Shown here piece after piece: positions 1 to 64,000 of a stretch of DNA of 64,000 bases. The translations under genes were made by a program, and so were the position numbers. The notes below the pieces were generated by a model, which searched no databases, was not told the DNA's origin, and saw nothing but the letters and a program-made list of their open reading frames with translations. The stretch covers positions 248,001 to 312,000 of the forward strand of contig NZ_JAGIZA010000005.1 of assembly GCF_017813365.1 (NCBI RefSeq), in the 5' to 3' direction. The stretch is from Roseomonas indoligenes. Its GTDB lineage: Bacteria > Pseudomonadota > Alphaproteobacteria > Acetobacterales > Acetobacteraceae. Within the stretch, counting starts at the first letter, position 1. Each line of letters begins with the position of its first letter.

Positions 1-934
1 CGGCCGCGATCGCGGCGTTGAAGGAGGTGTCGAGCAGGTCCTTCGCCTGAACGCGGCGGCGGACGAGGCCGGCCCGGGCGTAAAGGTCGATGTTCTTCTG
101 CTCGTCGGCCGCTACGCTGTCATCAACCGGGACGACGCGGGTCGCGGCGCGGCGGAACCAGTGCTCGGCCACGGGGGCCGGGATGTTCATCAGCTCCGAC
201 CAGGTCTTCGCATAGCCCGCGACATTGGCGTTCGCCCATTCCCGCGCCGCGGCAAGGCGGCGGACGAACTCCGCCAGCTCATCCCGCCGGGACGCGATGG
301 CGTCGTCGCGCGCGGCCTGGAAGCCGAGGCCGGGCGTGATCCCCTGGCCATGCGCCACGCGGCGGGCGCCGTTCAGCACCTCCTCCTGGCTCACATAGGG
401 CTCCCAGGTGGCCCAGGCCTCGACGGAGCCGCGGGTCCAGGCCGCCTTGGCATCGGCCGGCAGCAGGAAGACGAGTTGCACGGCGTCCAGCGGCAGCCCG
501 GCACTTTCCAGCGCCGCCAGCACCACCTGATGTCCGATGGAGCCGCGCCCCGTGGCGATGCGCTTGCCCTTCAGATCCGCGATGGACTGGTAGGGGCTGT
601 CCTTCTGCACGAGGATCGCAAGACCCTCGCGGTTTTCGCGCGTGGCCGCGATGGCCTTGATCGGTGCGCCGGCGGCAGCGCCGAAGGTGAAGGGCGCGTC
701 GCCCACCAGCCCCGTGTCGATGGCGCCGGCATTCAGCGCCTCCACCAGCGGGGCCGCGGCGGGAAACTCGCTCCAGGCAATACGGTCGCCGAAGCCCTGC
801 AGCTGGCCGGAGGCCTCCATCACCGCGCGGGCGTTCCCACGCTGGTCGCCCACGCGGAGCGGGGTCTGGGCACGCAGGATGCGGGGGGCGGCCAACACGG
901 CCGCGCCCCCGAGGAGCAGGCGGCGCGCGATCAT
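1..934 (-). CDS. Aliphatic sulfonate-type ABC substrate-binding protein (3' end cut by window edge)
   Basis: Periplasmic binding protein of the SsuA/NrtA type, reading leftwards off the window, so its C-terminus is missing. The start is the ATG at 934-932, which overlaps the stop of the upstream ssuD-like gene (ATGA). The N-terminus MIARRLLLGGAAVLAAPRI is a short signal peptide. The mature part shows the class pattern: binding-lobe stretches 'GAIDTGLVGDAPFTFG' and 'KDSPYQSIADLKGKRIA', then 'GSIGHQVVLAALE'. It is the last visible gene of the sulfonate operon and the second binding protein in it, so it may widen the substrate range of one permease/ATPase pair. The family is clear; the exact ligand is not. 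Confidence 0.85.
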   Translation of the reverse strand, partial: MIARRLLLGGAAVLAAPRILRAQTPLRVGDQRGNARAVMEASGQLQGFGDRIAWSEFPAAAPLVEALNAGAIDTGLVGDAPFTFGAAAGAPIKAIAATRENREGLAILVQKDSPYQSIADLKGKRIATGRGSIGHQVVLAALESAGLPLDAVQLVFLLPADAKAAWTRGSVEAWATWEPYVSQEEVLNGARRVAHGQGITPGLGFQAARDDAIASRRDELAEFVRRLAAAREWANANVAGYAKTWSELMNIPAPVAEHWFRRAATRVVPVDDSVAADEQKNIDLYARAGLVRRRVQAKDLLDTSFNAAIAA

Positions 935-2058
935 TCGGCGGCGACCTGCACGCGGCCAGCGAGGCGCTGCTGCACCAGCCGCCTGGTGGCGGGCAGGAGG
1001 GAGCGGCCGTACTCCACCGCATCCTCCAGCGGGTCGAAGCCGCGGATGAGGAAGGTGGTAACGCCGAGGTCGTAGTACTCGAGGAAGGCTTCCGCCACCT
1101 GCTCCGGCGTGCCCACCAGCGCGGTGGTGTTGCCGCGCGCGCCCGTCTCCCGCGCGATGGCGGTGTAGAGGCGACCTTCCGGCCTGTCGCCGAGCGCCGC
1201 AGCCGCGAGCAGCCGCTGGGAGCCGGCATTCTGCGGCGCATGGGTGTTCGCGCCAAGGATGGCAGTACCGCGGATCTGGCGGATGCGGTGCAGGATGGCC
1301 TCCGCCCGGCCCCAGGCCGCGTCCTCCGTATCCGCCAGGATCGGGCGGAAGGAGAGCGAGAAGCGCACCTGATCGGCGCGGCCGTGCTTCGCCGCCTCCG
1401 CCCGCACGCGGGAGATGATCTCGCGCACCTGGGCATGGGTCTCGCCCCACAGCGCGTAGACGTCGGCGTGCTTGCCGGCCACCCGCAGCGCCGCCTCGGA
1501 CGCGCCGCCGAAGTACAGGGGAATGCGGGGCTGCTGTACGCTCCGCACCTCCGGCGAGGCGCCCTTGATGCGGTAGAAGGCACCTTCGTGGTCCACGGGC
1601 GCTTTCGCGGCCCAGACCGACTTCAGGATCGTCAGGTACTCGTCCGTGCGCTCGTAACGCGCGTCCTTGTCCAGCCAGTCGCCGTCGCGGGCCTGATCCA
1701 CGTCATCGCCGCCGGAGATGGTGTGCAGCGCCGCGCGGCCATTGCTCAGCTGGTCCAGCGTGTTGAAGGCGCGGGCCGCGGTGGTGGGCGCCTGGAAGCC
1801 CGGGCGGTGGGCGACGAGGAAGCCGACCTTCCTCGTATGCGCGGCGGCATGGGCGGCAAGTTGCAGCCCATCCGGCCCATTGGAGTGCCAGCCAATGAGG
1901 ATGCGATCGAAGCCCGCCTCGTCATGCGCCTTGGCGGAGGCGATCAGGTAGGACGGATCGATCGACGGGCCGCTGGCCGGATGGATCTCCGATTGCTCGC
2001 GCGGCTGGACCATGCCGATGAACTCGACGCCGTCAGCAGGGAGGGTGTTGAGGCTCAT
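931..2058 (-). CDS. ssuD: FMNH2-dependent alkanesulfonate monooxygenase (SsuD-like, LLM family)
   Basis: Bacterial luciferase-like flavin monooxygenase of 375 aa, close to the usual 380 of SsuD. The family uses FMNH2 from a separate reductase and O2 to cleave the C-S bond of alkanesulfonates, giving sulfite and an aldehyde. Diagnostic parts are 'RILIGWHSNGPDG', the central 'NTLDQLSNGRAALHTISGG' and the C-terminal 'GVTTFLIRGFDPLEDA'. The ATG at 2058 follows a good ribosome-binding site (AAAGGGA). It lies 11 bp after the acyl-CoA dehydrogenase-like gene and overlaps the next binding protein by 4 bp. No SsuE-type flavin reductase is in the window, so reduced flavin must come from elsewhere. The substrate could be a related sulfonate rather than a simple alkanesulfonate. 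Confidence 0.88.
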   Translation of the reverse strand: MSLNTLPADGVEFIGMVQPREQSEIHPASGPSIDPSYLIASAKAHDEAGFDRILIGWHSNGPDGLQLAAHAAAHTRKVGFLVAHRPGFQAPTTAARAFNTLDQLSNGRAALHTISGGDDVDQARDGDWLDKDARYERTDEYLTILKSVWAAKAPVDHEGAFYRIKGASPEVRSVQQPRIPLYFGGASEAALRVAGKHADVYALWGETHAQVREIISRVRAEAAKHGRADQVRFSLSFRPILADTEDAAWGRAEAILHRIRQIRGTAILGANTHAPQNAGSQRLLAAAALGDRPEGRLYTAIARETGARGNTTALVGTPEQVAEAFLEYYDLGVTTFLIRGFDPLEDAVEYGRSLLPATRRLVQQRLAGRVQVAAE

Positions 2059-2069
2059 AGCATTCCCTT

Positions 2070-3206
2070 TCAGATCGGAAGCAGCGCGGCGCGACCGGCC
2101 GCGAGGAGGGCGGCGTCGGGCTGGGGGGTATGGATGCGGGCGCAGAGGACGTCGCGCAGGTGCCGCTCCAGCGGGTTGCTGCGCGCGAGGGCGTGGTTGC
2201 CGCACAGGGCCACCGCTTCCTGCACGGCCGCGATGGCGTTGTCCGCGGCCACGGTCTTCACCAGCCCGAGCTCGGCGGAGGTCGTCTCCTCCCGCGCCGC
2301 GCAGGCGACCAGGCGGTTATTGGTGAGGAGCAGCGCCTCGACCCGCCCCACCGCCTCCTGCACGCGCGGCAGGGTGGCCAGGGGCTGGCCAAGATTGGCG
2401 GGCACACGGTTGCGGAGGAACCCGACCAGCCAGTCCCGCGCCGCCCGCGCCACGCCCGTATAGAGCGCGGCGATCAGCAGCGTGTTCCAGGCCGCGGCGT
2501 CCGCGTCGCGCTCGTTCCAGCCGGTCGGTGCGCGGAGGTCCAGCGCGTGGTCCTCCGGGATCGTCACCTCGTTCATCAGCACGTCGTGGCTGCCGGATGC
2601 GCGCAGGCCCGCCTGGTCCCAGGTCTCAACGATCCGCACGCCCGGCGCGCGCATCGGGAGGAGGAAGAGGCCGGTGCGCGGCGCCTCCTCGTCCGTGCGC
2701 GCGAAGACGAGGCCCCAGTCCAGCGCCGGGGAACCGGTGGAGTAGATCTTGCGTCCGCTGAGCGCCCAGCCCGACGCCGTGCGGCGCGCCACCGTGGCGG
2801 GCAGGCCGCCGCGGGCGGGGGTGCCCAGCTCCGGCTCCACGCGCAGCGCGTTCATCACCTCGCCGCGCTTCACCGCACCCTCCGCCAGGCGCGCGCGCAC
2901 GGCACGGGAGATGGCGCCGTTTCGGGCGACCCCGCGCTGCTGGATGAACTGCATGGCCAGCACCAGCGCGGTGGCAGGGCAGCCCTCCGCGATCGCGCCG
3001 ACGATGCGGGCGGCCTCGGCTAGCCCGATCTCCGCCCCGCCGAACTCCGCAGGGATGGTCAGGCCGAGCAGCCCGGCCTCCCGCAGAGCCACGATGTTCT
3101 CGTGCGGGAAGCTGCCCTCGCGGTCATGGAGCGCGGCCGTCGCGGCGAAGCGGCGGGCGACGTCGCGCACGGGGTCCGGGCGCGTGGAGAGAATGGTCCC
3201 ATCCAT
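2070..3206 (-). CDS. Acyl-CoA dehydrogenase-fold flavoprotein, SfnB/DszC-like
   Basis: A 378-aa protein of the acyl-CoA dehydrogenase superfamily. Parts seen are an N-terminal helical domain ('LTIPAEFGGAEIGLAEAARI'), a middle beta domain with 'GWALSGRKIYSTGSPALDW' and 'RASGSHDVLMNEVTIPE', and a C-terminal helical domain ending 'ARSNPLERHLRDV'. In organosulfur operons such proteins are FMN-dependent monooxygenases (DszC, SfnB) rather than true acyl-CoA dehydrogenases. Its place between sulfonate uptake genes and an SsuD-like enzyme supports that reading. The ATG at 3206 overlaps the stop of the upstream binding protein (TGATG), which implies coupled translation; an ATG 13 codons upstream is less likely. 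The role in sulfur scavenging is inferred from context. Confidence 0.8.
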   Translation of the reverse strand: MDGTILSTRPDPVRDVARRFAATAALHDREGSFPHENIVALREAGLLGLTIPAEFGGAEIGLAEAARIVGAIAEGCPATALVLAMQFIQQRGVARNGAISRAVRARLAEGAVKRGEVMNALRVEPELGTPARGGLPATVARRTASGWALSGRKIYSTGSPALDWGLVFARTDEEAPRTGLFLLPMRAPGVRIVETWDQAGLRASGSHDVLMNEVTIPEDHALDLRAPTGWNERDADAAAWNTLLIAALYTGVARAARDWLVGFLRNRVPANLGQPLATLPRVQEAVGRVEALLLTNNRLVACAAREETTSAELGLVKTVAADNAIAAVQEAVALCGNHALARSNPLERHLRDVLCARIHTPQPDAALLAAGRAALLPI

Positions 3207-4150
3207 CAGGCCGCGCGCCCCGGGCGCCAGAAGCCGCGATCCCACATCGGCGCCACGTCCACCTTGCGGGGGATCACGCCGATGCGCGCGAACTCGTCCG
3301 CGACCGCCTGCTGCGACGCGATGGCCGCATCGTCCACCGGCGCCAGGCTGCGCGGCTGGGAGACGTTGTCCAGCAGCGAGCGGATCGTCGCTTCCGGCAC
3401 GTTCAGCGTGGCGGCCTGGGCGGCCGCGTACTCCGCCGGATGCTCCTGAATATAGGGCAGAGCGCGGCGGATGCGGTCCAGAAGGTCGCGCACCGCCGCC
3501 GCCCGCGCCGGCTCGTCGGCAATGTTGGCGCGGGTGAAGTAAGGATAGTTGCCGGAGAGGATGCCCTGCGCTGTCCGCAGCACCCGGGCCCCGGACTGCC
3601 GCGCGATCGGCACGGAGTAGCCGTAGATGGCCCAGGCATCGAGCGCACCGTTGCGGAAGGCGGCCGCACCGTCGGCGGGCGTCAGGTTCACCAGCTGCAC
3701 GTCGGCCAGGGAGAGCCCGACCTCGTTCAGCATCCGGGAAAGATAGTAGTGCGTCGTCGTGGCGCGGACATAGCCGACACGCTTGCCCTTGAGGTCCTTG
3801 ATCGACTGGATCGGGCTGTCCTTCGGCACCAGCACGGTCTGTTCGTTCACGTCACCGCGGATCACGGCCACGAGCTTCACGCGCGCGCCGGAGACGGCGG
3901 CGAAGGTGGGCGGGATCTCGCTGCCATAGGCGAGGTCCAGCGCGCCCGCATTGGCGGCCTCCAGCATCAGGTTGCCGGAGCCGAACTCCGACCACTCGAC
4001 GCGGTAGGGCGTGTCGCTCAGCCCGGCGAGGCGCAGCAGGAGCCCGTCGCCCGCCTTGTACTGCGCGGCCCGGACGGTGACCGGGGCCTGCGCCCGCGCA
4101 ATGGCGGGCACGGCCAGCGCGGCGAGGAGAGCGGTGCGGCGCGGGATCAT
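3206..4150 (-). CDS. ssuA: Aliphatic sulfonate ABC transporter substrate-binding protein
   Basis: A 314-aa periplasmic binding protein with signal peptide MIPRRTALLAALAVPAIARA. Class features are 'KDSPIQSIKDLKGKRVGYV', 'GAAAFRNGALDAWAIYGY' and 'GILSGNYPYFTRAN'. It would deliver organosulfonates or related anions to the permease/ATPase encoded directly upstream. The ATG at 4150 overlaps the ATPase stop (TGATG); a GTG at 4153 (GTGA overlap) is equally possible and changes one residue only. It is a paralogue of the binding protein at the left window edge, so this operon carries two. Confidence 0.85.
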   Translation of the reverse strand: MIPRRTALLAALAVPAIARAQAPVTVRAAQYKAGDGLLLRLAGLSDTPYRVEWSEFGSGNLMLEAANAGALDLAYGSEIPPTFAAVSGARVKLVAVIRGDVNEQTVLVPKDSPIQSIKDLKGKRVGYVRATTTHYYLSRMLNEVGLSLADVQLVNLTPADGAAAFRNGALDAWAIYGYSVPIARQSGARVLRTAQGILSGNYPYFTRANIADEPARAAAVRDLLDRIRRALPYIQEHPAEYAAAQAATLNVPEATIRSLLDNVSQPRSLAPVDDAAIASQQAVADEFARIGVIPRKVDVAPMWDRGFWRPGRAA

Positions 4151-4887
4151 CACGCGGCCTCCCGGATCACCTCGGCCTCGACGCCGAGTTCGGAGAGGAG
4201 ACGGTGGCGCAGCGCGACGAAGCGCGCATCGCCGTGCGAACGCGGGCGCGGCATCTCAACCGGGATATCCGCGGCAATGCGCCCGGCATCCAGCACCAGC
4301 ACGCGATCCGCCAGCAACACCGCCTCGTCCACGTCATGGGTAACGATGAGGGTGGTGGGCGTGTGGACGCGCCAGAGGTCCAGCACCAGCGCATGCATGC
4401 GGATGCGGGTCAACGCGTCCAGCGCGGCGAAGGGCTCGTCCAGCAGCAGCAGGCGGGGCTCCCGCACCAGCGCGCGGGCCAGGGCGGTGCGCTGCGCCTC
4501 GCCGCCGGAAAGGGTGGCGGGCCAGGCCTCGGCATGGCGCGTCAGGCCCACCTCCGCCAGGGCACGTTCCGCACGCTCCCGGGCGCCGTTGCCGGGCAGC
4601 CCGATCGTCACGTTCTGCCAGACCTGCTTCCAGGGCAGCAGGCGCGGTTCCTGGAACGCCACGGCGACGGAGGCCGGGACCCGGATCTCCGCATCGGCCG
4701 GCGCCGGGTCCAGCCCGGCCAGCGTCCGCAGCAGGGTGGACTTGCCGGAGCCGGATCGCCCGAGCAGCGCGGTGAAGGAACCCGGCTCCAGCTCCAGGTC
4801 CAGCGCGTTGAGGACGGTGTTGCTGCCGAAGCGGCGGGTAAGGCCGCGGACGGAGACAACCCGGTTCAGGGGGCGATTGTCGCTCAT
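4150..4887 (-). CDS. ssuB: Sulfonate/nitrate/taurine-type ABC transporter ATPase
   Basis: ATP-binding subunit of 245 aa that powers sulfonate uptake at the inner membrane. Walker A GRSGSGKST lies at residues 43-51, the Q-loop is in 'VAFQEPRLLPWKQVW', the signature is 'LSGGEAQRTALARAL', Walker B is 'LLLLDEPFAALD' and the H-loop is 'IVTHDVDEA'. The 'RLLPW' stretch after the Q-loop is typical of the SsuB/TauB/NrtD group. The start is the ATG at 4887; a longer frame upstream overlaps the permease gene and is not plausible. It lies 5 bp after the permease and overlaps the next binding protein. Confidence 0.92.
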   Translation of the reverse strand: MSDNRPLNRVVSVRGLTRRFGSNTVLNALDLELEPGSFTALLGRSGSGKSTLLRTLAGLDPAPADAEIRVPASVAVAFQEPRLLPWKQVWQNVTIGLPGNGARERAERALAEVGLTRHAEAWPATLSGGEAQRTALARALVREPRLLLLDEPFAALDALTRIRMHALVLDLWRVHTPTTLIVTHDVDEAVLLADRVLVLDAGRIAADIPVEMPRPRSHGDARFVALRHRLLSELGVEAEVIREAA

Positions 4888-4892
4888 GAGGA

Positions 4893-5726
4893 TTAGCCCT
4901 TCACCAGGGAGGGGCGCCAGGCCAGGGCGCGGCGCTCGAAGGCGCGCACCAGGGCATCGGCGGAAAGGCCGAGCAGCGCGTAGACGAGCAGGCCGACGAC
5001 GATCACGTCGGTGCGGAGGAAATCCCGCGCGTCGTTGATGAGGAAGCCGATGCCGGAAGTCGCGTTGATCTGCTCCGCGATCACCAGGGAGAGCCAGGCG
5101 CTGCCGAGCGCATAGCGCAGCCCGACAAGGCCGGAGGGCAGCGCCGCCGGAAGGACGACATGGCGGACCAGGCCGCGACGGTCGAGGCCAAAGACCTTGC
5201 CCGCTTCCATCAGCTTCGGGTCCACGCCACGGATGCCCGCGAAGAGAGTGAGATAGACGGGGAAGGCGCTGCCGAGGGCAACAAGGGCGATCTTCGGCGT
5301 TTCGCCGATGCCGAACCACAGGATGAAAAGGGGAACGAGGGCGAGGAAGGGCAGCGTGCGCAGCATCTGCATCGGCGCGTCCACCACCTCTTCCCCCAGG
5401 CGGGACAGGCCGGCGACGAGGGCGAGCGCGGCGCCTGTGGTGACGCCGACCACCAGCCCGGAGGCGACCCGCCCGAGGGAGACCAGCAGGTGGCGCGGCA
5501 ACTCGCCTGAGACGACCAGCTCCCAGGCGCTGGCAAGGATGGTGCTGGGCGCGGCAAGGGTGCGCGGCGCGATCAGCCCGGCCATCGAGGCCGCCTGCCA
5601 GAGCAGGACGAGGACGAGCGGCGAGACGAAGCGGCGATAGCGCGAGAGATCGATGCGCGGCAGGCGGGCTTGGAGAGGCTCGGACGGCGCGAGGGCGCCG
5701 CGCGCGCCGAGGGCGTGCTCGGACAT
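4893..5726 (-). CDS. ssuC: Sulfonate-type ABC transporter permease
   Basis: A 277-aa inner-membrane permease of the SsuC/TauC/NrtB type with about six hydrophobic segments. The EAA coupling loop is 'KLMEAGKVFGLDRRGLVRHVVLPAALPSG' in two parts (residues around 185-215), followed by 'GIGFLINDARDFLRTDVIV'. It is the first gene of the leftward organosulfur operon, so the promoter should lie in the gap to its right (5727-5945). The ATG at 5726 has only a weak ribosome-binding site. Confidence 0.9.
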   Translation of the reverse strand: MSEHALGARGALAPSEPLQARLPRIDLSRYRRFVSPLVLVLLWQAASMAGLIAPRTLAAPSTILASAWELVVSGELPRHLLVSLGRVASGLVVGVTTGAALALVAGLSRLGEEVVDAPMQMLRTLPFLALVPLFILWFGIGETPKIALVALGSAFPVYLTLFAGIRGVDPKLMEAGKVFGLDRRGLVRHVVLPAALPSGLVGLRYALGSAWLSLVIAEQINATSGIGFLINDARDFLRTDVIVVGLLVYALLGLSADALVRAFERRALAWRPSLVKG

Positions 5727-5945
5727 GCTGGGAAACTCCGGGCTATGCAGGTTGCCGCTGCGGGCGCGGCGGTCGGGTCTGTTGCGGCGTTCAGCCGCGA
5801 CAAGGACCCGGCCAGCGGCCGAACGGGGCAGCGCGAGGGGGCGTGTCGTTCATGCCAGAAAGCTAAGAACACGCTGCGCCGCGGCATAGAGCGCGGATTT
5901 CCAAACATTTTGGGCCGCGTAGGCGCGGCATGCTGCGGAATAGCT
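5727..5945. promoter_or_regulatory. Gap upstream of the sulfonate operon
   Basis: About 220 bp without a gene between the sulfonate permease and the maiA terminator. It should hold the promoter of the leftward sulfonate operon. The central part (about 5895-5920) is less GC-rich than its surroundings, but I could not assign convincing -35/-10 boxes or a known sulfur-starvation operator. Confidence 0.35.
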
Positions 5946-5972
5946 GGGGAAGGGAAAGCTATTCCCCTCCCC
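5946..5972 (-). terminator. Hairpin terminator after maiA
   Basis: Inverted repeat just after the maiA stop: arms 5946-5956 (GGGGAAGGGAA) and 5962-5972 (TTCCCCTCCCC) around a 5-base loop. Read on the minus strand, all 11 positions pair, one of them as G-U. No clear U-run follows. The position, directly after the last gene of the homogentisate operon, supports transcription termination. Confidence 0.55.
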
Positions 5973-5978
5973 GTTTCG

Positions 5979-6611
5979 TTACTCGGCGTCGGCCTGGTTT
6001 TCCGGTGCCGCGGCGATGAAGGCGGGATGCGCGGCACAGGCCCGGGCGGCCTCGCTGATCCTCGCCAGCGCGGCGCTGTCGGCACCGAAGCGCTTTGCAT
6101 TTCCCAACTGGGGAATGAGGCAGATGTCAGCCAGGGTCGGCGTGGGCCCGAAGCAGAATGGCCCCTCCCCGCCCGCCAGCAACTCCTCGCAGGCCTCCAG
6201 CCCCTCCTGGATGGTGTCGCGCGCCCAGCCCGTCACCACCTCCTCCGGCTGGCCCATGGCACGCAGGCGCGCCAGGACCTTCAGGTTCTGCACGGGGTGA
6301 ATGTCGCAGGCGATCGCCTGGGCGAAGGCGCGGATGCGCGCCCGCTGCAGGGCATCGCCGGGCAGAAGCGCCGGTTCCGGATGAGTCTCGTCCAGCCACT
6401 CGACGATGGCCATGGATTGGGTGAGCACCTGCCCGTCATCCGTCTCCAGCGAAGGCAGCAGCCCCTGCGGGTTCAGGCACAGGTAGTCGGGTGCGCGCTG
6501 CTCGCCCTTGCGGAGGTGGCGGAACGCGTGCTCCGCCCCCAGTCCCTTGAGGTTCAGCGCGATCCGCACCCGCCACGCGGCGGAGGAACGGAAGTAGCCG
6601 TGAAGCTTCAT
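5979..6611 (-). CDS. maiA: Maleylacetoacetate isomerase (zeta-class GST fold)
   Basis: A 210-aa glutathione S-transferase-fold enzyme that converts maleylacetoacetate to fumarylacetoacetate with glutathione in the homogentisate pathway. The N-terminal 'YFRSSAAWRVRIALNLKGL' carries the zeta-class SSAxxRVRIAL motif, and 'LTQSMAIVEWLDE' is the glutathione-site segment. The C-terminal helical domain holds 'CDIHPVQNLKVL', also typical of this class. It is the last gene of the leftward operon, 3 bp after the TctC-like gene and together with hmgA and fahA, which makes the assignment firm. Confidence 0.93.
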   Translation of the reverse strand: MKLHGYFRSSAAWRVRIALNLKGLGAEHAFRHLRKGEQRAPDYLCLNPQGLLPSLETDDGQVLTQSMAIVEWLDETHPEPALLPGDALQRARIRAFAQAIACDIHPVQNLKVLARLRAMGQPEEVVTGWARDTIQEGLEACEELLAGGEGPFCFGPTPTLADICLIPQLGNAKRFGADSAALARISEAARACAAHPAFIAAAPENQADAE

Positions 6612-6614
6612 GAC

Positions 6615-7589
6615 CTAGTCCAGCGTGATGCCGAGGTCGCGGATCAGCGGCAGCCACACGCCGCGCTCGCGCTCCAACAGCGCCTCGAACTCCGCGGGGC
6701 CGCCCGTCAGCGGCTCCAGCCCGATCTGCTGCATGCGGGCACGCACGGCGGGGTCCTTCATCGTGGCATCCAGCTCCTTCGTCAGCTGGGCCACGACCGC
6801 GTCCGGCGTCGCCTTCGGCGCCACCACGCCCTGCCAGGCAAAGGCCTCGAACCCGCGCAGGCTCAGGGCGGCCTGGATCGTGGGGACACCCGGCATGTCC
6901 TCCACCGGCTGGGGCGAGAAGACGGCCAGCGCCTTCACCTTGCCCGAGCGCAGGTACTCGGCGCCCGAAGGGTAATCCAGCACCATCAGCGGCACATTGC
7001 CGGCAATCAGGTCGTTCAGCGCCGGCGCGGCGCCGCGATAGGGCACGTGGTTGAACCGCACGCCCGCCTCCCGCGCCAGCCGCTCCATCGCCAGGTGGTG
7101 CGGGGACCCGATGCCGGCAGTTGCGCAATCCACCGGGGACGCCTTCGTCTTCCCGATCAGCTCCTGCACATTCGCCGCGGCAGGCTTCTCGCCCGTCACG
7201 AGGAACAGCGGGAAGCGCGCCATCAGGCCCACGGGCCGGAAGTCTCGCGCGGGGTCGTAGGGCAGGCGCTTGAAGAGGGCGGTGTTGAAGATCAGCGTGC
7301 CGTTGTCGGCCGTCATCACCGTGTAGCCGTCGGCCGGGGCCTTGGCGGTGAACTCCGCACCGACATTGGTCGCGCCACCCGGGCGGTTCTCGATCACCAC
7401 GGGCTGGCCGAGGCGCTGTGACAGGGTGGCACCGACGAGGCGGGCCAGCACGTCCGTGCCGCCGCCCGCCGCATAAGCCACCACCCAGCGCAGTGCGCGG
7501 TCGGGATAGGCGGCCAGCGCCGGCAGCGGCAGGGCCGCGGCAAGGCCGGCGCCCATCAGGGCACGGCGGCCCAGCGTCATCTCATTCAT
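6615..7589 (-). CDS. TctC/Bug-family tricarboxylate-type solute-binding protein
   Basis: A 324-aa periplasmic binding protein. A signal peptide ends near 'LAAALPLPALAAYPDR'. The family marks are 'GGGTDVLARLVGATLSQRLGQPVVIENRPGG', read in two parts around residues 44-74, and the later 'FNHVPYRGAAPALNDLIAG'. The ATG at 7589 follows GGAAGGAAA. No TctA/TctB membrane subunits are nearby. Its place inside the homogentisate operon suggests that it binds an aromatic or organic acid of that pathway, but the ligand is unknown. Confidence 0.88.
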   Translation of the reverse strand: MNEMTLGRRALMGAGLAAALPLPALAAYPDRALRWVVAYAAGGGTDVLARLVGATLSQRLGQPVVIENRPGGATNVGAEFTAKAPADGYTVMTADNGTLIFNTALFKRLPYDPARDFRPVGLMARFPLFLVTGEKPAAANVQELIGKTKASPVDCATAGIGSPHHLAMERLAREAGVRFNHVPYRGAAPALNDLIAGNVPLMVLDYPSGAEYLRSGKVKALAVFSPQPVEDMPGVPTIQAALSLRGFEAFAWQGVVAPKATPDAVVAQLTKELDATMKDPAVRARMQQIGLEPLTGGPAEFEALLERERGVWLPLIRDLGITLD

Positions 7590-7641
7590 TCTTGTTTCCT
7601 TCCCGATGGCCGGGCTTGCCGCCCGGCCCGTCCCGTTTCGA

Positions 7642-8925
7642 TCAGTTGGCCGGCAGAACGGACGCGCGGCAATCCCCAAAGCCAATCGTGGCAAAACCCT
7701 CCCGCGCGGCGCGGGCGCGCAGGATGATCTCGTCCCCGTCCTCCACGAACTTACGCGTCTCGCCCGAGGGAAGCTGAACCGGCTCCTTCCCGCCCTTCGT
7801 CGTCTCCAGCAGGCTGCCGAAGCCCCCGGCATCCGGGGCGGAGAGGGTGCCGGAGCCCAGCATGTCGCCGGGATTCAGGTCGCAGCCGTTGGAGCTGTGG
7901 TGCGCCACCATCTGTGCCACCGTCCAGTACATGTGCTGCGCATTGGAGAGGGAGAGCCGGTGCGGCGCCATTCCCTTTTCCCGCATGCCGGGGGTGAGGA
8001 TCAGCACCTCCAGCGCCAGATCCAACGCGCCGCCCGCCTGATCTGCCTCGTCCAGCAGATAAGGCAGCGGCTTCGGATCACCCTCCGGCCGCGCGGGCTG
8101 GGCGATGCGGAAAGGTTCCAGCGCCTCCGGCATGATCACCCAGGGGGAAACGGTGGAGCCGAAATTCTTCGCCAGGAAGGGACCGAGCGGCTGGTACTCC
8201 CAGGCCTGGATGTCACGCGCCGACCAGTCGTTCAGCAACCCGTAGCCCGCGACATGGGAGGCGGCCTTCGCGACCGGGATGGAATTGCCGAGCGTGCTGC
8301 CCGGCCCGATCCAGACCGCCATCTCCAGCTCGTAGTCCAGCCGCTCGCAGGGCGCGAAGCGCGGCGTCTCCGAATCCGGCGCCTTCAGCTGCCCCTTCGG
8401 CCGCCTCACCGGCGTGCCGGAGACGCGCACGGAGGAGGCGCGGCCGTGATAGGCGATGGGAACGTGCTTGTAGTTCGGCAGCAGCGGGTTATCCGGCCGG
8501 AACACCTTGCCGACATTGGTCGCGTGATGAATCCCCACGTAGAAATCGGTGTAGTCGCCGATCTTCGCGGGCAGCAGCAGCGTGCAGGCCTCCATCGGGT
8601 GCAGGTGCTGCTCCAGCTCCGCGCGGTGCGGGCTCCCGTCCGCCAGAAGCTCCGAAAGCCGTGCGCGCAGCGCCTTTCGCGGCCCCTCCCCGAGCGCAAA
8701 GAGAGCGTTCAGCGAAGGGCTCGCCGCCGCCTCCCGAACGTCCTCGGCCACGGGGGCCATGGTCAGGTCCAGCACCATGTCCCCGATCGCCACGCCCACG
8801 CGGGCGCTGCCCATGTCGAGCGGAATGAAGACGCCGAGCGGCAGGTTCTGGATCGGGAAATCCGGATGGCCGTTGGCGGATCGCACCCAGCTCTTCAGGG
8901 CAGGGTCGTGCGTGGCGTCGGGCAT
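7642..8925 (-). CDS. fahA: Fumarylacetoacetase
   Basis: A 427-aa hydrolase cleaving fumarylacetoacetate into fumarate and acetoacetate, the last step of homogentisate breakdown. The N-terminal small domain is followed by the catalytic part with 'GDYTDFYVGIHHATNVGKVF', where the metal-binding Asp and catalytic His lie, 'YHGRASSVRVSGTPVRRPKG', the metal-binding ExE in 'RLDYELEMAVWIG', and 'LLNDWSARDIQAWEY'. The length matches the family. The ATG at 8925 lies 3 bp after the hmgA stop, so translation is probably coupled. Confidence 0.95.
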   Translation of the reverse strand: MPDATHDPALKSWVRSANGHPDFPIQNLPLGVFIPLDMGSARVGVAIGDMVLDLTMAPVAEDVREAAASPSLNALFALGEGPRKALRARLSELLADGSPHRAELEQHLHPMEACTLLLPAKIGDYTDFYVGIHHATNVGKVFRPDNPLLPNYKHVPIAYHGRASSVRVSGTPVRRPKGQLKAPDSETPRFAPCERLDYELEMAVWIGPGSTLGNSIPVAKAASHVAGYGLLNDWSARDIQAWEYQPLGPFLAKNFGSTVSPWVIMPEALEPFRIAQPARPEGDPKPLPYLLDEADQAGGALDLALEVLILTPGMREKGMAPHRLSLSNAQHMYWTVAQMVAHHSSNGCDLNPGDMLGSGTLSAPDAGGFGSLLETTKGGKEPVQLPSGETRKFVEDGDEIILRARAAREGFATIGFGDCRASVLPAN

Positions 8926-8928
8926 GGA

Positions 8929-10266
8929 TTACCGCTGGTTCGGGTTGAAATGTTTGGCGAGTGTATGGCCGTAGTTCGTGTAGCTCCGCTGGAACTGCGG
9001 CGCTTCCGCCGCGAAGCGGGTCACCTTCTGGGGCAGTCGCGTCTCGAACATGAAGGCCATGGTGCCCTCCAGCTTGTGCGGCTTCAACTCCGCCGCGCTG
9101 GCCTTCTCGAAGGCGTCCATGTCCGGGCCGTGCGGCAGCATGCAGTTGTGCAGGCTGAACCCGCCGGGGGTGAAGCCACCGCCGGTCTTGGCGTCGTACA
9201 CGCCCTCGATCAGCCCCATGAACTCGCTCATGACGTTCATGTGGTACCAGGGCGGCCGGAAGGTGTTCTCCGCCACCAGCCAGCGGTCGGGGAAGATCAC
9301 GAAGTCGATGTTCGCCGTGCCCGGCGTCTCGCTGGGCGAGGTGAGCACCGTGAAGATCGAGGGGTCGGCGTGGTCGAACAGCACCGGCCCGACAGGGGAG
9401 AAGCGGCGCAGGTCGTACTTGTAGGGCGCGTAGTTGCCGTGCCATGCCACCACGTCCAGCGGCGACTGCCCGATCTCCGTGCGCCAGAACGAGCCGCCTG
9501 ATTTCACGGTAAGCCGCGACGGCACCTCCCGGTCCTCATAGGCCGCGACGGGGGTGAGGAAGTCGCGCTGGTTCGCCAAGCAGTTCGCACCGATCGGCCC
9601 GCGCTCCGGCAGGGTGAATGCGCCGCCGTAGTTCTCGCACAGGTAGCCGCGCGCGGGGCCTTCCGGCACCTCCACGCGGATCTTCACACCGCGCGGGATC
9701 ACCGCGATCTCAGTCGGGCGCAGGTCGATGACGCCGAACTCCGTGGAGATCCGCAGGCCGCCCTGCTGCGGGACGAACATCATCTCCGCATCGGCGTTGT
9801 AGAAGTACTCATCCTCCATTGAGCGGGTGATGAGGTAGATATGCGCGCCCATGCCGGACTGGCTGCCGGCATCGCCCGCCGTGGTGATGGTGCGGATGCC
9901 CTCTAGGAAGGAGACCTTTCCCTCCGGCAGCGGCAGCGGATCCCAGCGCAGCGGGGAGAGCGGCAGATCCACCTCCGCGCAGGGCGCCGTGCGCCACAGC
10001 CCGGCATCCACCTTCTCGAAGGCGCCCCAATGCGCCACCGTCGGGCGGATGCGGTAGAGCCAGGACCGCTCATTCGTCGCGCGCGGCGCAGTGAAGGGCG
10101 ATCCGGAAAGCTGCTCGGCGTAGAGGCCGTAGGCGCAGCGCTGCGGCGAGTTGCGGCCAATGGGCAGGGCGCCCGGCAGGGCTTCGGTCTCGAAGCCGTT
10201 GCCGAAGCCCGGCATGTAGCCGGTCTCGTTGGTCGTGAGCGGCTGCGGACGGAACGGGGCGTTCAT
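8929..10266 (-). CDS. hmgA: Homogentisate 1,2-dioxygenase
   Basis: A 445-aa cupin-type Fe(II) dioxygenase that opens the ring of homogentisate to maleylacetoacetate. The N-terminal '[19 protein letters not shown]' is characteristic, and the iron ligands lie in '[12 protein letters not shown]' (His and Glu) and '[12 protein letters not shown]' (His). '[20 protein letters not shown]' is a further family block. The ATG at 10266 follows AAGGAG and starts the normal protein; a longer frame upstream has no support. It sits between the MBL-fold gene and fahA in one operon. Confidence 0.95.
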
Positions 10267-10280
10267 CGCAAGCTCCTTCT

Positions 10281-11261
10281 TTACCGGTCCAGTTCGGCGG
10301 ACTTCATCTCGGTGCCGTGCTCCAGCGCCTTCCACATCTCGACATCGCGCTCGGCGGTCCAGATACGTGGATGGTCCAGGCCCTTGGCCTCGTCATAGGC
10401 GCGGGAGACGTCGAAGGGCATGCAGTGCTCGAAGATCACCCAGTGCCCGTATTTCGGGCGCATGGCCGACATCGCCTCGTCGTAGACCTGCTTCAGCGAA
10501 TGCCCGGCCGCCACGCCCTTCTTCGCGATCCCGAAGAGGTCGGAGGTGAAATCCGCCGTGCCCTGCAGCCCCTCCTCGATCTTCTCAGGCGTGGTGAGGG
10601 AGGCACCGCGCCCCGGCACCAGCGCCACGGGCTTCAGCGCCCGGATCGCGTCCAGCGTGCCCGCCCAATCCGCGAAATGCGCGTCGCCGCAATAGGGGGT
10701 CGCCCCGTACTCCACGCTGTCGCCGGAGAAGAGCACGCGCTCCTCCGGCAGCCACACCACCGTGTCGCCGGCCGTGTGGGAACGGCCGATATGGATGATC
10801 TGCACCTCGCGCTTGCCGAGCCAGAGCGTCATCTTCTTGTGGAAGGTCACGTGCGGCCAGGTCAGGCCGGGGATGCTCTCCTTGCCCCGGAACAGGCGGG
10901 GGAAGCGGCCGATTTCGCTGTCCATGTCCTGCTGCCCACGCTCCACGATCAGGTCGCGCGTGACATCGGAAGCGATGATCTCCGCCCCCTCGTAGCCGGA
11001 AGCGCCGAGCACGCGCACGGCGTGGTAGTGCGAGAGGACGACATGCTTCACCGGCTTGTCCGTCACCGTCCGGATGCGCGCGATGACGTCGGCGGCCATG
11101 CGCGGCGTCGCCTGGGCGTCCACCACCAGCACGCTGTCGTCGCCGATCACCACGCCGGAATTCGGATCACCTTCGGCGGTGTAGCCGTAAAGGCCCGGGC
11201 CAAGTTCGTCGAAGGAGATGACCTTCTCGGCGAGGTCGTTGGTGCTGGCAAAACCGGACAT
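10281..11261 (-). CDS. Metallo-beta-lactamase-fold protein with altered metal site
   Basis: A 326-aa MBL-fold protein of unknown reaction. The usual HxHxDH motif reads H78-Y-H80-A-V82-R83, so the Asp and last His of the second metal site are replaced. H162 ('[12 protein letters not shown]') and D181 ('LFSGDSVE') are kept. This suggests one metal ion or a non-classical role. It lies 14 bp upstream of hmgA and just downstream of the DUF2783 and hydroxylase genes, so a role in aromatic acid breakdown, such as thioester or lactone hydrolysis, is an inference from context only. Confidence 0.8.
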
Positions 11262-11275
11262 GCGGATATCCTTGT

Positions 11276-11503
11276 TCAGGCGCGGGCAGCGAGGATGGTA
11301 TCGTGCCCCGCCGGTTCAATGCCCTGCCGGGCCCGCGCCATCGCCTGGCGCAGCACGGCGGCATCGCCGATGTGGTTGGAGAGAAGCAGGATCAGGCGCG
11401 CATCGACCGCACGGCTCTGCTCCGGCGTCAGATCACCGTGCAGGGCGATCAGCGCTTCGTAGAAGTCGTCGGGCGAGGCAATGTTGGGCTTGGTGTTCAG
11501 CAT
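11276..11503 (-). CDS. DUF2783 small protein, possible hydroxylase coupling subunit
   Basis: A 75-aa acidic/helical protein beginning MLNTKPNIASPDDFYEAL. It fits the DUF2783 family and includes 'GDLTPEQSRAVDARLILLLSNHIGD'. The ATG at 11503 overlaps the end of the FAD hydroxylase gene by 7 bp, so the two are translationally coupled. In Pseudomonas putida U, 3-hydroxyphenylacetate 6-hydroxylase needs a flavoprotein (MhaA) plus a very small coupling protein (MhaB). Size and position here match that arrangement, but I cannot verify homology to MhaB. No membrane segment or signal peptide is present. Confidence 0.7.
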   Translation of the reverse strand: MLNTKPNIASPDDFYEALIALHGDLTPEQSRAVDARLILLLSNHIGDAAVLRQAMARARQGIEPAGHDTILAARA

Positions 11504-13098
11504 GCGGCCATCTCCGGCACTCGGGCGGTGGCGCGGTCCACCGCCGCCCGCAGCTTCGCGGGATTCAGGCGACGCCAGCGCGCGCAGACGTGCTGGTCCG
11601 GGCGGATCAGATAGGCGGTGCCGGGTCGCGCGTCGTAACGGCGCGCGGCAAGCCCCTGCGCATCCTCGCCGGGCGTCACGTTCACCACGCGAACCCCGTC
11701 CACCACCGGCGCAGCCTCGCCGAAGTGCAACAGGGTGAAGTCCCGGCCCAGCCGGTCCAGCAGCCATCCCCCGCCTTCCAGCGGCGCGTCCAGCGCGGGG
11801 GCGCCGGGCAGCATGGCACCCTCAAAGGCGTCTTCGTCCGGCGTGTTCAGCGGCGAATTCCGGTAGGTGCTGGGCAGGGACAGCCGGCCGCTGTTCACAA
11901 GCCGGCGCGCGAAGGCGCAGTCCTTCGCCAAGTCCAGCACCGCATCACGAAAGGCGCGGCTGGCCTCGTTCTTCGGCGTGATGAAGTCGGTTGAGCGGGT
12001 GGAGTTGAGGATATTCTCGTCCGCCGCCGCCACCCGCTCGCTGTCGTAGCTGTCCAGCAGCGCGTCCGGCGCCTCGCCGCGCAGCACAAGGGCCAGCTTC
12101 CAAGCGAGGTTCTCCGCATCCTGCACGCCGCTATTCGCGCCGCGCGCCCCGAAGGGCGAGACGCCGTGCGCGGAGTCCCCGGCAAACAGCACGCGCCCGT
12201 GCCGGAACCGCTCCATCCGCAGGCAGGAGAAGGTGTAGATGCTTACCCATTCCAGCTCGAACTCCGCGTCATGCCCCAGCAGGGCGCGCACGCGGGGGAT
12301 CACCCGCTCCGGCGCGCGCTCGGCCACCGGGTCGGCGTCCCAGCCCAGCTGGAAATCGATCCGCCACACCCCGTCCGGCTGGCTGTGCAGCAGCACGGAC
12401 TGATTCGGGTGGAAGGGCGGGTCGAACCAGAACCAGCGCTCGGCCGGAAAATCGGCCTTCATCCGCACATCGGCGATGAGAAAGCGGTCGCGGAAGCTGC
12501 GCCCCTTGCTCTCCAGCCCCATCGCGCGGCGGATCGGTGAGCGCGCGCCGTCCGCGGCCACCAGGTAATCGGCGGAAAGCCTGTACTCGCCCTCCGGCGT
12601 CTCGACCGTCAGCGTCACGGCCTCCGCGGATTGCGAGACGGCCGTGACCTTGTTCTGCCAGCGGATCTCGATATTCGGCAGCGCCTGGGCGCGCTCCAGC
12701 AGGAAGCCTTCGACATAGTATTGCTGGAGATTGATGAAGGCCGGCCGCCGATGACCGCCTTCCGGCAACAGGTCGAAGGAGTACACGGGATCGGCGCGGT
12801 GAAAGACCCGCCCGAGGTTCCAGGTGACGCCCTTCTCCACCATCGCTTCGCCGCAACCCAGCCGATCGAAGATTTCCAGCGTGCGCTTGGCGAAGCAGAT
12901 CGCGCGGGATCCGCTGGAGAGGGAGCGGTCGTCGTCCAGCAGCAGCACGCGCTGTCCGGCCTGCGCCAGGTCGATCGCGGCGGCCAGCCCCACCGGGCCC
13001 GCGCCCACGACCACCACCGGGTGCCGCGCGGCGGAGCCCGCCGACTGGTCCGGCGAGCGGCGGTAGTCGAAGCGGAGCGACTGGTAGTCGACGTGCAA
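11497..13098 (-). CDS. FAD-dependent aromatic hydroxylase (MhaA/MhpA-like)
   Basis: Class A flavoprotein monooxygenase of about 533 aa that would hydroxylate an aromatic acid with NAD(P)H and O2. It shows the N-terminal FAD fold 'VVVGAGPVGLAAAIDLAQAG', the DG motif 'VAADGARSPIRRAMG', the GD motif 'VLFAGDSAHGVSPFGARGAN', and a C-terminal thioredoxin-like domain ending near 'RPDQHVCARW'. I place the start at the TTG at 13098 because GGAGGAG sits 6 bp upstream. The longer ATG frame from 13173 would run through the putative operator. Feeding the homogentisate pathway makes 3-hydroxyphenylacetate 6-hydroxylation the best guess; 3-hydroxyphenylpropionate-type substrates remain possible. Confidence 0.82.
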   Translation of the reverse strand: MHVDYQSLRFDYRRSPDQSAGSAARHPVVVVGAGPVGLAAAIDLAQAGQRVLLLDDDRSLSSGSRAICFAKRTLEIFDRLGCGEAMVEKGVTWNLGRVFHRADPVYSFDLLPEGGHRRPAFINLQQYYVEGFLLERAQALPNIEIRWQNKVTAVSQSAEAVTLTVETPEGEYRLSADYLVAADGARSPIRRAMGLESKGRSFRDRFLIADVRMKADFPAERWFWFDPPFHPNQSVLLHSQPDGVWRIDFQLGWDADPVAERAPERVIPRVRALLGHDAEFELEWVSIYTFSCLRMERFRHGRVLFAGDSAHGVSPFGARGANSGVQDAENLAWKLALVLRGEAPDALLDSYDSERVAAADENILNSTRSTDFITPKNEASRAFRDAVLDLAKDCAFARRLVNSGRLSLPSTYRNSPLNTPDEDAFEGAMLPGAPALDAPLEGGGWLLDRLGRDFTLLHFGEAAPVVDGVRVVNVTPGEDAQGLAARRYDARPGTAYLIRPDQHVCARWRRLNPAKLRAAVDRATARVPEMAAC

Positions 13099-13155
13099 GT
13101 CCGACTCCTCCGGGTTCCGGCCACCTTGCCCATCGACGGGCGGGGCCTGGATGTT

Positions 13156-13184
13156 ATGATCACGAGGTATCATCTCATCTGAGA
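13156..13184. promoter_or_regulatory. Candidate MarR operator in divergent gap
   Basis: Two adjacent inverted repeats lie between the divergent hydroxylase and marR genes: ATGAT-N8-ATCAT (13156-13173) and TCTCA-TC-TGAGA (13173-13184). A TATGAT hexamer at 13155-13160 could be the -10 box of the rightward marR promoter and overlaps the first repeat. MarR proteins usually bind palindromes that overlap such divergent promoters, so autoregulation plus control of the homogentisate operon is the natural inference. Confidence 0.5.
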
Positions 13185-13202
13185 CGATTCAAGAGGCACG
13201 CC

Positions 13203-13679
13203 ATCGACACCCCCGAGCCCCCGCCCCTCCGCCTCGCGGAGTTCCTGCCCTACCGGATCTCCGTGGCGGCCGAGAGCGTCAGCCGCGCCTTCGCCGCCCG
13301 CTACGAGGCGGAGTTCGGCCTCTCCATCCCAGAATGGCGGGTCATGGCCGTGCTGGGCGAGGGCGCGCCCCTCTCCACCCAGGCGGTAATCGCGGCAACC
13401 GAGATGGACCGGGTGAAGGTCAGCCGCGCCGTGATCCGCCTGGCCGATAAGGGGCTGGTGGCCCGCGCTCCGCACCCCGAGGACCAGCGAGCCCAGGTGC
13501 TGAGCCTCGCGCCGCGAGGCGAGGCACTCTACCGCCGCATCGTCCCCCGCGCCCATGGGCTACAAGCGGAACTGGCCGAGGCGCTGACGCCGCAGGAGAT
13601 CGCAGCGCTCGGCGGCATGCTGGAGAAGCTGCGCCGGCGCGCCTCACGCCTGCTGGGCGAGGATGGCGGCGCGGGCTGA
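13203..13679 (+). CDS. MarR-family transcriptional regulator
   Basis: A winged-helix regulator, probably controlling the divergent aromatic/homogentisate operon. The DNA-binding part is 'GLSIPEWRVMAVLGEG', then 'LSTQAVIAATEMDRVKVSRAV' in two parts (recognition helix) and the wing 'KGLVARAPHPEDQRAQVLSL'. The first canonical start in frame is GTG 13263 (138 aa), but that would cut off residues that look like the family's first helix ('LRLAEFLPYRISVAAESV'). The frame is open further up, and AAGAGG precedes an ATC codon at 13203 by 7 bp. I therefore give 13203 as the likely start, possibly a rare ATC initiation or a sequence error. Confidence 0.82.
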   Translation: MDTPEPPPLRLAEFLPYRISVAAESVSRAFAARYEAEFGLSIPEWRVMAVLGEGAPLSTQAVIAATEMDRVKVSRAVIRLADKGLVARAPHPEDQRAQVLSLAPRGEALYRRIVPRAHGLQAELAEALTPQEIAALGGMLEKLRRRASRLLGEDGGAG

Positions 13680-13727
13680 CGGGCGGCATCCTTCTTGCGG
13701 TGCGCGTCCCGGCGCGGAGGGTTGAAC

Positions 13728-14975
13728 ATGCGGATCGCGGTCATCGGCAACGGCATCGTCGGCAGCTGCTGCGCGGCCTGGCTTCAGCGGGACGGGCATG
13801 AGGTGACATTCATCGACCCGCTCGGCCCCGCCGAGGCGACGTCCTTCGGCAATGCCGGCTCCCTCTCCCCCTCCGCCTGCCTGCCGGTGGGAATGCCGGG
13901 GATGTGGAGAAAGGTGCCGCGCTGGCTCCTGGACCCGCTGGGCCCGCTCTCCGTCCGCTGGCGCTACGCGCCGATGGTCGCGCCCTGGCTGGCCCGCTTC
14001 CTCCGCGCGAGCGAGCCGCGGGAGGTGGTGCGGATCGCCACCGCCCTCCGCAACCTCCTGGCGCCGATCTTTGAGTGCTACGAGCCGATCCTGCAGCGCG
14101 CCGACGCCATCGGCCTCGTGAACCGCGGCGGCTGCCTCTACGTCTATTCCGGGCCGGAGGCCGCGCGGCAGTGGCAATGGGGCATGAACCTCCGCCGCTC
14201 CCTCGGGGTGGAACTGCGCGACGTGGGGGAGGAGGAGCTGGCGGCGCTGGAGCCGGACCTGCGCGGCCGCTTCCGCTTCGGCATCCTGGCGCCGGAAAAC
14301 GGCTCCACCACCGATCCCGCCGCCCTCACCCGCGCCATCTTCGCCCGCTGCGTCGCGGATGGCGCGACCACGGTCCGCAGGCGCGCCAAGGGTTTCCGCA
14401 TGAACGGCCACCACGTCGCCGCCGTGCGGACCGAGGGCGGGCCTGAGGTGGAGTGCGACGGCGTCGTGCTCGCCGGCGGCGCCTGGTCCGCGAAGCTGGC
14501 GCGGCAGCTCGGCCCCGCCATCCCGCTGGAGACGCAGCGCGGTTACCACGTCACCGTCGCCAGCAACAACCTGGCGCTGCGGCACACCGTGATGGCGGTG
14601 GAGCACAACATGATGGTGAACCCCATGGGCATGGGCCTCCGCCTCGCCGGCTCGGTGGAGTTCGCGGGGCTGGAGGCGCCGCCGGACTACGCCCGGGCCG
14701 ATGTCCTTCTGACACGCGCGAAGGACATGTTCCCCCACCTCGACACCGCCCGGACCAGCCAGTGGATGGGGCACCGCCCCTGCCTTCCGGACAGTCTGCC
14801 GGTGATCGGCGCGGCACCCCGGGCGGAGAACGCCTGGTTCGCCTTCGGCCATGGCCATGTCGGCATGTGCGGCGCGGCCAGCACGGGGCGGGAAGTGGCG
14901 AACCTCGTCGCCGGGCGCGCGCCGGGGCTGGACCTTTCCCCCTTCTCCCCCACCCGCTTCCGGCGGGCTGCCTGA
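13728..14975 (+). CDS. FAD-dependent D-amino-acid dehydrogenase-like oxidoreductase
   Basis: A 415-aa DAO-fold flavoprotein resembling DadA. It has the N-terminal dinucleotide fold 'IAVIGNGIVGSCCAAWLQRDG' (first 25 residues), 'ATSFGNAGSLSPSA' near residue 45, and a C-terminal FAD-contact region 'SLPVIGAAPRAENAWFAFGH'. It would oxidise a D-amino acid or other secondary amine, passing electrons to the membrane chain. The ATG at 13728 has GGAGG upstream. It lies 48 bp after marR on the same strand and is followed by a TctC-like gene 62 bp on, perhaps as one unit. The substrate is not known. Confidence 0.82.
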   Translation: MRIAVIGNGIVGSCCAAWLQRDGHEVTFIDPLGPAEATSFGNAGSLSPSACLPVGMPGMWRKVPRWLLDPLGPLSVRWRYAPMVAPWLARFLRASEPREVVRIATALRNLLAPIFECYEPILQRADAIGLVNRGGCLYVYSGPEAARQWQWGMNLRRSLGVELRDVGEEELAALEPDLRGRFRFGILAPENGSTTDPAALTRAIFARCVADGATTVRRRAKGFRMNGHHVAAVRTEGGPEVECDGVVLAGGAWSAKLARQLGPAIPLETQRGYHVTVASNNLALRHTVMAVEHNMMVNPMGMGLRLAGSVEFAGLEAPPDYARADVLLTRAKDMFPHLDTARTSQWMGHRPCLPDSLPVIGAAPRAENAWFAFGHGHVGMCGAASTGREVANLVAGRAPGLDLSPFSPTRFRRAA

Positions 14976-15037
14976 CGGGAGAGGCGGGCGGCCCGGTTCC
15001 TGCAATCATCCGAACCGTCCTGCAGGAGGCCCGGCCG

Positions 15038-16027
15038 ATGATCCCGCCCCTTCCCCGTCGCGCCCTGGCGCTCGGCGCATTCGCGATCGCCACCTCGGGC
15101 ACCGCGCCGGGGACGGCGCGGGCGCAGGCCTGGCCCGTGAAGCCCGTGCGGATCGTCGTGCCCTTCCCGCCGGGCGGCAGCACGGATGTCCTGGCGCGCC
15201 GGCTGGCCGAACGGATGTCGCCCGCACTCGGGCAGCCCGTGCTGGTCGAGAATCGCCCGGGCGCCGGCGGGACCACGGGCGCCGACTACGTGTCCAAGTC
15301 GCCGCCGGACGGGCACACGCTGCTGATGGGTGTGACGGGCAGCAACGCCATCGCCGCCAGCCTCTTCCCTAACCTGCCCTACGACCCCGTCGCGGGCTTC
15401 TCCCCGGTTTCCCGCGTCGTCTCGGCGCCGCTCGTCGTGGTGGTGAACCCGGCCATGGGGGTGAACGACCTGGCGGCCTTCGTCGCGGCGGCGAAGGCTG
15501 CTCCCGGCGCGGTCACCTACGCCACCCCGGGCAACGGCACCTCCATGCACCTGACCGGGGTGATGTTCGCCCTCGCGGCCGGGCTCGATCTGACCCACGT
15601 GCCCTATCGCGGCTCAGCCCAGGCCGTGACGGACCTGATGGCGGGGCTGGTGAAGTCCTCCTTCGCGGACCTGCTGGTGATCCTGCCCCATCTCCGGGCT
15701 GGCTCGGTGAAGGCCCTGGCCGTGACGGGCGACTCGCGCCACCCACTGCTGCCGGCGGTGCCGACCGTGGCGGAATCCGGACTGCCGGGCTTCCAGGCAG
15801 AGTCCTGGCAGGGCCTCTTCGCCCCGCCCAGCACCTCCCCGGCGCTCCTGGCCCGGCTGCACGCCGAGGTCGCCGCGGCCATGCAGGCCCCCGAGATCCG
15901 CGACGCCTTCGTCGCCCAGGGATTCCGGGTGGAAGCGACGGAGCCGGCCGACTTCGCCCGTTTCGTGAAGGCGGAGGTCGCAAAATGGGGACAGGTGGTG
16001 AAGGAAGGGGGCGTTCGGCTGGACTGA
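15038..16027 (+). CDS. TctC/Bug-family solute-binding protein
   Basis: A 329-aa periplasmic binding protein. The signal peptide ends at about 'PGTARAQAWPVKPV', followed by the family signature 'VPFPPGGSTDVLARRLAERM' and 'DLTHVPYRGSAQAVTDLM'. The ATG at 15038 follows AGGAGG closely. There are no TctA/TctB genes nearby, so it must work with membrane subunits encoded elsewhere or in sensing. It may be co-transcribed with the preceding amino-acid oxidase-like gene. The ligand is unknown. Confidence 0.87.
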   Translation: MIPPLPRRALALGAFAIATSGTAPGTARAQAWPVKPVRIVVPFPPGGSTDVLARRLAERMSPALGQPVLVENRPGAGGTTGADYVSKSPPDGHTLLMGVTGSNAIAASLFPNLPYDPVAGFSPVSRVVSAPLVVVVNPAMGVNDLAAFVAAAKAAPGAVTYATPGNGTSMHLTGVMFALAAGLDLTHVPYRGSAQAVTDLMAGLVKSSFADLLVILPHLRAGSVKALAVTGDSRHPLLPAVPTVAESGLPGFQAESWQGLFAPPSTSPALLARLHAEVAAAMQAPEIRDAFVAQGFRVEATEPADFARFVKAEVAKWGQVVKEGGVRLD

Positions 16028-16050
16028 AGCGCCGCAAATCGCTCGGCTGT

Positions 16051-16076
16051 GGAAGCCATGTGCGCCGCCGGGCGTT
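16051..16076 (+). promoter_or_regulatory. Possible EcfG-type stress promoter of the nepR-like gene
   Basis: GGAAG (16051-16055), 17 bp, then CGTT (16073-16076), 32 bp before the nepR-like start. The alphaproteobacterial general-stress sigma factor EcfG recognises GGAAC-N16/17-CGTT, so this differs at one base of the -35 box. nepR genes are commonly under EcfG control. Confidence 0.5.
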
Positions 16077-16107
16077 TTCAAATGCGAATCAATCTTACGA
16101 GGGCCGC

Positions 16108-16317
16108 ATGCCAACACGCCCTGCCAAGTCCACTGGGCGATCCGAGTCCGCCGACCCCTTCGACCTCTGGCTCCGCCGCAGCCTGCACGAGAACTGGGAC
16201 GCCGCCCTGAACGAGCGCGTACCGGACGACCTGTTGCGCCTGTTCAGCGACGACCGCGTGGAGTGGGAATCGATGAAGGCGCGCTGGCTTGCCGCCGATC
16301 CCCGACGGGACCCCTGA
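16108..16317 (+). CDS. NepR-like anti-sigma factor (short)
   Basis: A 69-aa soluble protein. The core 'LRRSLHENWDAALNERVPDDLLRLF' (two overlapping helices, residues 23-47) resembles the NepR signature in which an amphipathic helix is followed by an 'xxPVPDRxLxLL' helix. In alphaproteobacteria NepR holds EcfG inactive until phosphorylated PhyR binds it. No phyR or ecfG gene is adjacent, which is unusual, so this may be a second NepR copy. The start ATG 16108 follows a weak GAGG. The gene runs convergently into the next small gene. Confidence 0.55.
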   Translation: MPTRPAKSTGRSESADPFDLWLRRSLHENWDAALNERVPDDLLRLFSDDRVEWESMKARWLAADPRRDP

Positions 16318-16323
16318 TCCTCG

Positions 16324-16617
16324 TCAGTGCCGCCCGGACGTGCGGGGCGAGCGCCGAGAGGCGGCGATCCGGTCCAGCATCCGGGTGGCGAAGTGGCTGG
16401 CATCCTCTAGCCGGGGCGCGCCGGAGGGAGTCTCCCCGATTCCACCCGCCGCCGCCTCCGAGCTCTTCGCCACGAAGACGAGCATGGAGACAACCTCCTC
16501 GAAATCCTCCTGGGGAAGACGGGCGGCGATGGCCGCCACCGTCATCTCCAGAACCAGAAGGCGCACCTCGGCGTCCCCGGCCACGTCGACATCGGGTAGC
16601 CCGACCTGGGTGGACAC
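16324..16617 (-). CDS. Hypothetical protein, 97 aa
   Basis: Small soluble acidic protein starting at GTG 16617 with a G-rich stretch as a weak ribosome-binding site. The middle 'LVLEMTVAAIAARLPQEDF' is predicted helical and the C-terminus is basic ('SRRSPRTSGRH'). I do not recognise a family. It converges on the nepR-like gene with 6 bp between stops. Codon use resembles that of neighbours, which supports it being real. Confidence 0.5.
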   Translation of the reverse strand: MSTQVGLPDVDVAGDAEVRLLVLEMTVAAIAARLPQEDFEEVVSMLVFVAKSSEAAAGGIGETPSGAPRLEDASHFATRMLDRIAASRRSPRTSGRH

Positions 16618-16762
16618 CTACAACCCCCGCGCGATGACTAACACAGCTTAAGGTGGTAATTGCGTTCGGCGCAAGCGGAACGAAAGCCACCCCCGCCGCA
16701 GGGCTTTGGCCGAGTGGACCCGTCCGGCCTAATCTGCGCCCCGATCGGGTGACGGAGCGGGC

Positions 16763-18127
16763 ATGACGAGGCGCAGGCTGCTGTTGGAGGATGCGCTCCT
16801 GCCCTCGGGCTGGGCGCAGGGTGTCGTCCTCGAGATCGAGTCCGGCTGGATCCGCGCGGTCCAGCCCGGCGGCTCGCCGGAGGGCTGCGAGCGGGTGCCC
16901 GGCATCGCCCTGCCGGGAATGCCGAACCTGCACAGCCACACCTTCCAGCGCGCCATGGCCGGGCTGGCCGAGATCCGTGGCCCGGGCGAGGACAGCTTCT
17001 GGACCTGGCGGAACGTGATGTACGGCTTCCTCGGGCGGCTGACCCCGGAGGATGTGCAGGCCGTCGCCGCCCAGGCGATGGTGGAAATGCTGGAGGGCGG
17101 CTTCACCGCGCTGACGGAGTTCCATTACCTTCACCACGACCCCGCCGGCCGCCCCTACGACAATCCCGCCGAGATGGGCGCCCGCGTGGCCGCCGCGGCT
17201 GGTGAGACGGGAATCGGGCTCACCCTTCTGCCCGTGCTCTACACCTATGGCGGCTTCGGCGCGCAGCCCGCGACATCCGGCCAGGCCCGTTTTCTCCACG
17301 GCGTTGACGGCTATGCCCGCCTGCTCGAGGCCTCCGCCGCCGCGATCGCCCCGCTGGAAGATCCCGCGCTGGGCATGGCTCCCCACTCCCTGCGCGCCGT
17401 GGCGCCCGAGGGGCTGCGGGCGATGCTGGACATCCGGAGCGAGGGCCCCGTTCACATCCATGTCGCGGAGCAGATGCGCGAGGTGGAGGACTGCCTCGCC
17501 TGGTCCGGCCAGCGCCCCGTCGCCTGGCTGCTCTCCCATACCCCGGTGGATCCCCGCTGGTGCCTTGTCCACGCCACCCACATGGACCCGTCGGAGGTGG
17601 AGGGGCTCGCCCGCACGGGCGCCGTGGCAGGCCTCTGCCCGATCACCGAGGCCAATCTTGGCGACGGGGTTTTCGAGGCACCGGCCTTCCTCGCCGCCGG
17701 AGGCCGTTTCGGCGTCGGGTCGGATTCGAACGTGGAGATCGCCGCGCCGGGCGAGCTGCGGATGCTGGAATATTCCCAGCGCCTCGCGCGCCGCGGCCGC
17801 AACCTGCTGGCCTCGGCACCCGGCGCCTCCACCGGCCGCAGCCTCTACGAGTCGGCGCTGGCCGGTGGAGCGCAGGCGGCGGGCCGCCGCATCGGCCGCA
17901 TCGAACCCGGCCACCGCGCGGACCTCGTGGTGCTGGACCGGACGCATCCCTCCCTCGCCCTGGCCGAAGGCGACGGCTGGCTCGACACCCTCACCTTCAG
18001 CGCCGGGCCGGCCGCCGTAGACACGGTGATCGTCGGCGGCCGCAGCGTGGTCACCGGCGGGCGGCACCACCGGCGGGAGGAGATCGCCGGGCGCTACAGG
18101 GCGGCTATGGCCGGGCTGGCGGGCTAG
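16763..18127 (+). CDS. hutF: Formimidoylglutamate deiminase
   Basis: A 454-aa amidohydrolase-superfamily enzyme that converts N-formimino-glutamate to N-formyl-glutamate in the five-step histidine pathway. Metal ligands are visible in 'GMPNLHSHTFQRAMAGLAE' (HxH), the His in 'GPVHIHVAEQMREVEDC', 'LVHATHMD' and the Asp in 'GVGSDSNVEI'. These blocks and the length match HutF. No other hut genes are in the window. It ends convergently with the FMN monooxygenase gene, the two stop codons sharing the palindrome CTAG. A deaminase role for another substrate cannot be excluded. Confidence 0.88.
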   Translation: MTRRRLLLEDALLPSGWAQGVVLEIESGWIRAVQPGGSPEGCERVPGIALPGMPNLHSHTFQRAMAGLAEIRGPGEDSFWTWRNVMYGFLGRLTPEDVQAVAAQAMVEMLEGGFTALTEFHYLHHDPAGRPYDNPAEMGARVAAAAGETGIGLTLLPVLYTYGGFGAQPATSGQARFLHGVDGYARLLEASAAAIAPLEDPALGMAPHSLRAVAPEGLRAMLDIRSEGPVHIHVAEQMREVEDCLAWSGQRPVAWLLSHTPVDPRWCLVHATHMDPSEVEGLARTGAVAGLCPITEANLGDGVFEAPAFLAAGGRFGVGSDSNVEIAAPGELRMLEYSQRLARRGRNLLASAPGASTGRSLYESALAGGAQAAGRRIGRIEPGHRADLVVLDRTHPSLALAEGDGWLDTLTFSAGPAAVDTVIVGGRSVVTGGRHHRREEIAGRYRAAMAGLAG

Positions 18128-19422
18128 GCCGCCCGTCCCGGCCGTTCCAGCCCCAGGTTCTCCCGCAGGGTCGTCCCAGCATACTCCTGCCGGAACAGCC
18201 CGCGCTCCTGCAGGATCGGCACGACGAGACCGACGAAATCCTCGAACCCCTCGTGGAACCAGGGCGGCATGACGTTGAACCCGTCCGCCGCGCCCCCGGT
18301 GAACCACTGCTCCAGCGTGTCCGCGATCCGCTCCGCCGAACCGCAGAGAACCCAATGCCCCCGCGCCGCGGCCGTAAGGTTGTAGAGGTCGCGCAACGTC
18401 ATGCCCTCCCGCCGCGCCTTGCCCAGCATCACGCTCGCGAAGCTGTGGTAGGTATCGGGCAGCGGGATGTCGGGGATCGGGCCGTCCAGGTCGTAGCCGC
18501 CCATGTCCACGCCGAGGCGGTCGCTGAGGAGCTGCCGGGCATTGCCGCCGTCCACGAAGCCCTGCAGCACGGCCAGCTTGTCGAAGGCCTCCTTGTCCGT
18601 GCGCCCCACCACGGGCATCACGCCGGGCAGGATCGTCACATCCTCCGGCCGTCGTCCGAGCGGCGGCAATCGCGCCTTGAGGGCGGCGTAGCCCGCGCGC
18701 GCCTCCTCAAAGTCCTGCACCACGGAGAAGACGACATCCGCCGTCGCCGCCGCCAGCGCATGCCCGGGCTCCGACCCGCCGGCCTGCAGCACCACCGGAT
18801 GGCCTTGCGGCGAGCGCCCGATATTGACCGGCCCCTTCACCTGAAAATGCGGGCCGTCATGGTCCAGCGCCCGCACCCGGGATGGATCGATGTAGAGGCC
18901 GCTTGAGCGATCGGCCACCACGGCGTCGTCCGCCCAGCAATCCCATAGCCCCTTCACCACCCCCAGGAACTCGCGCGCGATCGCGTAGCGCTCCGCGTGG
19001 TTAGGATGCAGCTTGCCGAAGTTCGGTGCGGCAGCCGGGCTCGCGCCCGTCACCGCGTTCCAAGCCGCGCGCCCGCCGCTGATATGATCGAGCGAGGCGA
19101 AGGCGCGCGCGACGGTGAAAGGATCGCTGTAGGTGGTGGCCACCGTCGCGCCCAGCCCGATATGGGTCGTGCTCGCCGCCAGCGCCGAGAGCATCGTCAG
19201 CGGCTCCAGCCGCAGCGTGTAGGACGGATGGGCGGCCGGATCGGCGTAGAGGTTGTCGCCCATGAAGATCATGTCGAACCGGCCACGCTCCGCCGTCCGC
19301 GCGATCTGCCGTAGCGCCGCCATGTCCTGGAAGCTGTCCACCGCGCCGGGGTAGCGCCAGCCCGCGACATGGCTGCCTGTTCCCAGCAGGAACAGGCCCA
19401 AATGCATTTGCCGCGCGCTCAT
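18124..19422 (-). CDS. FMN-dependent LLM monooxygenase (NtaA/SnaA/DszA group)
   Basis: A 432-aa bacterial luciferase-like monooxygenase that needs reduced FMN. Group blocks are 'MHLGLFLLGTGSHVAGWRYP', 'TAERGRFDMIFMGDNLYAD', 'LDHISGGRAAWNAVTGASP' and 'RSPQGHPVVLQAGGSEPGHALA'. Relatives oxidise nitrilotriacetate, sulfones or heterocycles. It is the last gene of the leftward ABC operon and overlaps the permease stop by 4 bp (ATGA), so it most likely attacks the compound that transporter imports. No flavin reductase gene is adjacent. Confidence 0.87.
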   Translation of the reverse strand: MSARQMHLGLFLLGTGSHVAGWRYPGAVDSFQDMAALRQIARTAERGRFDMIFMGDNLYADPAAHPSYTLRLEPLTMLSALAASTTHIGLGATVATTYSDPFTVARAFASLDHISGGRAAWNAVTGASPAAAPNFGKLHPNHAERYAIAREFLGVVKGLWDCWADDAVVADRSSGLYIDPSRVRALDHDGPHFQVKGPVNIGRSPQGHPVVLQAGGSEPGHALAAATADVVFSVVQDFEEARAGYAALKARLPPLGRRPEDVTILPGVMPVVGRTDKEAFDKLAVLQGFVDGGNARQLLSDRLGVDMGGYDLDGPIPDIPLPDTYHSFASVMLGKARREGMTLRDLYNLTAAARGHWVLCGSAERIADTLEQWFTGGAADGFNVMPPWFHEGFEDFVGLVVPILQERGLFRQEYAGTTLRENLGLERPGRAA

Positions 19423-20156
19423 CGCCAGAAGATCACCTTTCGCTCCACCCAGCCGATCAGCCCGAAGAAGGCAAGGCTGATGGCCGATGCCACGAAGATG
19501 GCCGCCCAGACCTGCACGAAGTCGATCTGCACCACCGCCTGGTATATGATCCAGCCGAGGCCGCTCCGCGCGCCCAGCATCTCCGTCACGATCGCCACGA
19601 TCAGGCTGCGCACGGTCGCCACCCGCATCCCCGCGGCGATCAGCGGCATTGCCGCCGGCAGCCGCAGCCGCCACAGCACCGAGGCCTGACCCGCGCCGAA
19701 GCTCCGCAGCAGGTCCACGGACCGCCGATCCACCCGGTCGAACCCCGCCAGGGCGCTGAGGAAGACGGTGAAGCCCACGGCCAGCGTCACCATCACGATC
19801 TTGGAGGAGACGCCGATCCCGAACCACAGCAGCACCAGCGGCGAATAGGCCGCCACCGGCACGGAGTTCACCGCCATCACCACCGGCATGATTCCCGTGC
19901 GCGACCAGGGCAGGATGGTGATGACGGTCGCGAGCGCGATCCCGATGGCCGTGCCGAGGCCGTAGCCCAGCAGCGCTTCCAGCAGCGTGGTCGCGCCGCC
20001 GGACAGCAGATCGGCCCGCTGCGCCCAGATCCCGCCGAGGATCTCGCTCACCGCCGGCAGCGTATAGGAAGGCAGCGCGAATCCCCGCGCCGAACCCTCC
20101 CAGAGCAGGACGATCAGCACGGCGCCCAGCACGCCGCGCATCGCGGAGCGGCTCAC
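19419..20156 (-). CDS. ABC transporter permease (second subunit)
   Basis: Inner-membrane permease of 245 aa from the GTG at 20156, chosen because it overlaps the stop of the upstream permease (GTGA) and has a G-rich ribosome-binding site; an ATG 5 codons later is possible. It has about six membrane segments, and the EAA-like loop is 'VDLLRSFGAGQASVLWRLRLP' in two parts. It belongs to the SsuC/ThiX/NrtB permease group and probably pairs with the neighbouring permease as a heterodimer. Confidence 0.88.
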   Translation of the reverse strand: MSRSAMRGVLGAVLIVLLWEGSARGFALPSYTLPAVSEILGGIWAQRADLLSGGATTLLEALLGYGLGTAIGIALATVITILPWSRTGIMPVVMAVNSVPVAAYSPLVLLWFGIGVSSKIVMVTLAVGFTVFLSALAGFDRVDRRSVDLLRSFGAGQASVLWRLRLPAAMPLIAAGMRVATVRSLIVAIVTEMLGARSGLGWIIYQAVVQIDFVQVWAAIFVASAISLAFFGLIGWVERKVIFWR

Positions 20157-20962
20157 GCTTCCGCCCCCCAGAACACCAGATATCGCTCGGCCAGGGCCAC
20201 CAGCGCGTAGAACCCCGTGCCCAGGACGGCGGCGCAGAGGATGGCCGCCCACATCACCGTCACCTGCTCCGTGTACATGGCCTGAAGCAGGATGACGCCG
20301 AGCCCGGTCGTGTCCCCGAACCACTCCCCCACGATCGCGCCGACAAGGCTGAGCGAGGCGCCAAGCCGCAGCGCGACGAAGATCTGCGGCAGGGCCGAGG
20401 GCAGCAGCAGCCGCAGCAGGACCTGCCGCCCCGTCGCTCCGAAGCTGCGCAGCAGCGCCATCTGGCGCGGGTCCACGGATTGCAGCCCCACCAGCGTGTT
20501 CACCGTGACGGGGAAGAAGGTGAGATAGAAGGCGATCACCGCCTTAGCCAGCAGCGTGTTCCCGAACCACAGCACCACCAGCGCCCCGAAGGCGATGACG
20601 GGAATGGTCTGGGACACCACGAAGACCGGGAACAGCATGTCCCGCAGAACCGGCGCCCGCAGGAACAGGACCCCGTTCAGAACGCCCACCGCGACGCCGG
20701 CCGCGAAGCCGATCAGCGTCTCCAGCGCGGTCCGCAGGAAGCCCGCCGCATAGGCCTCCGGCGTCGCCGCGATCGTGGACAGGATCGCGCTCAGCCGCGG
20801 CAGGTATTCCGGTCGGATGCCGAAGCCCAGCACCGCCCCTTCCCAGACCGCCGCCGCGATGCCGAGCCCGAGCACAAGCCTTCCCAGCCCCATCAGGACG
20901 GGCGCGGCGCGGCGCAAGCCTGCCGCGCCGCGCGGGGCCGGGAGGGCAACGGCCCCGCTCAA
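20153..20962 (-). CDS. ABC transporter permease (first subunit)
   Basis: A 269-aa inner-membrane permease. The TTG at 20962 overlaps the binding-protein stop (TTGA). The EAA loop is around 'MALLRSFGATGRQVLLRLLLP' (read in two parts) followed by 'GAIVGEWFGDTTGLGVILLQ'. It belongs to the group that transports thiamine precursors, riboflavin, nitrate or sulfonates. A second permease gene overlaps its end, so the channel is probably a heterodimer rather than a homodimer. Confidence 0.88.
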   Translation of the reverse strand: MSGAVALPAPRGAAGLRRAAPVLMGLGRLVLGLGIAAAVWEGAVLGFGIRPEYLPRLSAILSTIAATPEAYAAGFLRTALETLIGFAAGVAVGVLNGVLFLRAPVLRDMLFPVFVVSQTIPVIAFGALVVLWFGNTLLAKAVIAFYLTFFPVTVNTLVGLQSVDPRQMALLRSFGATGRQVLLRLLLPSALPQIFVALRLGASLSLVGAIVGEWFGDTTGLGVILLQAMYTEQVTVMWAAILCAAVLGTGFYALVALAERYLVFWGAEA

Positions 20963-21963
20963 GCCATCCGATCCGCGACGGGGATTGCCGCCAGGAAGCT
21001 GCCGTCATAGGCCTTGGCGAGATCGACCGGCTGCTTGATCACGTCGTTCTGGCGCAGGAAGTCATGCGCCGAGCGGATTGCAGCGTCGTCGATCCAGAAC
21101 AGCCCCTGCTGCGCGGCGGCGCCGGCCGTCATCAGCTTCCCGGCCTCCACCAGCATGAATTCCTGGTGCGCGCGGTCGAGCGCGGGCGAGGCCGCCATCA
21201 CGACGTCCACGCCCGCCTTCTGGTCCTTCAGCGCGTCCCGCCACCCCTTGATCGAGGCGCGCAGGAAGCCGCGCACCGTCTCCGGCTTCTGCCGCGCCGT
21301 CGTCTCGCTCACGATCAGCGTGTCGCGCGGGAAGGTGATGCCCTCGTCCTCGGCCACGAAGGTTCGCAGCTTCTCGCGGCCCATGCGGGTCATCAGCGTG
21401 TAGAACTCGTTGTACTTCGTGGCCGTCACCACATCGATCTGCCCTTCCACGAAGGGCGTCACGGAGACCTGCTGCGGCTGCATGGTGAAGTCGCCCGGCT
21501 TCAGCCCGATCTTCGCCAGCATACCCAGCAGCACGTAGTTTGCGCCGGTGTACCAGGTGGTGACCGTCTTGCCCTTGAAGTCCTGCAGCGTGCGGATCGG
21601 ACCATCGGCGCGCGTCACGAAGAAGAAAGGCGTCTGCTGGTGCGAGACGCCGATGCAGACCACCGGCAGATTCTTCTCCCGCGCCGCGAAAACGCTGTCC
21701 GTCCCGCCGGAGAGGCCGAAGGTATCCGCCCCCGTGGCCACCAGGTTCTCCGTCAGCAGGTTCGGCCCGCCGGGATTGATCGTGAGATCGATGCCCTCGG
21801 CTTCATAGTAGCCGCGCGCCTTGGCAAGGTAGAAGCCGGCGAACTGCGTCTGCGCCAGCCACTTCAGCCGCAGCGTCGCCTTCTGCGTGCCCTGGGCGCG
21901 CGCGACGAAGGGAAGGATGGCAGGCGCCGCGGCGGCGGCCGTGAGAAGGGTGCGCCTCTGCAT
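20959..21963 (-). CDS. THI5/NMT1-type ABC substrate-binding protein
   Basis: A 334-aa periplasmic binding protein with signal peptide MQRRTLLTAAAAAPAILPFV. 'LKWLAQTQFAGFYLAKARGY' is the characteristic start of the NMT1/THI5 family, whose bacterial members (ThiY, RibY) bind pyrimidine precursors of thiamine or riboflavin. The ATG at 21963 follows AAGGAG. The combination with an FMN monooxygenase suggests uptake of an N-heterocycle for breakdown, not cofactor salvage. The ligand is not shown by the sequence. Confidence 0.85.
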   Translation of the reverse strand: MQRRTLLTAAAAAPAILPFVARAQGTQKATLRLKWLAQTQFAGFYLAKARGYYEAEGIDLTINPGGPNLLTENLVATGADTFGLSGGTDSVFAAREKNLPVVCIGVSHQQTPFFFVTRADGPIRTLQDFKGKTVTTWYTGANYVLLGMLAKIGLKPGDFTMQPQQVSVTPFVEGQIDVVTATKYNEFYTLMTRMGREKLRTFVAEDEGITFPRDTLIVSETTARQKPETVRGFLRASIKGWRDALKDQKAGVDVVMAASPALDRAHQEFMLVEAGKLMTAGAAAQQGLFWIDDAAIRSAHDFLRQNDVIKQPVDLAKAYDGSFLAAIPVADRMA

Positions 21964-22028
21964 GGGTCCGGTCTCCTTGGGGGTGCCCCGATGGGCGTTG
22001 GTGTTCGTGGTCCGGCCGGCGCCGGTGG

Positions 22029-22829
<801 letters not shown>

Positions 22830-22852
22830 GGGCTCAGGCAAACCGGGAGGAT

Positions 22853-22864
22853 CCTTGTATAAGG
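22853..22864. promoter_or_regulatory. Palindrome upstream of ABC operon (GntR-site candidate)
   Basis: CCTT-GTAT-AAGG, a perfect 4-bp-arm palindrome 23 bp before the ATPase start. It contains TTGTAT, which also appears inverted in the gntR upstream element at 22995-23006. It may be an operator of the divergent GntR protein. Confidence 0.35.
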
Positions 22865-22994
22865 AGCATGTCTCCCGGCATGCAGATAGCGGGATTACCC
22901 CTCCGGCTCAGCAACCGCCATGCCAGCCACGCCTTTCTCGAAGCAGCGCCCACCGCGAAGGGTCCAAATTCAGCGGCACGGGATATGCTGCTCG

Positions 22995-23021
22995 GCATAC
23001 AAAATTGAGGAAATTGCACAC
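22995..23021. promoter_or_regulatory. Possible GntR operator directly upstream of gntR
   Basis: GCATACAAAATT (22995-23006) and AAATTGCACAC (23011-23021) abut the gntR start. The same words, GTATGCAA and AAATTGC, occur in the perfect palindrome after gntR (23742-23768). This suggests autoregulation by the same protein. Confidence 0.4.
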
Positions 23022-23023
23022 AC

Positions 23024-23734
23024 ATGAGCGAAGCTGAGGCCTGCCAGGAGGCAACCCGCCCAGGAATGAGGCAGGAACCCCTCTCCGTCACCGGGGGCGA
23101 GACGCTCGCCAGCGCCCTGCGCCGGCGCCTGGAAGCCGATATCGCCGATGGTCGCCTGGACCCGGGCACCCGCCTGGACGAGCAGGACGTCGCCCAGCGC
23201 TTCGGCGTCTCCCGAACCCCGGTGCGCGAAGCCTTCCGCCTTCTCGCCTCAGACCGCCTGGTCGAGCTGCGCGGGCGACAAGGCGCCGTGGTCCGCAGCA
23301 TCGGCGTCCACACGCTGATCGAGATGTTCCAGGTCATGGGCGAACTGGAAGGCCTTTGCGCCCGCCTCGCGGCTCGCCGTGCCTCACCGCGCCAGCTGGA
23401 GCGGATGACGGCCATCCACGCCCGCCTGGAAGCCGCCGCGGAAAGCGGCCCGGACCTCTTCTACGATGTGAACCAGGAGTTCCACGAAGCCATCTACGAG
23501 GCTTCCTGCAATGTCTTCCTGGCCGAGGAGACGCGGAAGCTCCGCAACCGCGTCGCTACCTACCGCCGCCGTGTCACCCGCATGCCGGACCGGATCCGCG
23601 ACACCATCCGGGAGCATGCGGAAATCATGGATGCCATCGCCGGCCGCGACCCGGAACGCGCCCACTCCGTCATGCGCTCTCACCTCACCCTTCTCGGCGA
23701 CAACCTTCTGGACTTCATCGCAGCCTTCGAGTGA
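23024..23734 (+). CDS. GntR-family regulator (FCD type)
   Basis: A 236-aa regulator. An N-terminal winged helix is seen in 'LDEQDVAQRFGVSRTPVREAF', typical of GntR, followed by an all-helical FCD ligand domain with likely metal-binding His in 'FHEAIYEAS', 'IREHAEIMDAI' and 'HLTLL'. It lies between a leftward transporter/monooxygenase operon and a rightward SDR/hydrolase operon, with related elements on both sides. It is therefore the likely substrate-responsive switch for the whole locus. Confidence 0.9.
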   Translation: MSEAEACQEATRPGMRQEPLSVTGGETLASALRRRLEADIADGRLDPGTRLDEQDVAQRFGVSRTPVREAFRLLASDRLVELRGRQGAVVRSIGVHTLIEMFQVMGELEGLCARLAARRASPRQLERMTAIHARLEAAAESGPDLFYDVNQEFHEAIYEASCNVFLAEETRKLRNRVATYRRRVTRMPDRIRDTIREHAEIMDAIAGRDPERAHSVMRSHLTLLGDNLLDFIAAFE

Positions 23735-23741
23735 GAGGTTG

Positions 23742-23768
23742 GTATGCAAATTGCTGCACCTTGCATAC
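23742..23768. promoter_or_regulatory. Perfect inverted repeat, probable GntR operator
   Basis: GTATGCAA (23742-23749), an 11-bp spacer, and TTGCATAC (23761-23768): arms match exactly. It lies between the gntR stop and the SDR start, 19 bp before the SDR start. It is AT-rich against a GC-rich background. Regulation of the rightward operon by the neighbouring GntR is inferred. Confidence 0.6.
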
Positions 23769-23787
23769 TGAACATCGGAGCCTTTCC

Positions 23788-24570
23788 TTGAAGCTCGATC
23801 TTACCGGCAAGACGGCCCTCATCACCGGCGCCTCCAAGGGCATCGGCCTCGCTTGCGCCGAGGTCTTGGCGGAGGAGGGCTGCCACCTCCACCTCGCCGC
23901 CCGCAACGGCGCCGCCATGGAGGATACGGCCGCCCGCCTGCGCGCCGACCACGGCGTGCGCGTCACCGTCCACGCGGCCGACCTCGGCAGCACCCCCGCC
24001 ATGGAGGCCCTGGCCGAGGCGGCGGGCGAGATCGACATCCTCGTCAACAATGCCGGGGATATCCCCTCCGGCAACCTCGCCTCCGTCACGGACGAGGCGA
24101 TCCGGCGCGGCTTCGACCTGAAGGTCTTCGGCTACATCGCCCTCACCCGCCTCTTCTACCCGCGCATGAAGGCGCAGGGCGGTGGCGTGGTGATCAACGT
24201 GATCGGCAACAGCGGCGAGAACTGGGACGCCGCCTACTTCGCAGGCTCCACCGGCAACGCCGCCCTCATGTCCTTCTCCAAGGCCATCGGCGGCCGCAGC
24301 CTGGACGACGGTATCCGCGTGGTGGGCATCAACCCCGGCCCTGTCGCCACGGACCGCATGCTGAAGATCATGCGCACCAAGGCGATCGACATGCTGGGCG
24401 ACGCGGAGCGCTGGGAGGAGCTGTTCGACAAGTACCCGGGCAAACGCCCCGCGACGGCGCGGGAATGCGCCGATCTCGTCGCCTTCATGGCTTCCCCCCG
24501 CGCCGGCTACATCACCGGCACCGTCGTCACCATCGATGGCGGCATCGCCGCCCGCGGCTCGGTGATCTGA
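23788..24570 (+). CDS. SDR-family oxidoreductase with altered active site
   Basis: A 260-aa Rossmann-fold protein. The NAD(P) motif TGASKGIG is at residues 13-20 and NNAG at 87-90. The catalytic YxxxK motif is changed: Y150 is followed at +4 by S154, not Lys, in 'AAYFAGSTGNAALM'. The start is TTG 23788 with GGAG 8 bp upstream, in the only frame matching the family. It is the first gene of the rightward operon and lies 2 bp before the aminotransferase-like gene. It may reduce a pathway aldehyde or ketone, or be catalytically atypical. Confidence 0.85.
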   Translation: MKLDLTGKTALITGASKGIGLACAEVLAEEGCHLHLAARNGAAMEDTAARLRADHGVRVTVHAADLGSTPAMEALAEAAGEIDILVNNAGDIPSGNLASVTDEAIRRGFDLKVFGYIALTRLFYPRMKAQGGGVVINVIGNSGENWDAAYFAGSTGNAALMSFSKAIGGRSLDDGIRVVGINPGPVATDRMLKIMRTKAIDMLGDAERWEELFDKYPGKRPATARECADLVAFMASPRAGYITGTVVTIDGGIAARGSVI

Positions 24571-24572
24571 CC

Positions 24573-25718
24573 ATGCCGCTCGACGCCACCGAGAAGGCCC
24601 TCGTCCGCAACCGCTACTTCGACGAACTGACGGCCACCCCAGACCTGGCCTGGATGGGCCAGAACACCAACCACATCGCCGCCCACCCCGCCGTGCGCGC
24701 GGCGATGGTGGCCGCGATCGAGGGCGGCGAGTTCAATGCCTACGCCCCGCCGCTCGGCTTCGAGGCCCTGCGCGCCGCCATCACCGCCGATCTTGGCGTA
24801 CCCGGTGCGGAGGCGCTGGTGACGGAGGGCGGGGTGAACGCCCTGGCCCTCGTCTGCCGCGCCCGCTGCAAGCCCGGCACCCGCTTCGTCACCACCGATC
24901 CCAGCTGGAAGTGGCCGCTGATGTTCGCCCGGCAGGCCGGCGCCGAGGTGGTGGAGATCCCGATCTACGACCCGGGCACGCAGTACAAGCTGACGCCGGA
25001 GGCCCTGGCCGCCGCGGTCGATCACACCACGACGGTCATCTACCTGGTGGACCCCAACAACCCCCTCGGCATCCGCTACACCGCCGAGGAGATCACGGCC
25101 TTCGCGCGGATCGCCAGGGATTGCGGCGCCCTGCTGGTGCATGACTGCACCTACCGCGATTTTGCCGACGGCCACCATCCCGCGCTCAAGGTCGCGCCGG
25201 AGCACTCCGTCGTCTCCCTCTCCTTCTCCAAGTGGCTCGGCCTCGCCGGCATGCGGATCGGCGCCCTCGTCACGCCCCGCGGCCTTTTCGGCGAGTTCGC
25301 GGCCCAGGCCACCAGCGTGCTCGGCGCCAGCGTCATCGCTCAGCGCGCGGCGCTGGCTGGCCTCTCCGTCAAGAAGGAATGGATGGAGGAGGTTCGCCGG
25401 ATCGACACCGCCAACAAGGTCATGATCCGGGACGCCGCCGCCGCTATCGGCCTGACCTGCCCCGTCTGGCCCAGCCACGGCAACTTCCTGGTGCTGGAGA
25501 CCGGCGCAACCGGCCTGCGCCCGGAAGCTCTGGTGGAGGCCGCCCGGCGCCGCGGCATCATGATCCGCCAGGGCACCTATCACACGGAGCGCTTCGGCGA
25601 CCGCTTCATCAAGGTCAGCACCTCCGTTCCCACCGAATGGGCCGAGCGCCTGCGCGACGCCTTCCCCGCCATCGCGGCGGAGGCGCGCACCCTCAACGAC
25701 GTCGCGCCGCAGTTCTGA
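24573..25718 (+). CDS. Class I/II PLP-dependent aminotransferase
   Basis: A 381-aa fold-type I aminotransferase. 'IYLVDPNNPLGIRYTAEEI' and 'LLVHDCTYRDFADGHH' are the substrate/PLP contact blocks, and the PLP lysine lies in 'SLSFSKWLGLAGMRIGALV'. The overall layout resembles histidinol-phosphate and aspartate aminotransferases. It is the second gene of the GntR-linked operon, between an SDR and an alpha/beta hydrolase, so it probably acts on an amino or keto intermediate. The substrate is unknown. Confidence 0.86.
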   Translation: MPLDATEKALVRNRYFDELTATPDLAWMGQNTNHIAAHPAVRAAMVAAIEGGEFNAYAPPLGFEALRAAITADLGVPGAEALVTEGGVNALALVCRARCKPGTRFVTTDPSWKWPLMFARQAGAEVVEIPIYDPGTQYKLTPEALAAAVDHTTTVIYLVDPNNPLGIRYTAEEITAFARIARDCGALLVHDCTYRDFADGHHPALKVAPEHSVVSLSFSKWLGLAGMRIGALVTPRGLFGEFAAQATSVLGASVIAQRAALAGLSVKKEWMEEVRRIDTANKVMIRDAAAAIGLTCPVWPSHGNFLVLETGATGLRPEALVEAARRRGIMIRQGTYHTERFGDRFIKVSTSVPTEWAERLRDAFPAIAAEARTLNDVAPQF

Positions 25719-25729
25719 AGGGGCACACC

Positions 25730-26611
25730 ATGCCGCGCATCACCACGAAGGACGGGATCGGCCTGCACTACGAGGAGGTCGGCGAGGGCACGCCGATCCT
25801 CTTCATCCACGAGTTCGGCGGCAATCACGAGAGCTGGGAGCCGCAGCTTCGCCACTTCTCCCGCCGCTATCGCTGCATCACCTACGCCGCGCGCGGCTAC
25901 CCGCCCTCCGACGTGCCGACGGAGCTGGACCGGTACAGCCAGGCCATCGCGGCCGACGATGCCGTCGCCGTCCTGGACGCCCTCGGCATCGAGAAGGCCC
26001 ACATCGTCGGTCTCTCCATGGGCGGCTTCTGCACCGTCCATTTCGGTCTCCGCACGCCGGAGCGCGCCCTGTCGCTGACCGTCGCCGGCGCAGGCTACGG
26101 CTGCGAGAAGGAGTTCGAGGAATACTTCCGCGGTGTCTCCCGGGAGGTGGCGGATCAGTTCGAGAGCATGGGCGCCGAGGCCTTCGCCCCCATCTACGGC
26201 TCCGGCGCCTCCCGCGTGCAGTTCCAGAACAAGGACCCGCTGGGCTGGCAGGAATTCGTGGACCGGCTGGCCACACATGACCGCGTCGGCGCCGCCATGA
26301 CCATGCGCGGCGTCCAGGCCCGCCGCCCCTCCTTCTGGGACCTTGAGGACGAGCTGAAGGCGATGCCGGTCCCCACCCTCGTCGTCGTGGGCGATGAGGA
26401 CGACCACTGCCTACAGCCCGGCATCTACCTAAAGAAGACTATCCCGGCCTGCGGCCTCTCGATCTTCCCCAAGACCGGCCACACGCTGAACCTCGAGGAG
26501 CCGGCCGCGTTCAATGCCCTGCTCTCCGAGTTCTTCGCTCAGGTTGAGCACGGCGCCTGGAAGGTGCGCGACCCCCGCGCCCTCCCCGGCCAGGTGATGA
26601 AGACGAAGTGA
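25730..26611 (+). CDS. Alpha/beta-fold hydrolase
   Basis: A 293-aa hydrolase. It has the oxyanion block 'LFIHEFGGNHESWEPQL', the nucleophile elbow GLSMGG, the acid in 'VVGDEDDHC' and the catalytic His in 'FPKTGHTLNLEEP'. Related enzymes cleave enol-lactones, amides or C-C bonds in ring catabolism (PcaD, RutD and others). It lies 11 bp after the aminotransferase and overlaps the next gene by 4 bp. Hydrolysis of a ring-opening product is the inference. Confidence 0.87.
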   Translation: MPRITTKDGIGLHYEEVGEGTPILFIHEFGGNHESWEPQLRHFSRRYRCITYAARGYPPSDVPTELDRYSQAIAADDAVAVLDALGIEKAHIVGLSMGGFCTVHFGLRTPERALSLTVAGAGYGCEKEFEEYFRGVSREVADQFESMGAEAFAPIYGSGASRVQFQNKDPLGWQEFVDRLATHDRVGAAMTMRGVQARRPSFWDLEDELKAMPVPTLVVVGDEDDHCLQPGIYLKKTIPACGLSIFPKTGHTLNLEEPAAFNALLSEFFAQVEHGAWKVRDPRALPGQVMKTK

Positions 26612-27840
26612 AGCCGCGAATCGACGCGGACCGGCTCTGGCAGCGCCTCATGGCGCTGGCGGAGATCGGCGCCCTGCCCGGCGGCGGCGTGGACCGTCAG
26701 GCCCTCTCCCCCGGCGAGACCGAGGCCTGGCGCCTCGTCATCGCTTGGGGTGCGGACGCGGGAATGGAGCCGTCCACCGACCCCGCCGGGAACCTCTTCC
26801 TCACCCTGCCCGGCCGCGACCGCGCCCTGCCGCCGCTGGTGATGGGCAGCCACCTCGACACCCAGCCCACCGGCGGCAAGTTCGACGGCGCCTTCGGCGT
26901 CCTCGCCGCGCTGGAAGCCGCGCAATCCCTCGGCGCCATCCCCGCGCGGGACGTCACGGTCGTTGCCTGGATGAACGAGGAGGGCAGCCGCTTCGCCCCG
27001 GGCATGATGGGATCGGAAGCCTTCGCCGGCGTCCGCCCGCTGGACGACATCCTCGCTGCGGGCGACGCGGCGGGCACCACGGTTGCCGAAGCCCTGGCCG
27101 CGCTGCACGCCGCCTTTCCCGCCATCCCCCGCCGCCCGCTGGGCTTCCCGATCGGCTTTTACCTGGAGCCGCATATCGAGCAGGGTCCGGTGCTGGAGCA
27201 GCGCCATGCCCCCATCGGCATCGTCACCGGCATTCAGGGCAAGAAGACCTGGGAAATGGTGGTGCAGGGCCAGGAGGGCCATGCCGGCACGCTGGACATG
27301 GCCGACCGCCACGACGCCCTCGCCGCCTTCGCCCGCATGGCGGACGCGATGTTCAGGGAAGTCGGCACAACCGACTCCATCATCAAGCTCACTATCGGCC
27401 TGGTGCGGATGGAGCCCAATGCCCCTTCCGTCGTCCCCGCGCGCCTGACCTTCCGCATCGACCTGCGCCATCCCGACAACGCCGTCCTGGACGCCGCGGG
27501 GGAAAGGCTTGAGGTCCTGGCCGCCACCCATGCCCCGCCCTGCACGGTCCAGGTGAGGCGCCTCGTCGATGCCCCTTCGAACGACTTCGATCCCGGCCTC
27601 CGCGCCTGCATCGCCGCGGCCGCTGAGGCCCTGGGCCACGCCGCGATGCCCATCCTCTCCGCCGCGGGCCACGACGCCCGCCACATGGCGCCGCTCTGCC
27701 CCGCCGCCATGATCTTCATCCCCTGCCGTGACGGCGTGAGCCACGCGGAGCACGAATGGGCTGAGCCAGCCCATGTCGCCGCCGGCGCCGCCGTGCTGGC
27801 GGAGGTGGCGGCGGGCCTCGTCCTGGAGCCCGCCGCATGA
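26608..27840 (+). CDS. M20-family N-carbamoyl-amino acid / allantoate-type amidohydrolase
   Basis: A 410-aa binuclear metallo-hydrolase. It shows 'VMGSHLDTQPTGGKFDGAFG' (metal His/Asp), 'VVAWMNEEGSRF' (catalytic Glu), 'LEPHIEQGPVLE' and 'SAAGHDARHMAPLCPAAMIF'. This set is typical of N-carbamoyl-L-amino acid hydrolase, allantoate amidohydrolase and beta-ureidopropionase, which release NH3/CO2 from ureido compounds. The GTG start at 26608 overlaps the previous stop (GTGA). In this operon it fits removal of a carbamoyl or amide group from an opened heterocycle. Confidence 0.88.
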   Translation: MKPRIDADRLWQRLMALAEIGALPGGGVDRQALSPGETEAWRLVIAWGADAGMEPSTDPAGNLFLTLPGRDRALPPLVMGSHLDTQPTGGKFDGAFGVLAALEAAQSLGAIPARDVTVVAWMNEEGSRFAPGMMGSEAFAGVRPLDDILAAGDAAGTTVAEALAALHAAFPAIPRRPLGFPIGFYLEPHIEQGPVLEQRHAPIGIVTGIQGKKTWEMVVQGQEGHAGTLDMADRHDALAAFARMADAMFREVGTTDSIIKLTIGLVRMEPNAPSVVPARLTFRIDLRHPDNAVLDAAGERLEVLAATHAPPCTVQVRRLVDAPSNDFDPGLRACIAAAAEALGHAAMPILSAAGHDARHMAPLCPAAMIFIPCRDGVSHAEHEWAEPAHVAAGAAVLAEVAAGLVLEPAA

Positions 27841-28742
27841 GCGACATGGCCGACCTGCCCGTGCAACTGCCGGAGGCGCCGCGCAGCGCCGCCGCCGGGA
27901 GAGCGCGCTTCTTCAACTCCGGCAACGCCTTCAACATCAAGCTGCCGCCCGTCCCCGCCGCAGACTTCGCCGCGGTGCTCGCGGAAGCGGAGGCACCCGG
28001 TGCCCGCACCGGCCTCTACGCCTGCGACCAGGCCGGCGCGCTGGGCTGCCCCTTCCCCGCCACCACCCCGTTGATGCTGGCGCGCTACGCTCGCATCCGC
28101 CCCGGCGAGACCCTGGCGCTGGATCTGACGGCCACCGGCCTCATCGTCCACGCGCTGCGCGGCCGGGGAGACGCCGGCGACTTCACCTGGGACGCCGGCG
28201 ACATCTTTCTCCTCCCCGGCGGCCCGGCGGCCCTGCACGCGAGCGAGGACACCCTCCTCTGGATCGTCACGGACGAGCCTCTGCTGGCCCTGGACGCCGC
28301 CCGTCCCGGCCCCGTCCCGCTCGCGCCAGTCCACTACCCCGCACCCGAGATCGAGCGGCAGCTCGCGATCCTCGCGGACTGCACCACCAACCCCGGCACC
28401 TCGGGCCTGGCCGTGATCTTCTCGTCCGACACGCTGGAGGCGGCGCGCAACCTCACCCCCGTCCTCACCCTCTCGCTCAACACCCTGCCACCGGGCGATG
28501 CCCAGCCGTCGCACCGCCACAACTCCGCGGCCGTCACGCTCGTCCTGCAGGGTGATCGCTGCTACTCCACCATCGGCGACCAGCGCTGCCTCTGGACGCC
28601 CGGCACCACCCTCGTCACCCCGCCGGGCGAGCCGCATTCCCACCACAACGGCGGCGCAGTGCAGGCGCGCTTCCTGATCGTCCAGGATGGCGGGCTGCAC
28701 TATCACGCCCGCACTATGGGCTTCGCCTTCCTGGATCGGTGA
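27837..28742 (+). CDS. Two-cupin-domain protein
   Basis: A 301-aa bicupin. The N-terminal barrel lacks the usual His cluster, while the C-terminal barrel keeps metal-ligand candidates in 'QPSHRHNSAAVTLVLQG' and 'PPGEPHSHHNGG'. This layout recalls gentisate dioxygenase-like proteins, but length and sequence do not settle the reaction. The start overlaps the previous stop (ATGA), so it is the last gene of the rightward operon. It may be a dioxygenase or an isomerase for a pathway intermediate. Confidence 0.8.
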   Translation: MSDMADLPVQLPEAPRSAAAGRARFFNSGNAFNIKLPPVPAADFAAVLAEAEAPGARTGLYACDQAGALGCPFPATTPLMLARYARIRPGETLALDLTATGLIVHALRGRGDAGDFTWDAGDIFLLPGGPAALHASEDTLLWIVTDEPLLALDAARPGPVPLAPVHYPAPEIERQLAILADCTTNPGTSGLAVIFSSDTLEAARNLTPVLTLSLNTLPPGDAQPSHRHNSAAVTLVLQGDRCYSTIGDQRCLWTPGTTLVTPPGEPHSHHNGGAVQARFLIVQDGGLHYHARTMGFAFLDR

Positions 28743-28761
28743 CCGGACAAAGCACGCCTCC

Positions 28762-28788
28762 CGGCCCGACCGGGGCCGTGACAGTTTT
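28762..28788 (+). terminator. Weak hairpin after the cupin gene
   Basis: A 6-bp stem CGGCCC/GGGCCG (28762-28767, 28773-28778) is followed after 6 bases by TTTT. It lies 20 bp after the last gene of the operon. The stem is short and the T-run displaced, so this is only a candidate. Confidence 0.35.
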
Positions 28789-28893
28789 CTGAATTCAGCT
28801 CCGGGGCGCCTGAACGCCCGTTGCCGCCTCGGCCATGCTGCCGGCAGCGGCCAGGGCGGGGCGCTCCGGCCGCCGAATGAGGACGGAGCACGG

Positions 28894-29898
28894 ATGCCCG
28901 ACATCGGCCTGCCCCCCTGCCACGGCCTCCTCTGGGCGCGGCGCCTGGACCGCCCGGAAGTCCTGGACGACGCCGCCGTGGAGGCAGCCCTGGCCCATGG
29001 CCGGCCGGGCATGGAGCTCTGGCTGCACTTCGACCTGCGCGACGCCCGGGCACACCGCTTCCTCCATGCCCTGCCCGGCCTGCCTCCGCAGGCCCGCGCC
29101 GCGCTCGACGAGCGCACGGAGATGGCCCATCTCGACACGGAAGGCGACGCCCTCTGGGGAACCCTGCCGGACTTCCACCACGAGGTGCTGGAAATGCCGG
29201 ACCCCTTGCAGATGGGCATCCTGCACGTGGCCCTGGCCCCGGGCCTTCTCGTCACCGCCCGCCGCCATCCGCTCCGCGCCCCACAGCTTGCCGGGGAAGC
29301 ACCGGCGCTCGCCGGGACGGCCGCGCAGCAGTGGGACCTTCTCCTGCGCGCCATCCTGGACGGCGTCGGCCGTGCCGCCACAACCCTTTCCGTGCGCCTG
29401 GACGCGATCGAGGACCGTCTCCTGCAGGAGCGTCCGGTCGCCCGCACCGAACTCGCGCGGTCGCGGCGCGATACGCTCCTCCTCCACCGCCGCCTCGAAC
29501 CTGCCGCGAAGGTCTACGAGGAGATCGCCGAGGCCGCCCCTGCCTGGCTCGCTCCCGCGGGGCACGATGCTGAGCGCGCCGCCGCCCGCTTCGGCTCCGC
29601 CCTGCGCAACATCGCCTCCCTGCGGGAGCGGGGGCGGATCGCGCAGGACGACCTCGCCGCTCGCACGGCAGAGGAGACGAACCAGCGCCTGATGGTTCTC
29701 TCCGTCCTCACCGCCATCCTGCTGCCGCCTACCCTCGTCACCGGCGTGTTCGGAATGAACACCACGGACCTTCCCGGCACCTCGGAGCCTGGCGGCTCCT
29801 GGTGGGCCTTCGGCGCCATGATCGGCGCCGCCCTGCTGGCCGTCCTCATCCTCACCGTGCTGGGCTTCATCCGCCTGAGCCGCCGACCGGCGCGCTGA
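28894..29898 (+). CDS. CorA-superfamily metal transporter (ZntB-like)
   Basis: A 334-aa protein with a long cytoplasmic N-terminal funnel and two C-terminal membrane helices. The pore motif GMN is present in 'LVTGVFGMNTTDLPGTSEP', and 'LWLHFDLRDARAHRFL' and 'LVTARRHPLRA' near the N-terminus resemble ZntB (zinc) transporters. The ATG at 28894 follows ACGGAG. It stands alone between two operons. The divalent ion moved (Mg, Zn or other) cannot be decided from sequence. Confidence 0.85.
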   Translation: MPDIGLPPCHGLLWARRLDRPEVLDDAAVEAALAHGRPGMELWLHFDLRDARAHRFLHALPGLPPQARAALDERTEMAHLDTEGDALWGTLPDFHHEVLEMPDPLQMGILHVALAPGLLVTARRHPLRAPQLAGEAPALAGTAAQQWDLLLRAILDGVGRAATTLSVRLDAIEDRLLQERPVARTELARSRRDTLLLHRRLEPAAKVYEEIAEAAPAWLAPAGHDAERAAARFGSALRNIASLRERGRIAQDDLAARTAEETNQRLMVLSVLTAILLPPTLVTGVFGMNTTDLPGTSEPGGSWWAFGAMIGAALLAVLILTVLGFIRLSRRPAR

Positions 29899-29910
29899 TC
29901 CCGGCCGCAC

Positions 29911-29950
29911 GCGTCACAGTTCCTTCACGCAACTGCAAAACCCCTGTCAG
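29911..29950 (+). promoter_or_regulatory. Tandem Pho-box array upstream of the ugp operon
   Basis: Four heptamers at exact 11-bp spacing: GCGTCAC (29911), CCTTCAC (29922), CTGCAAA (29933) and CTGTCAG (29944), each separated by 4 bases. PhoB boxes are direct repeats of a CTGTCAT-like 7-mer with 4-bp spacers, and two boxes in tandem give four repeats. The array ends 43 bp before a Ugp-type operon, a classic phosphate-starvation target. Confidence 0.65.
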
Positions 29951-29993
29951 CACTCCGCCCTAGTCCCCGCCACGGGGTTGGCGGGGATCGCGG

Positions 29994-31133
29994 GTGGACG
30001 GTATTTCGATCGAGGGCCTGGGCAAGGGCTTCGGCGGCACGCGCGTGCTGCGCGGGGTCTCGCTCGCCGTCGCCGCGGGCGAGTTCGTGGCACTGCTCGG
30101 CCCATCCGGCTGCGGCAAGTCCACCCTGCTCCGCTGCATCGCCGGGATTGAGCAGCCCGATGCCGGAAGCATCCGGATCGGCGGGCGCGAGGTGACGGGG
30201 CTGCGCCCCTCCGGGCGCGACGTCGCCATGGTGTTCCAGTCTTACGCCCTCTACCCGCACCTGACGGTGGAGGAGAACATCGCGGTGCCGCTGGCCATGC
30301 GGCGCCTGAACGCGGCGCAGCGCCTGCCCTTCCTCGGCGCCCTGCTCCCCGGTACGCGGGCGGCGCGGGAGTCGATCACGAAGGACGTGCGGCAGGCCGC
30401 GGGCGCACTCGGCCTCGGCGCGCTGCTCTCCCGGCGCCCCGGCCAGCTCTCCGGCGGCCAGCGCCAGCGCGTGGCCCTGGCCCGCGCCATCGTCCGCCGC
30501 CCCACGGCCTTCCTGATGGACGAACCCCTCTCCAACCTCGACGCCAGTCTGCGCGTGCAGACACGACGGGAAATCGTGGCCATCCACAAGGCCGCCGGCG
30601 TCGCCACCGTCTACGTCACCCACGACCAGTCCGAGGCCCTGACCATGGCCGACCGGGTCGCCGTGATGCAGGCCGGCGAGATCCTGCAGATCGCCCCGCC
30701 CGCCGAGATTTACGCGAACCCGCAGGACCTGCGCGTGGCCACCTTCATCGGATCGCCGCGCATCAACACCCTGGAGGCGGAAGCGGACTCCGGCGGCGTG
30801 CTGCGGGTCGCCGGCCAGGCCGTGGGGATGCGCGTGGCCGGCACCGGCCCCATGACCCTCGCCTTGCGGCCGGAGGATCTTCAGCCCGCGGGCGCCGGCC
30901 TGCCCGCGATCATGGAGGGCGTGGAGTTCCTCGGCGAGAGCCTGCTCATCCACCTCCGCCACGCCGCTCTCGGCACTGCCCTGGTCCTGCGCCTCGCCCC
31001 TGAGGACCGCGACACCCTTCCGTCGGAGGGCGAGGTCGCCCTGCGCTTCCCGCTCGGCCGCGCCCTCGTTTTCGACGGCGCGGGCAAGCGCGTCGCCGTG
31101 CACGCGCTCTCGCCGGAAGCCACCCTTGTCTGA
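29994..31133 (+). CDS. ugpC: Glycerol-3-phosphate-type ABC transporter ATPase
   Basis: A 379-aa ATPase of the MalK/UgpC family. Walker A GPSGCGKST lies at residues 36-44. It has 'MVFQSYALYPHLTVEENIAV', the signature 'LSGGQRQRVALARAIV', Walker B 'FLMDEPLSNLD', the H-loop 'YVTHDQSEALTMADRV' and a C-terminal TOBE regulatory domain. It starts at GTG 29994 and overlaps the first permease by 8 bp. The order ATPase-permease-permease-binding protein differs from E. coli ugpBAECQ, but the set is complete. G3P or glycerophosphodiesters are the inferred substrates. Confidence 0.85.
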   Translation: MDGISIEGLGKGFGGTRVLRGVSLAVAAGEFVALLGPSGCGKSTLLRCIAGIEQPDAGSIRIGGREVTGLRPSGRDVAMVFQSYALYPHLTVEENIAVPLAMRRLNAAQRLPFLGALLPGTRAARESITKDVRQAAGALGLGALLSRRPGQLSGGQRQRVALARAIVRRPTAFLMDEPLSNLDASLRVQTRREIVAIHKAAGVATVYVTHDQSEALTMADRVAVMQAGEILQIAPPAEIYANPQDLRVATFIGSPRINTLEAEADSGGVLRVAGQAVGMRVAGTGPMTLALRPEDLQPAGAGLPAIMEGVEFLGESLLIHLRHAALGTALVLRLAPEDRDTLPSEGEVALRFPLGRALVFDGAGKRVAVHALSPEATLV

Positions 31134-32037
31134 GGCCGTCCTCACGCGCACCACGCCGCGCCTCTCCGCCGGGGAAGCCCTGGCGGGCTGGATGCTGACG
31201 GCACCCGCAGCCATCGCCTTCCTGCTGATGCTGCTTGCGCCGACGCTCGCCACGATCGCCCTGGCCTTCACGGACTACGAGCTGGGCGCCCCCGCCCTGA
31301 ACTGGATCGGCCTGGAGAACTTCGCGGAACTCCTGCAGGACCGCGGCGTCGCCATCGCGCTGCGGAACACGATCCTCTACGTCGCCATCGTCGCGCCCGC
31401 CTCGGTGTTGGGCGGGCTCGCCCTCGCCCTGCTGATCGAGGCCGGCACGCGCGGTCGCGCGGCGTTCCGCGCCGTCTTCTTCCTGCCCGTCGTCTCCCTG
31501 CCCGTCGCCATGGCCGCCGCCTGGCAATACCTGCTGCACCCCACCATCGGCCCGCTGAACGCCGCCCTGCGCGCAATCGGCATCGCCGGCCCGAACTGGC
31601 TCTCCTCCTCCGACACGGTGCTGATCTCCCTCGCCGCCATCGGCGTGTGGGAGAATATCGGCTTTAACCTCGTCCTCTTCCTCGCCGGCCTCACCGCCAT
31701 CCCGCGGGAGCTCTACGCGGCGGCCGAGGTGGACGGCGCCTCCCGCGCCTGGGACCGCTTCCGCCTCGTCACCTGGCCGCTTCTCGGCCCCACCACCCTT
31801 TTCGTCGTCACCATCACCATGACCCGCGCCGTGCGCGTCTTCGACAGCGTGGCGGTGCTGACCCAGGGCGGCCCGAACAAGGCGTCGGAGGTGCTGCTCT
31901 ACGCCATGTACGAGGAAGGCTTCACCTATTTCCGCCTCGGCTACTCCGCAGCCATCACCCTCGTCTTCCTCGCCATCGTGCTCGCCCTGGTCTGGCTGCA
32001 GACCCGCGTGATGGAACGGCGGATCCACTATGTCTGA
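31126..32037 (+). CDS. ugpA: Sugar/G3P-type ABC permease, UgpA-like
   Basis: A 303-aa MalF/UgpA-family permease with about six membrane segments. The EAA loop is 'ELYAAAEVDGASRAWDRFRL' followed by 'VTWPLLGPTTLF', and 'FDSVAVLTQGGPNKASEVLLY' is a UgpA-type block. The start TTG 31126 lies inside the end of ugpC (8-bp overlap). It should pair with the next permease in the inner membrane. Confidence 0.87.
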   Translation: MSEAVLTRTTPRLSAGEALAGWMLTAPAAIAFLLMLLAPTLATIALAFTDYELGAPALNWIGLENFAELLQDRGVAIALRNTILYVAIVAPASVLGGLALALLIEAGTRGRAAFRAVFFLPVVSLPVAMAAAWQYLLHPTIGPLNAALRAIGIAGPNWLSSSDTVLISLAAIGVWENIGFNLVLFLAGLTAIPRELYAAAEVDGASRAWDRFRLVTWPLLGPTTLFVVTITMTRAVRVFDSVAVLTQGGPNKASEVLLYAMYEEGFTYFRLGYSAAITLVFLAIVLALVWLQTRVMERRIHYV

Positions 32038-32863
32038 CCGCTCCATCCTCCGCGACCTGCCCCGCCTCGCGCTGCTGACGCTGCTCGGGCTGCTGGTCCT
32101 GATGCCCTATATCTGGATGGTCGCCGCCAGCCTGAAGCCGCTGGACGAGATCTTCCGCGCCTCCCTCTCGCTGTTGCCGGAGCGCTTCTACGCCGTGGAG
32201 AACTACGGCAAGGTCTTCGCGAAGGTCCCGGTCTGGCGCTATCTCTGGAACGGCGTCGTCGTCTGCGGCGGCATCCTCTTCTTCCAGCTGCTCTTCGCCG
32301 TGCCCGCCGGCTACGCGCTGGCCAAGCTGCGCTTCCCCGGCAGCGGCTTCGCCTTCGGGGCGGTGATGCTCGGCCTTCTCGTGCCCTATCACGTGCCGGC
32401 GCTGCCGCTCTATGTCGGCTTCAGCCAGCTCGGCCTGCTGAACAGCTACACCGCGCTGATCGCGCCCGCGACCATCTCCGTCTTCGCCATCTTCCTCTTC
32501 CGCCAGTTCTTCAAGTCACTGCCGGACGACCTGATTCACGCCGCGCGCATGGACGGGCTGGGCGAAGGGGAGATCGTCTGGCGCATCGTGCTGCCGAATG
32601 CCTGGCCCGCCGCCACGGCCTTCGCGATCTTCTCGGTCGTCGCCCACTGGAACGACCTGTTCTGGCCGCTGATCATCGTGAACGGCACGAGCTACGCCAC
32701 CCCTGCCCTCGGCGTCCTCTACTTCCGCTCCGACGAGGCGGGCGACGATTTCGGCTCCCTCATGGCGGCCGCGGTGCTGATGACCGCGCCCCTCGTCCTT
32801 GCCTTCCTGCTGGCCCAGCGCCGCTTCATTGAAGGCATCGCAACCACCGGCCTCAAGGGTTGA
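32030..32863 (+). CDS. ugpE: Sugar/G3P-type ABC permease, UgpE-like
   Basis: A 277-aa MalG/UgpE-family permease. It begins with a membrane anchor ('LLGLLVLMPYIWMVAASLKP'), and the coupling loop is 'DDLIHAARMDGLGEGEIVWR' followed by 'IVLPNAWPA'. The ATG at 32030 overlaps the ugpA-like stop by 8 bp. It forms the second half of the heterodimeric channel. Confidence 0.87.
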   Translation: MSDRSILRDLPRLALLTLLGLLVLMPYIWMVAASLKPLDEIFRASLSLLPERFYAVENYGKVFAKVPVWRYLWNGVVVCGGILFFQLLFAVPAGYALAKLRFPGSGFAFGAVMLGLLVPYHVPALPLYVGFSQLGLLNSYTALIAPATISVFAIFLFRQFFKSLPDDLIHAARMDGLGEGEIVWRIVLPNAWPAATAFAIFSVVAHWNDLFWPLIIVNGTSYATPALGVLYFRSDEAGDDFGSLMAAAVLMTAPLVLAFLLAQRRFIEGIATTGLKG

Positions 32864-32883
32864 GGCCGGCCATGGAGAGACTC

Positions 32884-34164
32884 ATGACGATCACCACCCG
32901 CCGCGCGGCGCTCGCCACGCCCGCTGCCATGCTGTTCATGCCGCGCGTGCTGCACGCGCAAGGGCAGACCGAGATCACCGTCCACTACGCCCAGCCCTTC
33001 ATCTACAAGGAGGCCTACGACGCCATCCTGGCGGCCTTCGCGAAGCGCGAGCCAGGGATCAAGGTGAACTACGTCACCACTCCGAACTACGAGGAGGGCG
33101 CGCAGCTCATCCTCCGCCAAGCCGCGACGAATCAGCTTCCGGACCTGTCCTACCAGGGCTTCAACCGCCTGCGCGTCTTCGCGGAGCGCGGCCTTGCCCA
33201 GGACCTCGCGCCGCTGCTGAAGGCCGAGGCCGCCGACCCCGCCACCATTGGCTACACGCCGAACCTCCTGGCGCTCGGCCATTTCGGCGGCTTCCAGTCC
33301 GGTCTCGCCTTCGCCGCGTCCAACCCCGTCACCTACTACAACGCCGACCTCGTCCGCCGTGCCGGCGGAGACCCCGACAACTTCCCGACGAACTGGGACG
33401 ACGTGCTGCAGCTCGCCGGGAAAATCGATCGCCTCGGCGACGGCACCGAGGGCATGTGGTTCACCTGGAACGGCGACGACTGGATGTTCTCCGCCCTCCT
33501 CTTCGGCCAGGGCGGCCGGATGCTGACGGACGATGAGCGCGACGTCGGCTTCGCCGGCCCCGAGGGCCTGGGCGCGCTGCGCCTGATCGACCGCATGGTG
33601 AAGGAGGGCGGGATGCCCAACCTCTCCGCCACCGCGGCCCGCCAGGCCTTCACCGCCGGCAAGCTCGGCATCATCTTCCAGACCACGGCGCTGGTCCGCG
33701 GCATGAAGGAGGGCGCGGGGAACAACTTCGTCCTCCGCACCACCGGAATGCCCGTGATCGACCCGGCCAGGGGCCGCCTGCCCACCGGCGGCGCCGCCGG
33801 CATGCTGACCGCCAAGGATCCTGCCAAGCGCGACGCCGCCTGGAAATTCCTGCGCTTCTCCACGAGCCCGGAAGGCCAGGCGCTGATGGTCCGCAACACG
33901 GGCTACCTGCCCTGCAACCAGATCGCGATCGACGACCCGCAATACCTCGGCAGCTTCTACCGCGAAAATCCGCTTTTCCTCGCGGCCGTGAAGCAGATCC
34001 CGATCTCCATCCCCTGGTACGCCTTCCCCGGTACCAATTCCGTGCGCGTGACGCAGACGATGGTGGACAATATCGCCCGCATCGTCGAAGGGCGCGCCAC
34101 GCCGGAGGAGGTTCAGCGCGACATGGCCGCCGAGGTGCGCCGCCTCCTGCCGCGCCGCTCCTGA
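32884..34164 (+). CDS. ugpB: Extracellular solute-binding protein, UgpB-like
   Basis: A 426-aa family-1 periplasmic binding protein. The signal region MTITTRRAALATPAAMLFMP includes twin arginines. The mature start 'QTEITVHYAQPFIYKEAYDAI' and the 'GFNRLRVFAERGLAQDL' block fit the G3P/sugar class. I choose ATG 32884 with GGAGAG 4 bp upstream; ATG 32872 or a TTG at 32860 overlapping the ugpE-like stop are alternatives. It delivers the substrate to the upstream permeases. Confidence 0.85.
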   Translation: MTITTRRAALATPAAMLFMPRVLHAQGQTEITVHYAQPFIYKEAYDAILAAFAKREPGIKVNYVTTPNYEEGAQLILRQAATNQLPDLSYQGFNRLRVFAERGLAQDLAPLLKAEAADPATIGYTPNLLALGHFGGFQSGLAFAASNPVTYYNADLVRRAGGDPDNFPTNWDDVLQLAGKIDRLGDGTEGMWFTWNGDDWMFSALLFGQGGRMLTDDERDVGFAGPEGLGALRLIDRMVKEGGMPNLSATAARQAFTAGKLGIIFQTTALVRGMKEGAGNNFVLRTTGMPVIDPARGRLPTGGAAGMLTAKDPAKRDAAWKFLRFSTSPEGQALMVRNTGYLPCNQIAIDDPQYLGSFYRENPLFLAAVKQIPISIPWYAFPGTNSVRVTQTMVDNIARIVEGRATPEEVQRDMAAEVRRLLPRRS

Positions 34165-34171
34165 AGCGAAC

Positions 34172-34198
34172 GGGCGTCGGCTCCCCCGGCCGACGCCC
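34172..34198 (+). other. Intercistronic hairpin after ugpB
   Basis: A perfect 10-bp stem GGGCGTCGGC/GCCGACGCCC (34172-34181, 34189-34198) with a 7-base loop lies between the ugpB-like stop and the phosphodiesterase start. No T-run follows. It probably protects the upstream mRNA or reduces read-through, as often seen after binding-protein genes. Confidence 0.6.
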
Positions 34199-34225
34199 CC
34201 TTCCCCCTCACAAGGACGGCCCCCC

Positions 34226-35065
34226 ATGACCTTTCGCCTCACCCAGATCAGCGATACCCATCTATCCGACCGCGTGCCCGGATTCCGCGCGAATTTCGAC
34301 CTGCTGGCCGAGCACCTGCGCGCGGCGCGGCCGGACCTCGTCATCAACACCGGCGACATCTCGCTGGACGGGGCCGACCGCGCCGAGGATCTCACCATGG
34401 CGCGGGATGCTCATGAGGAGCTGGGGCTGGACTGGCTGGCCGTGCCGGGAAATCACGACATCGGCGACGACCCGCTGCCCGGCTGCCGCCAGCCTGCGAA
34501 CGCGGAGCGCCTGGCCCGCTGGCGCGCCCATCTCGGCCCCGACACCTTCGTGCGCGACGTGCCTGGCTGGCGCCTGATCGGGCTGGACACCCAGATCACC
34601 GCCACCAGCCTACCGGAGGCCGAGGAGCAAATGGAGATGCTGGTGGAGGCGCTGCACGGCACCGGGGGCCGCGCCGTCGCCGTGTTCATGCACAAGCCCT
34701 TCTGCCAGGAGAGGATGGACGAGACGGACAACACCTACTGGTGCATCCAGCCCGGCCCGCGCCACCGCATCGTGGACCTCATCCTGCCGCAGCGTCCCGC
34801 CTTCATCGCCAACGGCCACGTCCATCAGTGGCGCGACCGCGGCCTCACCGAGGGCCTGCGCCAGATCTGGGGCCCCTCCGCCGCCTTCATCGTGGGCGAC
34901 GCCTGGCAGGAAACGGTGGGAGAGAAGAGCGTGGGCTTCGTGGAACACCTTCTCCACCCCGACGGGAGCTTCGAGAGCCGCATGATCCCCCTGCCCGGCC
35001 TTGTCCGCCACGACATCGGCGCGATGCCGGAGATCTACGGCCCGCAGAAGCGCCTCGCGGCCTGA
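34226..35065 (+). CDS. Calcineurin-like phosphodiesterase (GpdQ/CpdA-like)
   Basis: A 279-aa binuclear metallophosphoesterase with all ligand blocks: D10-x-H12 ('ISDTHLSD'), 'NTGDISLDGADRAEDL' (GD at 43-44), GNHD (75-78), 'VFMHKPF' and 'ANGHVHQWRD'. Such enzymes hydrolyse glycerophosphodiesters (GpdQ) or cyclic nucleotides (CpdA). It is the last gene after a complete Ugp-type importer, in the place of ugpQ in E. coli. It therefore probably releases G3P from imported diesters, though with a different fold from UgpQ. No signal peptide is seen, so it acts in the cytoplasm. Confidence 0.82.
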   Translation: MTFRLTQISDTHLSDRVPGFRANFDLLAEHLRAARPDLVINTGDISLDGADRAEDLTMARDAHEELGLDWLAVPGNHDIGDDPLPGCRQPANAERLARWRAHLGPDTFVRDVPGWRLIGLDTQITATSLPEAEEQMEMLVEALHGTGGRAVAVFMHKPFCQERMDETDNTYWCIQPGPRHRIVDLILPQRPAFIANGHVHQWRDRGLTEGLRQIWGPSAAFIVGDAWQETVGEKSVGFVEHLLHPDGSFESRMIPLPGLVRHDIGAMPEIYGPQKRLAA

Positions 35066-35080
35066 GAGGCCGAGAGGCGC
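35050..35080. terminator. Bidirectional hairpin between convergent genes
   Basis: 14-bp arms (35050-35063 and 35067-35080) pair with one mismatch around a 3-base loop. The left arm overlaps the end of the phosphodiesterase gene and the right arm ends 5 bp before the stop of the convergent TctC gene. There is no T-run, so efficiency is uncertain. Confidence 0.5.
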
Positions 35081-35085
35081 CCGCA

Positions 35086-36087
35086 TCAGTCCGCATAGAC
35101 CCCGGCGGCCTGGATAATCGGCCGCCAGCGCGCCACCTCCGCCGCCAGATGCCGCCGGTGCGCCGCGGGGGTCGCCTGCTCCTGCGACGCGACTTCCGTC
35201 ACCAGCTCCGCGAAGCGCGCCCGCAGCCGCTCCTCGCGCAGCGCGGCCCGGATTGCCTGGGAGAGCCGCTCCACCACCGGCTCCGGCGTGCCGGCGGGCG
35301 CGTAGAGCCCGTGCCAGGTGCTCATCGCGATCGTCGGCTCCCCCGCCTCCGCCGTGGTCGGCAGGTTCAGCCCTTCCACCCGGCGATCCAGCGTCACCGC
35401 GTAGCTCCTGATGCGGTTGTCGCGGATGAACGGGGTGGTGTTCGTCGCCTGGTCGCAGAACACGTCGATGCGTCCTGCCATCATCTCCGTCAGCACGGGC
35501 GCGGAGCCGCGGAAGGCCACGGTGGTGAGGTTCGTCTTCGCCGCATACTGCATCAGCACGCCGCAAAGATGGTTCGCGCCGCCCACGCCGGCATGGGCCA
35601 GGTTTAGCCGGTCCCCCTGCCGCTTGATCTCCGCCATCAGGCCCTGGAGGTCGTTCGCCGGGAAATCCGGCCGCGCCACGATCGTCATCGCCGCGTCCGA
35701 GACGAGGCCGAGCGGCGCGAAGGACTTCTCCACGTCGTAGGGCAGGTTCCGGTACAGCGTGGCGGAGGTGGCGTGCCCGATATGGTGCGCCAGGATCGTG
35801 TAGCCGTCCGGCCGGGCATTCGCCACGCGTGCCGCGGCGATGGTGCCGCCGGCCCCCGTCACGTTCTCCACGACCACGGGCTGGCCGAGATCCTTCGACA
35901 TGCCCTCCGCGACAAGCCGGTTGATTACATCGGTCGGCCCGCCCGCCGCGAAGGGCACGATCACGGTGATCGCGCGGTTCGGAAAGGCCTGGGCGAGCGC
36001 CGGAAATGGCGCCGCGAGCACCCCCGCTCCCACCAGGGCCAGGGCCAGGGCCGTGGCTAGCACGGGACGCCGGGAACTCTTGGACAT
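35086..36087 (-). CDS. TctC/Bug-family solute-binding protein
   Basis: A 333-aa periplasmic binding protein with an N-terminal signal segment ending 'APFPALAQAFPN'. Family marks are 'IVPFAAGGPTDVINRLVAEG', 'VVVENVTGAGGTIAAARVA' and 'ANHLCGVLMQYAA'. The ATG at 36087 follows GGAGGAAA. It lies 78 bp after the tartrate dehydrogenase-like gene on the same strand, so it may bind tartrate or a related hydroxy acid. No TctA/TctB partner is nearby. Confidence 0.87.
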   Translation of the reverse strand: MSKSSRRPVLATALALALVGAGVLAAPFPALAQAFPNRAITVIVPFAAGGPTDVINRLVAEGMSKDLGQPVVVENVTGAGGTIAAARVANARPDGYTILAHHIGHATSATLYRNLPYDVEKSFAPLGLVSDAAMTIVARPDFPANDLQGLMAEIKRQGDRLNLAHAGVGGANHLCGVLMQYAAKTNLTTVAFRGSAPVLTEMMAGRIDVFCDQATNTTPFIRDNRIRSYAVTLDRRVEGLNLPTTAEAGEPTIAMSTWHGLYAPAGTPEPVVERLSQAIRAALREERLRARFAELVTEVASQEQATPAAHRRHLAAEVARWRPIIQAAGVYAD

Positions 36088-36165
36088 GCTTTCCTCCGTT
36101 TCTTTTCTGCAAGCATCCTGCACCCGGCCGGGCGCCCCGTCAGCCCCGGGGCGCCCGGCGGGCCC

Positions 36166-37254
36166 TCACGCTGCCGGCATGTTCGCGCCCTCGATCGCGG
36201 CGATCACCGCCCGCGTCACCGTCTCCGTATCCGCCGTGCCGCCCAGATCGGCCGTGAACACCCCGTCGGCGCAGACGCGCTCCACCGCCGCGATCAGCGC
36301 CTTTGCCGCGGCCGGCTCGCCGAGCTGCTCCAGCATCATCGCGCCGGTCCAGAAGGTGGCGACAGGATTGGCGATCCCCTTGCCCATGATGTCGAAGGCG
36401 GAGCCATGGATCGGCTCGAACATGGAGGGCGCGCGGCGCGACGGATCGAGATTCGCCGTCGGTGCCACGCCGAGCGATCCCGCGACGGCACCGGCCAGGT
36501 CTGAGAGGATGTCGGCGTGCAGGTTCGTCGCCACCACCGTGTCGATGCTGGCGGGCTTGCGGACCATGCGCGCGGCCATGGCGTCCACCAGCTCCTTCTC
36601 CCAGGTCACGTCCGGGTAGTCCTTCGCCACCAGCGCCGCGATGTCGTCCCACATGACCATGCCGTGGCGCTGGGCGTTGGACTTCGTCACCACCGTCAGC
36701 AGCTTGCGCGGGCGGCCACGCGCGATGTCGAAGGCCACGCGCATGATCCGCTCCACCCCCGCACGGGTGAAGATCGCGGTCTCCGTGGCCACCTCCTCGG
36801 GATGTCCACGATGGGCGCGGCCGCCATGCCCGGCGTATTCGCCCTCGGAATTCTCCCGCACGATCACCCAGTCGATGTCGCCCGGCTCCACCGCGCGAAG
36901 CGGGCTCGTCAGCCCCGGCAGCACCCGTGTCGGGCGGATATTCGCGTACTGGTCGAAGCCCTGGCAGATCTTCAGCCGCAGTCCCCAGAGGGTGATGCTG
37001 TCCGGCAGGTCCGGGTCGCCCACCGCGCCGAAATAGATCGCGTCGAAGCCGCGCAGCGTCTCCAGCCCGTCCTCCGGCATCATCTCGCCCTTGGCGCGGT
37101 AGTAGTCGCTGCCCCATGGCAGCGTCTCGACCTCGAGGGAGAAGCCGCCGTCGCGCTCCGCCAGAGCCTCCAGGACCCGCAGGCCGGCGGGAATGACCTC
37201 CTTGCCGATCCCGTCCGCGGGAATGGCGGCGATCCGATGCACGCGCTTGCTCAC
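36166..37254 (-). CDS. ttuC: Tartrate dehydrogenase/decarboxylase, D-malate dehydrogenase type
   Basis: A 362-aa NAD-dependent beta-decarboxylating dehydrogenase of the isopropylmalate/isocitrate family. It shows 'IAAIPADGIGKEVIPAGLRVL', 'LPDSITLWGLRLKICQGFDQ' (the S-L-x-L-R region differs from LeuB), 'VIVRENSEGEYAGHGGRAH' and 'FEPIHGSAFDIMGKGIANP'. Together these point to the TtuC/YeaU group acting on tartrate or D-malate. GTG 37254 has AAGGAT upstream. It diverges from a GntR gene, with glycerate kinase and pyruvate kinase beyond, as in the Agrobacterium vitis ttuC-ttuD-ttuE set. Confidence 0.85.
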   Translation of the reverse strand: MSKRVHRIAAIPADGIGKEVIPAGLRVLEALAERDGGFSLEVETLPWGSDYYRAKGEMMPEDGLETLRGFDAIYFGAVGDPDLPDSITLWGLRLKICQGFDQYANIRPTRVLPGLTSPLRAVEPGDIDWVIVRENSEGEYAGHGGRAHRGHPEEVATETAIFTRAGVERIMRVAFDIARGRPRKLLTVVTKSNAQRHGMVMWDDIAALVAKDYPDVTWEKELVDAMAARMVRKPASIDTVVATNLHADILSDLAGAVAGSLGVAPTANLDPSRRAPSMFEPIHGSAFDIMGKGIANPVATFWTGAMMLEQLGEPAAAKALIAAVERVCADGVFTADLGGTADTETVTRAVIAAIEGANMPAA

Positions 37255-37307
37255 GACAAAATCCTTCGCTGTTGGAAAAGGCGGCGCCGGCTGGCATCCA
37301 GCGCCGG

Positions 37308-37988
37308 ATGAATCAGGATCAGGGCGCGCGCCCCAGCCTCGCCGAGTCCGCCTACCGCGCCCTGCGCGCACGGCTGCTGGACCTGAGCCTCGCCCCCGGC
37401 GACGAGGCCACGGAGGGGGACCTCGCCACGGGCCTCGGCATGAGCCGCACCCCCGTGCACGAGGCCGTCCTGCGCCTGCAGTCCGAGGGCTTCCTGTCCG
37501 TGCGCCCGCGGCGCGGCCTGCGCGTGCTGCCCATCGACCCCGCCGGGATGGCAGAGACCTACGAGGTGCTGATCGCGCTGGAGGGCGCCGCCGCCGCGCG
37601 CCTGGCCGCCAACCCGAACCCGGATGCCGCCGCCGCCATGGCCGGCGCCACCGCCTCCATGCGCGACGCCCTCGCGGCCGGGGACCGCCGCGCCTGGGCC
37701 GCCGCCGACGATGCCTTCCACCGCGCCCTGCTCCGGGGCTGCGGCAACGCCCGCCTGGCCCGGCTGGCGCAGGAGGCGGCGGACCTCGCCCAGCGCGCCC
37801 GGCTCGCCACCGCAGCCCTGCGCCCCGAACCCACGGGTTCCGCCGACGAGCACGCCCGCATCCTGAAGGCACTGGAAAGCGGCGACCCGGAGGCCGCCCG
37901 CGCCGCCCTCGCCGCGCACCGCCAGCGCGCGAGCGCGGAGATCCTCCGCACGCTCGCCCTGCCCCTCATGCGCCTTGGCGGCTCCTGA
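37308..37988 (+). CDS. GntR-family regulator
   Basis: A 226-aa regulator. The winged helix is in 'EGDLATGLGMSRTPVHEAVL' and 'LSVRPRRGLRVLPID', followed by a helical FCD-like domain ('AFHRALLRGCGNARL', 'ADEHARILKALESGD'). I use ATG 37308; TTG 37272 would add 12 residues without a ribosome-binding site. Only 53 bp separate it from the divergent ttuC-like gene, and ttuD follows on the same strand. It probably controls the tartrate/glycerate block. Confidence 0.86.
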   Translation: MNQDQGARPSLAESAYRALRARLLDLSLAPGDEATEGDLATGLGMSRTPVHEAVLRLQSEGFLSVRPRRGLRVLPIDPAGMAETYEVLIALEGAAAARLAANPNPDAAAAMAGATASMRDALAAGDRRAWAAADDAFHRALLRGCGNARLARLAQEAADLAQRARLATAALRPEPTGSADEHARILKALESGDPEAARAALAAHRQRASAEILRTLALPLMRLGGS

Positions 37989-38019
37989 CGGCATGGCCCG
38001 TCCTCCCTGGCCCGTTCTT

Positions 38020-38040
38020 CCATACCACCATCCATACCAC
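38020..38040. repeat. Direct repeat CCATACCAC upstream of ttuD
   Basis: Two exact copies of CCATACCAC (38020-38028 and 38032-38040) at 12-bp spacing lie in the 111-bp gap between the GntR gene and the glycerate kinase gene. They could be a regulator-binding site, but they do not match a known GntR consensus. Confidence 0.4.
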
Positions 38041-38099
38041 AAGCCTCTTGCCGCGCCCGCGCCCACCGCCATGATGCGCCGCGCCGGGGAGGAACGATT

Positions 38100-39380
38100 T
38101 TGACCGAGTGGAACGACAGCCGAGCCCGCGACGCCCTGCGCCGCCTCTTCGACGTTGCCGTCCGCAGCGCCGATCCCCGCGCCATCCTGAAGGATCACCT
38201 GCCGGAGCGCCCGAAGGGCCGCGTGGTGGTGGTCGGCGCAGGCAAGTCCGCCGCCGTGATGGCCGCCGCCCTGGAGAATGCCTGGCCCGAGGTTCCCATG
38301 ACCGGCCTCGTCGTCACCCGCTACGACCACGCCGTCCCGACCCGCCATGTCGAGGTGGTCGAGGCGTCCCACCCCGTCCCCGACGCCGCCGGCGAGGCCG
38401 CGGCCCGACGCATCCTCGAGGCCGTCGATGGCCTGACGGGGGACGACCTCGTTCTCGCCCTCATCTCGGGGGGTGGCTCCGCCCTCATGCCGCTCGCCGC
38501 CCCGGGCCTGACCCTGGCGGACAAGCAGGCGGTCAACCGTGCCCTGCTGGCCTGCGGCGCGACCATTAACGAGATGAACGTGGTCCGCCGCCACCTCTCC
38601 GCGATCAAGGGCGGCCGGTTGGCGGCGGCCGCCTACCCCGCGCGCATTGTCACCCTCGCCATCTCCGACGTGCCCGGTGACGACCCCGCCGCCATCGCCT
38701 CCGGCCCCACCGTGCCGGACCCCAGCTCCTTCGAGGACGCGCGCCGCATCGTCGCCCGCTACGGCATCGACCTCCCCGCCCCCGTCCGCGCCCATCTGGA
38801 TGCGGCGGCGGAGGAAACGCCGAAGCCCGGCGATCCACGCCTGGCTCGCGCCGAGTACCACCTCATCGCCACCCCTCTCATGGCGCTGCGCGCCGCGGCG
38901 AAGGAGGCCGAAGCCATGGGCCTCGCCCCCCTGATCCTCGGTGACGCGCTGGAGGGAGAGGCGCGGGAGGCCGGAACCCTGCTTGCCGGCATCGCCCGGT
39001 CCGTCGCTGCCCACGGCCAGCCGGTCGCCCGTCCCGCCGTCCTGCTCTCCGGCGGGGAAACCACCGTCACACTTGGCGGTGCCAAGGGGGCTGGTGGCCG
39101 CAACGGCGAGTGCCTCCTCGGCCTCGCCGCCGCGCTCGCCGGTCACCCCGGGGTCTGGGCCTTGATGGGCGATACGGACGGGATCGACGGCTCCATGGAC
39201 AATGCCGGCGCAGTTGCAGCCCCCGATACCCTTGCCCGCAGCCGCGCATCGGGCCAGGACCCGATCGCCGCCCTGCACGCCCATCGCAGCCACGATGTGT
39301 TCCTGGCCCTCGGCGACCTTGTCACCACCGGCCCGACGCTGACCAACGTCAACGACTTCCGGGCCATCATCATAGCTTAA
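38100..39380 (+). CDS. ttuD: Glycerate 2-kinase (MOFRL family, formerly hydroxypyruvate reductase TtuD)
   Basis: A 426-aa glycerate kinase that phosphorylates D-glycerate to 2-phosphoglycerate. The N-terminal GCK domain has 'VVVVGAGKSAAVMAAALENA' and 'LALISGGGSALMPLAAPG', and the C-terminal MOFRL domain has 'LLSGGETTVTLGGAKGAGGR' and 'ALMGDTDGIDGSMDNAGAVA'. TTG 38100 has GGAGGAA 5 bp upstream. In the tartrate route it takes glycerate from TtuC products toward pyruvate, which the next gene's product completes after enolase. Confidence 0.92.
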   Translation: MTEWNDSRARDALRRLFDVAVRSADPRAILKDHLPERPKGRVVVVGAGKSAAVMAAALENAWPEVPMTGLVVTRYDHAVPTRHVEVVEASHPVPDAAGEAAARRILEAVDGLTGDDLVLALISGGGSALMPLAAPGLTLADKQAVNRALLACGATINEMNVVRRHLSAIKGGRLAAAAYPARIVTLAISDVPGDDPAAIASGPTVPDPSSFEDARRIVARYGIDLPAPVRAHLDAAAEETPKPGDPRLARAEYHLIATPLMALRAAAKEAEAMGLAPLILGDALEGEAREAGTLLAGIARSVAAHGQPVARPAVLLSGGETTVTLGGAKGAGGRNGECLLGLAAALAGHPGVWALMGDTDGIDGSMDNAGAVAAPDTLARSRASGQDPIAALHAHRSHDVFLALGDLVTTGPTLTNVNDFRAIIIA

Positions 39381-39411
39381 TAAATATAAGGCCTTTGCCC
39401 CTCGCATAAGT

Positions 39412-39430
39412 AACTTAGGGCGCCTAACTT
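39412..39430. promoter_or_regulatory. Palindrome just upstream of the HTH-pyruvate kinase gene
   Basis: AACTTAGG-GCG-CCTAACTT (39412-39430) is a 19-bp palindrome with one mismatched pair, ending 6 bp before the ATG at 39437. The word TAACTT also recurs as a direct repeat here. It is a natural candidate for an operator bound by the HTH domain encoded directly downstream. The ATG itself has no ribosome-binding site. Confidence 0.5.
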
Positions 39431-39436
39431 GGCGCC

Positions 39437-41071
39437 ATGCGCGACAAGCTCCTTGAAGACCTTCTCGCCCGCCGTGGCGCCGTGACCCGGATCGCCAGCG
39501 GGCTCGGCATCTCCACCGCTGCTGTCTCCCAGTGGCGCCGCGTCCCCCCGGAGCGCGTGGAGGAGGTGGCCCGGATCATGGAGGTCCCGCCCGATACCCT
39601 CCGCCGTCCCGTCTTCGAACAGACAGGAGGTCCCCGCTTGGCCAGCCGCATCCCCATCCGTCGCCGCCGCCGCACGAAGCTGATCGCCACCCTCGGCCCG
39701 GCCAGCGCCGACCCGCAGGTGATCGAGCGCCTGTTCCGCGCCGGCGCCGATGTCTTCCGCCTCAATTTTTCCCACGGCACTCACGAGGACCACGCCGCCC
39801 GCATCGCCACCATCCGCGAGATCGAGCGCCGCACCGGCCGCCCGATCGGAATCCTGGCAGATGTGCAGGGCCCGAAGCTCCGCGTCGGCAAGTTCGGCGG
39901 CGGCCGGGTCCAGCTCCAGCAGGGCCAGCCCTTCCGCCTGGACCTCTCCCCCGTCCCGGGCGACGTGCGCCGCGTCCAGCTCCCCCATCCCGAAATCATT
40001 GCCGCCGCCCGGATCGGCACCAGCCTGCTGCTGGACGATGGCAAGCTCCGCCTCGGCGTCGTCCGTCAGCGCGACGACCACCTGGAGACCGAGGTCCTCG
40101 TCGGCGGCCCCCTGTCCGACCGCAAGGGCGTGAACGTGCCCGACGTCGTGCTGCCCATCCCCGCCCTGACGGAGAAGGACCGCGCCGACCTCGACTTCGT
40201 GCTGGAGCAGGGCGTGGAGTTCATCGGCCTCTCCTTCGTCCAGCGCCCGGAGGATGTTGCGGAGGCCAAGGCCATCGCGAACGGCCGCGCCTGGATCATG
40301 GTGAAGATGGAGAAGCCCCAGGCGGTGGAGCGGATGGACGACATCCTCGATCTTGCGGATGCCGTGATGGTCGCCCGCGGCGACCTCGGCGTGGAATGCC
40401 CGCCGGAGGAGGTGCCGCTGATCCAGAAGCGCATCGTCCGCGCCGCCCGCACCCGCGGCCTGCCCGTGGTGGTCGCCACCCAGATGCTGGAGAGCATGAT
40501 CTCCGCCCCCACCCCGACCCGCGCGGAAGCCTCCGACGTGGCCACCGCCGTCTTCGACGGCGCGGACGCCGTGATGCTCTCCGCCGAGACCGCCGCCGGC
40601 CAGTACCCCTACGAGGCGGTGAACATCATGGACCGCATCGTTGCCCGGACGGAGCAGGATCCGGGCTGGCGCGCCATCACCGACAACAACCGGCCGGAGC
40701 CGCGTCACACCTCCTCCGACGCCATCGCCGCCGCCGCCCGCCAGGTGGCGAGCACGATCGAGGCGGAGGCGATCGGCGCCTTCACCTCCACCGGCTCCAC
40801 CGTGCTGCGCGTGGCCCGCGAACGCCCCGCCGCCCCGATCATCGGCATGACGGCGAATGAGCGGACGGTCCGCCGCCTCGCCCTCGTCTGGGGCGTGCAC
40901 CCCGTGCTGAGCAAGGAGCCGGCGAGCATGACGGACATGGTCGCCAAGGGCCTTCGCGCCGCGGCATCCGAAGGATTCGCGACCTCCGGCGACGAGGTGG
41001 TGGTGGTGGCCGGCGTCCCCTTCGGCACCCCCGGCACGACCAACGCGCTGCGCGTCGCAATCGTGGAGTAG
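39437..41071 (+). CDS. ttuE: Pyruvate kinase with N-terminal YdaS-like helix-turn-helix domain
   Basis: A 544-aa open frame. Residues 1-60 form a Cro/YdaS-like HTH ('VTRIASGLGISTAAVSQWRR', then 'VPPERVEEVARIMEVPPDTL'). From residue 68 a complete pyruvate kinase follows: 'RRRRTKLIATLGPASADP', 'RLNFSHGTHEDHAARI', the active-site block 'WIMVKMEKPQAVERMDDI', 'MVARGDLGVECPPEEVPLIQ', 'ATQMLESM' and a C-terminal allosteric domain. It converts PEP and ADP to pyruvate and ATP. A strong internal start (AGGAGG, TTG 39638) would give a normal 477-aa kinase from the same frame. It closes the tartrate/glycerate block. Confidence 0.85.
   Translation: MRDKLLEDLLARRGAVTRIASGLGISTAAVSQWRRVPPERVEEVARIMEVPPDTLRRPVFEQTGGPRLASRIPIRRRRRTKLIATLGPASADPQVIERLFRAGADVFRLNFSHGTHEDHAARIATIREIERRTGRPIGILADVQGPKLRVGKFGGGRVQLQQGQPFRLDLSPVPGDVRRVQLPHPEIIAAARIGTSLLLDDGKLRLGVVRQRDDHLETEVLVGGPLSDRKGVNVPDVVLPIPALTEKDRADLDFVLEQGVEFIGLSFVQRPEDVAEAKAIANGRAWIMVKMEKPQAVERMDDILDLADAVMVARGDLGVECPPEEVPLIQKRIVRAARTRGLPVVVATQMLESMISAPTPTRAEASDVATAVFDGADAVMLSAETAAGQYPYEAVNIMDRIVARTEQDPGWRAITDNNRPEPRHTSSDAIAAAARQVASTIEAEAIGAFTSTGSTVLRVARERPAAPIIGMTANERTVRRLALVWGVHPVLSKEPASMTDMVAKGLRAAASEGFATSGDEVVVVAGVPFGTPGTTNALRVAIVE
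39625..39640 (+). promoter_or_regulatory. Internal ribosome-binding site and TTG start for the kinase part
   Basis: AGGAGG at 39625-39630 is followed by 7 bases and TTG at 39638-39640, exactly where standard pyruvate kinases begin. It is much stronger than the context of the upstream ATG at 39437, so kinase without the HTH domain is probably the main product. Confidence 0.65.
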
Positions 41072-41169
41072 CCGGCGCCCCATTCACAGACCGGTCAGCC
41101 CGGTCGAGAATAGGCCACCGGCACCAGCATGACCGGCGCCAGCACCATTGGCCGGAGACGAGGACGACG

Positions 41170-41649
41170 ATGAAGCGCACCATGATGGCCGCCCTGGCGG
41201 CCGCCGGCCTGTTCCTCGCCGCGGCGCCCGCCCAGGCCCAGCGCAATGGCCTCTACGAGGTGAACGGCGTCAGCGCGGATGGCATCACCTACGGCGGAAC
41301 CATGATGATGCAGCAGGTCGGCCTCGCCTCCTGGCGCGTCATCTGGCAAGTCGGCGAGGCGCGGTTCGAGGGATACGGCATGTCCGCCGGCCCGAGCTTC
41401 GCCATCGGCTTCACGGTGGGGGAACGCCCGGGCATGGCGATCTTCCAGCGCGCGGATGACGGCAGCCTGACCGGCCAGTGGACCATCGTCGGCAGCGCCG
41501 GCATTGGCACGGAAACGCTGATCCCCCGCGACCGCCCCGCCGGCCAGCCCGGCCCCGCCACGGCGCGCGACCGCCCTGCCGCACCGGTACCGGCACCTGC
41601 TCCTGCCCAGGCACCGGCCGCGTCAGCCAACCCCGACACGCCCCGCTAA
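41170..41649 (+). CDS. Hypothetical secreted protein with Pro/Ala-rich tail
   Basis: A 159-aa protein with a clear signal peptide (MKRTMMAALAAAGLFLAAAP, cleavage near AQAQ). A short beta-rich domain follows ('NGLYEVNGVSADGITYGGTM', 'FAIGFTVGERPGMAIFQ'), then a low-complexity tail rich in Pro, Ala and Arg (about residues 115-159). No family is recognised beyond a general resemblance to small periplasmic proteins of this clade. GAGGACGACG precedes the ATG. It stands alone after pyruvate kinase. Confidence 0.7.
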   Translation: MKRTMMAALAAAGLFLAAAPAQAQRNGLYEVNGVSADGITYGGTMMMQQVGLASWRVIWQVGEARFEGYGMSAGPSFAIGFTVGERPGMAIFQRADDGSLTGQWTIVGSAGIGTETLIPRDRPAGQPGPATARDRPAAPVPAPAPAQAPAASANPDTPR

Positions 41650-41673
41650 CGCTCCCGGCGGCCGCCACGCGCC

Positions 41674-42375
41674 GTGCCGGCTGCCCTCCTCCCGCTCGCC
41701 GTCGCGGCCCTCGGCTGGGCGGTGCTGCTCGCGGCCGGGCCGCGCGCCGGGCTGGCAGCCTACCCGCTCGCGCCGCTGCTCTACTTCCTGTCCTGGGTCG
41801 GCCTCGGCCTCGCGCCGGGGTGGAGGGTGGCGGTCGCGACGGTTCTCGTCTCGGCCCTCCTCCTCGTGGTGATCCCGGCGGCGTTCCAGGTCGGGCTGAT
41901 CCTGGGAACGGTGCTCATCTGGGTGGCGGCCGGCGCGCTCGTCCTGCTCGACGACATTGCTCCCGCCATCTCCCGTCTCGGGGGTCCCGCCCTGCCCTGG
42001 GTCTGGATCGGCCCGTCCGCCTTCCTCGCGGGCGCCGTTCTCGCCCATATCGCCCTCGCCATCCGGAACTGGGCGGAACGGTCGCCGGTCCTCGCCCGAC
42101 GCGGCACTGCCCTCTGCGGTGCCGTGGCCGCCTTCGCCGTCGCCTACGCGGTGACCATCCGCCTGAGCGGAGCAGCCGAGGCACCCCTACCCTTCGCGGT
42201 CCTCCTCGTGGGCTTCGCCCCGCACGCCCTGCTCACCCGCCGGGCCGGCACGCCGGGGCCGCTCCGCCTGCTTCTCGTCGCCGCCCTCGTCGTTGCCCTG
42301 CCGGCCCTGCTCCTCACCTGCCCCCCCGCGACGACGCCCTCCATTCCCGTGACCGGGGACGGACGGATGACCTGA
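41674..42375 (+). CDS. Hypothetical integral membrane protein
   Basis: A 233-aa very hydrophobic protein with about six to seven predicted membrane segments ('LAVAALGWAVLLAAG', 'LLYFLSWVGLGLAPG', 'VATVLVSALLLVVIPAAF' and others) and few charged residues. GTG 41674 is the first start and has no clear ribosome-binding site. The gene follows the secreted protein by 24 bp and may be co-transcribed with it. No family recognised. Confidence 0.6.
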   Translation: MPAALLPLAVAALGWAVLLAAGPRAGLAAYPLAPLLYFLSWVGLGLAPGWRVAVATVLVSALLLVVIPAAFQVGLILGTVLIWVAAGALVLLDDIAPAISRLGGPALPWVWIGPSAFLAGAVLAHIALAIRNWAERSPVLARRGTALCGAVAAFAVAYAVTIRLSGAAEAPLPFAVLLVGFAPHALLTRRAGTPGPLRLLLVAALVVALPALLLTCPPATTPSIPVTGDGRMT

Positions 42376-42439
42376 GCCGCGGCCCGGCGCGACCGGCAGG
42401 CTTCACTCCATTTCGGGAAAGCCGGCCGGCGCCCGGTCG

Positions 42440-42742
42440 TCACCCTTCCAGGAAGACCCGCCAGAGCGCGACCAGCAGCGCCGCCACCGTCCCCAGCACC
42501 GTCACCCAGAGCAGCACGCGCACCGCCATCAGCCGGGTTGCACCGCGCCGCTCCTCCTCGGTCCAGAACTCCTTCGGGGCCTGGGTGTCCCAGGGCGCCT
42601 TCTCGATCCCCGAGAACCGGTTCACCGCAGCCTCGCGCGGCTGGCGGGCGGCCTTCCTGCGGAACGCATTGTCACGGATCGAATGCCGCTGCACGCGCCC
42701 TGAACTCCCTGCCGCACTTCCTGTCTCACGCATCATCAACAT
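42440..42742 (-). CDS. Small membrane-anchored hypothetical protein
   Basis: About 100 aa: a basic, soluble N-terminal part with 'SGIEKAPWDTQAPKEFWTEE' and one C-terminal membrane helix ('VRVLLWVTVLGTVAALLVALW'). Several Met codons between 42742 and 42733 could serve as start, and none has a strong ribosome-binding site. It lies 54 bp downstream of ada on the same strand. Function unknown. Confidence 0.6.
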   Translation of the reverse strand: MLMMRETGSAAGSSGRVQRHSIRDNAFRRKAARQPREAAVNRFSGIEKAPWDTQAPKEFWTEEERRGATRLMAVRVLLWVTVLGTVAALLVALWRVFLEG

Positions 42743-42796
42743 TCGCGCCGGGCGCACAATCCACCGCTGCGTGAGACCGCAGCGCAGCACGCGGTC

Positions 42797-43894
42797 CTAT
42801 CCCGCCGCGTCACTCTCCCGCGCCAGCAGCGCCGCCTTGCGCGCCAGGCCCCAGCGATAGCCGCGCAGCGACCCGTCCCGCCCCACCACGCGATGGCAGG
42901 GCACGGCCAGCGCAACGCCGTTCCCGGCGCAGGCCCGCGCCACCGCCCGCGCACCGCGCGGCAGGCCAAGGTCCCCCGCCAGCGCCGCATAATCCGTGGT
43001 GGTCCCGGGTGGGATGGCCTGCAGCGCCTCCCAGACCCGCCGCTGGAAGGCGGTGCCGCGCAGGTCCAGCGGCAGATCCAGCGCGCCGCGCGGCTCCTCC
43101 ACCCAGCCCAACACCCGCGCCACCGCGGCCCGCGCCGGCTCGTCCGCCGCCTCGATCCGCGCCCGCGGGAAGCGCGCGACAAGGGAGGCGCGCAGCACCG
43201 CTTCGTCGTCGCCCAACTCGATGGCGCAGACGCCGCGCCCGGCCATGCCCACCATCACCAGCCCCAGCGGCCCGGTGCCGAAGGCCACCCGGATCACCTC
43301 CCCGGCACCGCCGCGCCGCGCCGCGCCGGGGGTCATGCCGAGCATCCGCGCCCCGTCCTCATAGACCCGGCTCTCGCTGCCGATCCCCGCTTCCGCCACC
43401 GCATCCGCCACGCGGCCGCCTGAGGCCAGCGCCTCGCCCAGCCGCCGCGCCCGCAGCGCCGCCGCAAAGGCGTGGGGCGTGACCCCAGCGACCTCCCGGA
43501 ACAGGCGCAGGAAATGGTGACGCGCATAGCCTGCCCGTTCCGCCAGAGCGGCAAGGGAGGGGACGGGATCCCCCCCCTCCACCGCCGCTTCGATCGCCGC
43601 GCAGGCCCCGCGCACGGCCGCCGCGTGAATCGCCGCCCGCTCCCCGGCCGGGTCACACCGCAGGCAGGGCCGAAAGCCCGACTTCCCCGCTTCGGCGACG
43701 CTGGAGAAGAACCGCGCATGCCGCCGCAGCGGCGGCCGGGCCGGGCAGCCGAAGCGGCAGACCACCCCCTGGGTGGTCACGCCGTAGAACTGCCCGGGCA
43801 AGGGCTCCCGTCGCAGCAGCGCCTGCCACAGTGCCTCGTCATCCCAGGTGTTGGGGCGGGTGGTGTCGGGGATCAGCTCGGCTGTGTCGCGCAT
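42797..43894 (-). CDS. ada: Ada: methylphosphotriester/O6-methylguanine methyltransferase and activator
   Basis: A 365-aa adaptive-response protein that repairs alkylated DNA by suicidal methyl transfer and activates its own regulon. The N-terminal zinc domain has Cys 46, 50, 77 and 80 (C46 matches E. coli Cys38). The AraC-type HTH lies in 'AALAERAGYARHHFLRLFRE'. The C-terminal methyltransferase has 'GTTTDYAALAGDLGLPRGAR' and the active site 'AVPCHRVVGRDGSLRGYRWG'. ATG 43894 follows AAGG; GTG 43900 is an alternative. Order and length match full Ada. Confidence 0.94.
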   Translation of the reverse strand: MRDTAELIPDTTRPNTWDDEALWQALLRREPLPGQFYGVTTQGVVCRFGCPARPPLRRHARFFSSVAEAGKSGFRPCLRCDPAGERAAIHAAAVRGACAAIEAAVEGGDPVPSLAALAERAGYARHHFLRLFREVAGVTPHAFAAALRARRLGEALASGGRVADAVAEAGIGSESRVYEDGARMLGMTPGAARRGGAGEVIRVAFGTGPLGLVMVGMAGRGVCAIELGDDEAVLRASLVARFPRARIEAADEPARAAVARVLGWVEEPRGALDLPLDLRGTAFQRRVWEALQAIPPGTTTDYAALAGDLGLPRGARAVARACAGNGVALAVPCHRVVGRDGSLRGYRWGLARKAALLARESDAAG

Positions 43895-43972
43895 GGCCAC
43901 CTTCTCCCCCGCCCAGGTCCGAGCCGGCCATCCGGCCGTTGCGCCGGAATGGCGCTTCGGGCCGCGTCGCTT

Positions 43973-44602
43973 CTAGGTCGCGTCGCCCCGGGCCCGCCGC
44001 ACCAGTTCCCGCCGCCGCGCCGCGCCGCCCGGCAGGCGCGGGTTGATCTTCAGCGCCGCGTCGAGGCTCCGCAACGCCCCGGACAGGTCCGCCGCATCCT
44101 CCTGGATGTCCGAGAGGGCGAGCAGCGCCCCGAAATGCCGGGGCTCCAGCCGCAGCGCTTCCCGCAGGTCGGACACGGCCGCCTGCCGCTCCCCGGCAGC
44201 CGCCTGGGCCTGGGCCCGCAGGATCCAGGATTCCGGAAAGTCCGGCTGCAGCGTGATGGCCGCGTCCAGGTCCTCCACGGCCTCCCCGGGCTGGTTCGCC
44301 TCCATCGCCCGCAGCCCCTTACGCAGCAGCAGCCCCACCGCCGGCGTGCCGCCCTCGGCCCAGAGGGACTGAATCCGCGCCTGCAGGGGCGCCGCGACCT
44401 CCTCGCTCGGCGCCTGCGGTAGGGCGTCCAGCAACCGGTCCAGCTCTGCCCGCCGCGCCTCCGCCGCACCGGGCTTCGGCACGGGCACGGCCAGCGGCGG
44501 CACCGCCGGCCCCACCCCCGCCCCGCCACCCGGCACGGGAAGAACCTGCGCCGAAGCCCCTGCCGAGAGCAGCAGCCCTGCCATCACCGCCCAGCGCCTC
44601 AT
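43973..44602 (-). CDS. Periplasmic TPR-repeat protein
   Basis: A 209-aa protein with signal peptide (MRRWAVMAGLLLSAGASAQV), a Pro-rich linker, and about three TPR-like helix pairs ('KGLRAMEANQPGEAVEDLDA', 'ESWILRAQAQAAAGERQAAV', 'ALLALSDIQEDAADLSGALR'). It would be a periplasmic protein-interaction module. ATG 44602 has GGGAGAGGG upstream. It lies 62 bp after glcF on the same strand. No specific role is evident. Confidence 0.78.
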   Translation of the reverse strand: MRRWAVMAGLLLSAGASAQVLPVPGGGAGVGPAVPPLAVPVPKPGAAEARRAELDRLLDALPQAPSEEVAAPLQARIQSLWAEGGTPAVGLLLRKGLRAMEANQPGEAVEDLDAAITLQPDFPESWILRAQAQAAAGERQAAVSDLREALRLEPRHFGALLALSDIQEDAADLSGALRSLDAALKINPRLPGGAARRRELVRRARGDAT

Positions 44603-44664
44603 CCGCCCTCTCCCGCAGCGATCACGCGCCGAAGATGGGGCCGCCCGCCCGGTCCCGCCAACCC

Positions 44665-46014
44665 TCAGGCCACGGACGACGCTTCCGCGGGTGCATTCAC
44701 CGCCCCGCGCAGCCCCGCCACGGCCGCCGGCGCCGGCCCGCCCGCCATCCAATCCAGCAGCTCCACCGTATGCGCCACCGGCATCCCGCCGCCGAGCTGC
44801 GTCAGGCAGCCGATATTGCCGGAGGCGATGAGCTCCGCCCCGGTGGCGGCCAGATGGTCCAGCTTGCGCTCGCGCAGCCGCCCCGCGATCTCCGGCTGCA
44901 GGATGTTGTAGGTGCCCGCGCTGCCGCAGCAGAGATGCGCCTCCGCCGGCACTCGCACGTCGAACCCCGCCCGCTCCAGCAGCGCCTTCGGCACGCCCGT
45001 GATCCGCTGTCCGTGCTGCAATGAGCAGGCGGCGTGGTAGGCCACCGCGATCCCCGGCCTCTCCCGCGTGGGGGCGTAGCGAAAGGCCTCCAGCACCTCG
45101 GACACGTCCTTCGCCAGCTCCGCCACCAGCGCCGCCTTGTCGCGCAATGCCGGCTCGGCCTCGCGGAACATGTGGCCGTAATCCTTCACCGTGGTGCCGC
45201 AGCCCGAGGCGTTCACGACGATCGCGTCCAGCCCTTCCCCGCGCGCCTCGGCCGCCCAGGCCTCGATGTTGCGCCGGGCCTGGGCGTGGGAGGAACCCTG
45301 CCGTCCCATGTGATGCGTCAGCGCGCCGCAGCAGCCCTGCCCGGCCGTCACAACCACCTCGATCCCCATCCGCGTCAGCAGGCGGATCGTCGCCTCGTTG
45401 ATGGAGGGCGCCAGCACCGTCTGCGCGCAGCCCGTCAGCAGCGCCACGCGCCCGCGCCGCGGTCCCTGCGCGCGGTGCACGGTGGGCTTCGCGGATTCCC
45501 CGGGCTCCGGCACGGCCTCCGGCGCCAGGTCCAGCATTGCCCGCAACCGCCTGGCCGTCATGGAGGTCCCGCCGAACAGCCCGCGCAGCGGCCGCGCCAG
45601 CCGGGCCCCGGCCAGCGCCGCGCGAAACAGCCGGGGACGCGGCAGGACCAGCGCCAGCACGGCGCGGATCGCCCGCTCCATCAGCGGCCGGCTGTAGGTC
45701 TTCTCGATATGGCTCCGCGCGTGGTCCACCAGGTGCATGTAGTTCACGCCGCTCGGGCAGGTCGTCATGCAGGACAGGCAGGAAAGGCAGCGGTCCACGT
45801 GCCGCACCTCCTCCTCACGCGCCGCGCGGCCGGATTCCAGCATGTCCTTGATGAGGTAGATGCGCCCGCGCGGGCTATCCAGCTCGTCGCCCAGCAGCAC
45901 GAAGGTCGGGCAGGTCGCCGTGCAGAAGCCGCAATGCACGCAGGTCCGCAGGATGCCGTTCGACTCCCGGATATCGGGATCCGCGAGTTGCGCCGCCGTG
46001 AACTCGGTCTTCAT
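44665..46014 (-). CDS. glcF: Glycolate oxidase iron-sulfur subunit
   Basis: A 449-aa protein with two 4Fe-4S ferredoxin motifs (Cys 25/28/31/35 and Cys 76/79/82/86) and two CCG cysteine-rich domains ('[18 protein letters not shown]' and '[17 protein letters not shown]'). Together these define GlcF, which passes electrons from the flavin subunits GlcD/GlcE of glycolate oxidase to the respiratory chain. ATG 46014 gives the normal N-terminus. No glcD or glcE gene lies beside it, which is unusual. A related lactate- or glycerol-3-phosphate-oxidising complex remains possible. Confidence 0.88.
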
Positions 46015-46143
46015 CCGTTTCCCCGCCCGACAAAATATTACGGGCGCAACTGGCGCCCCGCACACCCCGTTCTACCCACACTAGAACAGAACCGGCCCAA
46101 CCCCCAAGAACCGGGCCCCGAACACCAGGATCAACGCAAGACC

Positions 46144-46359
46144 ATGCCCACGATCCCCCTCCAGGACGCCCGTCCCGCGCAGCCGGATCCGGAGCGCCTC
46201 GGCCCCGTCGAAGCCCGCCGGCAGTCCGTGCTGCTGGCCACGCCGGGCCGGACTGGCGGCCGCTACCCCGGCGATGGCGGCCGCTCCCTTCCCGTGGGCG
46301 GCGGCCTCAACCTGCGTCATGCCGGTCGCCAGGCCCCCTGGCGACAGGAAGAGCGCTGA
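46144..46359 (+). CDS. Possible small hypothetical protein, 71 aa
   Basis: A 71-aa frame ([20 protein letters not shown]...) rich in Arg, Gly and Pro, with GC-rich third codon positions. It has no recognisable domain and only GCAAG before the ATG. It lies in an otherwise gene-free stretch (46015-46537). It may be a real small protein or chance; nothing else is visible there. Confidence 0.3.
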
Positions 46360-46537
46360 ACCGCCGCCCTGCCCGGAGCAGGGCACAAGCCCGCGGACAA
46401 ACGCATTCTCCGCTACTCCCGGCAATCCAGGTTAGCGGCTCCACCCGCCATTTCCGGTGATCCTCCGCCGTCCGGTCCAGCGGCGCAGGTTCTGCCCGCC
46501 GCGTCCGACATCGCTCTCGTCCCCGCGGAGGATCGCA

Positions 46538-46927
46538 ATGCGCTTCATACCAACCCGTGTGCACGGCATCACGGACTACCTCGCCGGCATCGTCCTGTTT
46601 GGCGCGCCCTGGGTTCTCGGCTTCACCGACAATGCCGCCGCGCACTGGACACTTTCCGGCGCCGGCCTGCTCCTCATCATCAGCGCCCTGATGACGGATT
46701 TCGAGGTCGGCCTCGTCGGTATGATCCCGATGCCGCTGCATCTCGGCCTGGATCTCGTCGTCGGCGTCCTGCTGGTGGCCTCGCCCTGGCTCCTTGGCTT
46801 CTCAGACCGGGTCTGGCTACCGCACGTCATCTTCGGCGCCTTCGAGATCGTCGCGAGCCTGACCACCCGGACGCAGCCCCGCGAGTCACTTCAATCGCCG
46901 GCCATGCAAACACGGCCCCGTGCCTGA
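46538..46927 (+). CDS. SPW-repeat membrane protein
   Basis: A 129-aa membrane protein with four predicted helices and two copies of the SPW-type repeat ('GIVLFGAPWVLGFTDNAAAH' and 'GVLLVASPWLLGFSDRVWLP'). Members are small integral membrane proteins of unknown role. ATG 46538 has GGAGG 7 bp upstream. It converges with purA and its stop lies 34 bp from the purA stop. Confidence 0.82.
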   Translation: MRFIPTRVHGITDYLAGIVLFGAPWVLGFTDNAAAHWTLSGAGLLLIISALMTDFEVGLVGMIPMPLHLGLDLVVGVLLVASPWLLGFSDRVWLPHVIFGAFEIVASLTTRTQPRESLQSPAMQTRPRA

Positions 46928-46961
46928 CGGGTGGCGCCTGGTCGGCGCCCCCCGCCCCTCC

Positions 46962-48251
46962 TCACCCCGCGAAGGGGTCGGAAACGGTGATGGTGTCGTC
47001 GCGCTCAGGGCTGGTGGAGAGCAACGTCACCGGCGCCTCCACCAGTTCCTCGATGCGGCGCACGTACTTGATCGCCTGCGCCGGCAGCTCCGCCCAGCTC
47101 CGCGCCCCGCGCGTGGAACCGGACCAGCCCTCGATCGTCTCATAGACCGGCTTCGCCGCCGCCTGCGCCGCCATGGCGGAGGGGAGTCGCCTGAAGCGCT
47201 CGCCGTTGATCTCGTAGCCCGTGCAGATCTTCAGCTCCGGCAGCCCGTCGAGCACGTCGAGCTTTGTCAGTACGAGGCCCTGCACGCCGCCCACCTTCAC
47301 CGCCTGCCGCACCAAGCAGGCATCGAACCAGCCGCAGCGACGGGGGCGGCCCGTGACCGTGCCGAACTCATGCCCGCGCTCGCCCAGCAGCTTGCCCGTA
47401 TCGTCGAACAGCTCCGTCGGGAAAGGGCCGGATCCCACGCGCGTCGTGTAGGCCTTCGCGATCCCCAGCACGTTCCCGATGGCGTGCGGGCCGATCCCCG
47501 CGCCCGCCGCCGCATTGCCGGCCACCGTGTTGGAGGAGGTGACATAGGGGAAGGTCCCGTGGTCCACGTCCAGCATCACTGCCTGCGCGCCCTCGAACAG
47601 CACCCGCTTGCCCTCGGTCCGCGCGGTGTCGAGCCGCTCCCACACCGCCTCCATGAAGGGAAGAAGCTTCGGCGCCCAGCCGAGGATCTTCTCCATCAGC
47701 TCGGCCTTCTCGAACTCCGGCGCACCCAGCCCGCGCAGCAGCGAATTGTGGTGCAGCAGCAGCTCGTCCAGCTTGCGGGAGACCGTCTCCGGCTCCGCCA
47801 GGTCGCAGAGCCGGATGGAGCGCCGGCCCACCTTGTCCTCATAGGCCGGGCCGATGCCGCGGCCGGTCGTGCCGATCTTGTCGCCACCGCGCGCCGTCTC
47901 GCGCGCCTTGTCCAGCGCCGGGTGCAGCGGCAGGATCAGCGGCGTGTTCTCCGCGATCCGCAGGTTCTCCGGCGTGACGCTCAGTCCCTGCGCCGTCACC
48001 TTCGCGATCTCGCCCAGCAGCGCGTCAGGGTCCAGCACCACACCGTTGCCGATAATGCCCAGCTTCCCGCGCACCACGCCGGAGGGCAGAAGGCTCAGCT
48101 TGTAGGTCTGGTTCCCCACCACCAGCGTATGGCCGGCGTTATGCCCGCCCTGGAAGCGCACCACGATGTCGGCGCGGCTGGCGAGCCAGTCCACCACCTT
48201 GCCCTTGCCCTCGTCACCCCACTGGGCGCCGATGATGGCGACATTGGCCAC
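46962..48251 (-). CDS. purA: Adenylosuccinate synthetase
   Basis: A 429-aa enzyme joining IMP and aspartate with GTP, the first committed step to AMP. It has the N-terminal P-loop-like '[20 protein letters not shown]', the catalytic '[11 protein letters not shown]', '[19 protein letters not shown]', '[20 protein letters not shown]' and the C-terminal '[19 protein letters not shown]'. GTG 48251 follows AAAAGGAG. It lies 4 bp after hisZ, an arrangement common in alphaproteobacteria. Confidence 0.97.
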
Positions 48252-48255
48252 GGCC

Positions 48256-49407
48256 CTACTCCTTTTCCAGCGCCACGGGCCTATCGCCGCGCAGCTCATG
48301 CGTGCAGCCCAGCGCACGCGCATCATCGGCGGAGGACAGCGCCGCCACCGTTATCCACCCCTCGCCCCGCAGCCTCGCGGCCACGGAAGGATCATGCCCA
48401 TCCGGCAGGAACACCCGGTCCGCCGCCGGCCCCGCCGGCGCCGCGCGCAGCGCCGCGTCGGGATAGAGGCTCAGGCCCGTCGCCGGTTCCTCGCCGCTCA
48501 TGTAGCGCCCGCCGCGCCCCAACTCTCCCGTGCGGCCCGGCCCATAGAGGGTGAACGCCACCCCCGTATGATAGCGGAAGCCCCGGAACTCCACCGGGTC
48601 CAGCGTGATCCGCAGCCCCGGCAGACGCCGCCGCAGCGCCGCCACCACGTCGGCGGCATTGTCCGCGATCCGCCGCGGCACCTCCGGCAACGGCGCAGCG
48701 CGCAGCGCGGCCAGGGCCCCGTCCGCCGGCCCGGCCGCGGCCAGAAGCCCCGTCAGGAAGATCGCCGGCGGCCCCGCGGCCTCGGCCAGCACGGCCACCT
48801 CCGCCGCATCCTTGCGGTCCAGCGCCCTCGCCAGCCGCTGCCGGGCCGCGCCTTCCAGCCCCGCCGCGTCCAGCAGCGCGGGCGACATGGCCGGCAGCGT
48901 GATGTCCAGCGCCACGTCGGAGATCCCGGCCGCCGCCAGCGCCTCCACGCCCAGGGCAGCGGCCTCCGCATCCGCCTCCGCACTGTCCACGCCGATCAGC
49001 TCCACGCCGAGCTGCGGCAGCTGCCGCGCGGGCGCGATCTGCGTGCCGCGCACCCGCAGCACCTGCCCGGCATAGGAGAGCCGAAGCGGCCGCGGCGCCC
49101 CGCCCAGCCGCGTGGCCGCGATCCGCGCCACCTGCGGCGTGGTATCCGCCCGAAGGCCCATCATGCGCTGGGAAACCGGGTCCATCAGCCGGAAGGTCTG
49201 GTCGGCCAGCGCGGCGCCCGAACCGGTCAGAAGCCCTTCCTCGAACTCCAGCAACGGCGGCTTCACCCGCTCGTACCCGTGGGAAGCGAAGACGGCCATC
49301 ATCGCCTCCACCAGCGCCGCCTCCCGCGCCGCCTCGGGCGGAAGCAGGTCGGAGAGGCCGGCTGGCAGCAGGGCCGGGTTCGCGGAAAAGGGCTCGTCGT
49401 CAGTCAT
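48256..49407 (-). CDS. hisZ: ATP phosphoribosyltransferase regulatory subunit
   Basis: A 383-aa HisRS-like paralogue that works with short-form HisG in the first step of histidine synthesis. It begins '[20 protein letters not shown]', has a motif-2-like '[19 protein letters not shown]', and a C-terminal '[20 protein letters not shown]'. It lacks the anticodon-binding domain, as expected for HisZ. ATG 49407 has only a weak ribosome-binding site. purA follows 4 bp after its stop. Confidence 0.9.
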
Positions 49408-49616
49408 TAAAAGGTTGGGGCATGACGGAGGGCGGGACGCTCGCGGCTTTTTCGCGCGGTGAATGGCAGCGCAGGCCCCGCGCCGCAACCCCGCCGCCCG
49501 CTGGCCTGCTCCGCCCCGGGCCCAGGGCGGGGCCGGAACCCGGCCCGGTGCCCCTGTCACAGGCCCCAGGCCGGCGCGCGCGGCAACCGCCGATCTCAGC
49601 TCCACGTTGCCGAGGC

Positions 49617-50138
49617 ATGATGCGCGCCTTTCACCTCGCCCTGCCCTTCCTCGTTCTCGCGGCCTGCAGCGACGACCGCGCCCTGAACGACGTCATCCCC
49701 GTCGCCGACCGGCTGCGCGAGCCCGCCCGCGCCGCACCCTTCGAGTACGGCAGGCCCGGCTGGATCCAGGGCAGCCCCGCCCGCGCCGCCGGGGCCGCGA
49801 GCGAGATCGAGGCCTTCGCGGACGCGGCGGAGAACGACCCGCTCTGGACCCATCCCCGCGACCCCGTCCTCCTGCCCCGGCTCCAGATCGCCCGCCGCGA
49901 GTTCCGGGAGGCGCTCGGCGTCTCCCCCCGCGTGCCCTCCGCGATTGCCGCCCGCGCCTTCGCCGGCGCAACGGCCGCGCTGAACCGGGGGGACGAGCCC
50001 GGCGCGGTCGCCGCCCTGGCCCCGGTCGGCGGCGCCGCAACCCTCGCCCGCCTCTCCAGCCTCCCCCGCCTTCCGCGGGTGGAGGAGGCCGCCCATGCCG
50101 TCGCGAACGAGGTGAACGGGCGCGGCCGCAACCGTTAG
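49617..50138 (+). CDS. Hypothetical lipoprotein
   Basis: A 173-aa protein. The signal peptide ends in the lipobox LAAC ('FLVLAACSDDRALND'), so it is likely lipid-anchored in the envelope. The rest is Ala/Arg-rich and predicted helical, without a family I recognise. ATG codons at 49617 and 49620 follow CGAGG. The 209-bp gap upstream to hisZ is GC-rich and I saw no promoter elements in it. The TPR-glycosyltransferase gene follows after 51 bp. Confidence 0.7.
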   Translation: MMRAFHLALPFLVLAACSDDRALNDVIPVADRLREPARAAPFEYGRPGWIQGSPARAAGAASEIEAFADAAENDPLWTHPRDPVLLPRLQIARREFREALGVSPRVPSAIAARAFAGATAALNRGDEPGAVAALAPVGGAATLARLSSLPRLPRVEEAAHAVANEVNGRGRNR

Positions 50139-50189
50139 TTCACCATTCCCGGCGCATCCTCCGGCAGGCCACGAAGGCCGGAGGATGCC

Positions 50190-52259
50190 ATGACGGAAAC
50201 CCTCGCCGCATCGTCGCCGGGCACCCTGGTGGCCCGCGCCCTCGCCATGCATCGGGACGGCGACCTCGCGGGGGCCGAGCCGCTGTACCGCGCCGTCCTC
50301 GCCTCCCATCCCCGGCATTTCGGCGCCCTCCACCTCCTGGGCCTGCTGCGCGCCATGGCGGGCGACCCCGCGGGCGCCGTACCTCTCCTTGAGGCGGCGG
50401 TGGCGGCGGATCCGCGCCACGGCTTCGTGCACAACAATCTCGGCAACGCGCTGGTGGAGCTGGACCGCGGGGAGGAGGCGCTGGAGTCCTTCGACCGCGC
50501 CCTTGCCCTCGCCCCGGACATGCCAGAGGCCCGGGTCGGCCGGGGCAACGCGCTGCAGGCCCTGAACCGCCATGCCGAGGCCCTGGCGGAGCTCGACAGG
50601 GCCGCCGCTCGGGGCTGCGACATGGCGGAACTGCACAACAACCGCGGCAATGCCCTGCGCGGCCTGAAGCGCCCTGCGGAGGCCCTGGCCGCCTACGACG
50701 CCGCCCTTCTCCGCAATCCCGCCTACCCCGCCGCCCATGCCAACCGCGCCACCGCCCTGGTGGACCTGGATCGCGATGCCGAGGCGCTGGCGAGCGTGGC
50801 CATCGCCCTCGCCCTCGGCCCGGGTGACCCGGGCTCCCTGAACACCCAGGGCGTTGCCTTCCGCGCCCTGAAGCGGCCTGAGGAGGCGCTGGCGAGCTTC
50901 GACGCCGCGCTGGCCGCCGATCCCCGCCACCCCAATGCCCATGCGGGCCGCGCCGCTGCCCTTTGCGACCTCGGCCGCCATGAGGAGGCGCTGGCGAGCG
51001 CCGATTCCGCCCTCGCCGTCTCCGCCGGAGTCGCCGCGCACCGCAACCGGGCGGCCACCCTGGCCCTGCTCGGCCGGCACGCAGAGGCCGAGGAGGCGGA
51101 TGGCGCCGCGCTCCGCGCCGATCCCGGCTGCGCCGAGGCCTGGAACGGCCGCGGCAACGCCCTGACGGAGATGGGCCGCTTCGAGGAGGCGCTTGAATGC
51201 CTCGACCGCGCGGAGGCGCTGTACCCGGGCAGCCGCAGCATCCCCTACAACCGCGGCAACGCGATGCGCGGCCTGAACCGCCACCGCGACGCCATCGCCT
51301 GCTTCCAGGCCGCGCTGGCAATCGATCCGGACTTCGCCGATGCTCGCTGGAACGAGGCGCTGAGCCGGCTGGCCCTCGGCGAGCTGGAAGCGGGCTTCGC
51401 CGGCTACGAGTGGCGATGGCGCCGCAAGGGCAACCGGCCGCACCGCTACGCTGTCTCCCCCCTATGGCGCGGCGAGCGGATGGAGGGCCGTAACCTTTTC
51501 CTCCACGCGGAGCAGGGTCTGGGCGACACGATCCAGATGTCTCGCTACGTGCCCCTGGCAGCCGCGCGCGGGGCGCGGGTTGTTCTGCAGGTGCAGCGCC
51601 CCCTCTTCCCGCTGCTCGACGGCCTTCCCGGCGTGGCGGAGCTGATCGGGCCCGACGATCCCGCCCCGCCCCACGCCGCCCAGTGCCCGCTGCTCAGCCT
51701 TCCCATGGCCTTCGGCGCGGTGATCCCCCCGCCGGTGCCCCTCCCCGTCGATCCCGCCCGGGCCGCCGCCTGGGACATGGCCCTTCCGCGCGGGGTTCTC
51801 CGCCTGGGCATCGCCTGCTCCGGCAACCCCCAGCACCTCGGGGACCGTCACCGTTCCATCCCGCTCGCCCTGTTCGCGCCCTTGCTCGGCCCGCGCGTGC
51901 AGGGCTTTCTGGTCCAGACAGAGTTGCGCGCCGCGGACGAACCCTTCCTCGCCGCTACGCCCGGCCTTACCGACCTGCGCCCGCACCTGACGAGTTTCAC
52001 CGAGACCGCCGCCGCGCTGGAAGCGATGGACGCGGTGGTCTGCGTGGACACCAGCGTGGCGCATCTCGCCGGCGCGCTGGACCGCCCCGTCCACCTCCTC
52101 CTGCCGGACCTGGCCGACTGGCGCTGGATGCTCGATCGCTCGGACACGCCCTGGTACCCCGGCATGCGCCTGCACCGCCGCGGCCGGAACGATCCGTGGG
52201 AGGCGGTGATCGCCAGGATCGCCGCCACCCTGGCGCCCACCGCTGCCTTGGCAGCCTAG
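50190..52259 (+). CDS. TPR-repeat protein with C-terminal glycosyltransferase-like domain
   Basis: A 689-aa protein: about a dozen 34-residue TPR units across residues 10-400, many containing 'NNRGNALRGLKRPAEAL'-like helices, and a C-terminal domain (about 420-680) with 'FLHAEQGLGDTIQMSRYVPL' and 'AMDAVVCVDTSVAHLAGALD'. That domain is typical of the GT9/GT41-like part of bacterial TPR proteins. Such proteins may glycosylate flagellin or other proteins, or have lost activity. No signal peptide. It converges on an MFS gene with 3 bp between stops. Confidence 0.82.
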   Translation: MTETLAASSPGTLVARALAMHRDGDLAGAEPLYRAVLASHPRHFGALHLLGLLRAMAGDPAGAVPLLEAAVAADPRHGFVHNNLGNALVELDRGEEALESFDRALALAPDMPEARVGRGNALQALNRHAEALAELDRAAARGCDMAELHNNRGNALRGLKRPAEALAAYDAALLRNPAYPAAHANRATALVDLDRDAEALASVAIALALGPGDPGSLNTQGVAFRALKRPEEALASFDAALAADPRHPNAHAGRAAALCDLGRHEEALASADSALAVSAGVAAHRNRAATLALLGRHAEAEEADGAALRADPGCAEAWNGRGNALTEMGRFEEALECLDRAEALYPGSRSIPYNRGNAMRGLNRHRDAIACFQAALAIDPDFADARWNEALSRLALGELEAGFAGYEWRWRRKGNRPHRYAVSPLWRGERMEGRNLFLHAEQGLGDTIQMSRYVPLAAARGARVVLQVQRPLFPLLDGLPGVAELIGPDDPAPPHAAQCPLLSLPMAFGAVIPPPVPLPVDPARAAAWDMALPRGVLRLGIACSGNPQHLGDRHRSIPLALFAPLLGPRVQGFLVQTELRAADEPFLAATPGLTDLRPHLTSFTETAAALEAMDAVVCVDTSVAHLAGALDRPVHLLLPDLADWRWMLDRSDTPWYPGMRLHRRGRNDPWEAVIARIAATLAPTAALAA

Positions 52260-52262
52260 GGA

Positions 52263-53696
52263 CTACTCCGCGGCCTGGGACAGGGGCCGGGCCACCTCCT
52301 CCAGCGAACGGCCCTCGGCGGCGAAGCCGAGCTTCCACTCCGTCCCCGCCGCTACCAGCATCAGAGCGGCACCGAGCAGATAGCCCCACATGATGTCCAC
52401 CCGCTGCCCGCCCTCGATCAGCCACCCGAACAGCGCCGGCCCGACAACCCCGCCCACCAGCGTGCCGAAGGCGTAGAACAGCGCGATCCCCATGGCCCGC
52501 ATCTCCAGCGGAAAGCTCTCCCCCACCGTGAGGTAGGCGGCGGAGGCGGCGGCGGAGGCGAAGAAGAAGATCACCGTCCAGGCCAGCGTCTGCTCCCAAG
52601 CCGAGAGCCACCCCTGCGCAAAGGCGAAGCCGGTGGCCGCCATCAGCAACCCCGCCAGCGCATAGGTGCCGGTGATCATCACCCGCCGCCCCACCGTGTC
52701 GAAGAAGTGCCCCAGCAGCAGCGGCCCCATTAGGTTGCCCAGGGCGAAGGGCAGCATGTACCAGCCGATATGCTGGGATTCGATCCCGTAGAACCGCGTC
52801 AGCACCAGCGCGTAGGTGAAGAACACCGCGTTGTAGCAGAAGGCCTGGCAGGCCATCAGGACTACGCCCAGCGTGGCGCGCTCGGGATAGGTGCGGAACA
52901 TCGTCCGCGCCACCTCGCCCAGCGTGGTGTGGCTGCGCGGGTCGATCGTGATCGGCTTTCCCACCACCGGCGGCAACGGGCCCTTCTCCCGCGCAACCCA
53001 CTCCTCGATGTCGCGCACGATCGCGTCCGCTTCCTCGCGGCGGCCATGCGTCATCAGCCAGCGCGGGCTCTCCGGGATGTAGCGCCGCAGCAGCAGCACG
53101 GAGAGCGAGAGCGCGCCGCCCACTCCGAAGGCCAGGCGCCAGCCGAGCTCCGGGTCGATCACCTGCGGGTCGAGAAGCACAAGCGACGCTGCGGCTCCCA
53201 TTGCCGCCCCGCCCCAGAAGGTGCCGTTGACCGCCAGGTCCGTGGTGCCGCGCCGCCGCGCAGGGATCAGCTCCTGGATTGCCGAGTTCACCGCCGCGTA
53301 CTCGCCCCCGATCCCCGCCCCCGTCAGGAAGCGGAACAGCGCGAAGGACCAGACATCCCAGGAAAGGCCGGTGGCGATCGTCGCCAGAAGGTACACCAGC
53401 ACGGTCAGCGTGAAGAGCTTCTTCCGCCCCACCCGGTCCGTCAGCCACCCGAAGAACAGCGCCCCGCACACAGCGCCGAGAAGATAGGCCGAGGCCGTCA
53501 GCCCCACCTGTGTCTCCGTCAGCCGCAGCCGCGGGCTGTCCTTGATCGCGCCGGCGAGGGAGCCGACGAGCGTCACCTCCAGCCCGTCCAGCACCCAGGT
53601 CACGCCCAGTGCCACCACCACCAGCCAGTGGAACCGGGACCAGGGAAGCCGGTCCAGCCGGTGCGGCAGGTCCGTGGTGAAGCGGTCGGCGGCCAA
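52263..53696 (-). CDS. MFS transporter (sugar/organic-acid porter type)
   Basis: A 477-aa permease with twelve predicted membrane segments. The loop 2-3 motif is 'FFGWLTDRVGRKKLFTL' and the equivalent in the second half is 'LGHFFDTVGRRVMITG'; 'RFLTGAGIGGEYAAVNSAIQ' and 'IPESPRWLMTHGRREEADAI' mark the sugar-porter/metabolite-H+ symporter group. I start at TTG 53696 with GGGGAGGA 4 bp upstream; upstream residues in the frame do not look coding. The substrate is unknown. Confidence 0.88.
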   Translation of the reverse strand: MAADRFTTDLPHRLDRLPWSRFHWLVVVALGVTWVLDGLEVTLVGSLAGAIKDSPRLRLTETQVGLTASAYLLGAVCGALFFGWLTDRVGRKKLFTLTVLVYLLATIATGLSWDVWSFALFRFLTGAGIGGEYAAVNSAIQELIPARRRGTTDLAVNGTFWGGAAMGAAASLVLLDPQVIDPELGWRLAFGVGGALSLSVLLLRRYIPESPRWLMTHGRREEADAIVRDIEEWVAREKGPLPPVVGKPITIDPRSHTTLGEVARTMFRTYPERATLGVVLMACQAFCYNAVFFTYALVLTRFYGIESQHIGWYMLPFALGNLMGPLLLGHFFDTVGRRVMITGTYALAGLLMAATGFAFAQGWLSAWEQTLAWTVIFFFASAAASAAYLTVGESFPLEMRAMGIALFYAFGTLVGGVVGPALFGWLIEGGQRVDIMWGYLLGAALMLVAAGTEWKLGFAAEGRSLEEVARPLSQAAE

Positions 53697-53769
53697 TGTT
53701 TCCTCCCCGGGGATCCCGGGCTCGGAACCGCCGACCGGGCGGAAGGTTACAAAGCCCCGTGCAGGCGCC

Positions 53770-54975
53770 TCAGCCCGCTGGGCTCGCCTCCTCATGCGCC
53801 AGCTCCACGGCCAGCTCCGCGAAGGCCCAGTCCAGCCAGGGCAGCAGCGCCTTGATGTCGGCCGTCTCCACCGTCGCACCGCCCCAGATCCGCAGCCCCG
53901 GCGGCGCATCCCGGTAGGAGGCGACATCGAGCGCGACGCCTTCCTCCTCCAGGATCGCCGCCAGCCGCTTCGCCGCCCGCGCCTGCCCCGCCGCGTCCAT
54001 GCTGGCGAACCAGGGCACGGTGATCTTCAGGCAGATGGAGGTGCAGGAGCGCGTGGCCGGGTCCTCCGCCAGGAAGCCCGCCCAGCCGCTGGCGGAGACC
54101 CAGTCCGCCACCGCCGCCAGGTTTGCCTCGCTGCGCGCCACCAGCGCGTCCAGCCCGCCGATCGATTCCGCCCAGCGCAGCCCGTCGATCGCATCCTCCA
54201 CGCAGAGCATCGAGGGCGTGTTGATCGTGTCCCCCTTGAAAATGCCCTCGATGAGCTTCCCGCCCTTGGTCAGCCGGAACACCTTCGGCAGCGGCCGCCC
54301 GGAATCCCAGGATTCCAGCCGCGCCACGGCGCGCGGGGAGAGCGCGAGCATCCCGTGCCCCGCCTCGCCTCCCAGCACCTTCTGCCAGGACCAAGTGACG
54401 ACATCGAGCTTGTCCCAGGGCAGGCGCATGGCGAAGGCCGCGGAGGTCGCGTCGCAGATCGCCAGCCCCTCGCGCTCGTCGCTGATGAAATCCGCATTCG
54501 CCAGCCGAACGCCCGAGGTCGTCCCGTTCCAGACGAACACCGCGTCCCGTGCCGGGTCCACCGGCTCCAGCGAGGGCAGCCGCCCGTAATCCGCCTCCCG
54601 GATCCGCGCGTCAGCCAGGTTCAACTGTGATGCGATGTCGCTCGCCCATTCCTTGGAGAAGCTTTCCCACACCAGCACGTCCACGCCCCGCGCGCCGAGC
54701 ACGGACCACAGAACCATCTCCACCGCGCCGGTATCCGATCCCGGCACCACGCCCAGCCGCCAGTCCGCCGGCATTCCCAGCACAGCCTTCGACCGCTCGA
54801 TCACCTCCGCGATCCGCGCGTGCGGCACCGATGCCCGGTGGCTGCGCCCGAGCAGCGCCCCCTCCAGCGCCGCCAAGGCCCATCCCGGCCGCTTCGCGCA
54901 GGGGCCGGAGGAAAAGCAAGGGTTACCCGGCCGCGCCGAGGGCCTCGCCCGCTCCAGATCCGCCGTCGCCGCCAT
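53770..54975 (-). CDS. serC: Phosphoserine aminotransferase (alphaproteobacterial type)
   Basis: A 401-aa PLP enzyme making phosphoserine from 3-phosphohydroxypyruvate and glutamate. It begins '[20 protein letters not shown]', with '[20 protein letters not shown]', the PLP lysine in '[20 protein letters not shown]' and '[19 protein letters not shown]'. ATG 54975 follows GGAGGG. serA, its frequent neighbour, is not in the window. The gene stands alone between an MFS gene and a divergent membrane-protein gene. Confidence 0.93.
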
Positions 54976-55121
54976 GGCCCGCCCTCCGTCCGTCGCCCGC
55001 ACCGCCTCGCGGCAGGGCACCGGGCTGCGCTAGCCCCTGCCCACCGCCCGGGTCAAGCGAAGCCCGGCCCGCTCTGCCGCGGCGCACGCAACCCCGTGCC
55101 GCGGGCCCCGTTGCGGCGGGC

Positions 55122-56153
55122 ATGCGCCATGACTCCGCCACTCTCCTGATCCTGCTGGCGGTCGTCGCCGTGCTCTTCTGGTTCGTGCCGGACGTGGTGC
55201 TCATCGTCTTTGCCGGCTGCCTCCTCGCCGTCGCGCTCCGCGCGGCGGGGGAACCGGTCGCGCGGCACCTTGGCATCGCCCCGCACTGGGGCGTGATGAT
55301 CGTCGCGCTGATCTCCCTGGTGGTGATCGGCCTCGGCCTCTGGCTCGGCTTCAACAGCCTCGCCGCCCAGGCTCGCGAGTTCACCCAGGCGGTGCCCCGC
55401 GTCCTCCAGCAGCTCACCGGGCTCGTGGACGGCCTGCCCGGCTCCGAATGGCTGAAGCAGCAGGTCTCGCCGGAGAAGATGGAGCCCGCCGCGCAAACCG
55501 CGGCCAGCGTGGCCGTGCGCGGGGTCAGCGGCACCCTCGGCGCGCTCGGCAACTTCCTGTTGATCGTCCTGCTCGGCCTCTACATCGCCTCCGACCCCAC
55601 CCTCTACCGGCGCGGCGCCCTCGCCCTCCTCTCGCCCGGGCTGCGCCCGCGGGCGGAGGCCACGCTGAACGCCATGGCGCATTCCCTGCGCGGCTGGTTG
55701 CTCGGCCAGATGTTCGGCATGGTCTTCACCGGCGTGGTGATCTTCCTCGGCCTCTGGGCCATGGGTATTCCGCTGGCGGGATTGCTGGCCATCCTGACGG
55801 CCCTGTTCAACTTCATGCCCTATATCGGCCCGGTGCTGGGCTGCCTGCCCGCCATCCTCATCGCCGCCTCGCAGGATCCCTCGATGATCCCCTGGGTCAT
55901 TGCGCTGTTCTTCGCCTCGCAGAATATCGAGGGCAATTTCCTGACGCCGATGGTGCAGAAGCAGGCCAGCGACGTGCCGCCCGCCCTGCTGCTCGGCGCG
56001 CAGGCCCTGTTCGGCACGGGGCTGGGCTTCCTCGGCATCCTGCTCGCCGCGCCGATCACCGCCGCCGCCATGGCCGCGATCAAGGTTTCCTACGTGGAAG
56101 GCTGGGTGGAGGGCCCCGCCGACCAGGAGGAGAAGCACATCATCCGCCCGTAA
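55122..56153 (+). CDS. AI-2E-family membrane permease
   Basis: A 343-aa membrane protein of the AI-2E (PerM/TqsA) family with about seven to eight membrane segments. The conserved C-terminal block is 'NFMPYIGPVLGCLPAILIAA' followed by 'QNIEGNFLTPMVQKQASDVP' and 'FGTGLGFLGILLAAPITAAA'. Members export signals or ions; some act as Na+/H+ antiporters, so no substrate can be assigned. ATG 55122 is chosen because the longer frame upstream is antisense to serC. Its end overlaps the convergent thiD gene by 14 bp. Confidence 0.88.
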   Translation: MRHDSATLLILLAVVAVLFWFVPDVVLIVFAGCLLAVALRAAGEPVARHLGIAPHWGVMIVALISLVVIGLGLWLGFNSLAAQAREFTQAVPRVLQQLTGLVDGLPGSEWLKQQVSPEKMEPAAQTAASVAVRGVSGTLGALGNFLLIVLLGLYIASDPTLYRRGALALLSPGLRPRAEATLNAMAHSLRGWLLGQMFGMVFTGVVIFLGLWAMGIPLAGLLAILTALFNFMPYIGPVLGCLPAILIAASQDPSMIPWVIALFFASQNIEGNFLTPMVQKQASDVPPALLLGAQALFGTGLGFLGILLAAPITAAAMAAIKVSYVEGWVEGPADQEEKHIIRP

Positions 56154-56955
56154 GGGCCGCCACCCGCGCGGGGTCCACCGTCACCCCGTGGTCCAGCGGC
56201 CCGTGCCCGCGCCCATAGCCGGGTGCGGCCCGGATCGCGGCGGCCACATAGGCCCGCGCCCGCATCACGGAGTCCCGCAGCCCCATTCCCTGCGCCAGCC
56301 CCGCCGCGATCGCGGAGGCCAGGGTGCAGCCCGTGCCGTGGGTGTGCCGCGTCTCGATCCGCGGGCTCTCGAACACCTCCACGCCGTCCTCGGTCGCCAG
56401 CACGTCGTGCAGCACCGGCCCGTCCAGGTGCCCGCCCTTCAGCAGCACCGCCGGCACGCCGAGCGTCATCAGCAGCTCCGCCGCGTGGCGCATGGCCCCG
56501 AGGTCGGGGATCGCCATGCCGGAGAGCACCTCCGCCTCCGGCAGGTTCGGCGTCAGGATCGTCGCCAGCGGCATCAGCCGCCGCTTCAGGGTCTCCACCG
56601 CCGCCGGGTCCAGCAGCCGCGCCCCGCCCTTGGCCACCATCACGGGGTCGGCCACCAGCGGCGCCCCGTAGCCTGCCAGCGCGTCGCACACCGCATCGAT
56701 GGTCGCGGCATCCGCCAGCATGCCGGTCTTGATGCAGTCCGCGCCGATGTCCTCCAGCGACATGCGGATCTGCAGACCCAGGAAATCCAGCGGCACGGGG
56801 TGCACGGCGCGCACACCCTCCGTGTCCTGCGCCGTCAGCGCGGTGATCGCGGTGGCCGCATAGGCCCCCATCGCCGTCACCGCCTTGATGTCCGCCTGGA
56901 TCCCCGCCCCGCCGCCGGAATCGGATCCGGCGACGATCAGCACGCGCCCTTTCAC
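56140..56955 (-). CDS. thiD: Hydroxymethylpyrimidine/phosphomethylpyrimidine kinase
   Basis: A 271-aa ribokinase-fold enzyme phosphorylating HMP and HMP-P for thiamine synthesis. Blocks are '[20 protein letters not shown]', '[19 protein letters not shown]', '[16 protein letters not shown]', '[15 protein letters not shown]' and the anion-hole '[19 protein letters not shown]'. GTG 56955 overlaps the glmM stop (GTGA). Other thi genes are not in the window. The 3' end overlaps the AI-2E gene by 14 bp. Confidence 0.94.
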
Positions 56956-58331
56956 TCCGCGGCCACCTTCGCCGGCGCGGCGGCCGCGGCCCGGATCACC
57001 CCGGCCAGCCGTTCGGTGAGGGACTCCACCAGCCCCTCTTCTTCCGCCTCCACCATCACGCGGATCAGCGGCTCGGTCCCGCTCGGCCGGATCAGCACGC
57101 GGCCGCGCGCGCCAAGTTCCATCTCCGCCGCGGCGATCGCGTCCGCCACGCGCGGGTCCGCCAGCGGGTTGCCCCCGGCATGACGCACGTTCACCAGCTT
57201 CTGCGGCAGCGGCTCGAAGCGGCGCAGCATCTCGCTCGCGGACTTTCCTTCCTCCACCAGCACGGACAGCACCTGCAGCGCCGCCACCAGCCCATCCCCC
57301 GTGGTGCCGTAATCCGAGAGGATGACGTGGCCGGACTGCTCCCCGCCCAGGTTGCAGCCCCGCTCCCGCATCGCCTCGCCCACGTAGCGGTCCCCCACCT
57401 TGGTCCGGTGCAGCTTCAGCCCCCGGCCCTGAAGGAATCGTTCCAGCCCGAGGTTGGACATCACGGTCGCCACCACCTCGCCCCCGCGCAGCCGCCCCTG
57501 CGACGCCCAGGAGGAAGCGATCAGCGCCAGGATCTGGTCCCCGTCCACCACCGCGCCCGTCTCGTCCACCAGCACCAGCCGGTCCGCATCGCCGTCCAGC
57601 GCGATGCCGAGATCCGCACGCCGTTCCCGCACCAGGGTCGCCAGCGCGCCCGGCGCCGTGCTGCCGCAGGCGTCGTTGATGTTGAACCCGTCCGGGGCCA
57701 CGCCCACCGAGACCACCTCGGCACCCAGTTCCCACAGCACGGTCGGCGCGACCTTGTAGGCGGCGCCGTTCGCGCAATCGACGACGATCCGCAGTCCCTC
57801 CAAGCTGCGCCCGCGGGGAAAACTGGCCTTCACCGCCTCGATGTAGCGCCCCGGCGCGTCCTCAAGCCGCGAGGCCCGGCCGAGCTTGCCCGGCGCCGCC
57901 AGCGCGGAGGCCAGGTCCCCGGCCATCAGCGCCTCGATCGCCTCCTCCTGCGCGTCCGACAGCTTCAGCCCGTCCGGCCCGAACAGCTTGATCCCGTTGT
58001 CATGGAAAGGATTGTGCGAGGCGCTGATCATCACGCCCAGGTCGGCCCGCAGACTGCGCGCCAGAAGCGCAATCGCCGGCGTCGGCAGGGGCCCGACCAG
58101 CACCACGTCCATGCCCGCGCCCACGAAGCCCGCCGTCAGCGCCGGCTCCAGCATGTAGCCGGAGAGCCGCGTGTCCTTGCCGATCACCACCCGGTGCCGG
58201 TGCTGCCCCCGATTGAAGTAGCGGCCAGCCGCCTGACCCAACCGCAGCGCCGTCGCCGCGTCCATGGGGGCGCGGTTCGCCACGCCCCGGATCCCGTCGG
58301 TGCCGAAAAGGCGCCTTGTCCCGTCACCCAT
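56952..58331 (-). CDS. glmM: Phosphoglucosamine mutase
   Basis: A 459-aa enzyme interconverting glucosamine-6-P and glucosamine-1-P for peptidoglycan and LPS precursors. It begins '[20 protein letters not shown]', the phosphoserine is S105 in '[20 protein letters not shown]', the metal loop is '[20 protein letters not shown]', and the phosphate-binding loop is '[20 protein letters not shown]'. ATG 58331 follows GGAGAAGG. The order ftsH-folP-glmM is common in proteobacteria. Confidence 0.97.
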
Positions 58332-58410
58332 GCCGGCCTTCTCCAACCGTTTCCGCACTGTCTAGCGCAGGGCGGGGAAAATAGGCAGGGCAGCGTCGGC
58401 CCGCTTGACG

Positions 58411-59478
58411 TTAAGCCGGATTCTCCCCCGGGGGCGGCGCCCCCGATGCGCCCGCCCGCCACAGGCGCAGCGCCGCCACGGTCTCCGCCACGTCGTGCAC
58501 CCGCAGCATCGCGGCGCCCCGGGCGGCCGCCGTGGTGGCCACGCCGAGGCTCCCCGCCATCCGGTCCCGCGGGGCGGAAACGCCGGAGAGCGTGCCGATG
58601 AACCGCTTGCGCGACGCCCCAACAAGAATCGGGCAGCCCAGGTTCAGCAGGATCGGCAGCCGGTCCAGAAGTTCCAGGTTGTGCTCCATGGTCTTGCCGA
58701 AGCCGATGCCCGGATCCACCGCGATCCGGTGGCGCGGGATCCCGGCCGCCTCGCAGGTCTCGATCCGCTCCGCCAGGAACTCCAGGACTTCCAGCGCCAC
58801 GTCCGCGTAGCTCGCGTGCTGCTGCATCGTGGCGGGCTCGGTTCCCGGCATGTGCATCAGCACCACGGGGCAACCCGCCTCCGCCACCACCGCCATCGCC
58901 TCCGGGTCGTGCCGCAGGGCGGAGATGTCGTTCACCACCTCCGCTCCCGCCTCCAGCGCCGCGCGCATCGTGGCGGCATGGCGGGTGTCCACGCTCACCG
59001 GCGCATCCTTCGCGATTTCGCGGATCACCGGCAGGATCCGGGCGATCTCGGCCTCGGCATCCACGGGCGCCGCGCCGGGGCGGGTGCTCTCCCCGCCCAC
59101 GTCGATCATGTCGGCGCCGGCCTCCAGCATCGCGTTCGCCGCCATGATGGCCTCACGCGGGTCTGCGTGGCGGCCCCCGTCGGAGAAGCTGTCGGGCGTG
59201 ACGTTCAGCACGCCCATCACCAGCGGCCGGCCGAGGATGGCGGCCTCCGGCAGGCCAGCGAAGGGCGGAAGCGGATTGGTGAGGGCGAGGACGGCCGCCT
59301 GCCAGTCCTCCGGCGTATCTACGGCGGGGAGCAGCCCCAGCGTCGCGCCGTTCTCGATGAGCCGGACGAGGGTGAAGGCCGCCTGCCCGCCTTCGAGCGG
59401 CACGGCAGCCCCGGCAGCCACGGCCGCGGCGGCGCCGCGCCCGTGCAGCAGACCCATCGGTTCGACCCAGCGCGCCAT
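58411..59478 (-). CDS. folP: Dihydropteroate synthase
   Basis: A 355-aa TIM-barrel enzyme that joins p-aminobenzoate to the pterin diphosphate in folate synthesis. The core has 'VMGVLNVTPDSFSDGGRHAD', 'DMIDVGGESTRPGAAPVDAE', 'VVNDISALRHD', 'LMHMPGTEPATMQ' and 'VDPGIGFGKTMEHNLELLDR'. It carries about 85 extra N-terminal residues, frequent in Rhodospirillales. ATG 59478 follows AGGGGAGGGG. A terminator separates it from ftsH, so it probably has its own promoter and leads to glmM and thiD. Confidence 0.95.
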   Translation of the reverse strand: MARWVEPMGLLHGRGAAAAVAAGAAVPLEGGQAAFTLVRLIENGATLGLLPAVDTPEDWQAAVLALTNPLPPFAGLPEAAILGRPLVMGVLNVTPDSFSDGGRHADPREAIMAANAMLEAGADMIDVGGESTRPGAAPVDAEAEIARILPVIREIAKDAPVSVDTRHAATMRAALEAGAEVVNDISALRHDPEAMAVVAEAGCPVVLMHMPGTEPATMQQHASYADVALEVLEFLAERIETCEAAGIPRHRIAVDPGIGFGKTMEHNLELLDRLPILLNLGCPILVGASRKRFIGTLSGVSAPRDRMAGSLGVATTAAARGAAMLRVHDVAETVAALRLWRAGASGAPPPGENPA

Positions 59479-59519
59479 TTCCCCTCCCCTCGTCCGGGAA
59501 TCGGCACCCCCGGACGGAA

Positions 59520-59543
59520 ACGGGGGCCACTGAGGGCCCCCGT
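59520..59543 (-). terminator. Hairpin between ftsH and folP
   Basis: 9-bp GC-rich arms (59520-59528 and 59535-59543) around a 6-base loop, 63 bp after the ftsH stop. On the minus strand a short TTT follows the stem. This is a plausible factor-independent terminator for ftsH. Confidence 0.6.
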
Positions 59544-59605
59544 CACATTCACCCGGTGCATTCAAGCGTTTCGCGACGCCCCGCGCCAGAGGGGGCGCCC
59601 GGCGG

Positions 59606-61531
<1,926 letters not shown>

Positions 61532-61575
61532 GTGACGGTCCCGATCCTTGGCCGGTGCTCCCCGGCTAGAAGAAC

Positions 61576-61604
61576 AAGATAGGGATGCCCGACGCTACAT
61601 GGAA
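61576..61604 (-). promoter_or_regulatory. Candidate ftsH promoter
   Basis: On the minus strand TTCCAT (61604-61599), a 17-bp spacer and TATCTT (61581-61576) resemble -35 and -10 boxes, about 45 bp before the ftsH start. It is a moderate sigma-70 match; I saw no convincing heat-shock promoter. Confidence 0.4.
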
Positions 61605-61623
61605 CCACTGGATAACACCGCTT

Positions 61624-62826
61624 TCACGCGAGGGGCCCTGAATCCGGCCTGAATTCCACCTTCCAGCCCGGCCCGGGCCCCGGCCCGGCCAGCACCCGCC
61701 CGGCCGCGTCCCGCAGCACGGGCAAGCCCGCCGCCACGAAGCCCGGCAGGTTCCCACCGGGGAAACCCGGCCCCGCCGCCCCGATCCAGCCGTCTCCCGG
61801 CGCCGCCACCACCCGCCAGCGCCCATCCCACAGGACCCCCGGCGCGGCGGGCACGGCCGCTGCGCAGCGGCCCGGCTCGCGCCCCACGAAGCGCCCGCGC
61901 CAGAGCACCCCGCCCAAGCTGCCCCCGCCCCGCCCGAGCAGGGCGGCCACCGCCGCTCGTGCCGGCGGGTGCGCCCCGCCTCCCACGGCCCGCACCAAGG
62001 ACGAGAGCGCTGCCTCCGCCACCGCGTCCCGTCCCAGCGCCGCGACGTCCAGCACCGCCCAGCCTTCCGGCCGGAACGTCGCGCAGCCCACCAGCCGCGC
62101 CGCTACGGCCGCGCGCAGCCGCGCCCGCCGCATTCCGAAGGCCGAGGCCGCCTCCGCCAAGGCCGCCACGCCCGGCCCCGTGCCGCCCGGATCGTCCAGA
62201 GCCCGCCGCAGCCGGGCGCGCGCGAAGCGCGGATCGTCATTGGAAGGGTCGCGCACGGGAACCAGCCCGCGCGCCGCCAGAAACCTCTCGATCGCGGCCG
62301 GCGCCACGCCCAGCAAGGGCCGCAGGATCAACACCCCGCCCGCCGGCCGCGCGGGCACCATGCCCGCCAGCCCCGCCACGCCGGATCCCCGAAGCGCCCG
62401 GAAGGCCAGCGTCTCCGCCTGGTCCGCCCGGTGCTGCCCGAGCAGAAGCCAGGGCGTCCCCGCCGCCTCGGCAGCAGCCGCCAGGGCCGAAAGCCGCGCC
62501 GCCCGGGCCCGCTCGTGGAGACCGGGCCCGGCCGCCAAATAGAGTGCCAACACCTGCGCATCGACGCCAAGTTGGGCGAGCCGCGCAGCCACCCAGGCCG
62601 CCTCGCCCCCACTCTCCGGACGCAACCCGTGATCGGCGACAAGCGCCAGCAACCGTCCGCCCCGCGCCGCGGCCCAGTCCCGCGCGAGAACCGCCAGTGC
62701 CAGGCTGTGCGGCCCGCCCGAGACGCCGGCCGCCAGCCGGGGCGCGGGCCCGAAAGGCCCCAGCCCCGCCATCGCCGCCGCGAATTCCGAATCCAGTCCT
62801 TGCGGCGGCTTCACCGCCGCCCGCAC
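61624..62826 (-). CDS. tilS: tRNA(Ile)-lysidine synthetase with altered PP-loop
   Basis: A 400-aa enzyme that modifies C34 of tRNA-Ile(CAU) to lysidine so that it reads AUA. The N-terminal PP-ATPase carries 'LAAGVSGGPHSLALAVLARD'. Residues 36-41 read SGGPHS, where the usual motif is SGGxDS, so the conserved Asp is His here. Other blocks are intact: 'LALVADHGLRPESGGEAAWV', 'LLLGQHRADQAETLAFRALR' and 'LVPVRDPSNDDPRFARARLR'. The C-terminal half is Gly/Ala-rich. GTG 62826 lies 4 bp after cpoB, and ftsH follows. Confidence 0.88.
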   Translation of the reverse strand: MRAAVKPPQGLDSEFAAAMAGLGPFGPAPRLAAGVSGGPHSLALAVLARDWAAARGGRLLALVADHGLRPESGGEAAWVAARLAQLGVDAQVLALYLAAGPGLHERARAARLSALAAAAEAAGTPWLLLGQHRADQAETLAFRALRGSGVAGLAGMVPARPAGGVLILRPLLGVAPAAIERFLAARGLVPVRDPSNDDPRFARARLRRALDDPGGTGPGVAALAEAASAFGMRRARLRAAVAARLVGCATFRPEGWAVLDVAALGRDAVAEAALSSLVRAVGGGAHPPARAAVAALLGRGGGSLGGVLWRGRFVGREPGRCAAAVPAAPGVLWDGRWRVVAAPGDGWIGAAGPGFPGGNLPGFVAAGLPVLRDAAGRVLAGPGPGPGWKVEFRPDSGPLA

Positions 62827-62830
62827 GGGC

Positions 62831-63754
62831 CTAGCGGCAGCCGGCGCGCTGCCGCGCCTGGGTCGCCCGATCCGCCTGCGCCCCGGCCAGCCGGGGGAAC
62901 CCCGTCCGCAGGTTGTCCAGCGTCTGGCAGGCTTCCACCTTTGCGTTGAACCCGACGAAGGCGTTCGCCAGCCCGATCAGCGCGTCCGGCGCCCGGCCGG
63001 AGGAGCGCGCCCGGCGATAGGCGTCGTCATAGGCCAGGGCCGCGCCCTGGAAGTCGCGCTTCCCCATCAGCGCATCGCCCAGCAGGACCCCCGCATCCTG
63101 CCCGCGCGCGGTGGAGCGGGAGGCCAGGACCTCCCGTGCGGCCGATTCGGCCGCCGCGTAGTCCCGGCGCCCCAAGGCCGTCTGTCCCTCGCGCAGAGCG
63201 ATCTCCGGCGTGCGAGGCGCCGGCGTGGCCGGCTGGCCCGGCGGGGGGGCAGGTGTGTCACCCGGCGGAGTCAGCGCGCCCTGCTGCTGCCCGCCGGCCG
63301 GTCGCCCCGCCGGGGGGGCTCCTCCGGCTGGGGCAGCGCCGCCACCCCGGCCTTCCAGCGCGTTGAAGCGGTATTCCATGTCGCCCTGCAGCTTCTCCAG
63401 CCGCTCCTGCAGGGTCCGGTTCTGGTACTCGGCCTGCTCGGCGCGGCCGCGCTGGCGCCGCACCTCCTCCTCCAGGTCGCCCACGCGCCCCAGAAGCTGG
63501 CCGACGATCTCGCCGCCCGCTGCCGGCGCACCGCCGCGCCCGGGGGGCGGCAGCTGCGGCTGCGGGTAGCCGCCACCGCCGCCGCTCCGCCGCACGGCCT
63601 CAAGCTCCTGCCGCAGCTGCAGGATCTGGTTCTGCAGGTAGATGCCCTCCCGGCTCTCCGCCTGCGCGAGGGCGCGGCCGGCCGGCACCAGCCCTGCCAG
63701 CACCGCCCCCGCCATCAGAACGCCCCTCACCGGAACGCATCGGGTCCGCAGCAT
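62831..63754 (-). CDS. cpoB: Tol-Pal system protein CpoB (YbgF)
   Basis: A 307-aa periplasmic protein coordinating outer-membrane constriction with septal peptidoglycan synthesis. It has a signal peptide ('VLMAGAVLAGLVPAGRALAQ'), an N-terminal coiled coil ('LQNQILQLRQELEAVRR' and 'GDLEEEVRRQRGRAEQAEYQ'), a Pro/Gly-rich linker, and C-terminal TPR repeats starting 'IALREGQTALGRRDYAAAES'. ATG 63754 follows CAGGG. It lies 164 bp after pal, the usual neighbour. The gap (63755-63918) holds no gene that I can see. Confidence 0.92.
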   Translation of the reverse strand: MLRTRCVPVRGVLMAGAVLAGLVPAGRALAQAESREGIYLQNQILQLRQELEAVRRSGGGGGYPQPQLPPPGRGGAPAAGGEIVGQLLGRVGDLEEEVRRQRGRAEQAEYQNRTLQERLEKLQGDMEYRFNALEGRGGGAAPAGGAPPAGRPAGGQQQGALTPPGDTPAPPPGQPATPAPRTPEIALREGQTALGRRDYAAAESAAREVLASRSTARGQDAGVLLGDALMGKRDFQGAALAYDDAYRRARSSGRAPDALIGLANAFVGFNAKVEACQTLDNLRTGFPRLAGAQADRATQARQRAGCR

Positions 63755-63918
63755 CCCTGAAATCCCCTCGTGGTGCGCCCGAGACCCGGCGCAGCCCTTC
63801 ACGGCGTGGCCCCGCCGCGCCCCATCATCGGACCAGCCCGCCGACGCGGGCAAGCATCCCATCCACCCAACGAAAGGGCGGGTGAGGCCCGGCGCGCGGG
63901 GCACCGGGCCCGCAGTCC

Positions 63919-64000
63919 TCAGCGGACCGTCGTCACCGCGCGGCGGTTCTGCGCCCAGGACGCCTCGTCGGAGCCGAGCGCCGCCGGGCGGTCCTTGCCG
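63919..64000 (-). CDS. pal: Peptidoglycan-associated lipoprotein, C-terminal end (5' part outside window)
   Basis: Only the last 27 codons are present, ending in TGA at 63921-63919. The residues 'GKDRPAALGSDEASWAQNRR' followed by 'AVTTVR' are the standard C-terminus of the OmpA-like domain of Pal, which links the outer membrane to peptidoglycan. The position upstream of cpoB confirms it. Confidence 0.88.
   Translation of the reverse strand, partial: GKDRPAALGSDEASWAQNRRAVTTVR

What the first reader, a model, noticed from the sequence alone, without database searches (positions are those of the whole stretch)
18124..28742. Two-armed locus resembling an undescribed oxidative N-heterocycle (pyrimidine-like) breakdown pathway
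The left arm encodes a THI5/NMT1-type importer, whose relatives bind pyrimidine precursors of thiamine, with two permeases and an FMN monooxygenase. The right arm encodes an SDR, an aminotransferase, an alpha/beta hydrolase, an M20 carbamoyl/ureido hydrolase and a cupin. A GntR regulator sits between, with shared sequence elements on both sides. The uracil Rut pathway also combines a luciferase-family ring-opening monooxygenase, an amidohydrolase, an alpha/beta hydrolase and a reductase, but none of the rut genes as such is present. A parallel pathway for hydroxymethylpyrimidine or another ureide-forming heterocycle would fit.
Basis: inference. Interest (0 to 1): 0.68.

Follow-up and report, generated by a model that had tools for sequence, protein, structure and literature searches.

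The report
GntR-controlled nucleobase-like breakdown gene cluster
A conserved two-armed set of bacterial genes, apparently switched by one regulator, probably imports and breaks down an unusual nucleobase-like ring compound by a route made of enzymes unlike those of the known uracil pathways; the compound itself is still unknown.

Summary
Left arm: THI5/NMT1 ABC importer plus an NtaA/DmoA-family FMN monooxygenase. Right arm: SDR, aminotransferase, alpha/beta hydrolase, M20 carbamoylase-family hydrolase, cupin. A GntR gene lies between. Both arms are kept in 68 of the 80 nearest relatives, in different gene orders. A TTGYATA element occurs three times in 64 kb, all in the two intergenic regions. 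A class II aldolase, present in 76 of 80 relatives, is missing here.

The heterocycle idea gains support. The four-gene core (SDR, aminotransferase, alpha/beta hydrolase, M20) sits elsewhere with nucleoside hydrolase (20 of 80), with a nucleoside-type transporter, uridine-phosphorylase-like and deoC operon (2 plasmids), or with deaminase-like amidohydrolases (1 locus). The Rut analogy is weak: the monooxygenase fails the RutA model, a TauD/TfdA dioxygenase takes its place in some relatives, and a RutA orthologue exists elsewhere in this genome. HMP is not specifically supported.

The SDR lacks YxxxK and resembles AerF; the aminotransferase appears to lack the usual alpha-carboxylate Arg. I propose a modular route: import, oxidative trimming, then reduction, ring hydrolysis, decarbamoylation and transamination of a uracil-like ring. 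No substrate is shown.

The parts
18124..19422 (-). FMN-dependent monooxygenase, NtaA/DmoA (LLM) family
   Evidence: TIGR03860 523.6 bits, cut-off 279.7; 73 of 80 relatives at >=60% identity
19419..20141 (-). ABC permease 2
   Evidence: PF00528; 74 of 80 relatives at >=55%
20153..20962 (-). ABC permease 1
   Evidence: NCBIfam ABC permease models, below cut-off; 74 of 80 relatives at >=55%
20959..21963 (-). NMT1/THI5-type periplasmic binding protein
   Evidence: PF09084 176.8 bits; best named hits among solved structures are ThiY, THI5 and THI13, below an unnamed binding protein; 74 of 80 relatives at >=55%
22029..22841 (-). ABC ATPase (start may be 22829)
   Evidence: NCBIfam taurine/sulfonate/nitrate ATPase models, below cut-off; 76 of 80 relatives at >=65%
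22855..22861 (.). operator half-site TTGTATA upstream of the left arm
   Evidence: one of only 3 TTGYATA in 64 kb; 43 of 58 homologous gaps have the motif
23024..23734 (+). GntR/FCD regulator
   Evidence: PF00392 and PF07729; best NCBIfam hit TIGR03338, below cut-off; 75 of 80 relatives at >=45%
23743..23767 (.). operator dyad TATGCAA-N11-TTGCATA in front of the right arm
   Evidence: TATGCA-N9-15-TGYATA in 56 of 58 homologous gaps and once in the window
23788..24570 (+). atypical SDR (PRK06125 subfamily), no YxxxK (G153/N157)
   Evidence: NF004779 398.9 bits, cut-off 261; G153 and N157 in 87 of 87; nearest solved relative AerF
24573..25718 (+). fold-type-I PLP aminotransferase (PRK06225), Lys347 near the usual alpha-carboxylate Arg position
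   Evidence: NF004870 515.7 bits, cut-off 351; K347 in 87 of 87
25730..26611 (+). alpha/beta hydrolase, GxSxG Ser and apparent Asp/His of the triad conserved
   Evidence: PF00561; 78 of 80 relatives at >=55%; conservation line
26608..27840 (+). M20 hydrolase of the hydantoinase/carbamoylase family (ureido-acid hydrolase)
   Evidence: TIGR01879 357.1 bits, cut-off 204; metal-site residues checked kept in 84-85 of 85, R287 and Ser274 (for Asn) in 85 of 85
27837..28742 (+). cupin, C-terminal half like gentisate dioxygenase; accessory
   Evidence: PF07883; gentisate dioxygenases the best solved relatives; 45 of 80 relatives at >=50%

Best explanation
The locus is one GntR-regulated catabolic unit for a nucleobase-like N-heterocycle, most likely a substituted uracil-type ring. 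The NMT1-type ABC system imports it; the FMN monooxygenase (in relatives a TauD/TfdA dioxygenase, or sarcosine-oxidase-like FAD proteins) removes or oxidises a substituent, with the class II aldolase (lost here) as a further trimming step; the four-gene core then takes the ring apart: the AerF-like SDR reduces a conjugated C=C, the alpha/beta hydrolase opens or cleaves the product, the M20 enzyme removes the carbamoyl group of the resulting ureido acid, and the aminotransferase takes the nitrogen off the amino acid. An inducer from the pathway would lift GntR from the TTGYATA operators on both sides. Shown here: gene content, co-conservation, shared sequence elements, non-canonical SDR site, conserved metal-site and Arg residues of the M20. 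Inferred: that GntR binds the elements, the substrate class, the order of steps and every reaction.
For: Both arms in 68 of 80 nearest relatives, in a divergent layout (e.g. Roseomonas, Bradyrhizobium, Methylobacterium, Pseudomonas) and a differently ordered one (Rhizobiaceae, Rhodobacteraceae); 5 of 5 other AT-positive genomes in the 150-genome scan of the window's order have both arms. Plasmids: the 7 records with the binding protein (E<=1e-60) are all among the 9 with the aminotransferase (E<=1e-40). Shared element on both arms. Nucleobase links: nucleoside hydrolase in 20 of 80 loci; BMP-type transporter, uridine-phosphorylase-like enzyme and deoC in line with the core, phosphopentomutase divergent, on two Rhizobium plasmids that are 98% alike in these genes; 8-oxoguanine-deaminase-like amidohydrolase (396.7 bits, cut-off 532) near the core in L162. 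Among solved structures the binding protein's best named hits are ThiY and THI5, and no hit up to E 10 is named as a sulfonate binder. M20 is a carbamoylase-family enzyme with invariant Arg287. SDR lacks Tyr/Lys in 87 of 87; AerF is top by sequence and Foldseek; that AerF is a conjugate (ene) reductase is recalled.
Against: No substrate or activity is shown. In more distant relatives the oxidising arm is often different or not found (LLM in 6 of 17 AT-positive genomes of 397), so the pathway need not have one substrate. Of 33 cluster genomes tested (picked from the 80), 22 also have RutA or PreA, so plain uracil is an unlikely target there. The aldolase found in 76 of 80 relatives is missing here, so the locus may be incomplete. 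60 of 80 loci have no nucleoside hydrolase. In the structural second look AerF is tied with ordinary sugar reductases. The cluster is uncommon: 3 genomes besides the window's own among the 398 of a phylum-wide scan and, among Gammaproteobacteria, only the centre itself of 369.
Confidence: 0.42

Rival explanations
1. A parallel Rut-like route: the FMN monooxygenase opens a pyrimidine ring directly (thymine or another pyrimidine), M20 replaces RutB, the alpha/beta hydrolase RutD and the SDR the malonic-semialdehyde reductase.
For: Same set of enzyme classes; LLM enzyme, carbamoylase-type M20, alpha/beta hydrolase and SDR all present.
Against: LLM is NtaA/DmoA family, 54.7 bits against a RutA cut-off of 498.3; alpha/beta hydrolase 71.7 against 238.5 for RutD; a TauD/TfdA dioxygenase stands in its place in L100 and L165 and with the same kind of importer and aldolase in Tistrella; in 9 genomes with the core but no LLM at the locus, none has an LLM above 50% identity to it at E<=1e-60.
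Confidence: 0.15
2. Breakdown of the thiamine pyrimidine (HMP or aminomethylpyrimidine), in the style of the vitamin B6 pathway (recalled): aminotransferase on an aminomethyl group, SDR on the hydroxymethyl group, class II aldolase as decarboxylase, oxygenase, then hydrolases.
For: Binding protein's best named solved relatives are ThiY/THI5; the aminotransferase seems to lack the alpha-carboxylate Arg, as would suit an amine substrate; a class II aldolase is usually present in relatives.
Against: No TPP riboswitch or any Rfam family at the gathering threshold in the region or in 7 relatives; M20 is of the carbamoylase family, not needed for a C2-methyl ring; nucleoside hydrolase and phosphorylase partners do not fit HMP; SDR lacks the catalytic Tyr/Lys of alcohol dehydrogenases.
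Confidence: 0.12
3. A purine-ureide branch (allantoate/ureidoglycine): M20 as allantoate or ureidoglycolate hydrolase, cupin as ureidoglycine aminohydrolase, aminotransferase as ureidoglycine transaminase.
For: M20 hits allantoate models (385.7 bits, below that model's cut-off of 452); nucleoside hydrolase in relatives.
Against: AllC 214.9 against 597.75; the cupin's only two NCBIfam hits at E<=0.001 are gentisate- and aminosalicylate-dioxygenase models, below cut-off, and it is absent at >=50% identity from 35 of 80 loci; the 25 models shown for the aminotransferase (of 65) hold no ureidoglycine transaminase.
Confidence: 0.08
4. An organosulfonate or other aliphatic scavenging system with an unrelated amino-acid operon that merely shares a regulator.
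For: SsuA-family model hits the binding protein below cut-off; LLM and TauD enzymes are both classes known (recalled) for desulfonation, and they replace each other here; the Tistrella dioxygenase's best model is taurine dioxygenase, 225 bits against 313.
Against: SsuA_fam 73.1 against 163.5, SsuD 44.4 against 510; no hit named as a sulfonate binder among solved structures; nucleoside partners of the core.
Confidence: 0.13

Closest known systems
Rut pathway (E. coli rutABCDEFG)
   Same: Oxidative N-heterocycle degradation with an LLM flavin monooxygenase, an alpha/beta hydrolase, an amide/carbamoyl hydrolase and a reductase
   Different: No gene here is a rut orthologue by model and E. coli RutB-G have no tblastn hit at 1e-5 in the window; importer, regulator, M20, aminotransferase and SDR are different; LLM exchangeable with TauD/TfdA
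Reductive pyrimidine pathway (dihydropyrimidine dehydrogenase, dihydropyrimidinase, beta-ureidopropionase)
   Same: M20 hydrolase of the family that holds N-carbamoyl-beta-alanine amidohydrolase and beta-alanine synthase and, as proposed, a reduction, ring hydrolysis, decarbamoylation, transamination order
   Different: No dehydrogenase or dihydropyrimidinase among the genes annotated in the locus; an atypical SDR and an alpha/beta hydrolase would have to take their place (inference)
ThiY / THI5-type pyrimidine-precursor proteins
   Same: NMT1/THI5 family; ThiY, THI5 and THI13 are the best named solved relatives
   Different: Weak similarity (37-45 bits); ligand unknown; no thiamine gene among the locus genes annotated
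AerF of Microcystis aeruginosa (SDR)
   Same: Top hit by sequence and Foldseek; Asn in place of the SDR Lys in the printed alignment
   Different: About 35% identity; a biosynthetic enzyme of aeruginosin (recalled), solved with 4-hydroxyphenylpyruvate; tied with ordinary SDRs in VIA-align

Membership tests
Rut pathway | RutA pyrimidine monooxygenase (TIGR03612, cut-off 498.3) | tested here: not met
   54.7 bits for the locus enzyme; a RutA orthologue lies elsewhere in the genome, 68% identity
Rut pathway | RutB-RutG in the locus | tested here: not met
   tblastn of E. coli RutB-G on the whole window: no hit at 1e-5; RutD model 71.7 against 238.5
Reductive pyrimidine pathway | dihydropyrimidine dehydrogenase (PreA type) | tested here: not met
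   best match in the genome is on another contig, 95 bits, 36% identity over residues 90-320 of 411
Reductive pyrimidine pathway | dihydropyrimidinase (cyclic amidohydrolase) | not tested
   none of the genes annotated in the locus is one; the genome was not searched for it
Reductive pyrimidine pathway | ureido-acid hydrolase of the M20 carbamoylase family | tested here: met
   TIGR01879 357.1 against 204; R287 and metal-site residues conserved
NtaA/DmoA family of FMN monooxygenases | TIGR03860 above cut-off | tested here: met
   523.6 against 279.7
Thiamine/HMP salvage | NMT1/THI5-type binding protein | tested here: met
   PF09084 176.8 bits; this feature alone does not decide
Thiamine/HMP salvage | TPP riboswitch near the genes | tested here: not met
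   0 Rfam matches at the gathering threshold in 16-32 kb and in 7 related loci
Aliphatic sulfonate utilisation (Ssu/Tau) | SsuA-family binding protein and SsuD monooxygenase above cut-off | tested here: not met
   73.1 against 163.5; 44.4 against 510
Purine ureide pathway | AllC allantoate deiminase above cut-off | tested here: not met
   214.9 against 597.75
Classical SDR | YxxxK catalytic motif | tested here: not met
   G153 and N157 at these positions in 87 of 87; that YxxxK defines classical SDRs is recalled
Any pathway named here | substrate and reactions | not testable with these tools
   needs growth tests, ligand screen, enzyme assays

The most novel reading that the evidence does not exclude
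A complete pyrimidine-ring breakdown route built from enzymes unrelated to those of the known pathways: an AerF-like SDR without YxxxK does the ring (or ureidoacrylate) reduction, an alpha/beta hydrolase the ring opening, an M20 enzyme the decarbamoylation and an aminotransferase that apparently lacks the alpha-carboxylate Arg the last step; exchangeable front modules (FMN monooxygenase, 2-oxoglutarate dioxygenase, sarcosine-oxidase-like FAD proteins, deaminases, nucleoside hydrolase or phosphorylase) feed differently modified nucleobases into it.
Probability: 0.2. Interest if true: 0.85.

Novelty: new variant of a known kind. Interest (0 to 1): 0.6.

Why it matters
If true, a core with 353 relatives in one scan of 84,980 species genomes would explain how a scattered set of bacteria use modified nucleobases that the Rut and reductive pathways may not take, and would add a new ring-reduction and ring-opening chemistry. 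The four-gene core, its exchangeable oxidases and the clean shared element make it directly testable. The SDR and aminotransferase, both with unusual active-site residues, are worth characterising whatever the substrate.

Tried and rejected
HutF (16763-18127) was considered as part of the unit because it abuts the monooxygenase; neither it nor the CorA-like gene has a tblastn hit (1e-15) over half its length in the 94 related loci compared (L015-L108), so both were dropped. The UgpC/UgpA genes to the right hit the related loci only at 28-50% identity, taken as ABC-transporter cross-hits, and were dropped. Uracil as the sole target was rejected: of 33 cluster genomes 13 match RutA (11 at 57% identity or more, 2 at 37-38%), 11 match PreA, 22 match at least one and 11 neither. 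A single-sequence structure of the SDR was poor (mean pLDDT 52); the 15-sequence model is usable (79.7, pTM 0.84). In the VIA-align second look, AerF is tied with sorbose and xylulose reductases, so the fold alone does not single out an ene reductase. Distance correlation between genes (Spearman 0.78-0.85 across arms, 0.86-0.88 within, 69 loci) shows shared history but has no unlinked control. Paper searches for a described pathway or for AerF/BacG support found nothing useful in the listings (titles and abstract starts only, no paper was opened).


Full report
What is there. The window is from a high-GC genome close to Roseomonas (Roseomonas pecuniae locus L031 has an aminotransferase 96% identical). 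The monooxygenase belongs to the NtaA/DmoA family (TIGR03860, 523.6 bits against 279.7); this genome has 12 near-full-length matches to it, itself included, the next one 56% identical. The M20 protein is in the hydantoinase/carbamoylase family, the SDR in PRK06125, the aminotransferase in PRK06225.

The two arms belong together. A pattern scan of named species genomes with an aminotransferase alignment found 353 relatives and kept the best 80. Of these 80, SDR is in 80, alpha/beta hydrolase 78, M20 78, LLM (>=60% identity) 73, binding protein (>=55%) 74, GntR (>=45%) 75, cupin (>=50%) 45; 68 have LLM, binding protein, M20 and SDR. Three of the seven loci without LLM (L073, L083, L086) end where the gene would lie; the plasmid relative L015 has it further out. 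These 80 were picked by aminotransferase similarity, so they are not an unbiased sample. In the window's order 6 of 150 genomes, own included, have the aminotransferase, and the 5 others all have both arms. The layout differs between lineages: divergent arms in Acetobacteraceae, Bradyrhizobium, Methylobacterium, Xanthobacter, Azorhizobium and Pseudomonas, another order in Rhizobiaceae and Rhodobacteraceae. On plasmids the 7 records with the binding protein are all among the 9 with the aminotransferase. The cluster is uncommon: 3 genomes besides the window's own in a phylum-wide scan of 398, and in the Gammaproteobacteria-centred scan only the centre of 369.

Shared element. TTGYATA, counted on both strands, occurs 3 times in 64 kb: 22855 before the left arm, and 23743 and 23761 as a dyad before the right arm. 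In 58 loci of the divergent layout (window included) it is in 43 and 56 of the two gaps, against shuffle means of 1.9 and 0.9 loci and, over 100 shuffles, maxima of 6 and 4 loci (mononucleotide shuffles, related loci). That GntR binds it is inferred.

A missing part. A class II aldolase (PRK07044 subfamily, 358.6 bits against 207 for the L094 copy) is in 76 of 80 relatives (>=60% identity), for example between binding protein and ATPase in L031, L036 and L073. It is absent here; the best match in the window's genome is 52% identical and lies outside the window. The four relatives without it are L038, L101, L103 and L105. The window locus may have lost a step or use a paralogue.

Partners of the core elsewhere. 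Nucleoside hydrolase is in 20 of 80 loci (the L101 copy scanned), in Rhizobiaceae and Rhodobacteraceae mostly with a sugar-type ABC importer, and in L101, L103 and L105 with an ECF transporter S component and a sarcosine-oxidase-like protein. Rhizobium plasmids CB3060 and CB3171 have a BMP-type ABC importer, the core, a uridine-phosphorylase-like protein (218.7 bits in CB3171, below the cut-off of 280.3; the CB3060 copy is 98% identical) and deoC in one direction, phosphopentomutase divergent, and deoA further on; being so alike they count as one observation. In an order-wide scan, made with the CB3171 aminotransferase, 17 of 397 genomes had a match. Fourteen new loci were read: LLM in 3 of 14, TauD/TfdA with an HD protein in 1, a sarcosine-oxidase-like protein in 3, two deaminase-like amidohydrolases in 1, an amidase in 2 (one of them also counted for LLM). 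The three genomes fetched before all have LLM (72-78% identity), so 6 of 17. The four core genes stand together in 12 of the 14; in L168 the SDR lies about 6 kb from the other three, and in L169 the stretch ends before an SDR is seen. The core is thus the constant part and the front end varies.

LLM is replaceable. In Pseudomonas viridiflava (L100) a TauD/TfdA dioxygenase sits in the same locus between binding protein and aldolase, and the genome has no LLM above 48% identity to the window's. Tistrella has an importer with a 55% identical binding protein, an aldolase (64%) and TauD/TfdA together in a second locus on the plasmid that carries the core; L165 has the same set with the core. So the first oxidation is something both chemistries can do. 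Hydroxylation with loss of a substituent fits NtaA- and TauD/TfdA-type enzymes (recalled) better than a RutA-type ring opening.

Unusual active sites. In the SDR, Gly153 and Asn157 stand at the YxxxK positions in 87 of 87 sequences. The closest solved relative by sequence and Foldseek is AerF, whose printed alignment also shows Asn at the Lys position; that AerF and the related BacG (YwfH) add hydride to a conjugated C=C is recalled, not from a call. In the aminotransferase the Arg that binds the alpha-carboxylate aligns with Phe345 or, shifted two residues, Lys347; Lys347 is in 87 of 87. Arg344, also invariant, is one residue off and could stand in, so this is a lead only. The M20 keeps Arg287 (85 of 85) and the metal-site residues checked (84-85 of 85) but has Ser274 in 85 of 85, where the five printed structure relatives have Asn. 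The roles of these residues are recalled.

Not the cell's only uracil pathway. The window's genome has a RutA orthologue on another contig, with no tblastn hit (1e-5) to E. coli RutB-G in a 16-kb stretch around it. Of 33 genomes with the cluster, picked from the 80, 13 match RutA (11 strongly), 11 match PreA, 22 match at least one, 11 neither. A modified pyrimidine or related base is therefore more likely than uracil.

Verdict. A real, co-conserved unit with a shared regulatory element; nucleobase-like substrate class favoured; the detailed reactions are inference. I found no description of it in the listings of the paper searches named under Tried and rejected, which cover open-licence papers only.

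Noticed in passing
window 16763-18127: A clear hutF (formimidoylglutamate deiminase, 667.5 bits) abuts the monooxygenase gene tail to tail, with a 4-base overlap, but has no homologue in the related loci compared.
   Followed up: partly
own genome C12:30208-31287 (L124): An orphan RutA orthologue, 68% identical to E. coli RutA, with no hit to rutB-G in the 16 kb fetched around it.
   Followed up: partly
own genome: Twelve near-full-length matches to the NtaA/DmoA-family monooxygenase in one genome.
   Followed up: no
L165 12.6-18.9 kb; L135 10.0-17.1 kb: TauD/TfdA dioxygenase together with a conserved HD-domain protein (64% identical between the two loci), which recalls the PhnY/PhnZ pairing (recalled).
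   Followed up: no
L101 2.2-9.2 kb: ECF transporter with an S component nearest the CD3073 family (139 bits, below cut-off), nucleoside hydrolase and sarcosine-oxidase-like proteins in front of the core; same S component, hydrolase and oxidase in L103 and L105.
   Followed up: partly
L085 14185-15168: The nucleoside hydrolase has DTDTAGDD instead of the usual DTDPGxDD (motif recalled), so its specificity may be unusual.
   Followed up: no
L134 12001-12882: Microvirga lotononidis plasmid has the alpha/beta hydrolase (64% identity) without the rest of the core within the 25 kb read.
   Followed up: no
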